A model generated the notes under the pieces. The model saw only the letters and a list, made by a program, of their open reading frames with translations, had not been told where the DNA came from and did not search any database. The position numbers and the translations under genes are program-made. A stretch of DNA of 34,830 nucleotides from an uncultured bacterium (lineage in GTDB: Bacteria; Babelota; Babeliae; Babelales; CAIQNR01), in the NCBI GenBank assembly GCA_903873255.1, contig CAIQNR010000017.1, positions 1 through 34,830 of the forward strand, given 5' to 3'. Of this stretch, positions 1 through 34,830 are shown in pieces. Within the stretch, counting starts at the first letter, position 1, and every line of letters starts with the position of its first letter.

Positions 1-71
1 AGTGTTTTTCTGGATGATTGATGGATTGTATAAGATATACGTACATTTTGTGACTTTATTTGATTAAATTA

Positions 72-149
72 TGGCGGAGCTGACGAGACTCGAACTCGCG
101 ACCTTCCGCGTGACAGGCGGACGCTCTAACCAAACTGAGCTACAGCTCC
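72..149 (-). tRNA. tRNA-Asp (GTC)
   Basis: Read on the minus strand, a full cloverleaf is present: a 7-bp acceptor stem GGAGCTG/CAGCTCC, discriminator G73 and an encoded CCA end. The anticodon loop CTGTCAC gives anticodon GTC and the T-loop is TTCGAGT. It is the last gene of a three-tRNA operon, with 13 bases separating it from tRNA-Asn. Confidence 0.96.
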
Positions 150-162
150 CCGACCATAATTT

Positions 163-238
163 TGGCTCCTCGGGCAGGACTCGAACCTGCGACAAAACGA
201 TTAACAGTCGTTTGCTCTACCAACTGAGCTACCGAGGA
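163..238 (-). tRNA. tRNA-Asn (GTT)
   Basis: Minus-strand cloverleaf with acceptor stem TCCTCGG/CCGAGGA, discriminator G and encoded CCA. The anticodon loop CTGTTAA gives GTT and the T-loop is TTCGAGT. It is the middle gene of the Val-Asn-Asp operon. Confidence 0.96.
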
Positions 239-259
239 AGCTTATTTGATTTCAATATA

Positions 260-335
260 TGGTGGGCGGTGCAGGACTCGAACCTGCGACCCCCAGTGTG
301 TAAGACTGATGCTCTACCAACTGAGCTAACCGCCC
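260..335 (-). tRNA. tRNA-Val (TAC)
   Basis: Minus-strand cloverleaf with acceptor stem GGGCGGT/ACCGCCC, discriminator A and encoded CCA. The anticodon loop CTTACAC gives TAC and the T-loop is TTCGAGT. It is the first gene of the operon, 16 bases downstream of the -10 box of a good promoter and 21 bases from tRNA-Asn. Confidence 0.96.
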
Positions 336-351
336 CTACCATTGGAGATGA

Positions 352-380
352 ATTGTAAAGCAAAGAAACAGGAAAGTCAA
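352..380 (-). promoter_or_regulatory. Promoter of the Val-Asn-Asp tRNA operon
   Basis: On the minus strand, a -35 box TTGACT (375-380) is followed after exactly 17 bases by a -10 box TACAAT (352-357). Each box matches the sigma70 consensus at 5 of 6 positions. The position just upstream of the first tRNA supports the call. Confidence 0.75.
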
Positions 381-478
381 AAAGATTTAGCTCAAATGTA
401 ACAATTTTTTTTTATATTTTGTTTAACTCTCATTATCCATGTGTGAAAAGGATTCAATTTAAGCGTAATTATTGAGTC

Positions 479-523
479 AGTATGCTTATAAAAAAAGCAA
501 TATGTTCTTTTTATAAGCATACT
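479..523. repeat. Perfect 16-bp inverted repeat between tRNA operon and next gene
   Basis: The arm AGTATGCTTATAAAAA (479-494) is exactly complementary to 508-523, with a 13-base loop. No plus-strand gene lies upstream for it to terminate. It sits about 100 bases before the tRNA promoter on one strand and just before the promoter of the 608 gene on the other. It could be an operator, a cruciform or a remnant of a mobile element. Confidence 0.6.
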
Positions 524-524
524 A

Positions 525-554
525 TTGATGACGACTTACTTTATTTGTTATATT
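525..554 (+). promoter_or_regulatory. Likely promoter of the 608 gene
   Basis: TTGATG (525-530) and TATATT (549-554) are separated by 18 bases and lie about 55 bases before the GTG start. The match is moderate, in an AT-rich background. Confidence 0.4.
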
Positions 555-607
555 CAAATTGAAATATTATAAAAAGAGGTGCTATTGCTAAAAAAGGGGA
601 GAAGAGC

Positions 608-1333
608 GTGAAATATTTCAAAAATTTTACTAATATTACATTAGTTTTTTTTCCAGTATTCCTTTTTTTTGGGCTTGGTGCTTCGGGATTTACTAAAAGA
701 TTGGCTGGTAAAATTAAACCATCATTAAAAATTGCAGCTGAGGATCTTCGTACTAATTGGCGCGCCCATGCAAAATCAGCAGGTGGTTGGGGGTTAGGTT
801 CTTTTGCCTACTATACAGGTGCTGATTATGTTAAAGATTTAAACCCAACTATTGAATCGAAACATGTTGTTTCTTCTAGTAATCTAAAAAATGCAGGTAT
901 TCCTGAAAATACCACTGTTAATTACTTTGAAAAAAGCTCTCTTTTTCCAGATACCCCAGATAAAAGATGGATGCGTAATGGTAAAGGTTTTTGGGAAAAT
1001 CTTGTGTCAGTGGCATCTCCTTCAACTCCTTATTTTAACAAAAAGGGAGAACTTATGGTTCCTACTGATGTAGCAGAGCGCATTGCTAAGGGAGATGTAA
1101 ACGCTATTAATACGTTTAATACTCAGGTTAAAGATCAATTTGAACGGTCAGAAAATCGAGCTGATAGTAAAGAGAATATAGCCTGTGCTGCAAATATAGC
1201 AGCGTTACGAGTGGGTTTTGGATTACCTTATGTTAAAGCTGCCAAGGTGGTAGCTGAAGCTACAGAGTTGGGTGTTGGCTCGCTGGTTAATAGAGGTGTT
1301 ATTCGTAATGGAAAGCTGTTTTCTAAAAAATAA
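608..1333 (+). CDS. Exported protein of unknown function, 241 aa
   Basis: I do not recognise this family. The GTG start is preceded by a purine-rich ribosome site (GGGGAG, about 8 bases away). Residues 1-9 are polar and basic and residues 10-25 form a hydrophobic, Phe-rich stretch ending in small residues (GLGASG), which fits a signal peptide or signal anchor. The middle (about 60-150) is mixed and rich in Asn, Ser and Pro. From about residue 155 to 225 the chain is predicted helical and rich in Ala and Val, with a short Arg/Glu segment (ERSENRADSKEN). No catalytic motif is visible. The gene stands alone on the plus strand with its own promoter; the next gene (mazG) is convergent, 11 bases away. 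A Dependentiae-type lineage-specific secreted protein is the likely class, which is inference. Confidence 0.8.
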   Translation: MKYFKNFTNITLVFFPVFLFFGLGASGFTKRLAGKIKPSLKIAAEDLRTNWRAHAKSAGGWGLGSFAYYTGADYVKDLNPTIESKHVVSSSNLKNAGIPENTTVNYFEKSSLFPDTPDKRWMRNGKGFWENLVSVASPSTPYFNKKGELMVPTDVAERIAKGDVNAINTFNTQVKDQFERSENRADSKENIACAANIAALRVGFGLPYVKAAKVVAEATELGVGSLVNRGVIRNGKLFSKK

Positions 1334-1344
1334 GTAAGCATTTT

Positions 1345-1737
1345 TTAAAGAGAAGATTCTTTTTTTGCTTCATTCCAAAATGTAAGAAGTACTTCAGTAG
1401 GTTGATCTTTTAGGTTGGCATATCCATGCGTAAGGGCGATTTTTTGCATGAGTTTAAAGCGGTGAGTAAGCTTTTTTGAACTAGTCTCGATCATTTTTTC
1501 TACATCACATTTGGTAAAAAGAGCAAGGGAGATAGTTGCATGGAGCAGATCGCCTATTTCTTCTTGAACGCGTACATGGGATTCTTTGGCGTCAAGAGCT
1601 TCTTTAATTTCAGCAGTTTCGTTGAGTATTTGTGTAATAATTTGGTCATAGTGTTTCCATGAAAAACCAAATTCACGCATTTCGTGATCCATAGAAATAA
1701 GCTTAGAAAGTGAAGCTGAATTGTTTTTATTGGTCAT
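1345..1737 (-). CDS. MazG-type nucleotide pyrophosphohydrolase, 130 aa
   Basis: Single-domain member of the all-alpha NTP pyrophosphatase (MazG/dUTPase-2) superfamily, which cleaves NTPs or dNTPs to monophosphate and pyrophosphate, often as a housecleaning step against modified nucleotides. The metal-binding signature is visible: E40-x2-E43 on one helix, then E60-x2-D63 (QEEIGDLL) on the next, followed by the family-typical LTHRFKLMQ near residue 90. The length matches a single MazG domain; the duplicated E. coli-type protein is about 260 aa. It is a cytoplasmic protein with no signal peptide. It lies downstream of the FKBP gene on the same strand, but a clear terminator separates them, so it probably has its own promoter. 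The exact substrate cannot be read from sequence. Confidence 0.85.
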   Translation of the reverse strand: MTNKNNSASLSKLISMDHEMREFGFSWKHYDQIITQILNETAEIKEALDAKESHVRVQEEIGDLLHATISLALFTKCDVEKMIETSSKKLTHRFKLMQKIALTHGYANLKDQPTEVLLTFWNEAKKESSL

Positions 1738-1764
1738 AGGTAAGTGCCTTAAAAAGGTGGGTAT

Positions 1765-1790
1765 AAAAAAAGGGTCATTGCTGACCCTTT
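1765..1790 (-). terminator. Intrinsic terminator after the FKBP gene
   Basis: On the minus strand the stem AAAGGGTCA/TGACCCTTT has a 4-base loop and is followed by a run of T. It lies 25 bases beyond the FKBP stop codon. Confidence 0.85.
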
Positions 1791-1815
1791 AAAATTACTA
1801 TTAAAAGAAGAATTT

Positions 1816-2316
1816 TTACTCAGATTCGATGCTTAAAAATTCAACATCAAAAATAAGATTTGCGTTAGGTGGAATTGCTGCACCAGCACCACGAGCTCCA
1901 TAACCTAAATTTGAAGGAATAAAGATGCGGCGTTTTTCGCCAACTTGCATATCAAGGACAGCTTCATCCCATCCTTTAATGACGTATCCTACGCCAATTG
2001 GGAATGTTAATGGCTCGCCGCGCTCTACAGAGCTGTCGAACATTCTGCCTGGCATGCCGTTGTCATCAATCCAACCAGTATAATGAACGTTTACAATGTC
2101 GCCTGGCTCAGCTTTTTTAGCATCAGCTGGAGCTGGTTTGGTGATGATAAAACTTAGGCCGGAAGCAGTTGTCTGTCTGTTAGTATTTTGTGACATAGGG
2201 ATCTCTTCTTTTGAGGGTTTTTGTGTAGTATTTTTCAAATAATAAGCTCCTGATACTGCTATGATGGAAAGTGCAAGTGGAATCAGTAGGTAAGAGTAAA
2301 ATCTATTTTTTAACAT
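1816..2316 (-). CDS. FKBP-type peptidyl-prolyl isomerase, membrane-anchored, 166 aa
   Basis: Catalyses cis-trans isomerisation of Xaa-Pro bonds and so assists folding of exported proteins. An N-terminal hydrophobic segment at about residues 6-27 (YSYLLIPLALSIIAVSGAYY) is followed by a polar linker to about 50, so the catalytic domain should face the periplasm, either anchored or released. The FKBP domain (about 55-164) keeps the usual active-site landmarks in order: VHYTGW, MFDSS, the VIKGWDEAV tryptophan, the YGARG loop, and the C-terminal strand IPPNANLIFDVEFL. Length and architecture match single-domain bacterial FKBPs with a signal anchor. It is transcribed divergently from rpmE and ends at a strong terminator. 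The many secreted proteins in this window would be plausible clients, which is inference. Confidence 0.93.
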   Translation of the reverse strand: MLKNRFYSYLLIPLALSIIAVSGAYYLKNTTQKPSKEEIPMSQNTNRQTTASGLSFIITKPAPADAKKAEPGDIVNVHYTGWIDDNGMPGRMFDSSVERGEPLTFPIGVGYVIKGWDEAVLDMQVGEKRRIFIPSNLGYGARGAGAAIPPNANLIFDVEFLSIESE

Positions 2317-2455
2317 ATATGCTCCTTTATAAAGTTTCTCAATCTTTGAAGGAAATGTACCATAAGAGATCCTCTTTGTAAAAATTAAGAGTGATCGTGG
2401 TGGGGTGCAAGCGTAGCGCTTTACCTATTGGCTGATCTTTTGTGAAGATTCTTAC

Positions 2456-2483
2456 TTTACAAAAAAACATGTTCCGCTATGCT
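2456..2483 (+). promoter_or_regulatory. Candidate promoter of rpmE
   Basis: TTTACA (2456-2461), 16 bases, then TATGCT (2478-2483). The match is moderate. If it is used, the rpmE message carries a leader of about 120 bases. Confidence 0.3.
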
Positions 2484-2489
2484 TAACAC

Positions 2490-2613
2490 CAGCTTGTTTC
2501 TTAGTCTTGTTACGTTTTTAATCATTGTCGATGATCATGAGCTTATCAGACGGGTAACATCGGGGCCACATAGAACCTAACCGATTATATAGTTTTTTAA
2601 GAAGAGGTGCACC
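2490..2613 (+). promoter_or_regulatory. rpmE 5' leader with possible hairpins
   Basis: The stretch before the rpmE start is less AT-rich than most intergenic DNA here. It can form small hairpins: ATCAT/ATGAT around 2521-2535, and ATCGG (2559-2563) with CCGAT (2581-2585), reinforced by GG/CC inside. The second ends about 15 bases before the ribosome site GAAGAGGTG. Autogenous L31 leaders are known in several phyla, but I do not recognise a described class here. Confidence 0.3.
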
Positions 2614-2823
2614 GTGAAGAAGGATCTCCATCCTGAATTGTTTGACGTTACCGTTCATTGTACATGCGGTAATCAGTTTGTAACACGCTCTACAAAGACC
2701 GAAATACGTTCAACTTTGTGTTCAGCTTGCCATCCATTTTATACTGGCACACAAAAATTTGTTGATACAGCAGGTCGTATTGATAAGTTTGCTCAACGTT
2801 ATCAAGATAAATCTAAGAAATAA
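2614..2823 (+). CDS. rpmE: Ribosomal protein L31, zinc-binding form
   Basis: Component of the large ribosomal subunit that sits at the central protuberance and bridges to the small subunit. At 69 aa it matches the family. It is the C+ (zinc) type: C16-x-C18 and C36-x2-C39 form the zinc ribbon. The family-typical start KKDLHPE and the HPFYTGTQKFVDTAGRIDKF block are intact. Translation starts at a GTG with GAAGAGG upstream. prfA begins 21 bases downstream, and the rpmE-prfA pair is a common bacterial arrangement, so the two are probably one transcript. The zinc-free paralogue used under zinc limitation is not in this window. Confidence 0.96.
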   Translation: MKKDLHPELFDVTVHCTCGNQFVTRSTKTEIRSTLCSACHPFYTGTQKFVDTAGRIDKFAQRYQDKSKK

Positions 2824-2844
2824 TCTATTAGGTTTGGAGTGTGC

Positions 2845-3915
2845 ATGGCTATTGCGTGGGATGATATAAAAAAACGTTGTGAAGATGTAAGGCTTGAACT
2901 TACCGATAATGTTGATCCTCGTAGGCGCCATGCTTTGCAAAAAGAGCTTTCTCAGTTATCTGGCATTCTCGAAAAAAGATCCGCCATTTTAGATATCGAG
3001 AAAGATGCTGTTGTCCTTGAGCAGCAACTCAAAGAAAATACAGATCCTTCACTAATTCAATTATATCAAGACGAATTAGTAGATCTGCATATACAGAAAA
3101 AGAATAAAGAGGAGGAGCTTGATACACTCATGTTTCCTCCTGATCCTTTTGATAAAAAAAATGTTTTCCTCGAAATCCGCGCAGGCGCAGGTGGCCAAGA
3201 AGCTGCTTTGTTTGCCAGTGACTTACTCACTATGTATACCAACTATGCTCTTTCAAAAGGGTGGAGAGTAGAAGTTGCAAGTATGAGTCATACCGATCTT
3301 GGTGGCATTCGGGAAGTTGTTTTGGATATCAAAGGCGATGATGTGTATGGCCATCTTAAGTATGAATCAGGTGTACACCGTGTGCAACGCGTTCCATTGA
3401 CAGAAACAGCTGGTAGAATTCATACATCAACTGCAACGGTTGCTGTACTTCCTGAAGTTGATGAAGTTGATGTAAGCATAACGCCAGATCAACTACGGAT
3501 TGACGTTTTTAGAGCAAGTGGTGCAGGTGGACAGCATGTTAATACAACCGACTCTGCAGTACGTATTACTCATTTACCAACGGGTGTAGTGGTATCGTGC
3601 CAGGATGAACGTTCGCAACATAAAAACAAAGCAAAAGCTATGAAGATGCTTCAATCAAGAATTTTTGCAGCGCAAAAAGAAAAGGTTGATGCAGAGCTTA
3701 GCGAACAGCGCAAAGAGCTTGTTGGAACTGGCATGCGAGCAGAAAAAGTACGTACCTATAATTTCCCACAAAATAGAATTACTGATCATCAAGTAGAATT
3801 AACACTTAAAAAACTTGATGTTGTTATAGAAGGCGCACTTGATGAAATCATCGATGCCCTTATTCAAAAAGATCGCGATGATCGTCGCAAACGTCCGTTT
3901 GTTATTGCATCATAA
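2845..3915 (+). CDS. prfA: Peptide chain release factor 1
   Basis: Recognises UAA and UAG in the ribosomal A site and triggers hydrolysis of peptidyl-tRNA. The catalytic GGQ tripeptide is at residues 228-230 of the 356-aa product, followed by [17 protein letters not shown]. The codon-recognition loop reads [14 protein letters not shown], so the PxT motif is kept (PLT). The C-terminal block [14 protein letters not shown] is RF1-type and separates it from RF2. I chose ATG 2845 because GGAG (2836-2839) is then five bases upstream; an in-frame GTG at 2839 overlaps that ribosome site. rpmE is 21 bases upstream. The prmC methyltransferase gene that often follows prfA is absent; the next gene is a secreted unknown. 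Confidence 0.97.
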
Positions 3916-3930
3916 AAAATTATATCTTTG

Positions 3931-4017
3931 TTTCGCTCACCTCGAGTGATACGAGCGAAGTTAGTTATGCTTCGATACATTTACCTGGCGGTAAACACTC
4001 GATATGAGCGGCCGTTA
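3931..4017. repeat. Cluster of short palindromes, possible degenerate dispersed repeat
   Basis: This patch is clearly richer in G+C than its surroundings. TTCGCTC (3932-3938) pairs with GAGCGAA (3953-3959), and TTTACC (3980-3985) pairs with GGTAAA (3990-3995). The stretch GATACGAGCG (3948-3957) recurs imperfectly as GATATGAGCG (4001-4010). It follows prfA and could serve as its terminator or be a copy of an intergenic repeat family. It has no coding potential. Confidence 0.4.
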
Positions 4018-4091
4018 AAAATCTTATCCTATTAAAACCCTTTAGTTTACAACATTATATTTTAAGCCTATTTGTGCCTGTTTTTTTTAGA

Positions 4092-4120
4092 TTGACATCT
4101 AACTGACTTGTTATCATACT
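4092..4120 (+). promoter_or_regulatory. Promoter of the 4177 gene
   Basis: A perfect -35 box TTGACA (4092-4097), a 17-base spacer and a -10-like CATACT (4115-4120), ending 56 bases before the start codon. Confidence 0.6.
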
Positions 4121-4176
4121 ATCGCGGTTGGTTATCGTTATAAAAAAAATAAAAAATTACAAAAAGGTTTAATTCT

Positions 4177-4710
4177 ATGAAAATATCAAAATTATCTCTT
4201 TTGTTTTTGCTAGTGCCGATGTGTGCAAATGCATTCGATGATTTTAGCCGTTTCCATTCATCTTTTTCTGTTACAGTAGAAGAAACTGTTCACAATGGAT
4301 TTAAAGAGATTAAGTCTACAAGTAAAGCATTGATTAATCTGCAAGAAGATTTACAGTTAGATCCAAGTGACTTAGAAGGTTTCGCTATAATTCTTTATCA
4401 TCTATGTGAAAAAAGACCAGATGTTGCACAGCAATTGGCAAAGTTTCTAGCAGAGAAAGAAGCTGCTCAATTGCAAGCGAAATTAGATAAAGAAAAGCCA
4501 GAAATTAATCCATTTGAGGCAGGAAATTTACATTCTCAATCAGATGAATTAAAAACAACGTATCTAGATCATAATGGAAATGTTGTTGCTTATATATTTC
4601 ATCATGGAGTTGATTTCAAAGATATTAGAGTGCAGCTCTTATCTGAAAATAAGTCTGAGCAAAAAAACGATTCTGTAAATCCAGAAATAAAACAAGAAGA
4701 AAATAAGTAA
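4177..4710 (+). CDS. Secreted protein of unknown function, 177 aa
   Basis: Not recognised. Residues 1-19 form a classical signal peptide (basic start, LSLLFLLVPMC core, cleavage after CANA). The mature chain starts FDDFSRF. Its first half is predicted helical, with a Lys/Glu/Ala/Gln-rich helix around residues 88-110 (LAKFLAEKEAAQLQAKLDKE) that could be a short coiled coil. A strand-like section follows at about 130-155 (YLDHNGNVVAYIFHHG) and the C-terminal tail is charged. There is one cysteine near residue 75 of the precursor. It has its own sigma70-like promoter and lies 32 bases upstream of another small secreted protein, with which it is probably co-transcribed up to the terminator at 5004. 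Confidence 0.8.
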   Translation: MKISKLSLLFLLVPMCANAFDDFSRFHSSFSVTVEETVHNGFKEIKSTSKALINLQEDLQLDPSDLEGFAIILYHLCEKRPDVAQQLAKFLAEKEAAQLQAKLDKEKPEINPFEAGNLHSQSDELKTTYLDHNGNVVAYIFHHGVDFKDIRVQLLSENKSEQKNDSVNPEIKQEENK

Positions 4711-4742
4711 TAGTAACCCTCATATAATTGTAAGGAGATCTC

Positions 4743-4982
4743 ATGAAAAAGACTTTATTAACAGTAGCATTATTGACATCAGTAGTTGCTGTAGCATCAG
4801 ATGTTGTAGCTGAAGAGCCAACACGCGTTGTTGTAGATGCAAACGCTGAATTGTCATTTTTGTCAGCTGAAGACTTAGCTTATTTCAATGGTTTAGAAAC
4901 TGCTGAAGCAAAAGCTGAATTTTTAGCAAAAGCAAGAATGGCAAAAAACATTGTTGCTGAGTCAGAAACTGCTACTAACTAA
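4743..4982 (+). CDS. Small secreted acidic protein, 79 aa
   Basis: Not recognised. It has a very good ribosome site (AAGGAG, seven bases before ATG) and a strong terminator right after it, which suggests high expression. The signal peptide covers about residues 1-23 (KKTLLTVALLTSVVAVAS, cleavage at an Ala-x-Ala site). The mature part is only about 55 residues, Ala- and Glu-rich, with a probable helix FLSAEDLAYFNGLETAEAKA and no cysteine or aromatic cluster. It is probably the second gene of a two-gene operon with the 4177 gene. It could be a small periplasmic or released peptide. Confidence 0.8.
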   Translation: MKKTLLTVALLTSVVAVASDVVAEEPTRVVVDANAELSFLSAEDLAYFNGLETAEAKAEFLAKARMAKNIVAESETATN

Positions 4983-5003
4983 TTTTTTAGTTATATAAGT
5001 TTT

Positions 5004-5040
5004 AAAAGGGTATCTTTTTATAAGATGCCCTTTTTTATTT
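5004..5040 (+). terminator. Intrinsic terminator after the 4743 gene
   Basis: AAAAGGGTATCTT pairs with AAGATGCCCTTTT (one G-U pair) over a short loop and is followed by TTATTTT. It sits between the two-gene secreted operon and nupC. Confidence 0.85.
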
Positions 5041-5107
5041 TGTAACGATCTTTATACTGTATGAACCAAAGTTATCATTCATATCATTTAAATCAAAGGG
5101 CTTTCTT

Positions 5108-6364
5108 ATGTCACTGGTAGCATATCTTTTAGAGTACAACCGATATCTTAATATTCTGGGTATTGGCGTTGTGATTGGTATTTCAATTGCACTTTCAAAA
5201 CATCGTTCAAAAATTAATTATAGATTGATTTTTAATGCGCTGGTAATGCAATTTGTTATTGCATTTTTTGCCCTTAAAACATCCGCTGGGCAGCGTGTTC
5301 TCGCTGCATTTGCGCATGGCGTTTCTTATTTATACACGTATGCAGAAGATGGTGTTAAATTTTTGTTTGGTAATTTAGCAAATAATGTTGATACTCCTTG
5401 GGGAACCGTTTTTGCTGTTAAAATTTTACCGATTATTATATTTTTTGGCGCATTCATGTCTTTAATGTTCCATATTGGTGTTGTGCAATCGTGCGTAAAT
5501 TTTATTGGTCGTTTTGTACGTCCACTCTTGGGGACTTCTGGTGCAGAAACTACCTGTGCAATTGCAAATAGTTTTCTTGGTCAAACAGAATCTCCACTTT
5601 TGATTCGTAATTATCTTAAAGATATGACACGTTCAGAAATTTTAGTTGTTATGGTCAGTGGTATGGGGACCATTAGTGGGTCAATACTCGTTGTTTTTGC
5701 TTCTATGGGTGCACCAGTGACATCGCTGCTTACAGCAAGTGTGATGGCGATTCCTGCAACTATTATGATTGCAAAGATTTTGTTACCTGAGACAGAAAAA
5801 AAAGATGGTGATGCTACAACGGTGGTTCACAAAGCAACAAGCGCCAATGTGTTTGATGCTCTTTCTACAGGAACTTCTGATGGCTTAAGCTTAGCACTTA
5901 ATGTTGGTGCCATGTTAATCGCATTTATTGCTCTTATGAGTATGATAAATGGATTGCTTTCTGGTGGATCTGTCTATGCTAATGAGCTATTTGGAACAAA
6001 TCTTCCTATTTTGAGTGTTGATTATATTTTCTCAAAAATCTTTTATCCATTTGCATGGTTGCTTGGATTTACTGGTTCAGAAGCGGTATCAGTTGCGGAA
6101 CTTTTGGGGACAAAAGTTGGCGTAAATGAATTTTTAGCATATTACAAGTTGGTCGGAATGCATCTTTCAGAAAGAACCGCTGCAATAGTTTCTTTTGCAC
6201 TTTGTGGATTTTCTAATTTTTCATGCATAGGAATTCAAGTTGGTGGTATTGGTGTATTGGTTCCAGAAAAGCGTGTATGGCTTACTCAGCTTGGTGTAAC
6301 GGCTGTGCTTGGTGGTGCACTTTCTAATTTATTAACCGCAATGATTGCTGGTTTATTTTTATAA
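5108..6364 (+). CDS. nupC: Concentrative nucleoside transporter (CNT/NupC family), 418 aa
   Basis: Inner-membrane symporter that imports nucleosides using an H+ or Na+ gradient. The family signature GQTESPLLIRNYL is present near residue 160, with the neighbouring MSGMGTISGS-like segment (MVSGMGTISGSILVVFASMG) and the C-terminal ALCGFSNFSCIGIQVGGIG block that forms the second substrate half-site. The length and number of hydrophobic segments are normal for the family. The ribosome site AAAGGG lies about seven bases before ATG. It is a single gene between two hairpins. For a host-dependent bacterium this is a natural route for taking up nucleosides. The exact substrate preference (pyrimidine or purine) and the coupling ion cannot be assigned. 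Confidence 0.93.
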   Translation: MSLVAYLLEYNRYLNILGIGVVIGISIALSKHRSKINYRLIFNALVMQFVIAFFALKTSAGQRVLAAFAHGVSYLYTYAEDGVKFLFGNLANNVDTPWGTVFAVKILPIIIFFGAFMSLMFHIGVVQSCVNFIGRFVRPLLGTSGAETTCAIANSFLGQTESPLLIRNYLKDMTRSEILVVMVSGMGTISGSILVVFASMGAPVTSLLTASVMAIPATIMIAKILLPETEKKDGDATTVVHKATSANVFDALSTGTSDGLSLALNVGAMLIAFIALMSMINGLLSGGSVYANELFGTNLPILSVDYIFSKIFYPFAWLLGFTGSEAVSVAELLGTKVGVNEFLAYYKLVGMHLSERTAAIVSFALCGFSNFSCIGIQVGGIGVLVPEKRVWLTQLGVTAVLGGALSNLLTAMIAGLFL

Positions 6365-6404
6365 GAAATAGATAAAAATAACTTAAAAAAGTTTTTCAAG
6401 TACA

Positions 6405-6441
6405 AAGAGCCGCTGATCTCGTTAAGAGAAAGGCGGCTCTT
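6405..6441. terminator. Hairpin between convergent genes
   Basis: A perfect 9-bp stem AAGAGCCGC (6405-6413) / GCGGCTCTT (6433-6441) with a 19-base loop. It lies between the stops of nupC and the convergent secreted protein. There is no long T-run next to it on either side, so its strength as a terminator is uncertain. Confidence 0.6.
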
Positions 6442-6466
6442 CATGGTATTAGGTCTTTGGAGTGTC

Positions 6467-7831
6467 TTAATTAAAGTCTGCAGTTATGTCATCCATGCGT
6501 GTCATGGTATCGTCTTTATAAATAACACACATTTTTTCGTCTGTTGAGTTTTTGATAATAATTTTGTGATGACTATGAGAAAGGCTGAGATGAATATCGC
6601 TGAAGTTACCTTTTTTGTTGATTGTTGGAAGTGTCATAAAACGAACTGATAATGCAGGTATTTTGTAATAGAGACGTGGTGTGTAAAAAAAGGTTGATTC
6701 ATGAGGATAAGTTGCTTTAACTTCTTGATCTTCAGTGGTTGTATTATAGATCATAACCCCTTGTTCTGATTGCTCTTGAATAGAGGTAATTACATATATT
6801 TTTTCTGTTGCATCAGGGTGTGAGCTTGTTTGTATGGTTAGAATAGTAAGATCATTGTTTTCTATTTGTTCACTTGCCGATTCATCTTGATTGCTAAAGC
6901 GGAGTATTTCGGTAGATCCTGGAATAACAATTTGTGCAATAGGCCCAAGGTTTTGAGCAAGGCAGGTTTCTTCACCTTGAATTTGTCCATACACTGTCAG
7001 GAGTTCCCCTGTGCTATTCATAAGAATAATTGTTTGGTTAGGGATTTCTTCCTCAATTTCTTCTATATTTTCATTATTTTCTTGATCTTCATCTGCATTT
7101 TCTTCTGGCATTATTGTTTTTTCAGGTGTTGTTTGATCAGATACCATGTTGTTTATCATCGGCATTGAGGTCATCATTGTATCAGGTGTTGGCATGGTAG
7201 GCGTCTCTGCTGGCATAGGTTGCGCTTCATTTGGAGTGTTGTTTGGCATAGACAGAACAGTTGCAGGATGAGGTGTTTCAAACGCGTGCATAACATCTTG
7301 CATTGGGTTTGCAGCAGGAACATTTTTTTCTGGAGTTTGATTTGCAGGTGTCGACATAGCCATTCCAGGAGTTGGGGTTATGATTGATGGTGCAGAAGAT
7401 GGAAGAGTAGTTGATGTTGTAGGCGTAGCTGTAGGGTGAGGGGTTTCAAATGTATGCATAACATCTTGTATTTGATTAACCATATTTTCAGGTTTTTGTT
7501 CTGGTGATGGAGTAGTGGTAGGTGTAGCTGTTGTACCAAGTGTTGCTGGATTTGGAATTATTAAAGCTGTGCTTATTGGTGGGGTTGAAGTAGCAGGATT
7601 TGGTTGAGCGGGTACTGATCTTGGAGCTGCGGGGCTTGTGGTATCTATAGCAGGTTGGATTGGGGTTGTTTCGGGTGATGTGGAAGGATCAGTAGGTGTT
7701 GGAGCATCTGGTGATCCGGACATAAAAAAAGGAGTTTTGCCAACAGATGGACGTAGGGAAGGTGTTGCTGCAGCTTGAAGTGATAGGCACATGAGTAGAG
7801 TGCTTAATTGTATGAGTGATTTATAGTTCAT
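6467..7831 (-). CDS. Secreted Pro/Thr-rich protein with beta-rich C-terminal part, 454 aa
   Basis: Not recognised. The signal peptide is residues 1-22 (LIQLSTLLMCLSLQAAA). Residues 23-235 are low-complexity Pro, Thr, Ser and Ala, which looks like an extended, mucin-like stalk. Two copies of the motif QDVMHxFETPHP lie at residues 122-133 and 178-189, 56 residues apart. An acidic stretch follows at 242-262 (ENADEDQENNENIEEIEEE). The last 190 residues are strand-like with regular alternation (TIILMNSTGELLTVYGQIQG) and resemble a folded beta domain. There are no anchoring motifs such as LPxTG. A surface or secreted adhesin-like protein is a fair guess, no more. The gene is monocistronic, convergent with nupC and downstream of the glycosyltransferase gene. 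Confidence 0.8.
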   Translation of the reverse strand: MNYKSLIQLSTLLMCLSLQAAATPSLRPSVGKTPFFMSGSPDAPTPTDPSTSPETTPIQPAIDTTSPAAPRSVPAQPNPATSTPPISTALIIPNPATLGTTATPTTTPSPEQKPENMVNQIQDVMHTFETPHPTATPTTSTTLPSSAPSIITPTPGMAMSTPANQTPEKNVPAANPMQDVMHAFETPHPATVLSMPNNTPNEAQPMPAETPTMPTPDTMMTSMPMINNMVSDQTTPEKTIMPEENADEDQENNENIEEIEEEIPNQTIILMNSTGELLTVYGQIQGEETCLAQNLGPIAQIVIPGSTEILRFSNQDESASEQIENNDLTILTIQTSSHPDATEKIYVITSIQEQSEQGVMIYNTTTEDQEVKATYPHESTFFYTPRLYYKIPALSVRFMTLPTINKKGNFSDIHLSLSHSHHKIIIKNSTDEKMCVIYKDDTMTRMDDITADFN

Positions 7832-7920
7832 AGTGTTCCTTTTAATTATTAAGATTTACTCTTTATTTTTGTAAAAAGTTATCGCACATGTCAATAAATT
7901 TCAAGTGTTTATCTTATATT

Positions 7921-8988
7921 TTATATGATATGTTTTTCATTCTTATGGTCTAGATAGGCAATCGTATTATTATGTATAATGGTAAGCCCTGCTGCATGGT
8001 ATTCAAGAGCTTTAGTTGGTCGTGAACTCCAATTTACAATATGTTTTTCTCTAAAAATTAGTCCAATATCGCTAGCACAAAGATAAGCATATATTTCATG
8101 ATGTGGTACATGTGTAATTAAATAACTTATATCAGGAAGGTTATTATATTGAATTATGCCTAAGCATTCTTGAGAGTCTGCAGATAGTACAAGTAAGTAG
8201 CTATTAGGTTCTTCTAAATATTTTCTTTTAAAAAATTCTACTGTTTCCTTAAAACATTGCCATGGCTTGCATGATCCATTGTAAACAAAAATAGTTGTAT
8301 CTTTTTGTATAGGAAGTAAAGCTCGTATTTGGGTGCGCCAGAGTTGTTTTTGATGGTTAGGTACTACTGGTGGAATGTCGTTATTGGCAATGGTTAGATT
8401 GTTTGTATGGAGTGTGAAATTGGACTGTAAATATTCTTGTAGTGCAGGACTTACTGATTCAAGTATAAAGGTAAAATTTTGTGGTGGCTGCCATTGATAG
8501 ACGCATTTTTCAAAAGCATGGAGTTGTTTGTAACGTAAGTATGTAATAATTTTTTGACACCAGGTTTGTTTTTTGTGGCTTGCTGTGTATAAAAATTCTT
8601 CTGCTAAAAGCCCCCGTAGTTGAATAAGTAACTGCGAACAGTGTGGTGTTAAACCAGAGAGAGCAAGAGCCCCTGCAAGAGGCCCGCGCGCTTGTAGAGT
8701 GTAAGAGGTAAGAGTTTTTAGAAATTTTTTAAGTTGCCTGCTTTCTAAAATAATAGAAAGTGAACCTAAAAACAGCGGTGTTTTTTTAAAGATATGGAGA
8801 TGGAGATGTGTGCTATGAGCAAGAATAGAATTTCTGGTCTTACAATTAATAGGTGTTTTTTCAAAACTTATAAGATGAATGGAGAGTGTTGGATTTTTTT
8901 TTAGGTTGTTTAAAAGTGGAGTAAGAATTTGCCCCTCAAAAACAGAATTCATAATGCTATCATAGATAATAACAACAAGATTATTCAT
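7921..8988 (-). CDS. Glycosyltransferase, GT4-like (GT-B fold), 355 aa
   Basis: Probably transfers a sugar from a nucleotide-sugar donor to a surface glycan or lipid. The N-terminal half starts with a strand (LVVIIYDSIM) and holds RGPLAGALALSGL at about residue 100, typical of GT-B acceptor domains. The C-terminal donor half has YNGSCKPWQCFKETVEFF at about 236, then VPHHEIYAYLCASDIGLIF and RPTKALEYHAAGLTII. This is the GT4 pattern in which the P-x-K-x2-E-Y-x2-x-G segment binds the donor nucleotide. The protein stops about 25 residues after that motif, so its C-terminal helix region is shorter than usual. There is no signal peptide or membrane segment. It stands alone, with a ribosome site AAGGG near the start, between brnQ and the Pro/Thr-rich protein. 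Donor and acceptor are unknown. Confidence 0.75.
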   Translation of the reverse strand: MNNLVVIIYDSIMNSVFEGQILTPLLNNLKKNPTLSIHLISFEKTPINCKTRNSILAHSTHLHLHIFKKTPLFLGSLSIILESRQLKKFLKTLTSYTLQARGPLAGALALSGLTPHCSQLLIQLRGLLAEEFLYTASHKKQTWCQKIITYLRYKQLHAFEKCVYQWQPPQNFTFILESVSPALQEYLQSNFTLHTNNLTIANNDIPPVVPNHQKQLWRTQIRALLPIQKDTTIFVYNGSCKPWQCFKETVEFFKRKYLEEPNSYLLVLSADSQECLGIIQYNNLPDISYLITHVPHHEIYAYLCASDIGLIFREKHIVNWSSRPTKALEYHAAGLTIIHNNTIAYLDHKNEKHII

Positions 8989-9015
8989 ATACCCTTACTT
9001 TTTTTAGAGCAATAA

Positions 9016-9040
9016 AGAAGGGCGGTTTATCCGCCCTTTT
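9016..9040 (-). terminator. Intrinsic terminator after brnQ
   Basis: On the minus strand, the stem AAGGGCGG/CCGCCCTT with a 5-base loop lies 14 bases past the brnQ stop, followed by a T-rich stretch. Confidence 0.8.
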
Positions 9041-9052
9041 AGTATTGAATTG

Positions 9053-10264
9053 TTAATTAAAGAGTGCTTGTACATTTACAGAGTTGTAGTAGATAGAAAC
9101 AAGAAGTGTAATAAGCGCAGGTATCTTGATTGGAGTAAAATTAAACATTTTATATGCAATATTTGCGAGTGTTATAACAATGAGCACTGGGTAGCAGATG
9201 TTAATAATTGGCCCTGATACATGCATAATAGTTGCAAGTCCATAGCAAGAAATAAATGCTGTTCCAGCAAGCACCATAACGAGTGATGTATGATATTGAA
9301 TAAATCCGAAACTAAGTTGTTTGTGAATGTATTCTGCAAGCACCATTGCAAGAGCAATGATGGTAGAGTAACAAGCCATTGCCACTGCAATTGCAATAAT
9401 AAGTGCTCCATGTTGACCCATAACAGCAAATGATACTTGGCTAAAGAGTGCAGCTGAATTGGTAATACCACTAAAGAGTGGTCCATAATAAGCACCAAGA
9501 AGTGATAACCCATAATAGATAACACCAAGAAGTGTGCATCCTATCATCCCTGCCTTCATGCCGGTTATGGCGAGCGTTCGTAAATTATAATCTTTTTCGT
9601 CAGAAATGGTCTTTTTAAGAATTGTTAAAATAGCAGAAGCAAAAAAGAGTGCGCCAAGTAAATCAAGTGATCCATAACCAAAGATTATCTGCTCATAAAA
9701 GACTTCGGACGCAGAGAAAGGTACAGGTAAAAATGATTGAGGGTGCATGATCCCTTTAATAATAATAATAGCGAGAGATCCTAAAAGAAGCGGAGAAATC
9801 CATTTACCAAGTAGGCTGATGATGCTGCTTTCTTTGTAGGTTGCTAAAAAGGTTAAAATACAAAAAATAACACTAAAGGTAGGAAGTGTTATAGGACAAG
9901 TAATGTTTCCAGCACTGAAAGATCCAATAAAAGGATAGAGCATTTCATAAGAAAGAGTGACAATACGGGACATTGCAATGCATGGTCCAATAACGCACAT
10001 GCAAAAAAGGACCGATAAAAAACCAGGAATTTTTCCAAGTCGTCCAAAAAATTCTCTATAATCTCCATTAAATAAGATCATTGCAATCAGCCCAATAAGT
10101 GGAAGTAATACAGCAGTAAGCATGTACCCTGTAATACCATAGTAGAATTTATCACCGGAATTAAGTCCTGCTTGGATTGGGTAAATTAAGTTACCTGCGC
10201 CAAAGAACATAGAAAATATTGCAAGGCCAACGGTCATGATAGTTGATTGAAAAACTTTTTTCAT
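9053..10264 (-). CDS. brnQ: Branched-chain amino acid transporter (BrnQ/LIVCS family), 403 aa
   Basis: Inner-membrane cation symporter for leucine, isoleucine and valine. The family start is clear: TVGLAIFSMFFGAGNLIYPI at residues 12-31, then GYMLTAVLLPLIGLIAMI. About twelve hydrophobic segments spread evenly over the protein, which is slightly shorter than typical BrnQ (about 430-440 aa). The conserved internal segment DLLGALFFASAI is near residue 200. Its start is preceded on the minus strand by an inverted repeat (10290-10314). No branched-chain biosynthesis gene is visible in the window, which fits dependence on an outside supply (inference). Confidence 0.93.
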   Translation of the reverse strand: MKKVFQSTIMTVGLAIFSMFFGAGNLIYPIQAGLNSGDKFYYGITGYMLTAVLLPLIGLIAMILFNGDYREFFGRLGKIPGFLSVLFCMCVIGPCIAMSRIVTLSYEMLYPFIGSFSAGNITCPITLPTFSVIFCILTFLATYKESSIISLLGKWISPLLLGSLAIIIIKGIMHPQSFLPVPFSASEVFYEQIIFGYGSLDLLGALFFASAILTILKKTISDEKDYNLRTLAITGMKAGMIGCTLLGVIYYGLSLLGAYYGPLFSGITNSAALFSQVSFAVMGQHGALIIAIAVAMACYSTIIALAMVLAEYIHKQLSFGFIQYHTSLVMVLAGTAFISCYGLATIMHVSGPIINICYPVLIVITLANIAYKMFNFTPIKIPALITLLVSIYYNSVNVQALFN

Positions 10265-10586
10265 AAAAACCTATAGTTTTATGGAGATTAATAATCTAAT
10301 AATTTTAGATTATTACATTCAAAAAGCAAGTTGAGCTTATTTTTCGGCTGGTAAAAAAAGTTTTTTTTGATATAATAGCTTTATCGTTTTCGTTCTTATC
10401 ATAACCATTGGTTTCAGAAGTGTTTAACGGGTGCTATTGCAGAATATAGTATGCTTGAAGGATCGATAAGTACTGAAATTTTGCAGACTATTGCTCTGTG
10501 GATTGGTAGTAGATTTAGTAGTTAACAGAATATAAAAAGAGGGCTTTTTTTACAATGAAAAGTTCCCTAGTGTGTGAAAGGAATAT
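10265..10586. other. Intergenic region between brnQ and the 10587 gene (322 bases)
   Basis: It holds the brnQ-side inverted repeat, a possible -10 (ATATAAT near 10370) and a plus-strand frame open from 10379 to 10525 with no usable start codon. That frame includes a 24-codon ATG-started stretch from 10451 but has no ribosome site. Just before the next gene there is a weak AAAAAG/CTTTTT hairpin (10534-10550). I see no RNA gene. Confidence 0.5.
10290..10314 (-). promoter_or_regulatory. Inverted repeat upstream of brnQ (candidate operator or leader hairpin)
   Basis: AATAATCTAA (10290-10299) is exactly complementary to TTAGATTATT (10305-10314) with a 5-base loop. It lies 26 bases before the brnQ start codon, where a repressor site or leader hairpin would be expected. 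No regulator gene is nearby. Confidence 0.4.
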
Positions 10587-11264
10587 ATGAAAAATTTTTT
10601 TATAAAAAATTGGGTGTTTGTGTTCATGCTTGTGTTTGCAGTGAACATTTTTTTAAGCAATCGATCTAAAAAAGAACGATATGGCCAAGTTATTATTCTT
10701 AATGGTCCATCAGCTGCAGGAAAAAGTTCTATACAAAAAGAATTTCAGTATCTCATGATGCCAAAACTTTGGATTAAGCTTGGTATTGATACATTGTTTG
10801 ATAAACCAATGCCAGATATTACGCTTGAAAATCTTTCCTATTGGCAATCAGAAAATCTAATACGATGGGTTGATTCTGCTAGTGATAGCGAAGGAAATTC
10901 TGTAATTACCTTACACGTTGGGCCTGAAGGTGAAAAAGTTGCCTATGGTATGAATACTGCAATTGCTGATTATGCAAAACAGGGATGTAATGTAATTGTT
11001 GATTACATTGCCTACAAAAAAGAATGGTTAGATGATTTACGGATGAAATTGGAAGACGTAAAAACAACATGGGTAAAAGTTGAAATTCCCCTTTCTGTAT
11101 TAGAAGAGCGTGAAGCTGCGCGTGGAACATCTCCTAAGGGGCATGCTCGTAGCAATTATGATACCGTGCATTGGAATTTAAAGTACGATGTGGTTGTGAA
11201 TTCTGAAGTACAAAGTGCTGCTGAGATTGCCCACTTTTTAAAATCACATGTCGAAAAAAAATAA
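10587..11264 (+). CDS. Membrane-anchored kinase of the chloramphenicol phosphotransferase-like family, 225 aa
   Basis: P-loop phosphotransferase resembling the CPT family, whose founder in Streptomyces phosphorylates chloramphenicol; most relatives have unknown substrates. Walker A is G40-PSAAGKSS within GQVIILNGPSAAGKSS. An acidic motif LGIDTLFD (about residue 71) matches the family's GxD position. The family C-terminal block is present: VLEEREAARGTSPKGHARS, then VHWNLKYDVVVNSE. Unusually, residues 8-24 (NWVFVFMLVFAVNIFLS) form an N-terminal membrane segment, so the kinase is anchored, or exported if this is a signal sequence. The ribosome site AAAGGA precedes ATG. The gene is 114 bases upstream of ppsA, with a 10-bp hairpin between. 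Antibiotic resistance is possible but not shown; a host-derived or nucleoside-like substrate is equally likely. Confidence 0.75.
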   Translation: MKNFFIKNWVFVFMLVFAVNIFLSNRSKKERYGQVIILNGPSAAGKSSIQKEFQYLMMPKLWIKLGIDTLFDKPMPDITLENLSYWQSENLIRWVDSASDSEGNSVITLHVGPEGEKVAYGMNTAIADYAKQGCNVIVDYIAYKKEWLDDLRMKLEDVKTTWVKVEIPLSVLEEREAARGTSPKGHARSNYDTVHWNLKYDVVVNSEVQSAAEIAHFLKSHVEKK

Positions 11265-11280
11265 AGACATAATTACAGTT

Positions 11281-11310
11281 AGCTCCTTTGAGGTAATTTG
11301 CAAAGGAGCT
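11281..11310 (+). promoter_or_regulatory. 10-bp leader hairpin upstream of ppsA that covers a ribosome site
   Basis: AGCTCCTTTG (11281-11290) pairs perfectly with CAAAGGAGCT (11301-11310) across a 10-base loop. The 3' arm contains AAAGGAG, a good ribosome site for the ATG at 11314, so the 5' arm acts as an anti-ribosome-site sequence. No T-run follows directly, so it is less likely to be a simple terminator of the 10587 gene. Confidence 0.5.
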
Positions 11311-11313
11311 TGT

Positions 11314-11343
11314 ATGATCATTCTCATTTTTATGATAAAGTGA
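11314..11343 (+). CDS. Possible Ile-rich leader peptide before ppsA (9 aa)
   Basis: A tiny frame, MIILIFMIK, starts five bases after AAAGGAG and stops 35 bases before the ppsA ATG. Four of nine residues are Ile. The good ribosome site, its burial in a hairpin and the location resemble a translated leader peptide, but such a short frame can arise by chance. It is tentative. Confidence 0.25.
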   Translation: MIILIFMIK

Positions 11344-11378
11344 TGATCTTAATTTGTATAAAATCAAAGGGGTCATGC

Positions 11379-13781
11379 ATGAAATTTTGTAAAAATTTTA
11401 AAGATATACGCCTGACAGATGTTGCAACTGTTGGTGGTAAAAATGCCTCATTGGGACAGATGATTGGTGATCTAGGTAAAAAAAATATTTCTGTTCCAGG
11501 TGGTTTTGCAATTACAGCTGATGCTTATTGGCATTATCTTAAAAACAATGGCATTACTCAATCATTAAAAAGTATTTTGAATGAACTTAAGGGTTCAAAA
11601 GAGGATATAGATCTTAGGTTGCTGCAAAAAGTGGGTAAAAAAGCTCGTACACTGATTGTATCAGCAGACATTCCACAAGATTTAATTCGCGAAATAACCA
11701 ATGCATACCAAGCTCTTTGCAATGTTATTGGACAAAAGAATTGTTCAGTTGCAGTACGCTCATCTGCAACAGCAGAAGATTTGCCTGATGCTTCATTTGC
11801 CGGTCAGCAAGAATCATATTTAAATATTCAAGGGATTGATTCATTGCTCCATGCATATCGACAATGTCTTGCTTCACTTTTTACAAATCGTGCAATTGCA
11901 TACCGGATAGAAAAAGGATTTGATCATTTTGCTGTAGGCCTTTCTGTTGGCGTTCAGCAGATGGTTCGTTCTGATCTTGCATGTTCAGGTGTTATGTTCA
12001 CCATTGATACAGAAAGTGGTTTTAAAAATAGTGTGATTATCACTGGTTCATATGGTCTTGGAGAATCTATAGTGCAGGGTGAAGTTATCCCTGATGAATT
12101 TCATGTATTTAAAACGACATTGCTTGAAGGGTTTGATCCTATTATCAAAAAAGAATGTGGGTCAAAAGCAACAAAACGTATTTTTGGAAAAACACAAAAA
12201 CAACCTGTTTTAATTAAAAATGTATCTAAAAAAGAAGCACAAACCTATTGCTTAACTGATACGGAAGTTATCGAACTTGCTCGTATGGCGATCACCATAG
12301 AAGATCATTATTCCCAACTTAAAAATGGTTGGTGTCCTATGGATATTGAATGGGCAAAGGATGGTCATTCTGGAAAATTATTTATCGTGCAATCTCGCCC
12401 TGAAACAGTTCATAGCATGGAAGATGCAGGCGGTGTACAACATAGTATCAAAACCTATACATTAAAAGGTGCTCAGCAGGCAAAAGTTTTGGTAACAGGA
12501 CAAAGTGTTGGACAAAAGATTGCTGCAGGAAAAGCACGGGTTGTTGCAAGTATTGATGATATTGAAAGTGTACAGCCAGGGGATATTTTAGTTACTCGTA
12601 TGACGGATCCTGATTGGGTTCCTGTGATGAAAAAAGCAGCGGCAATTATTACAGAAAATGGTGGCAGAACTTGCCATGCTGCTATTGTAAGCCGAGAGTT
12701 GGGAATTCCTGCAATTGTTGGTGCTGCGGGTGCACTTAAAAAAATAAAAAATGGTTCTGGCGTTACCGTTGATTGCAGTTCTGGATCTGATGGCAAAGTG
12801 TATGATCGAGAACTTGAAATTTCAGTTAAAACCACCATATTAAGTTCGCTTAAAAAACCAAAGGTTGGCGTTAACGTTAATATTGCAGCACCCGATTATG
12901 CGTATGCACTTTCATCACTTCCTGTTGATGGTGTTGGCCTTGCCCGTCTTGAATTTATCATTACCAATGGTGTTCAGGTCCATCCAATGGCGTGTGCTGT
13001 TCCTAATACAATTACATCAAAAAAAATTCTTGCTCGCGTGCATGATCTTGCGCGTGATTACAAAACTCCTGCGGATTTTTTTGTTCATAAAGTGGCTCAA
13101 GGAGTTGCAACTATTGCAGCAGCATTTTATCCGCGTCCTGTGCTTGTAAGGTTTTCTGATTTTAAAAGTAATGAATATCGTGGTCTTCTTGGAGGTGAAT
13201 TATTTGAACCTCATGAAGAAAATCCTATGATTGGGTTACGTGGAGCATCTCGTTACTATCATCCTTCATACGCCCCTGCATTTGAACTTGAATGTAAGGC
13301 AATGCGCTATGTCAGAGAAACTATGGGTTTTACCAATGTAAACCTAATGATTCCTTTTGTTCGCACGGTGCCAGAAGCTAAAAAGGTGGTTGATCTTTTA
13401 AAGCAGCAAGGTCTTGCATCTAAAAAAGGAGGTCTTCAGATTTATATGATGTGCGAGTTGCCATCGAATGTTTTACTGATAGAAGAATTTGCCCGTTATT
13501 TTGATGGATTTTCTATTGGTTCTAATGATTTAACGCAAACTACCTTGTCAGTTGATCGCGACTCTGGGTTATTAACAGCCCTTTTTGATGAGCGGGATCC
13601 TGCAGTTATGATGATGCTTAAAATGGCAATTGTCGGAGCGCATAAAGCAGGCAGACCGATAGGTATTTGTGGCCAAGCGCCTTCCGATTACCCTGAAATC
13701 GCTCAATTTTTAATAGAATGTGGAATTGATTCCTTATCACTTAATCCTGATTCGGTACTTCCATTTTTAATGAGAGCTTAA
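11379..13781 (+). CDS. ppsA: Phosphoenolpyruvate synthase, 800 aa
   Basis: Converts pyruvate, ATP and water to PEP, AMP and phosphate, the entry to gluconeogenesis from pyruvate. The N-terminal ATP-grasp domain (about 1-350) opens with LTDVATVGGKNASLGQMI and holds VAVRSSATAEDLPDASFAGQ. The phosphohistidine domain carries GGRTCHAAIVSRELGIPA with the catalytic H433; the TCHAAI form is PEP-synthase type, as opposed to the TSHAA of pyruvate phosphate dikinase. The C-terminal barrel holds GSNDLTQTTLSVDRDSG and GICGQAPSDYP with the acid/base C764. I chose ATG 11379, where AAAGGGG lies six bases upstream and homology starts (MKFCKNFKDIRL). The longer frame from 11298 would begin at TTG and run through the leader hairpin. 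The ppsR-type regulatory kinase gene is not in view. Confidence 0.96.
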   Translation: MKFCKNFKDIRLTDVATVGGKNASLGQMIGDLGKKNISVPGGFAITADAYWHYLKNNGITQSLKSILNELKGSKEDIDLRLLQKVGKKARTLIVSADIPQDLIREITNAYQALCNVIGQKNCSVAVRSSATAEDLPDASFAGQQESYLNIQGIDSLLHAYRQCLASLFTNRAIAYRIEKGFDHFAVGLSVGVQQMVRSDLACSGVMFTIDTESGFKNSVIITGSYGLGESIVQGEVIPDEFHVFKTTLLEGFDPIIKKECGSKATKRIFGKTQKQPVLIKNVSKKEAQTYCLTDTEVIELARMAITIEDHYSQLKNGWCPMDIEWAKDGHSGKLFIVQSRPETVHSMEDAGGVQHSIKTYTLKGAQQAKVLVTGQSVGQKIAAGKARVVASIDDIESVQPGDILVTRMTDPDWVPVMKKAAAIITENGGRTCHAAIVSRELGIPAIVGAAGALKKIKNGSGVTVDCSSGSDGKVYDRELEISVKTTILSSLKKPKVGVNVNIAAPDYAYALSSLPVDGVGLARLEFIITNGVQVHPMACAVPNTITSKKILARVHDLARDYKTPADFFVHKVAQGVATIAAAFYPRPVLVRFSDFKSNEYRGLLGGELFEPHEENPMIGLRGASRYYHPSYAPAFELECKAMRYVRETMGFTNVNLMIPFVRTVPEAKKVVDLLKQQGLASKKGGLQIYMMCELPSNVLLIEEFARYFDGFSIGSNDLTQTTLSVDRDSGLLTALFDERDPAVMMMLKMAIVGAHKAGRPIGICGQAPSDYPEIAQFLIECGIDSLSLNPDSVLPFLMRA

Positions 13782-13809
13782 TATTTCAGAAGATGAGTTA
13801 TTTTAGCAG

Positions 13810-13835
13810 AGGCCCTTTGAGAGGGCTTTCTTTTG
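13810..13835 (+). terminator. Intrinsic terminator after ppsA
   Basis: The stem AGGCCCT/AGGGCTT (one G-U pair) with a TTGAG loop is followed by TCTTTT. The loop doubles as the start of a -35 box for the next gene. Confidence 0.65.
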
Positions 13836-13844
13836 TGATAAAAT
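13817..13844 (+). promoter_or_regulatory. Promoter of the 13882 gene, overlapping the ppsA terminator
   Basis: TTGAGA (13817-13822), 16 bases, then TAAAAT (13839-13844) preceded by TGA, an extended -10. Each box matches consensus at 5 of 6 positions. It ends 38 bases before the start codon. Confidence 0.6.
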
Positions 13845-13881
13845 GAATCTTTAACGTATTAAAAAATGGAGTGTTTTTATT

Positions 13882-15228
13882 ATGAATTATAAAAAATTAG
13901 TGTTACTTGTCGTTATGGCAAGCGTGAGTTGTGTACAAAGTGCTGATAATACTGATGTTGTCAGTGCAGCTGGAGAGCGCAATTTACAGCTTTTTGCGTT
14001 GCAGCAAAGTCAAAGCCAAAATTCTGGAGCAGTTGATGTTTCAGAAAATGCTTTTTTACAGTTTTTAAATAGCTTACGAGATAAGAAAACAAAAGAAGAT
14101 GCAAAAACTGAGCTTGAACAAGTAATAGTGGATTCTTGTTATACATTTAAAATTAAAAGTGCTGATGGAGACTATCTACTCAGTGAAGTGGATAATTTAA
14201 GGTCTCTTAAATCATATCATCAATTTAAAAAAAAATCAGCAACTCTTAAAGGACGTACTCTAGATGAAGAAAGTAAGAATGGTGAAAATTATACAAAACT
14301 GCAAAATGCTTTGGGTAAGCATCAATATGAAAAAAATGAATTTGTAATTCCTCAACCTATAATGCAAAGCAATGGTCCAATCGTAAATTGTTCATTGGCA
14401 TATGATGAAGGTTTTTCAGCACAAGTTGGAGTGCAGTGGCCGATAATTGCAACTTTTATGGAGTATTTAAAAAAGCATGAAGATAAAGTTACTGAGGCCA
14501 TGAGTTCACTTTCAGGGGTATTAGTACCTCAAGCAATGCTGCATTGGAATGAACAAGGGGGTCTTTCTTATGGAGTATCAGTACTAGGCAGTTGTGCTGT
14601 ATCAGATTCTTCGCAAGAAATTGCAAGTGTAAATGTTGTTGGCACTATAAATCCAGGTGGGGGGTGTTTGCAAGGATCAATTGACGCTGCGAGTGAACAA
14701 AAAGGTATACATTGTTCGCTAAGTGGAGTTGTTTCGCAAGACTACGTAGAGGCTTCTCTTTCTAGTGGGTTCGAAAAACGTATAGATGTTAAAGGAGCTA
14801 TTATTACGGGAAAAGTAATGGCATCACTTCCTCTTTATACAACTTATGGGGTGCTAGATGAATATGGAAAAAGAATGTTTACTCTAGATGCTAAAGTAAA
14901 GAGCGAGTTAGGGCCTTTAAGTGGTTCTGTTAATAGCGGTTATTCACAAAATGGATTACAAGTTGATGTTGGTGGGAGTGTATCTTATGAAAGAGCAGAC
15001 TTATCTAATTCATCTATATCCATTGATCAAATGGCAGCATCAGCTGCGGCAACAGTTTATGATGATACAAATTCTAATAAAGAGCCATTTAGATTAGATC
15101 TACATCCAGAACAAACGAATCTTATTTTAGCTTTTACAAGGGGTCAATTAACGAGAGCTCATGAAATCAATATTGATGGAAATGTTAAACATAGGGTTAT
15201 TTTTACTGCAAGACGTACCCCAAAATAA
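13882..15228 (+). CDS. Secreted protein of unknown function, 448 aa
   Basis: Not recognised. The signal peptide is residues 1-20 (LVLLVVMASVSCVQS, cleavage before ADNTD). Residues 30-155 are polar and partly helical (NAFLQFLNSLRDKKTKEDAKTE). From about residue 165 to 385 the sequence is dominated by alternating polar/hydrophobic strands rich in Gly, Ser and Val (SGSVNSGYSQNGLQVDVG), with scattered cysteines. This resembles a beta-barrel or beta-helix wall; however, no C-terminal aromatic signature of outer-membrane barrels is evident (it ends TARRTPK). The ribosome site GGAG is about 11 bases before ATG. It has its own promoter and no visible partner. A surface or secreted beta-rich protein is the most that can be said. 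Confidence 0.8.
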   Translation: MNYKKLVLLVVMASVSCVQSADNTDVVSAAGERNLQLFALQQSQSQNSGAVDVSENAFLQFLNSLRDKKTKEDAKTELEQVIVDSCYTFKIKSADGDYLLSEVDNLRSLKSYHQFKKKSATLKGRTLDEESKNGENYTKLQNALGKHQYEKNEFVIPQPIMQSNGPIVNCSLAYDEGFSAQVGVQWPIIATFMEYLKKHEDKVTEAMSSLSGVLVPQAMLHWNEQGGLSYGVSVLGSCAVSDSSQEIASVNVVGTINPGGGCLQGSIDAASEQKGIHCSLSGVVSQDYVEASLSSGFEKRIDVKGAIITGKVMASLPLYTTYGVLDEYGKRMFTLDAKVKSELGPLSGSVNSGYSQNGLQVDVGGSVSYERADLSNSSISIDQMAASAAATVYDDTNSNKEPFRLDLHPEQTNLILAFTRGQLTRAHEINIDGNVKHRVIFTARRTPK

Positions 15229-15281
15229 ACATTAGATAATGATGATGTTATGAGCAATAATGCGCCTAAATTATCAAGCAC

Positions 15282-15524
15282 TTAAAATTTATATTTATGT
15301 TTTGGGCTTCGTTTTTTGTAATGTCTGCAGGTGATACATTTACCTGCTTTAGTCCATTGGCCATTGCAAGAGCATAAACATTCACCATAACCGTCAAAAG
15401 TTAAATCTTGTTTAGTGTTAGTACGACGAACACCATGTTTGTCTTTAAAGTGGATACCAACACAATCTTCTCTGCTTTGAAGTGTAATAAAGGGTAGTAA
15501 AGCGATCAGTATGAATATTTTCAT
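15282..15524 (-). CDS. Small secreted Cys-rich protein, 80 aa
   Basis: Not recognised. The signal peptide is about residues 1-17 (IFILIALLPFITLQS). The mature chain of about 63 residues has six cysteines: C21 and then C49-x-C51-x-C53-x9-C63-x2-C66. This spacing could bind zinc or form disulfides in the periplasm. The C-terminus is strongly basic (HYKKRSPKHKYKF). The start codon overlaps the stop of the 15521 gene by four bases (ATGA), so the two are translationally coupled in one operon. A secreted effector or metal-binding peptide is possible; nothing in the sequence decides this. Confidence 0.75.
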   Translation of the reverse strand: MKIFILIALLPFITLQSREDCVGIHFKDKHGVRRTNTKQDLTFDGYGECLCSCNGQWTKAGKCITCRHYKKRSPKHKYKF

Positions 15525-15742
15525 GAGTTGACCTTTGCTTTTTTATTGTGTTGAGCGTGGAGAGCTTGCCGTATTAATGCTTTTTTTTCTGGGGTGCTTT
15601 TTTCACAAGTACCTGTTTTGTAAGAACGTTGATGTTGCACCACTGATTGAGCTTGAGGATTTTTTTTGATTTGATGCAAAATGGTTGGACATAAAAAACA
15701 AACTTGAAGTATCACTTTTAGTACACGTATATTTTTCTTCAT
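15521..15742 (-). CDS. Small exported basic protein, 73 aa
   Basis: Not recognised. The ribosome site AAAAGGGGAA lies about five bases before ATG. Residues 1-23 form a weak signal peptide or anchor (VLKVILQVCFLCPTILHQI). The rest is polar and basic, with Gln, His and Lys, one cysteine at about residue 46 and a helical stretch STPEKKALIRQALHAQHNKK. It overlaps the Cys-rich 15282 gene by four bases, so the two products are probably made together and may work together. Confidence 0.65.
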   Translation of the reverse strand: MKKNIRVLKVILQVCFLCPTILHQIKKNPQAQSVVQHQRSYKTGTCEKSTPEKKALIRQALHAQHNKKAKVNS

Positions 15743-15916
15743 ACATTCCCCTTTTTAGAAGCAATTTCTAGTAATGAGAGTATCATTACTTTTATTCAAA
15801 CTGCAATAATTATATATTAGTTTATTCTTTTTATAGATTTAATTAAGCTTGCAAGATTGTTTTATAGATTGGTGGTGCGGGGATATGAAAAAGTTAGAAA
15901 TAATTTGTTTGATGAG

Positions 15917-15944
15917 ATAAAAAGGACGGGAGCCAAAGGCTCCC
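15917..15944 (-). terminator. Intrinsic terminator after galU
   Basis: On the minus strand, GGGAGCC/GGCTCCC with a 3-base loop is followed by GTCCTTTTTATC. It lies 16 bases past the galU stop. Confidence 0.85.
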
Positions 15945-15960
15945 ATCTTGACGTAGTCAG

Positions 15961-16881
15961 TTATAATGAATTTTGAATAATTTTTGCAGGTTTATACACG
16001 TACGAATTGCTTGTTTCTATGTCTGCTAAAAAGTTTTTAACGTGAGGCGCATAGTAAGGATGTTGTAGTGCCATGCCAATGATTGCTTTAATCCATCCAA
16101 TGGGTGTTCCAATATCGTAGCGGAGACCTTGGATTTTGTAGGCAAAGACTTTTTCATTATTTTGAATCATGTTGGTGATAGCATCTGTTAATTGAATTTC
16201 GCCAGAACCATATGTTTTTACGTGATCAAGAGAAGTAAATATTTTTTGTGACAAGATGTAACGTCCAACAACTGCAAGATTAGAAGGGGCATCTTTTTGT
16301 TGAGGTTTTTCTACAATATGGGAGATCTGAAAGAGATTTGGAGTAATATGTTTTTTTATTTCGATAATTCCATACGAAGAAACGCATTCAATGGGAACTT
16401 CTTGTACAGCAATAACACTTGCTTTTTCTTGACGAGCAATACGAATGAGTTGATCAAGGCCGGGTGATTTGCTTTCTATAATGTCATCAGGTAGCATGAC
16501 GCCGAAATATTCTTTTGGTTGGATCGATTGAGCTGCAAGTGCTACAGCATGTCCGAGTCCTAATTGTTCGGCTTGGCGTATGTAGGTAAATGTTGATGTT
16601 CTGTTGATTTTTTCAAGGGTATGAAGGAGAGCTTCTTTGTTGTTTTCTTTTAGAAAGAGAGAGAGGTCTATATTATCATCAAAATAATCTTCTAATGCTG
16701 TTTTTCCTCTACTGTTAATGATGATATAGTTTTTAACATTTGATAAAAAAGCTTCTTCAATAATATGTTGTATTGCGGGTTTTTCAAGGAGAGGAAGCAT
16801 TTCTTTAGGGACTGATTTAGTTAAAGGAAGGAAGCGGGTGCCTCGTCCGGCAGCTGGTATTACTACTTTGGTTATATCCAT
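15961..16881 (-). CDS. galU: UTP--glucose-1-phosphate uridylyltransferase, 306 aa
   Basis: Makes UDP-glucose from UTP and glucose-1-phosphate for surface polysaccharides and glycolipids. The nucleotide-binding signature is at residues 7-31: VIPAAGRGTRFLPLTKSVPK followed by EMLPLLEKP. IIEEA and the QAEQLGLGHAVALA block at about 102-115 follow, then GVMLPDDII with the metal-binding Asp, and near the C-terminus GLRYDIGTPIGWIKA. The length is normal. The ribosome site AAAGGAG is nine bases before ATG. The gene lies 33 bases after pheS on the same strand, so the two may share a transcript although they are functionally unrelated. UDP-glucose would be a donor for glycosyltransferases such as the one at 7921 (inference). 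Confidence 0.94.
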   Translation of the reverse strand: MDITKVVIPAAGRGTRFLPLTKSVPKEMLPLLEKPAIQHIIEEAFLSNVKNYIIINSRGKTALEDYFDDNIDLSLFLKENNKEALLHTLEKINRTSTFTYIRQAEQLGLGHAVALAAQSIQPKEYFGVMLPDDIIESKSPGLDQLIRIARQEKASVIAVQEVPIECVSSYGIIEIKKHITPNLFQISHIVEKPQQKDAPSNLAVVGRYILSQKIFTSLDHVKTYGSGEIQLTDAITNMIQNNEKVFAYKIQGLRYDIGTPIGWIKAIIGMALQHPYYAPHVKNFLADIETSNSYVYKPAKIIQNSL

Positions 16882-16914
16882 AATAACTACTCCTTTTTGC
16901 TTCTCATTACATAG

Positions 16915-17949
16915 TTAAAACTGTTTTAAAAATTCCTTGTCGTTACTGTGCAAAAGTCTAATGTCATTAATTCCATAGATGAGCATTGCAAGTCTGGTCA
17001 TTCCAAATCCAAAAGCAAAACCACGATATATTTCTGGATTAATACCACCAGCTTTGAGCACATTAGGATGAATAAGCCCTGCTCCACCCATCTCTATCCA
17101 GCCTGTTTTTTTGCAGGTTGAGCATCCAGAGGTGCAAAATGGACAGGTAACGTCAACTTCTATGCCTGGTTCTACAAAAGGAAAATATCCTGGTCGTATG
17201 CGTAGTGAAAGGTCATTGCGATTAAAAATGAGATGAAGCCATGTTTTGAGTGTTCCTAATAAATGGGACATAGAAATATTTTTATCTATCACCAATCCTT
17301 CAAGTTGTTGGAACATAAAATCATGTGATGCATCAGTTGCTTCTTGTCGATAAACACGTCCGGGTGTGATTACTGCAATAGGGAGGTTTCCTTCTTGCAT
17401 GGTATGAATTTGAACGGTAGAGGTATGTGTACGGAGCAGCATACCTGGTACGTCAATCCAAAAAGTATCTTGCATGTCTCGTGCAGGATGGCTTTCAGGG
17501 ATATTAAGTGCTTCGAAATTATAAAATTCGGTTTCAATTTCGGGGCCGTCTGAAATTTTAAATCCAAGCGATGTAAAAATGGCGATGTTTTTTTGTGTCA
17601 GTTGAGTATAAGGATGCAAAGAACCTTTTTTGTGGCCAGTTTTGTAGGCAGTTACATCAAATCCTGCATAATGTTCTTCCTCTTGGCGCAGGGAATCATT
17701 AAAGAGGTTGTTTTTTTTCTGTTGAAAAAGTTCTTCAAGCTCAGTTTTTACTTGATTGGCTAGTGGCCCTAGAGTGCGTTTCTCTTCAATTGAGAGGTCT
17801 TTGAGCACAACCATAAGATCGGCTAGCTTGCCTTTTCTTCCTAAAAGATCAACGCGTATCGTTTCTAAGGTTGTTAGGTTTTGAGCTTGGTTAATCAGTG
17901 TTTTAGCTTGATTTCTTATTTTTTCAAATTCAATTGATACGTTTTTCAT
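16915..17949 (-). CDS. pheS: Phenylalanyl-tRNA synthetase alpha subunit, 344 aa
   Basis: Catalytic subunit of the alpha2-beta2 enzyme that charges tRNA-Phe. The N-terminal coiled coil covers about 1-90, with the family segment LLGRKGKLADLM. Class II motifs follow: LGFKISDGPEIETEFYNFEALNIPESHPARDMQDTFW in parts at about 130-165, RTHTSTVQIHTM, RVYRQEATDASHDFMFQQLEG, and the final GFAFGFGMTRLAMLIYGI with DIRLLHSNDKEFLKQF at the end. Four cysteines form a zinc-knuckle-like insertion C269-x2-C272-x3-C276-x2-C279 before GWIEMGGAG, as in a subset of bacterial PheS. pheT, which usually follows directly, is missing; galU follows instead. No Phe-rich leader peptide is visible upstream. Confidence 0.96.
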   Translation of the reverse strand: MKNVSIEFEKIRNQAKTLINQAQNLTTLETIRVDLLGRKGKLADLMVVLKDLSIEEKRTLGPLANQVKTELEELFQQKKNNLFNDSLRQEEEHYAGFDVTAYKTGHKKGSLHPYTQLTQKNIAIFTSLGFKISDGPEIETEFYNFEALNIPESHPARDMQDTFWIDVPGMLLRTHTSTVQIHTMQEGNLPIAVITPGRVYRQEATDASHDFMFQQLEGLVIDKNISMSHLLGTLKTWLHLIFNRNDLSLRIRPGYFPFVEPGIEVDVTCPFCTSGCSTCKKTGWIEMGGAGLIHPNVLKAGGINPEIYRGFAFGFGMTRLAMLIYGINDIRLLHSNDKEFLKQF

Positions 17950-18118
17950 AATCTTCAGGATTCAATATTTTTATAAGTTAAACTTAGCGTAGATCCTAAC
18001 AAAGGTAAGAATTATTAGCAATCTACATGAACATTCTTATTTTTGAGCTTGGTATAAATTTTTTGTGTAAAGCGTCATTTTTACTTACTACAATAGCGCT
18101 TTTTATAAATTCTATGTG

Positions 18119-18127
18119 TGTTATAAT
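18119..18127 (+). promoter_or_regulatory. Extended -10 promoter of the 18193 gene
   Basis: TGT followed by a perfect TATAAT (18122-18127), an extended -10 element, 65 bases before the chosen start. No good -35 box is present, as is common for extended -10 promoters. Confidence 0.55.
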
Positions 18128-18192
18128 TGGGATTGTCTCTTTAAGATATATGATTGTATAGATATAGGTATAAAAGCATAATGGAGTATCGT

Positions 18193-18735
18193 ATGGTTTT
18201 TAGATTTAAAATATATAGCTTGTTTTTGATTTCATTTGGGGTAGCAATTGCTGCAGAGGGAGCGCAAGAGCAATTTGATGGCTTAATGAGTGAGTTTGCG
18301 GAGGCTTGCCGTAAAGAAGTAAGTCTTAATAAAAAATATTGGGAATCGGATTTTCCGTTGAATGGAGCGAATTCAAGGCTTCCTTTGCTTGCAAGGGAGA
18401 AGGATAAATGTGCAGATAAGGCTAGTGATTTATTTAATGTATTATATGCAAAGTTAAAAAATACTGAAATTAAATTAGAATCTAAAGAAAAATTCCTGTT
18501 AATAGATATTGATTGTAATTGTCAGCTACGTGATATTATGGAAACACATAAAGGAAAATCTAAGAGTAAAGAGTATCAAGCTTTTATGGAAGAAAATAAT
18601 AAGTGGATTGATAAAACAAAACGTGATCTATCTGTGTTAAACTTAATAAAATCTTCTCAAAAGGTTGTTGTATTGCGACCTCTTGTAGGAAGAGATGCAG
18701 ATTCTGGTAAAAGTTGGATGTATGTTGAGAATTAA
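18193..18735 (+). CDS. Secreted protein of unknown function, about 180 aa
   Basis: Not recognised. I chose ATG 18193 because GGAG sits six bases upstream and the product then begins with a proper signal peptide (MVFRFKIYSLFLISFGVAIAA, cleaved before EGAQEQ). In-frame ATGs at 18154 and 18181 would add a polar extension. The mature chain is charged and largely helical, with heptad-like Lys/Glu segments (KLKNTEIKLESKEKFLL) and a short cysteine-containing stretch DIDCNCQLRDIME. The C-terminal part ends in VVVLRPLVGRDADSGKS. It has its own extended -10 promoter and no partner gene. Confidence 0.75.
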   Translation: MVFRFKIYSLFLISFGVAIAAEGAQEQFDGLMSEFAEACRKEVSLNKKYWESDFPLNGANSRLPLLAREKDKCADKASDLFNVLYAKLKNTEIKLESKEKFLLIDIDCNCQLRDIMETHKGKSKSKEYQAFMEENNKWIDKTKRDLSVLNLIKSSQKVVVLRPLVGRDADSGKSWMYVEN

Positions 18736-18785
18736 AAAATAGTTATTTCTCATCTGCTATTATTAGAAATAAATCATAATTTAAT

Positions 18786-18813
18786 TTGACAAAATCGCTC
18801 AGATCGGTACCTT
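18786..18813 (+). promoter_or_regulatory. Candidate promoter of tRNA-Phe
   Basis: A perfect -35 box TTGACA (18786-18791), 16 bases, then a weak -10 TACCTT (18808-18813), about 40 bases before the tRNA. Confidence 0.4.
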
Positions 18814-18854
18814 TATGAGCATAATTACTTGAAATTTTTGATTCAGATTAATGT

Positions 18855-18929
18855 GCCGGGGTAGCTCAGTGGTAGAGCATCTGCCTGAAGAGCAGAGTGT
18901 CGATGGTCCGATTCCGTCTCCCGGCACCA
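18855..18929 (+). tRNA. tRNA-Phe (GAA) with C55 in the T-loop
   Basis: Cloverleaf of 75 bases: acceptor GCCGGGG/TCCCGGC (one G-U pair), discriminator A and encoded CCA. The anticodon stem TCTGC/GCAGA carries loop CTGAAGA, giving anticodon GAA. The T-stem is GATGG/CCGTC. The T-loop reads TCCGATT where nearly all elongator tRNAs have TTCGANT, so position 55, normally the pseudouridine, is C. All other core features (T8, A14, G18-G19, A21, G44, T45) are normal. Confidence 0.93.
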
Positions 18930-19071
18930 TTTTTTTAGCTTCATTCCTTTTTTTCTCTTCTCAAATTTTTATTTTACTTACAAACAACTTCTCATATTTT
19001 AATTCTTATATTATGTTTGGTACTTTATATGGGTATTACAGAACGATAAAAAGGTTAAAAAAGGGGTATGA

Positions 19072-19437
19072 ATGAAGACCGTGTCTCAAAACAGACAAAG
19101 CGTTGCTTGGTTTAGATTGGCAGAATGTGTTGACAGAGGGGAGAAAGAAAAAGCCCTTGCATTCCATAGATTACTTACTCATTCATATAATGACCGTGCA
19201 TTTATTAAAAAATTAGAAGCTGACATTTTAGCATTTTTTCAGGACGTTCAGGCCTTGAATGCATATGAACAAGCCGCTTTGATTTATGAAAAAGAAGGTA
19301 AGTTTTTTGAGGCATCAGTAATTTACGAATATCTTTTTTTGGATAAACCAGAACATCAACCATACAAAGAAAAACTTATTTTTCTTTTCGAGCAACTTGG
19401 TCATACATCAAAAATCACTTTTTATTCAAATATTTGA
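19072..19437 (+). CDS. TPR-like helical repeat protein, 121 aa
   Basis: Small, probably cytoplasmic protein without a signal peptide. The chain is made of helix pairs with TPR-like spacing: AWFRLAECVDRGEKEKALAF at about 12-31, DVQALNAYEQAALIYEKEGK at about 58-77, and FFEASVIYEYLFLDKPEHQP. The pattern A-x3-Y-x3-G-x-[FY]-x2-A in AALIYEKEGKFFEA matches the TPR consensus, so a protein-protein interaction role is likely. The ribosome site GGGG is five bases before ATG. It follows tRNA-Phe, and its stop codon directly abuts the dnaE stop with no base between, so the 3' ends of the two messages must overlap. Partner unknown. Confidence 0.7.
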   Translation: MKTVSQNRQSVAWFRLAECVDRGEKEKALAFHRLLTHSYNDRAFIKKLEADILAFFQDVQALNAYEQAALIYEKEGKFFEASVIYEYLFLDKPEHQPYKEKLIFLFEQLGHTSKITFYSNI

Positions 19438-22400
19438 TTAGAGCGTGATTGTAATAGAACAATTTTTTTCTAATTCTTCTAAATGATGATCTTGTAAACT
19501 GACTTTTTTAGCAGTTCGTATTTTGAGTGTTTTGCCATTTTCCACAAATTGGATAAAGAGTGGCACTTTACCAGCAGGTAAAAAGCTTTTGAGATCAGAA
19601 TTATGAACTTCTTCGGCATTAGTGTAAGCAAGCGTTACGCCGCCAAATGATTTCCATTCTTGGAAAAACAATTCAACTGGCACCATATCATTAACAAGTA
19701 CTTTGCAGCGCGTTGTGCTGGTAAGGTCGATATTTCCTTTAACAACAAATACAGTATAGCTTTCAAGCCATCGCTCTACTTTTTTATACGCAGAAGGAAA
19801 GATAACGAGTTCTGCTTGTGATGTATAATCTTCTATTTGAACAAAGGCCATTTTATCACCTTTTTTGGTGTTGATGGTCCGTTTGCTTTTGATAAGTCCA
19901 AAAAGAGTAACGGTAAAGTCATCAAGAGATTTGACGGTTAAAGATTTCTGAAATGCTTCTTGTACAGGGGAGATGTTGAGTCGTTTTAATTGTTTTTTGT
20001 AACTATCAAGTGGATGTGCGCTTAAATAAAATCCAACAACTTCAAGTTCTTTTTCTAATTTTTCTTTGTCATTCCATGGTTCAAGTGGCTGAAATGCATA
20101 TGCTTCATGTTCATTATTTTTTTTCTTAGGGCTATCAAAAAGTCCCATTTGTCCTGTAGCAAGTGCCTGTTTTTTTTCTATGGCTGTTTCAATAATTGTT
20201 TCGAGCTCTGCAATTTTTTGTGCTCGATGCCCAGGTAGTCCATCAAGTGCACCTGCAAAAATAAGATGTTCAAGAACTCGTTTATTAACTGTACGTAAAT
20301 CAACACGTGTGCATAGATCTAAAATATCAAGAAACGGTTTTTCTGTACGCTTTTCAATAATGTTATGGAGCGCTGTTTGTCCAACGTTTTTAATTCCTTG
20401 AAGTCCAAAAAGAAGTGTACCTTTTTCTACTGTAAAATCGATATGTGATCGATTAATGTCAGGTGCAATAATGGTTAAATCCATACTTTTTGCTTCTTCT
20501 AAATAGAAAGACATTTTTTCAGCATTTTGTGCTTCAAGAGAAAGTAAGCAGGCCATAAATTCTGCGCAATAATTAGCTTTAAGATAGGCGGTTTGATAGG
20601 CGATCATTGCATAAGCAGCAGAGTGGGATTTGTTAAAACCGTATCCTGCAAAGTACGCCATAAGATCAAACAGTTCTTGTGCTTTTTTAGGATCAACGCC
20701 AAGCGATTTCGATTTTTCTACAAAGATTGCTCCTTGTTCTGCCATAACTTCTGCTTTTTTCTTACCCATTGCGCGGCGTAAAATATCAGCTTCCCCTAGT
20801 GAGTATCCGGCTACCGCAGATGCAATTTTTATTACTTGTTCTTGATACACAATAACGCCATAAGTTTCTTCAAGTATGAGTTCAAGCTGAGGAAGAAGGT
20901 AGATAACCTTTTGTCGTCCATGTCTGCGTTCGATAAAATCGTCAACCATTCCTGAACCTAATGGTCCTGGTCGATATAATGCGTTAACCGCAATAATATC
21001 TTCAAACTTGTTTGGTTGTAATTTTCGTAGTACTTCTTTTAGTCCACTTGATTCGAGTTGGAATACACCCGATGTATTTCCGGCACAAATGAGTGCAAAT
21101 GTTTTTGGATCATCCAGAGGAATCATGTCGATATTAATTTTAACGCCATGATTTTTTTCAATCATGCGTACAGCACGGTCAATAAGTGTTAAGTTTTTAA
21201 GTCCTAAAAAGTCCATTTTTAAAAAACCGAGAGCTTCAAGCTCTGTCATTGCATATTGCGCAACAAGATCGGTTGTTTTAGAGGGGATGTAAACGGGTAG
21301 TACATCATCTATTCGTTCAGGAGAAATAACAATTCCTGCAGCATGTTTTGATGCATGACGAGTTAATCCTTCAAGTCGTTCTGCTATATGGAAAATTCGT
21401 GCAACTTCAGGGTTGTTATTGATCATTTCTTGTAATTTTGGCTCTTGTTCTTTTGCTTCTTTAAGAGAAATATTGAGTTGATTTGGAATGAGGTCTGTAA
21501 GACCATTTGCATCTTCAAACGGTACACTTAGAACGCGTGCAATATCTTTAATAACCCCTTTAGCCATCATGGTACCAAAAGTTATAATTTGGCATACATT
21601 GTCATGACCATATTTTTCTTTAACGTATTCAATAACTTTTTCTCGTCCTTCAATACAAAAATCGATATCGATATCGGGCATCGACACACGTTCCGGATTT
21701 AAGAATCGTTCAAAGAGTAAGTTGTATTTAATAGGATCAATGTTAGTAATTTGGAGTGCCCATGCTGCAAGTGAACCTGCTGCAGATCCACGTCCTGGTC
21801 CAACAGGAATTTCGTTTCGCTTTGCCCATTGAATAAAATCACTTACTACTAAAAAATAACCTACATAGCCCATTCTTATAATCAGTTGTACTTCTAGATC
21901 AAGACGTGCTTGATAGTCTGTACGTAGTGATTCATCAATAAAACCATTGGAAAATAATTTATTTAAACCTTCTTGACTCAAATGGCTAAAGAAAGAATCT
22001 TCGGTATATCCTGCAGGAACTTGGAATGTTGGGAAATGTAATTTTCCCATTTCAAATTCAAAGTTACACATGTCAGCAATTTTTCCGGTGTTCCATACAG
22101 CTTCGGGATGCTCACTGAAAATAGAAAGCATTTCTTCTGGTGATCGCATAAAGGCGCGACATTCACCAAATGAGTATCTACTTGGATCATTTAATTTTCC
22201 ATGTGTTTGAATACTGAGCATTACTTCGTGAGCTTCATGGTCATCAAGTGTTGGATAGTGACAATCGCCTGCAGCAACAACATGTAAATCACGTTCTTTT
22301 GCAAGATCAAATATTTTTTGATTTAAAATTTTTTGCTCATCTTGGTCTTCTGGTTGTACTTCTAGGTAAAAACGTTCTTTGCCAAATACACGTAAAAACC

Positions 22401-22875
22401 AATCAACTTGTTTATGCACAAGTTCCATTTGGTCTGACATTAATAATTTTGGTATATGGCCGCCAAGGCATGCTGTGGTTATAATGAGACCTTCAGCATG
22501 TTTTTCGAGTATTGCGTAATCGATACGCGGCTTGAAATAAAAGCCTTCTTTAAAAGAAAAAGCGATCAATTTACATAAGTTTCTGTAGCCAACTTCATTT
22601 TGGACTAAAATAATCAAATGATAATATTTGTTATCAACCGATTTTATATTGGCATCTTCACATAAATAGGCTTCCATCCCAATGATTGGTTTGATGCCCG
22701 CCTTTTTACATTTCTGAAAAAATTCAACGGCGCCAAAAATATTACCATGATCGGTAATTGCAAGGGCTTTGAGCTTATGGGTTTTACCATAATCGATAAG
22801 CTTGGTAAGGCTAATTGCCCCATCAAGTAACGAGAACTCTGTATGTAAGTGAAGGTGTGTAAAATGATTTTCCAT
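19438..22875 (-). CDS. dnaE: DNA polymerase III alpha subunit, 1145 aa
   Basis: Replicative polymerase of the C family. The PHP domain (1-about 270) keeps all nine metal ligands known from exonuclease-active versions: H9, H11, D18, H43, E68, H86, C136, D204 and H206, in HLHLHTEFSLLDG, ITDHGN, GMEAY, YYHL, TACLGG and GDCHY. The palm has GPGRGSAAGS (359-368) and the catalytic aspartates in PDIDIDF (D401, D403), with a further conserved FLKMDFLGLKNL. The helix-hairpin-helix and OB-fold (VTLFGLIKSKR, FVQIEDYTSQAELVIFP) follow at the C-terminus. Length and order are typical of DnaE1 (no fused DnaQ-type exonuclease as in PolC). The ribosome site is weak. yebC lies upstream on the same strand, separated by a terminator. 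Confidence 0.97.
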   Translation of the reverse strand: MENHFTHLHLHTEFSLLDGAISLTKLIDYGKTHKLKALAITDHGNIFGAVEFFQKCKKAGIKPIIGMEAYLCEDANIKSVDNKYYHLIILVQNEVGYRNLCKLIAFSFKEGFYFKPRIDYAILEKHAEGLIITTACLGGHIPKLLMSDQMELVHKQVDWFLRVFGKERFYLEVQPEDQDEQKILNQKIFDLAKERDLHVVAAGDCHYPTLDDHEAHEVMLSIQTHGKLNDPSRYSFGECRAFMRSPEEMLSIFSEHPEAVWNTGKIADMCNFEFEMGKLHFPTFQVPAGYTEDSFFSHLSQEGLNKLFSNGFIDESLRTDYQARLDLEVQLIIRMGYVGYFLVVSDFIQWAKRNEIPVGPGRGSAAGSLAAWALQITNIDPIKYNLLFERFLNPERVSMPDIDIDFCIEGREKVIEYVKEKYGHDNVCQIITFGTMMAKGVIKDIARVLSVPFEDANGLTDLIPNQLNISLKEAKEQEPKLQEMINNNPEVARIFHIAERLEGLTRHASKHAAGIVISPERIDDVLPVYIPSKTTDLVAQYAMTELEALGFLKMDFLGLKNLTLIDRAVRMIEKNHGVKINIDMIPLDDPKTFALICAGNTSGVFQLESSGLKEVLRKLQPNKFEDIIAVNALYRPGPLGSGMVDDFIERRHGRQKVIYLLPQLELILEETYGVIVYQEQVIKIASAVAGYSLGEADILRRAMGKKKAEVMAEQGAIFVEKSKSLGVDPKKAQELFDLMAYFAGYGFNKSHSAAYAMIAYQTAYLKANYCAEFMACLLSLEAQNAEKMSFYLEEAKSMDLTIIAPDINRSHIDFTVEKGTLLFGLQGIKNVGQTALHNIIEKRTEKPFLDILDLCTRVDLRTVNKRVLEHLIFAGALDGLPGHRAQKIAELETIIETAIEKKQALATGQMGLFDSPKKKNNEHEAYAFQPLEPWNDKEKLEKELEVVGFYLSAHPLDSYKKQLKRLNISPVQEAFQKSLTVKSLDDFTVTLFGLIKSKRTINTKKGDKMAFVQIEDYTSQAELVIFPSAYKKVERWLESYTVFVVKGNIDLTSTTRCKVLVNDMVPVELFFQEWKSFGGVTLAYTNAEEVHNSDLKSFLPAGKVPLFIQFVENGKTLKIRTAKKVSLQDHHLEELEKNCSITITL

Positions 22876-22982
22876 AGAATGGTAAGTGTACCTATACAGC
22901 TTTTTTGTGCAAGAAATGCATACTAATAATTATTATGGACTCTAGAGCTAAAGATTTTATAGATGGACAATTTTAGTATTCT

Positions 22983-23008
22983 AAAAAAAAGCCGCAGTTA
23001 CGCGGCTT
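22983..23008 (-). terminator. Intrinsic terminator after yebC
   Basis: On the minus strand, AAGCCGCG/GCGGCTT with a short loop is followed by a run of eight T. It lies 22 bases past the yebC stop. Confidence 0.9.
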
Positions 23009-23030
23009 AGTGATTATCTCTTTAAAAATA

Positions 23031-23741
23031 TTATCCAGCATTTGAATAAACGTTTTGTACGTCATCAAGCTCATCAATGGCAGATAAAAATTCCATAACT
23101 TTTTCTTCATCTTCTGATGCAATTGCCATTTTATCTTTTGCAACCCATTCAATTTCTGAAGTTTCAATTTTCATGCCAGATTCAGCAGTTTTATTTTTAA
23201 CAGCTTCAAGATCTTTAAGATCGCAGGTGATAATGCAAAGATCTTCTTCTTTAGAAATATCGTCGATGTTAAAATCAATGAGAGCTTCAAGAAGTTGATC
23301 TTCTGAAAGTGTCCCAGTTGCTTTGACAACACCTTTTTTATTAAACATCCAACTTACAGAACCATTTTCTCCAATGGTTCCACCTTTACGTGAAAAGCAG
23401 TGGCGAAGTTCTGCAATAGCTCTATTTTTATTGTCGGTTAACATTTCAACCATTACAGCTGTACCAGCTGGTCCATGGCCTTCATACATTTGGCTTTCGT
23501 ATGAAATACCAGGAAGTTCGCCGGTTCCTTTTTGAATTGCGCGCTTGATGTTATCAAGAGGCATATTAAGATGGCGTGCCTTTTCTACAAGTGTTCGTAG
23601 GCGTGGATTGCTTGGAATATCGCCAGATTCTTTGGCACATACCGTCATTTCTTTGCTTAATTTAGTAAATGCTTTACCGCGTGAGGCATCTTCTTTTGCT
23701 TTTTTATGCTTAATATTGGCCCATTTTGAATGACCTGACAT
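23031..23741 (-). CDS. yebC: YebC/PmpR (TACO1) family protein, 236 aa
   Basis: Widely conserved protein long annotated as a transcriptional regulator and more recently linked to translation of difficult stretches; its role here cannot be fixed from sequence. The family start MSGHSKWANIKHKKAKEDASRG is intact (split here: MSGHSKWANIK, HKKAKEDASRGKAF), as are ARHLNMPLDNIKRAIQKGTG at about residue 52, the YEGHGPAGTAVMVE motif near 83 and the GSVSWMFNKKGV motif near 127. The length is normal. The ribosome site AAGGAG is strong. It starts 21 bases after the ruvB stop, so the two are probably one operon, echoing the common yebC-ruvCAB neighbourhood. Confidence 0.95.
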   Translation of the reverse strand: MSGHSKWANIKHKKAKEDASRGKAFTKLSKEMTVCAKESGDIPSNPRLRTLVEKARHLNMPLDNIKRAIQKGTGELPGISYESQMYEGHGPAGTAVMVEMLTDNKNRAIAELRHCFSRKGGTIGENGSVSWMFNKKGVVKATGTLSEDQLLEALIDFNIDDISKEEDLCIITCDLKDLEAVKNKTAESGMKIETSEIEWVAKDKMAIASEDEEKVMEFLSAIDELDDVQNVYSNAG

Positions 23742-23762
23742 GTTCGAACTCCTTAGTGGATG

Positions 23763-24782
23763 TTATATCAATGTATTTTGCCCAAAATATTTCTTTTGTA
23801 GAAAAGGTAGCTTTTTATACGAAATTTGTCGACCCCGAGCTGTTTTTTCTAGATATCCTTCGCGCAGTAAAAATGGTTCGTAGACATCTTCTATGGTTTC
23901 TTTATCTTCTCCAATCAGTGATGCAAGTGTTTCTAGTCCGACTGGTCCTCCAGCGCAATGTTCAATAATTTTGCGTAAAATAAGATTATCAACGGTAGAA
24001 AGTCCGTCTTCATCAATGCCTAAAAAGTCGAGCGCTTTACGTGTAATAACGGTATCTATGGTGGTAATATTTTGTACTTGAGCAAAATCGCGGACGCGGC
24101 GAATAATTTTTTTTGCAATTCTGGGAGTGCCGCGAGAAGATTTTCCGATATATAATGCGGCTGCGGGGTCAAGCCTTAGGCCAAGAAAGCCAGCGCTTTG
24201 AAGTACAATTTTTTGTAGATCTTCATTTGTATAAAATTCAAGACGTTCGGTAATACCAAAACGGCTGCGCAGTGGAGCTGAAAGTTTACCACTTTGTGTT
24301 GTTGCGCCAATCAGGGTAAACGGATGAAGAGGGAGATTGATCGATTTTGCGCCGGCACCTTGGCCGATAATAATATCAACTCTAAAATGTTCCATAGCGC
24401 TATATAAAACTTCTTCCACAATAATGGGCATGCGGTGAATTTCATCAATAAAAAGAATATCTCGGGGTTCAAGGCTGGAAAGTATTGCTACTAAGTCACC
24501 TGTTCGCTCCATCATAGGACCGCTACAAATTTTGATATTAACCTTCATAATCTGCGCCATAATTTGAGAAAGCGTTGTTTTTCCAAGGCCTGGAGGCCCA
24601 AACAAGAGCATATGGTCAAGTGCTTCTTTGCGCATATGAGCAGCTTGCGTATAAATAGTTAATTTCTCTTTGAGAGCTTCTTGTCCTAAATAGTCATCAA
24701 AACAGCGAGGAATAAAATCATATTGCTGTTCTTCAGGTGTTTCTTGCATCATAATAATTTCAAGAGGTTCTTTGTGGTCCAT
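23763..24782 (-). CDS. ruvB: Holliday junction branch-migration ATPase RuvB, 339 aa
   Basis: Hexameric AAA+ motor that drives branch migration together with RuvA. Walker A GPPGLGKT is at 62-69, Walker B LFIDEIHR at about 110-117, the sensor segment IGATTQSGKLSAPLRSRFG at about 158-176 with the arginine finger, and the winged-helix DNA-binding end GLETLASLIGEDKETIEDVYEPFLL. Length and order are standard. The chosen ATG has only a modest ribosome site (AAGG); the MM pair at residues 11-12 is an alternative start that would keep all motifs. It is followed by yebC. Neither ruvA nor ruvC is in the window. Confidence 0.97.
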   Translation of the reverse strand: MDHKEPLEIIMMQETPEEQQYDFIPRCFDDYLGQEALKEKLTIYTQAAHMRKEALDHMLLFGPPGLGKTTLSQIMAQIMKVNIKICSGPMMERTGDLVAILSSLEPRDILFIDEIHRMPIIVEEVLYSAMEHFRVDIIIGQGAGAKSINLPLHPFTLIGATTQSGKLSAPLRSRFGITERLEFYTNEDLQKIVLQSAGFLGLRLDPAAALYIGKSSRGTPRIAKKIIRRVRDFAQVQNITTIDTVITRKALDFLGIDEDGLSTVDNLILRKIIEHCAGGPVGLETLASLIGEDKETIEDVYEPFLLREGYLEKTARGRQISYKKLPFLQKKYFGQNTLI

Positions 24783-24959
24783 GGTATATGCCTTTTTTAA
24801 AATGAATTCAAAAGTAAGTTTATGTCATTTTTTCTTTTTGCCAAACCATCTTCGCTTTATTTATTTAAAAAATGTTTGAATTTTTTAATAGTATTGCAAT
24901 TTGAAATATTGTGATGATAGTATTAAAGGTGAAGATTTTACAAAATCAGGGGAAAAAGT

Positions 24960-25634
24960 ATGAAAAAAAGTATACCATTTTTAGTTTTAAGTTTTATTGT
25001 ATTTGATCTAAATGTTTCTTCAAAAAGAAAATCAGATCAATTAACGTTACTTTCATTTAATGATGATGGATATGCTGTTTATTTTAATAAAAAAAATCAA
25101 CCAGTAAAGTATGAAGATGGCGGTGATCTTGGTTATGACGATGAAGGCCATATTATAATCTATGATAAAGAAAAGACTGAACCTTTAGGGTACATCATGG
25201 AAAATGGTGATGGAGAGTATGAATTTTATGAGTATGAAGAAGAAAATACTGGCGATGAGCAAGAAGAAGGTGGTTTGATAAGTAATACAGCCGCAGTTGC
25301 TAAAAGTTCACTTTCTGGATTTGCAAAATTAGGTAAAAAAATAGGAAATATTTTTTGGTGGCCAAAAAAAGAAAAAGGTCCAACCCCATTACAACAATTG
25401 CAATTGGCACAAGTAGCAATTGTTCAGCAGCAAATTGTACAACAACAACAGTTAGAGCAACAAAGGCTGGAAAAAGAAAAAAAAGAACAAAGTAAAAAAA
25501 TAAAAAATAAACCAAAGTCAGTGAAAATAGATACTTCATATGAAAATGATAAAAAAATACAGCAAGAAAAAGAAGAAAATCAAGAAGTTGAGGGTGAAAA
25601 TTCTGAAGATAAAGTAAGAGATAAAAATGATTAA
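24960..25634 (+). CDS. Exported protein with acidic repeats and Gln-rich coiled coil, 224 aa
   Basis: Not recognised. The ribosome site AGGGG is about seven bases before ATG. Residues 1-20 form a hydrophobic signal peptide or anchor (SIPFLVLSFIVFDLNVSS). Residues 28-95 hold two or three similar acidic and aromatic units (FNDDGYAVYFNKKNQPV, then YDDEGHIIIYDKEKTEP, then ENGDGEYEFYEY). These look like short beta repeats of the DG-x4-Y kind. After a small hydrophobic patch (about 115-135) come a Gln-rich coiled coil (QQLQLAQVAIVQQQIVQQQQ) and a Lys/Glu-rich tail. It overlaps the next gene by eight bases, so the two form an operon. Confidence 0.75.
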   Translation: MKKSIPFLVLSFIVFDLNVSSKRKSDQLTLLSFNDDGYAVYFNKKNQPVKYEDGGDLGYDDEGHIIIYDKEKTEPLGYIMENGDGEYEFYEYEEENTGDEQEEGGLISNTAAVAKSSLSGFAKLGKKIGNIFWWPKKEKGPTPLQQLQLAQVAIVQQQIVQQQQLEQQRLEKEKKEQSKKIKNKPKSVKIDTSYENDKKIQQEKEENQEVEGENSEDKVRDKND

Positions 25635-26004
25635 TAAAAAGAGTTTTTTTACATTACTTTTTATAAATATTTTTTTTAGTACTGTGCGTACTGCAGATTA
25701 TGCTGCCATGATTGCGTATAAAGCATGGGAAACCTATGCTCATAATGAGGCTCAGAAACTCAAGGAAGCAGAAAGAATTAAAAAAATAAAAAATTTACCT
25801 AAAAAACCTGTACAAAAAGTATCAGTTAAATCAAAAAAAGGTAAACCAGCAGTTAAAAAAACTCCTCAGCGGCGAGCTGCTTATGATGATGAGTATGACG
25901 ATCAATTATTTGATGATCTATCTCACAGCGATAATGATGCATATGAAACAGAAAATAATGACGTATCGGATTTTGATAGAGAAGAAGCTGTTGAATCCGA
26001 TTAG
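25627..26004 (+). CDS. Secreted protein with basic middle and acidic tail, 125 aa
   Basis: Not recognised. The signal peptide is residues 1-22 (SFFTLLFINIFFSTVRT, cleaved near ADYAAM). A short helix (MIAYKAWETYAHNEAQKLKE) is followed by a strongly basic, Pro-containing stretch at about 50-85 (KKPVQKVSVKSKKGKPAVKK) and then a strongly acidic end (DDEYDDQLFDDLSHSDNDAY). The opposite charges suggest a disordered linker protein. It is translationally coupled to the 24960 gene through an eight-base overlap. Its stop codon directly abuts the rodA stop. Confidence 0.75.
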   Translation: MINKKSFFTLLFINIFFSTVRTADYAAMIAYKAWETYAHNEAQKLKEAERIKKIKNLPKKPVQKVSVKSKKGKPAVKKTPQRRAAYDDEYDDQLFDDLSHSDNDAYETENNDVSDFDREEAVESD

Positions 26005-27099
26005 TTAAAAAATTCTCATAACAATACCTTGAATCCATCCCAAACTTGCCAGTGTTATCCATAAAGCAGTTACACCATAACTCATCAGTGGTAGTGGAAT
26101 GCCAACAATGGGTAGAAGCCCGCACACCATCCCGGTATTAATTGCTGCAGAGAGTGCAATAGGAATGAGTAGACCGATTCCAAGAAGTTGCCCAAAAAAT
26201 GTTTTAACATAATCAAGCCGGTACATAATTCTAAAAAACAACAAAAGATATAAAATAATTAATCCAGTTGCCCCAATGAATCCCCATTCTTCGCAGAGCA
26301 CAGAAAAGATAAAGTCGGTGCGGCTTTCTGGTAAAAAAAGTAATTTATTTTGTGTGCCATTTCCAAATCCTTTTCCTTCTAATTTGCCTGAGCCGATTGC
26401 AATTTTTGATTGTTCAATTTGATACCGTTCTTTAAGTGCATTTCCTTCACCTAAAAAAACCATAATTCTTTGTTTTTGATAGGGTTTAAGTACATGCCAT
26501 CCAAGCGGGGTAACGAGCATGCTAAAAAGTATTCCCCAATAAAAAAAACGTTTACCAATTCCTGCAAGCCATAACATAATAAGTCCCGATGCAAAAAGAA
26601 TAATTGCAGTTCCTAAATCAGGTTGTTTTAAAACTAATATGCTACTGAATCCAAGCATGCCAAGTATGGGTAAAAAGCTATCCATAGTATAAAGTGGGAC
26701 GTCGTTTTCTGAATATAAATAGTAGGTTATAAATGCAGGGAAAAATAATTTTGCAACTTCAGATGGTTGGAATTTTACAAATTTAAGATCAATCCAGCGC
26801 TGTGCTCCCATACCAATTTTCCCTTTAATGAGAGTAAAGACGAGTGCAAAAAGTACAAGAAAATAAATGAAATATCCAATGCGACATAGCGTTCTGTAAT
26901 CGGTAAAACAAAAAATAAAATAAAGTACAAATCCAGAGGCGAGTCCGAATAGTTGTTTTTTAAAGTAGATTGAATAAGGAATGGCATTTGTGCTTGTAGC
27001 ACTGTAAACAAACGCAAGGCCTATTGAAGCGATAGCGATGGTCAGAATAAAACTGATCCAATCAAAGTACATAAGATAACGGCGATCAATAGAAATCAT
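26005..27099 (-). CDS. rodA: SEDS-family peptidoglycan glycosyltransferase RodA, 364 aa
   Basis: Polytopic membrane enzyme that polymerises lipid II into glycan strands for cell elongation, together with a class B penicillin-binding protein. About ten membrane segments are visible. Family motifs: GAQRWIDLKFVKFQPSEVAKL at about 98-118, KQPDLGTAIILFASG at about 158, PESRTDFIFSVLCEEWGF with the catalytic D262, and the final GIPLPLMSYGVTALW. The last motif has GV where most members have GG. It starts three bases after the stop of the 27103 gene, so the two share a transcript. RodA is preferred over FtsW on length and the GAQRWI/QPSE context; without its PBP partner in view this is not certain. 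It implies that the organism makes peptidoglycan. Confidence 0.9.
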   Translation of the reverse strand: MISIDRRYLMYFDWISFILTIAIASIGLAFVYSATSTNAIPYSIYFKKQLFGLASGFVLYFIFCFTDYRTLCRIGYFIYFLVLFALVFTLIKGKIGMGAQRWIDLKFVKFQPSEVAKLFFPAFITYYLYSENDVPLYTMDSFLPILGMLGFSSILVLKQPDLGTAIILFASGLIMLWLAGIGKRFFYWGILFSMLVTPLGWHVLKPYQKQRIMVFLGEGNALKERYQIEQSKIAIGSGKLEGKGFGNGTQNKLLFLPESRTDFIFSVLCEEWGFIGATGLIILYLLLFFRIMYRLDYVKTFFGQLLGIGLLIPIALSAAINTGMVCGLLPIVGIPLPLMSYGVTALWITLASLGWIQGIVMRIF

Positions 27100-27102
27100 G
27101 GT

Positions 27103-27555
27103 TTATTTATCAGTAAAAAATGATTGAATAGAGCTTTGAACAGTTCTTACTGTGGATGTAAAGGGCTCAAATTGTGCATCATTATAAAAATAATGTAATT
27201 GTTCAAATCTATCTTGAATAAGTTGTTCTTTAGACGATGGTTCATTTTTCCATTCAAAAAATTTTTTAAAATCAGGTTCTTGGCTAAAGCATTCCCATTC
27301 GTATGGGGTACGAGTCTGGTAAGCAGCTTGAACAAATTGATTTCTTATCCCAGTAAATATAAGAAGAGTATCTTTTTTTTGTGCAGTAAATTTAAAATCT
27401 TTTGCTGTAATAGATAATGTTTGAGATGAGTCGGATTCAGATGTTAATGTAATAGTATATATTTTTTTAGGATCTGTTTTTGATGGGATGTTGATTGATG
27501 CTGCTTGTAATTGAAAAACAAGAAATAAAGACAAAAAAAATCTTAAATAATTCAT
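27103..27555 (-). CDS. Exported protein of unknown function encoded with rodA, 150 aa
   Basis: Not recognised. The signal peptide is residues 1-18 (LRFFLSLFLVFQLQA, cleaved before ASINIP). Residues 20-75 are strand-like (YTITLTSESDSSQTLSITAK, then DTLLIFTGIRN) and the C-terminal half is helical and aromatic (DRFEQLHYFYNDAQFEPF). It lies three bases before rodA on the same strand, so the two are co-expressed. A role in the periplasm near the cell-wall elongation machinery is a reasonable guess (inference). Confidence 0.75.
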   Translation of the reverse strand: MNYLRFFLSLFLVFQLQAASINIPSKTDPKKIYTITLTSESDSSQTLSITAKDFKFTAQKKDTLLIFTGIRNQFVQAAYQTRTPYEWECFSQEPDFKKFFEWKNEPSSKEQLIQDRFEQLHYFYNDAQFEPFTSTVRTVQSSIQSFFTDK

Positions 27556-27630
27556 ATTAGTATCCTTGCGTAGAGATGATTAATAATGAACAGAAAGATA
27601 GTGATTTTTTGTTTGTTTGTCGAATTAAAA

Positions 27631-27657
27631 GAAGAAAGGGAGCACAGATGCTCCCTT
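27631..27657 (-). terminator. Intrinsic terminator after the 27706 gene
   Basis: On the minus strand, AAGGGAGCA pairs with TGCTCCCTT over a 4-base loop and is followed by a pyrimidine-rich tail (TCTTCTTTT). It lies about 50 bases past the stop. Confidence 0.75.
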
Positions 27658-27705
27658 AAGAATTGTATATCTTAAAAATGATGATTATAAGGTCTTTTGA
27701 CAGTA

Positions 27706-28329
27706 TTAATCTACTGAATGATTGTGTTGTGGAAGTTTCGTTGGCATATCCCATAGATTTTTAGCAAATGGAAGCATGACCGATGTTGTTTTTTGTTGCA
27801 ATCTATGACTTGAAGAATTTAATGGATTAGATGATCTATAAATAAAAGCAGCAAGAATTTTTGATGAGTTGTTTTTCTTAAAGGAAGATATTAATATTCT
27901 GCCATAGCTTTTATTATAAAGTTGCTGTGCAAGGTTATGTAATAATTGTGAGTGATTTAAATGATCTGTTCTGTATAAAGTAAAATTTTTACCATTAAAA
28001 GGGAAAAAATGGTCATGAAAAGCTGTCAAGCGAAGTAAACTACCAGATGGAGCTCTTGAGCAGTTTTTAATTTTTAATGTAATACCATGAGACATTGATA
28101 AAGTACCAATTTCAGCTGCATCAAAGCCTGTTTCAATAGCAATATCATCTTCTATGGCTTGCATGAGTTCTGCATGTTCTTTTTTTTCTCGTTCCTGATT
28201 TATTAATTGGTCTAATGATAATAATGTATTAACGGTGACTTGTTTATCGGGTGAAATTATATCTAAATTCATCGAAAAAAGAGAAGTGTTCATAGTTGTT
28301 AGAGTGAGTATAAGACTGATTTTTTTCAT
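27706..28329 (-). CDS. Secreted protein of unknown function, 207 aa
   Basis: Not recognised. The signal peptide is about residues 1-19 (ISLILTLTTMNTSLFS). A charged helix (LINQEREKKEHAELMQAIED) at about 43-62 is followed by a more compact, mixed region (about 75-175) with SGSLLRLTAFHDHFFPFNGK and SYGRILISSFKKNNS. The C-terminus is Ser- and His-rich with no known motif. It is a single gene with its own terminator, between the rodA operon and the tRNA-Pro/tRNA-His pair. Confidence 0.75.
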   Translation of the reverse strand: MKKISLILTLTTMNTSLFSMNLDIISPDKQVTVNTLLSLDQLINQEREKKEHAELMQAIEDDIAIETGFDAAEIGTLSMSHGITLKIKNCSRAPSGSLLRLTAFHDHFFPFNGKNFTLYRTDHLNHSQLLHNLAQQLYNKSYGRILISSFKKNNSSKILAAFIYRSSNPLNSSSHRLQQKTTSVMLPFAKNLWDMPTKLPQHNHSVD

Positions 28330-28500
28330 AAAAAATTCCTGAGATATGAAGTATTTTATTTAGTATTGATTCTAATTGTAAATGTAATTATCGTTTTTTC
28401 AAGAAATAAAAACAAAGAATGAGGGATAGTTCAGAAGGGTTTTTTGGAAACGGAAAGAATATTTTAGAGGAGTTTTTTTAAAATAGATTTGTAAAAAAAA

Positions 28501-28576
28501 TGGTCGGGATGGCCAGATTCGAACTGACGACCCCTCGCTCCCAAAGCGAGTGCGCTACCAGCTGCGCCACATCCCG
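28501..28576 (-). tRNA. tRNA-Pro (TGG)
   Basis: Minus-strand cloverleaf of 76 bases: acceptor CGGGATG/CATCCCG, discriminator A and encoded CCA. The anticodon loop TTTGGGA gives TGG and the T-loop is TTCGAAT. It lies 18 bases downstream of tRNA-His in the same transcript. Confidence 0.96.
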
Positions 28577-28594
28577 ACGTATTTTTTATTCTTT

Positions 28595-28671
28595 TGGGGT
28601 GAGTGGTGGGGGTCGAACCCACGACCCTCGGAACCACAACCCGATGCTCTGCCAACTGAGCTACACTCACC
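28595..28671 (-). tRNA. tRNA-His (GTG)
   Basis: Minus-strand cloverleaf of 77 bases, including the extra G at position -1 opposite discriminator C73, the histidine identity pair. The acceptor is GTGAGTG/CACTCAC with an encoded CCA. The anticodon loop TTGTGGT gives GTG. Confidence 0.96.
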
Positions 28672-28719
28672 AACTCAAAAAACTAGCTTAAAACTTATCA
28701 TTTTAAGAAGATGATTTCT

Positions 28720-28747
28720 ATTATAAGCATGTTTATCTAAAAAGCAA
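28720..28747 (-). promoter_or_regulatory. Promoter of the tRNA-His/tRNA-Pro pair
   Basis: On the minus strand, a perfect -10 TATAAT (28720-28725) lies 16 bases from a weak -35 TTGCTT (28742-28747), about 50 bases upstream of tRNA-His. Confidence 0.5.
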
Positions 28748-28839
28748 AGCGGAATTTTAAATTTCTGGTACAGTGATTCATAAGATAGATTCATTCTTTT
28801 TTCTTTTGCAAAGGTCTCTGCCTAAAGAGGTTACGTATC

Positions 28840-31398
28840 ATGGCTAAAAAATTTAATTCATGGATCCGTGTTATTGGAGCTCGAGAACATAATTTAAAAA
28901 ACATCGATGTTGCAATTCCAAAACAAGCATTAACAGTTATTACTGGCCCATCTGGCTCAGGTAAAAGTTCCTTGGCGTTGGATATTTTGTATGTTGAAGG
29001 TAAACGCCGCTATACGGAATCTTTATCAGCTTATGCGCGTCAATTTTTGGGAATAGATAAAAAGCCAGAAGTTGATCATATCGAAGGACTTTGTCCTGCC
29101 ATTGCTATTGAACAAAAAACCGTTAGCAGTAATCCTCGTTCAACCGTGGGTACTATCACAGAAATTTATGATTATTTACGCGTACTTTTTGCTCGTATAG
29201 GTCAAGCCTATTGTCCGCAATGCCATCATGCTGTTGGGGCATTATCTCCAGAAAGCATTGCGCTCCACGTGCAAAGTGTTTTTGAAAATAAAGAAATTAT
29301 TGTTGCAGCTCCTATTGCAAAACAAGAAAAAGGTGAGTTCAAAAATGAACTTCGCCATTTTTATAATCAAGGTTTTTATCAGGCAATTATTGATGGTAAA
29401 TCCTATTCTTTTGCCTCGCTGGAAGAGATAGATGATCTTTCTTTAGGTAAAACTTATAAGCATTCCATTGATATTATCATTGATTCTTTTATGCCGGCTG
29501 CCGATGAACAAACACGTCTCCAAGAGGCTATAGAAAAAGCAGAAGAATGTTCTGGAGGATTTATAAAAGTCATGGCAGGTAAGCAAGTTCAAGTCTATTC
29601 ATCGCAGCGTATGTGTGTAACGTGTGGTATTTCTTTCCCTGAACTTGAACCCCGTTTTTTCTCATTTAATTCACCTATTGGTGCTTGCGAAGAATGTTTA
29701 GGACTAGGTTCTGTTGTTACTGCTACACCGTGGTTTTTAACGCAGCAGGGTGGTGATGATGAGGATCTTCTGGAACAGTATATGAATCGCTTTGTATGTA
29801 AAAGTTGTAACGGACTCCGTTTAAATAAATATGCACTTTCTGTTCGTATTGACGGTAAAAACATTATCGAAATTGGTGATTTTTCTATTGAAGATGCGCT
29901 TGTTTGGATCTCAAACATAACTATCGATGAAACATCGCGTGAAATAGCAAAAACGCTTCTTGAAGAAATTAAAAAACGATTAACCTTTTTAAGTAATGTT
30001 GGTCTTACTTATCTTACTCTCAATAGAACCTCACGTACGCTTTCAGGCGGAGAAGGACAACGTATCCGTTTAGCGACACAAATAGGCTCTGCATTGACGG
30101 GCGTTCTCTATATTCTTGATGAGCCAAGTATTGGATTGCATCAGCGAGATAATGATCGTCTTATAGAAACGCTTAAAACTTTGCGTGATCAAGGAAACAC
30201 GGTAATTGTTGTTGAGCATGATACGGATACTATGCTTGCGTCAGATTACATAATTGATATGGGGCCAGCGGCTGGTGTGCACGGAGGTACAGTAACGGCG
30301 TATGGAACTCCTGCTGAAATTATAAAAAATAAAAATTCTCTGACAGGCGACTATCTTTCTGGACGTAAAAAAATAGAAAATCCTCCATTTAGACGAACGC
30401 CACAAGCTTTCTTGATTCTTAAGCATGCACGTAAAAATAATCTTAAAGATCTTACTATTCGATTTCCTTTAGGCGTGTTGTGCGGTATTTCTGGAGTATC
30501 AGGTTCCGGTAAAAGTACACTTATTATGGAAGAGCTTGTTCCTGCAGTACAAAATGCATTGGCTGGTGACAGAGCGCGTGTTGTACCAACGCTTGATCTT
30601 GTAGGGATAGATCAAATTATTGCTTTAAGTGTTATTGACCAAAAGCCAATTGGCAGAACTTCTCGTTCAAATCCAGCAACATATCTGGGTGTTTTTGATG
30701 AAATACGGGCATTATTTGCTCAGTTACCAGAAAGCCAGATCCGTGGTTATAAAGTAGGAAGATTTAGCTTTAATCAATCAGAAGGTCGTTGTTTTGAATG
30801 TTCTGGAAATGGAAGCATTACCGTTTCAATGCACTTTTTAGCTGACGTGACCATGGTTTGTAAAACCTGCAAAGGTCGCCGCTACAATAGAGAAACTTTA
30901 CAAGTGACGTATCGCCGTAAAAATATTGCTGATGTACTTGATATGACAGCACTTGAAGCAATGGAATTTTTTATTGCACATAAAAGTATTGTTAAGCGTT
31001 TAGCTTTGCTTTGTGAAGTAGGTCTTGATTATCTTAAGCTTGGCCAACCATCAACAACGCTTTCTGGTGGGGAAGCTCAGCGTATAAAGTTGGTTGATGA
31101 ACTTGCAAAACGGGGCAACAGAACGCTTTATATTCTTGATGAACCTACGACAGGGCTCCATTCAAATGATATTCAGAAATTGATCCTTGTTCTTAATAAG
31201 TTAGTTTCTAAAGGTAACTCGGTTATTGTTATTGAGCATAATTTGGATGTTCTTAAATCGACTGATTATATTATCGATCTTGGTCCTGAAGGTGGGGCTC
31301 AAGGTGGAACTATTGTGGTTGAAGGGACACCGCAAGAAGTTGCGAAATGTCGTAAAAGTTATACGGCGCCTTATTTAAGAAAAATTCTTAAGAATTAG
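28840..31398 (+). CDS. uvrA: Excinuclease ABC subunit A, short form lacking the insertion domain, 852 aa
   Basis: DNA damage sensor of nucleotide excision repair; an ABC-type ATPase dimer that loads UvrB. Walker A1 GPSGSGKSS is at 36-44. The UvrB-binding region (about 120-245) is present. The first zinc module is C259-x2-C262-x20-C283-x2-C286. The two ABC signatures read LSGGEGQRIRLA and LSGGEAQRIKL, Walker A2 is GVSGSGKST, and the second zinc module is in GRCFECSGNG with VCKTCKGRRYNRETL. Between C286 and CKSCNGLRL (C320) there are only 33 residues. As I recall, E. coli UvrA has about 125 there, which form the insertion domain. The loss accounts for almost all of the shortfall from the usual 940 aa. 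All catalytic parts are intact and the frame is continuous. Confidence 0.95.
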   Translation: MAKKFNSWIRVIGAREHNLKNIDVAIPKQALTVITGPSGSGKSSLALDILYVEGKRRYTESLSAYARQFLGIDKKPEVDHIEGLCPAIAIEQKTVSSNPRSTVGTITEIYDYLRVLFARIGQAYCPQCHHAVGALSPESIALHVQSVFENKEIIVAAPIAKQEKGEFKNELRHFYNQGFYQAIIDGKSYSFASLEEIDDLSLGKTYKHSIDIIIDSFMPAADEQTRLQEAIEKAEECSGGFIKVMAGKQVQVYSSQRMCVTCGISFPELEPRFFSFNSPIGACEECLGLGSVVTATPWFLTQQGGDDEDLLEQYMNRFVCKSCNGLRLNKYALSVRIDGKNIIEIGDFSIEDALVWISNITIDETSREIAKTLLEEIKKRLTFLSNVGLTYLTLNRTSRTLSGGEGQRIRLATQIGSALTGVLYILDEPSIGLHQRDNDRLIETLKTLRDQGNTVIVVEHDTDTMLASDYIIDMGPAAGVHGGTVTAYGTPAEIIKNKNSLTGDYLSGRKKIENPPFRRTPQAFLILKHARKNNLKDLTIRFPLGVLCGISGVSGSGKSTLIMEELVPAVQNALAGDRARVVPTLDLVGIDQIIALSVIDQKPIGRTSRSNPATYLGVFDEIRALFAQLPESQIRGYKVGRFSFNQSEGRCFECSGNGSITVSMHFLADVTMVCKTCKGRRYNRETLQVTYRRKNIADVLDMTALEAMEFFIAHKSIVKRLALLCEVGLDYLKLGQPSTTLSGGEAQRIKLVDELAKRGNRTLYILDEPTTGLHSNDIQKLILVLNKLVSKGNSVIVIEHNLDVLKSTDYIIDLGPEGGAQGGTIVVEGTPQEVAKCRKSYTAPYLRKILKN

Positions 31399-31405
31399 TT
31401 TTTTT
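31383..31405 (+). terminator. Weak terminator overlapping the uvrA stop codon
   Basis: The 14-base perfect palindrome AATTCTTAAGAATT (31383-31396), which runs into the TAG stop, is followed by a run of T. The stem is short and AT-rich. Confidence 0.35.
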
Positions 31406-31549
31406 TAATATTACTTTTCCTTTAAAGCATTTTTTCCCTATGCGAGAAGCGGGGAAAGAGATTAAAGTTAATAAGCTGATTGTAAAAAAATAAATTTTAA
31501 AAAATGACTTTTATAATTAAGCTTAAATACCCATAAAATATGCCCCCAT

Positions 31550-31577
31550 TTGTCTTTTTCATCCATTCAGATAGAAT
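31550..31577 (+). promoter_or_regulatory. Promoter of the 31633 gene
   Basis: TTGTCT (31550-31555), 16 bases, then TAGAAT (31572-31577), ending 55 bases before the start codon. Confidence 0.45.
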
Positions 31578-31632
31578 AATTTATATATTATTTCGAAAAT
31601 AGAAGAGAAAAACACTCTATGCGAGGTTAGTT

Positions 31633-32604
31633 ATGAAAAAAATACAAAGCTTATTATGCGCACTTTTGTGTGTAGCATCATCGTATTCTTATGGATCAGA
31701 ATCTATAACTCCTACACTTACAACCTTAAGTTATGAACAGATTGTTCTTAATGAAAAAACAATTGCTGATCAAATGCGTAAAAATAAATATGTAAGAATA
31801 GGCTTACAGGCAGCTATTGGTGTTGGTGTTCTTGCAACAGGTGGATGGTTGATTAAGAAACATTTTTTTGGGGTTGCTGCACAACAAATATTGCAAAAAG
31901 AAGAAGATGCTGAAAAATTACAATCAGCAGTTGTAGATGGAGAGGTTATTAACCAAAAAATAAATAAAATATATGGATTGTTACATACTTATACTCTTAT
32001 GCCAAAAAATGCAGTACAGAAAAAACCATGGACCTTGCCAGGGTTTATAGAACCATTTAAAGATTATTCAGGTTGGTTAATCAATCAAGCTATTGTTGGT
32101 TTCTTTACTGCTCAAATGATTGGTACAACTAATTTTGCAACACGACCGCTTTTTAAAGTGTGGGATCGCGTATTTCATGATGGTAATGTACAATGGTACA
32201 TAACACAAAAAACTCATGTTAAGAAATTTATTACGGAGCTTGAAACTTTATCGGAAGAGCTTTTTGCAGATCAAAATGATCAACAGCGTACGGTAACGCT
32301 TAATGCAATTGCTCAGGCTGAAAAAGGGTTAATTATGGAACTCGAAAAGCTTATTGGTTTTATGAACTATAAATATAATCTTTACAAAAAAGAATATCCG
32401 TTTGCTTCTAATGGTATGAAAATGATGACAAAAAATATTGTTGATGAGGTTGGAATATTTGTTACATCTGTTCAAGATGTTCTTGCCAGTCCATTAAGGC
32501 ATGTTGAAATGAATAAGCTGATTAAGAATTTTCATAGAAAGTTAAATGCACATAAACGTGGATTTATCACTTATGAAGAGTATCCAGAAGAATCAATCAT
32601 TTAA
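31633..32604 (+). CDS. Exported membrane protein of unknown function, 323 aa
   Basis: Not recognised. The signal peptide is residues 1-21 (IQSLLCALLCVASSYSYG, cleaved near SES). A likely membrane segment at about 55-76 (VRIGLQAAIGVGVLATGGWL) is followed by basic residues. A second hydrophobic stretch (GWLINQAIVGFFTAQMIG) lies at about 147-164. The rest is long helices with heptad character: a Glu/Lys region at about 85-105, and ETLSEELFADQNDQQRTVTL to LIMELEKLIGFMNYKYNLY at about 198-260. It has its own promoter and ends at a strong bidirectional terminator shared with the convergent 32641 gene. Confidence 0.78.
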   Translation: MKKIQSLLCALLCVASSYSYGSESITPTLTTLSYEQIVLNEKTIADQMRKNKYVRIGLQAAIGVGVLATGGWLIKKHFFGVAAQQILQKEEDAEKLQSAVVDGEVINQKINKIYGLLHTYTLMPKNAVQKKPWTLPGFIEPFKDYSGWLINQAIVGFFTAQMIGTTNFATRPLFKVWDRVFHDGNVQWYITQKTHVKKFITELETLSEELFADQNDQQRTVTLNAIAQAEKGLIMELEKLIGFMNYKYNLYKKEYPFASNGMKMMTKNIVDEVGIFVTSVQDVLASPLRHVEMNKLIKNFHRKLNAHKRGFITYEEYPEESII

Positions 32605-32611
32605 AAAAATT

Positions 32612-32635
32612 AAGGGAGCTGAAAGCTCCCTTTTT
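32612..32635. terminator. Bidirectional intrinsic terminator
   Basis: AAGGGAGCT/AGCTCCCTT with a 3-base loop is flanked by T-runs on both strands (TTTTT on plus, AATTTTTTT on minus). It serves the 31633 gene and the convergent 32641 gene. Confidence 0.85.
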
Positions 32636-32640
32636 AGTTG

Positions 32641-33009
32641 TCACTGACCAGTATCACTTAAAGAATAATTAGGATTGATTTCTCGGCCTTCGCTTGCATG
32701 AATATCGTTAAGCGTTGTATCCAATTGGTCTGGTGCATTGCTAGAAAATGTTTGGTCTAGCTCTAGAAGCTGTTGTTGTTGGGCTTTAGTGATAGTTTTA
32801 TCTTCTTCAGCTGAAACTTCTTTGGAGCGATTATCAAGGACAATCTCTTTATTTAATTTATTTTGATCAACCATTGGTTGATTTTTTTTTGATTTTTTAT
32901 TGATCAAGGTACTTTTTATGCCTGTTTCTTGCTTAGAGGTTATTTTATCTTTTGTTTCAAGTGATAGTACTGTTAGAAATAACAGCGCCAAGATTAAGCT
33001 CTTCTTCAT
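32641..33009 (-). CDS. Small exported polar protein of unknown function, 122 aa
   Basis: Not recognised. I chose the ATG at 33009 because AAAGGGGA lies six bases upstream and the product then starts with a compact signal peptide (MKKSLILALLFLTVLSLET). An upstream ATG at 33039 would add ten polar residues. The mature chain is highly polar: Lys-rich at about 20-50 (INKKSKKNQP), then Glu/Asp/Gln-rich with KAQQQQLLELDQTF. It has no cysteine or aromatic core, so it is probably disordered. It is a single gene between the bidirectional terminator and the pseudouridine synthase gene. Confidence 0.7.
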   Translation of the reverse strand: MKKSLILALLFLTVLSLETKDKITSKQETGIKSTLINKKSKKNQPMVDQNKLNKEIVLDNRSKEVSAEEDKTITKAQQQQLLELDQTFSSNAPDQLDTTLNDIHASEGREINPNYSLSDTGQ

Positions 33010-33090
33010 ACTAATTCCCCTTTTATATTTTCTATTCATATAGTAACAGTATAAAAAAGACGAGGTGAAATTGTAAAGAGATGAAGAATT

Positions 33091-33822
33091 TTACTTTTCG
33101 AGTGTTAGCTTTCTCAGTTGAGCAATCTCTTTTTTATTCAAAAAGCGCCATTGCCCTAAAGAAAGTCCCCGTTTATTGAGTCCTGCAAAGCCGATACGTT
33201 CCAATTTAGTGACCGTATAGCCTTGAGATTCAAAAATACGGCGTACAATTCTGTTTCTGCCGCTGTGGATTGTAATACGTACTGAAGTTGGCGTATAACC
33301 GATTTCTAGTTTATCTACAGTGATAGCTCCGTCTTTTAAATGGAGCCCGCTCCGAATAGCTTTTTGAGCTTCTGGAGCTAAAGGTTTATCAAGAATTACT
33401 TGGTAGACTTTTTCTACTTCATAGCGAGGATGCGCAAGTTTATGAGTAACTTGGCCATCATTGGTAATTAAAAGAATACCGGTCGTATTAATATCAAGTC
33501 TTCCAATAGGAAAGAGTCGTTCTCTAAATTTGCCATCGCTAATAAGGTCAAAAATTGTTTTTCTGTTTTTATCATCACTTGCAGTGGTTACGTAACCAGC
33601 CGGCTTATAGAGTAAAACATAGACGCATTCAGCTTCTGGTTTTTGCTTAATGATTATTTTTTTGTAACGAACGGTGTCTCTTTCTAGTACGTCATACGTT
33701 GGATCTGTTACAGGCCAATGATTGACAGTGATTTCGCCGGCTTTAATAAGCTCATCTGCTTTTCTTCTAGAGCAGGCTCCTGCTTGAGTTAAATAAAGAT
33801 CTAAACGATTTTTTGAGCTCAT
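33091..33822 (-). CDS. rRNA pseudouridine synthase, RsuA/RluB/E/F family, 243 aa
   Basis: Isomerises a uridine in ribosomal RNA; the RluB-type target is helix 89 of 23S rRNA, but RluE, RluF and RsuA share the fold. The N-terminal S4 RNA-binding domain (about 4-50: RLDLYLTQAGACSRRKADEL) is followed by LYKPAGYVTT at 71-80 and the catalytic motif GRLDINTTGILLITNDG with D110. The C-terminal part keeps GRNRIVRRIFESQGYTVTKLERIGFAGL, which favours RluB. Length is normal. It is probably monocistronic. Confidence 0.92.
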   Translation of the reverse strand: MSSKNRLDLYLTQAGACSRRKADELIKAGEITVNHWPVTDPTYDVLERDTVRYKKIIIKQKPEAECVYVLLYKPAGYVTTASDDKNRKTIFDLISDGKFRERLFPIGRLDINTTGILLITNDGQVTHKLAHPRYEVEKVYQVILDKPLAPEAQKAIRSGLHLKDGAITVDKLEIGYTPTSVRITIHSGRNRIVRRIFESQGYTVTKLERIGFAGLNKRGLSLGQWRFLNKKEIAQLRKLTLEK

Positions 33823-33956
33823 GTGTGCCTTTCAATGGCTATAAACAGAATATATCGGAATTGTTGTGAAGGTAATTACCCCTACTGCCTAGTGTAGTAC
33901 GAATCTATTTTCTTTCAAATTTTCATAATATTTATTCAGATTGTCAATAAAATCTA

Positions 33957-33986
33957 TTGATTTTTTTAGTTTGTTTTTTATATGAT
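33957..33986 (+). promoter_or_regulatory. Candidate promoter of the 34044 gene
   Basis: TTGATT (33957-33962), 18 bases, then TATGAT (33981-33986), ending 57 bases before the start codon. Confidence 0.4.
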
Positions 33987-34043
33987 AAGTAAGAATACTA
34001 TTTCTAATATGAAATTTTAATAATAAATAGGATTGGGTGAATT

Positions 34044-34830
34044 ATGAAGATTGTAAGATTATTAATTGTAGTACTCGCGATAGCTACTCAAGTTGGTGCA
34101 GCGGGTAGTCGACTTATGGGACTTCGTGGGATTAATACATCGGCTTTTGAAACTTTACCTGAGCTAGGAAATTCATTTGTTGTTGGGGCAGGCAAGGGCG
34201 TTGAAGAAGTATCGTCTCGTTTAGCAAAAATACGAGCAAATGCTGAAAGACTTTTTGCTAAAAAGTTGCCGCAACAGACAGTAGCTTCAGAAGCGCCAAT
34301 TAATACATTTCAAAGATCATCATCAGATCTTATAAAATTGCCAGGCGAATATAATGCAACAGGCCCAGTTTTAAGAGACAGTAATGGTTCTCAAGCCTTA
34401 GAATTTATTATTCCAAAAAATGAATATAATCCACAAGGTTCAATTTTGATTGAAACCCCATCTTCTTTTTCTAATGCAAGAGTTCAATTGCCTAAAGAAG
34501 TAGGTGATGAAATAGGCGCTTTGTATGAACAATTGAGTTCTGCTTATAAGACTACTGCTTTTCGTAATAAAAATATGGAAGATAGAGCGGTATATAAAGC
34601 GGCAGATGTTGTAGAAATTAATAATGCAATTAGGGATCTCGAAATTAAAAAAGGAATCAGACATATAAATTCAAGAAGCAATTTAACAAAAGCAGGTGTT
34701 GCAGCAGGTACTGTTGCTACTGTAGCTGCTGCTGAAAATGCAGCAAACTATATGACTCAATTGCCTTCAGGTGAATATTCATTACCAGTATTTGGTGAAG
34801 ATTTAGATCTTAATCAAATAGCAAATCTGC
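34044..34830 (+). CDS. Secreted protein of unknown function, 5' part only (262+ aa)
   Basis: The frame is open from ATG 34044 to the window edge, so the stop is outside. I translated it by hand. The signal peptide is residues 1-20 (MKIVRLLIVVLAIATQVGAA). The mature chain starts GSRLMGLRG. Next come a helical Ala/Arg/Lys segment (VSSRLAKIRANAERLFAKK), a mixed region with LPGEYNATGPVLRDSNG, and a helical part VGDEIGALYEQLSSAYKTTA. An Ala-rich hydrophobic stretch (AGVAAGTVATVAAAENAANY) at about 217-236 could be a second membrane segment. No known domain was recognised. It has a purine-rich ribosome site (GGGTGA) and a plausible promoter. Confidence 0.75.
   Translation, partial: MKIVRLLIVVLAIATQVGAAGSRLMGLRGINTSAFETLPELGNSFVVGAGKGVEEVSSRLAKIRANAERLFAKKLPQQTVASEAPINTFQRSSSDLIKLPGEYNATGPVLRDSNGSQALEFIIPKNEYNPQGSILIETPSSFSNARVQLPKEVGDEIGALYEQLSSAYKTTAFRNKNMEDRAVYKAADVVEINNAIRDLEIKKGIRHINSRSNLTKAGVAAGTVATVAAAENAANYMTQLPSGEYSLPVFGEDLDLNQIANL

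Follow-up and report, generated by a model that had tools for sequence, protein, structure and literature searches.

Bacterial small-molecule kinases are normally cytoplasmic, where ATP is found. Chloramphenicol phosphotransferase (CPT; Pfam family PF07931, structures 1qhs, 1qhx and 1grq) has in common with the kinase described here the fold, the P-loop, an aspartate (Asp37 of CPT, Asp68 of the kinase) and the columns of two lid arginines (Arg129 and Arg133; numbering from the alignment), but it has no N-terminal segment, the alignment beginning at residue 4 of the chain. Two further columns differ: that of Arg136 in S. venezuelae CPT is occupied by Ser in the kinase, and the Asp following CPT Asp92 is a Tyr. 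APS kinases (e.g., 2yvu, 4rfv and 2ofw), which presumably belong to another Pfam family, display the same fold (VIA Z 16.3–16.2) but give no sequence match by phmmer. LpxK, the lipid A 4'-kinase, resembles the kinase in combining a P-loop with an N-terminal membrane anchor, but it belongs to a different family and faces the cytosol. Candidatus Dependentiae, the phylum to which the DNA studied here belongs, are intracellular parasites of protists and are mostly uncultured. In the literature available, no paper joining this phylum and chloramphenicol phosphotransferase was found, and the word chloramphenicol does not occur in the main texts, as available, of the Chromulinavorax and Babela papers.

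The window, i.e., the whole stretch of DNA analysed, is 34,830 nucleotides long, and the kinase gene and its surroundings comprise the following features:

9053..10264, reverse strand: branched-chain amino-acid transporter (PF05525), divergent neighbour
10578..10582, forward strand: AAGGA, Shine-Dalgarno-like by sequence and by Shine-Dalgarno scoring, 4 nt 5' of the ATG at 10587
10587..11264, forward strand: anchored CPT-like kinase gene (open reading frame, 225 aa)
10608..10661, forward strand: hydrophobic segment, residues 8–25, a putative signal anchor
10704..10727, forward strand: P-loop GPSAAGKS, residues 40–47
10788..10790, forward strand: Asp68, aligned by phmmer with S. venezuelae CPT Asp37
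11004..11027, forward strand: pocket signature YIAYKKEW (Y140, Y143, W147) of the anchored clade, from alignment column counts
11109..11159, forward strand: lid R175..R179-G-TSP-KGHARSNY191, with Ser182, from alignment column counts
11379..13781, forward strand: PEP synthase/PPDK-type enzyme, its ATG about 115 nt downstream of the kinase (PF01326, PF02896 and PF00391, in a scan from the TTG at 11298)

The kinase matches PF07931 with 107.9 bits (cut-off 22) over residues 33–223 of its 225, and S. venezuelae CPT matches it by phmmer (E 6e-12) over residues 34–222; the first 32 or so residues are, thus, an addition to the CPT fold. An AlphaFold model built from five sequences (mean pLDDT 70.8, pTM 0.64) consists of a single long helix at residues 2–26 followed by the kinase core, the top match of which is CPT in complex with chloramphenicol (1qhs; Foldseek E 1.2e-11; VIA Z 17.0, rmsd 3.3 over 172 residues), with the APS kinases within 1 Z of CPT, which the aligner's own rule counts as a tie. 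Residues 26–28, 72–77, 182–189 and 191–195 have a pLDDT below 50, and the model is therefore silent on the lid. These matches bear out the CPT-type fold proposed in the initial annotation, and we agree with its decision to leave the substrate unnamed.

The initial annotation had also described a hydrophobic N-terminal segment, at residues 8–24. Such a segment is present at residues 8–25, ahead of an intact core, as an uncharged run of 18 residues lying within the modelled helix (Kyte-Doolittle mean 2.63 for a 15-mer and 2.07 for a 19-mer). The 15-mer value is the highest of the 28 window genes compared, 15 of which reach 1.6; such N-termini are frequent in the genome, so a single case proves little, and conservation across the tree decides. 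Translation from a start downstream of the segment, for example near residue 30, is ruled out, because ATG, GTG and TTG codons are all absent between residues 19 and 57, a stretch that takes in the P-loop (40–47). Elsewhere in the window, an FKBP-type isomerase (1816–2316) resembles the kinase in having an N-terminal hydrophobic segment with Lys residues after it and could serve as an in-genome comparator for topology. The view that known CPTs differ is upheld by five annotated plasmid genes of the CPT family, which have no segment and a P-loop beginning at residue 6–11. For CPTs outside the phylum, this comparison covers these five genes, from 30 matched records, together with the PDB chain; one of the five is annotated solely as a predicted resistance gene, and a sixth (L206) is unannotated. 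All 30 plasmid records matching the kinase have an identity below 60%. A phage or plasmid origin was considered and rejected, there being no phage match and no match to a viral contig in a scan limited in reach to close relatives.

Relatives of the kinase are widespread in the phylum. A protein search yielded matches in 26 genomes out of a set of 49 related ones, the genome of the window being counted, and the PF07931 profile was positive in 60 of the 101 Dependentiae genomes and in none of 14 control genomes. The fetched loci provided 92 distinct open reading frames, with three weak PF07931 places (G010:C11, G011:C27 and G028:C11) left out of the set; 87 were kept for counting, after removal of L002 (not a CPT), three fragments (L028, L036 and L074) and L094, which is cut by a contig end. 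Among the 54 short CPT-like frames (≤251 aa), a hydrophobic N-terminal segment is present in 40, 34 of them under the start chosen by Shine-Dalgarno scoring and six solely under another start (L011, L014, L021, L038, L049 and L079), and absent from 14. The search for further anchored CPT-like proteins in related genomes, proposed in the initial annotation, thus revealed a phylum-wide family, and homologues without the segment are the minority among the short proteins. The picture is widened further by a second class of signal-bearing CPT-like kinases, the 33 longer frames (≥252 aa), 25 of which have a segment; length placed in this class L009, a query-type protein with an unclear start, and L113 falls under the hydrophobicity threshold although its N-terminus resembles a signal. 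Some signals of the longer class (L026, L027, L086 (3-803), L113, L120 and others) look cleavable by eye, and some members have a lipobox (e.g., L102 and L104).

The tree built from the 54 short proteins has a 38-member group (support 86/97) that comprises 31 of the 34 proteins with a plain transmembrane-like (TM-like) segment, five of the six with a lipobox and two of the 14 segment-less ones. Outside it lie the other 12 segment-less proteins, three TM-like ones (L021, L038 and L097) and one with a lipobox (L085), the positions of L097 and L085 being unsure because of their very long branches. The kinase falls into a subclade of 20 (95/89) consisting of 19 TM-like proteins and L006; an adjacent subclade of 13 (88/78) includes five proteins with a lipobox instead of a plain anchor. 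The group of 38 and the subclade of 13 are below the strict support threshold, and the tree leaves the joining order of these two subclades and a third one open. The segment-less Dependentiae proteins (e.g., L023, L029 and L030) have the same Pfam family and catalytic core as the kinase, but they start just ahead of the P-loop, 12 of the 14 lie outside the anchored group, and the lid Arg is kept in 12 of 12. The close relative L006 (G017:C2:235734-236345) has one TAA breaking the frame on the N-terminal side of its match, with an open kinase core. Another close relative, L036, is a contig-end fragment in a Brocadiaceae-labelled record, fused in frame to unrelated sequence, and is probably an assembly or binning artefact.

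A lipobox implies export and lipidation. Lipoboxes were sought with the PROSITE pattern PS00013, which we take to be the lipoprotein pattern plus a charge rule, with the Cys permitted at positions 13–40. Matches were obtained for six of the 40 short segment-bearing proteins (shuffled sequences average 0.88 and reach six in 2 of 2000 trials) and for four of the 25 long ones (average 0.51; four reached in 2 of 2000). In an alignment of eight members of the 13-protein subclade, the lipobox Cys of L012, L049, L062 and L065 occupies one column, in which L048 has an Ala (VGVA-MNK, versus MGAC-MNK in L012 and L049). Anchor and lipoprotein forms thus look interchangeable in the sequences, which is easiest to understand if both place the kinase outside, and the lipoprotein signals in five of the 13 proteins of this subclade (L049 requiring a start other than the chosen one) make export of the anchored family likely. 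The lipobox proteins are scattered on the tree, with six changes for six proteins, equal to the value for shuffled labels, which fits repeated switching but also stray pattern matches. Lgt was found in 10 and LspA in nine of the 11 genomes checked; the nine genomes with a lipobox protein have Lgt in all cases and LspA in seven, the two without LspA being 79% and 64% complete. In G058, the L048 genome (91% complete), there was no Lgt match, possibly by chance. The query kinase itself has no PS00013 lipobox Cys, and none of the 20 proteins of its subclade has a full lipobox, two (L003 and L011) fitting the pattern without the N-terminal charge.

The anchored proteins of the 38-member group (n = 36, lipobox proteins counted) have a conserved catalytic core and a pocket of their own. 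The P-loop residues G40, G45 and K46 are present in all 36, and the Asp68 column, whose aspartate (Asp37) in S. venezuelae CPT we take to be the catalytic base, is Asp in 36/36 anchored, 6/6 plasmid CPT-family and 12/12 cytosolic Dependentiae sequences. Y140 and Y143 are invariant (36/36 each) and W147 is present in 35/36, whereas column 140 is E or D in the 12 cytosolic Dependentiae sequences and E, D or H in the plasmid CPT family. At lid position 182, Ser is found in 33 of the 36 anchored proteins, as against Arg in 12/12 cytosolic Dependentiae sequences and in all five plasmid CPT-family sequences that have a residue in this column (two of them annotated cpt); the use of this column (S. 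venezuelae Arg136) as a criterion for CPT was our own choice. The pocket common to TM-like and lipobox proteins suggests that the anchored clade may serve one substrate in one compartment. As the sequences were picked by clade, the signature describes the clade and provides no independent test of topology.

The charges flanking the segment lend no support to an outward kinase. The kinase has two K/R before the segment and four after it, and the K/R balance (N minus C) averages −0.74 for the 34 TM-like short CPTs, with more K/R after the segment than before it in 19, equal numbers in 11 and fewer in four. For controls from the same phylum, the balance is +1.32 for MreC (C-terminus outside; 28 of 30 loci, the other two being excluded since the chosen ORF was doubtful as MreC from its start) and −2.71 for YajC (C-terminus inside; seven of 14 loci, chosen by eye, the others having been set aside for weak scores, doubtful starts or an incorrect ORF). 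A third control, ExbD (25 of 30 loci parsed, −1.32, as for a C-terminus inside), was discarded, since its TM segment contains an Asp that breaks the flank measure, and ATP synthase subunit b, matched in just five of 87 genomes and above the cut-off in one, was not used. The lipobox CPTs have the same bias as the TM-like ones (−1.0, n = 6); the charge test thus fails to tell the inner from the outer placement within the family and leaves an outward reading unaided. Of the two placements raised in the initial annotation, inside or outside, the outer one gains from the lipoprotein signals where the family is concerned and is not favoured by the flanking charges of the query. Taken alone, the topology is in our estimation probably outward.

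No operon is apparent in the window, as neither the two flanking genes nor the further genes scanned show a link to the kinase. No ABC genes flank the query on either side, and none of the loci of its subclade is in the permease cluster found elsewhere. Among 37 anchored-kinase loci, considered with flanks of about 1.5 kb as far as the contig or the stretch at hand permitted, seven (L013, L016, L019, L020, L041, L048 and L049) have genes for an ABC ATPase, a permease or both on the kinase strand, and six of the seven belong to the 13-protein subclade. The ATPases scanned (L013, L019 and L020) most resemble DrrA, under the DrrA cut-off. Of the four permeases scanned, that of L041 matches ABC-2 families, and those of L013, L019 and L048 have no Pfam match and are named by mutual similarity and position alone. 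Within the query's subclade, the L086 locus encodes an ABC-type ATPase of 475 aa close to its second kinase copy, on the opposite strand. At four loci (L116, L121, L093 and L086, in G024, G065, G043 and G096), a short anchored kinase lies within about 1.5 kb of a CPT-like protein of about 300 aa, the two being on opposite strands and facing each other in three of the four genomes.

A kinase outside the cytoplasm would need ATP there. Four genes for TLC-type ATP/ADP translocases lie side by side in the genome of the window, and translocase genes were found in 48 of the 49 genomes searched (all 26 CPT-positive genomes and 22 of the 23 others; G007, without them, also has no CPT match). Nearly all the genomes thus have translocases, which speaks for ATP import and not for a link to CPT. 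Three translocases and three porins are described for B. massiliensis in the available text (PMC4378268). Host ATP must cross the periplasm on its way to such carriers, and an outward kinase would presumably find its fuel there. A functional parallel, which shows that such an arrangement can work, is HSV-TK exported to the periplasm of E. coli, a small-molecule kinase outside the cytoplasm with ATP in the medium; according to the available text, it is active, with plates containing 2.5 mM ATP, and it protects against AZT, the inner membrane being impermeable to AZT-monophosphate, but it is engineered, carries a Tat signal and is not a CPT (PMC5038940).

The reading that we favour, with a probability of about 0.55, is that of a signal-anchored, periplasm-facing kinase of the CPT superfamily in the inner membrane, using host ATP on a small molecule other than chloramphenicol. 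The uncleaved N-terminal signal anchor would hold the protein in the inner membrane so that its kinase domain faces the periplasm, where it would draw on ATP reaching the periplasm from the host, these parasites importing host ATP via ATP/ADP translocases. The phosphate acceptor would be a hydroxyl on a small molecule that is sugar-like or bears an aromatic ring, and we would guess that the reaction serves to mark a molecule outside the cell and thereby bar its entry or re-entry. For the ABC-linked loci, one consistent idea is that the molecule would be exported and phosphorylated outside, such that it could not return. An ordinary resistance CPT with an incidental N-terminal extension is very improbable. 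S. venezuelae CPT is the closest solved relative, but the kinase reaches only 73.1 bits on the NCBIfam CPT equivalog NF033114 (cut-off 250), the clade has Ser in the lid Arg column and Tyr after Asp139, and the extension is conserved; the substrate is, thus, probably not chloramphenicol.

The kinase could instead be tethered to the inner face of the inner membrane, much like LpxK, and use bacterial ATP on a membrane-linked or transported substrate. The tendency towards more K/R after the segment and the lack of full lipoboxes in the query's subclade would agree with such an arrangement, which we nevertheless consider unlikely, because the neighbouring subclade has proteins with the same pocket that bear lipoprotein signals, and these signals require export, and because the N-terminal tail of the query contains two Lys, residues that disfavour translocation of such a tail. 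Cleavage of the segment, freeing the kinase as a soluble effector into the periplasm or the host, appears more doubtful still. Longer CPT-like relatives, such as L086, L113 and L120, have signals of cleavable appearance, and signal sequences are reported in 44% of Chromulinavorax proteins in the available text (PMC6561590), but the uncharged run of the kinase is of anchor length (the median run is 19 in the 34 TM-like short proteins, query counted) and no clear A-x-A site is visible by eye ahead of the kinase domain.

If the periplasm-facing reading is correct, the kinase would exemplify extracytoplasmic ATP-dependent phosphorylation as it occurs naturally in a bacterium; surrounded by host ATP, a parasite could shift outside a type of enzyme normally confined to the cytoplasm. 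This would yield a testable rule, that of exported ATP-using enzymes in ATP-importing parasites, and would define a family with a conserved substrate yet to be named. More tentatively, and at a little under even odds, Dependentiae may make phylum-wide use of extracytoplasmic small-molecule kinases running on host ATP, coupled in some lineages to an ABC-type exporter, to modify molecules at the interface between parasite and host, and the family would then offer a handle on the molecular interaction of these bacteria with their hosts.
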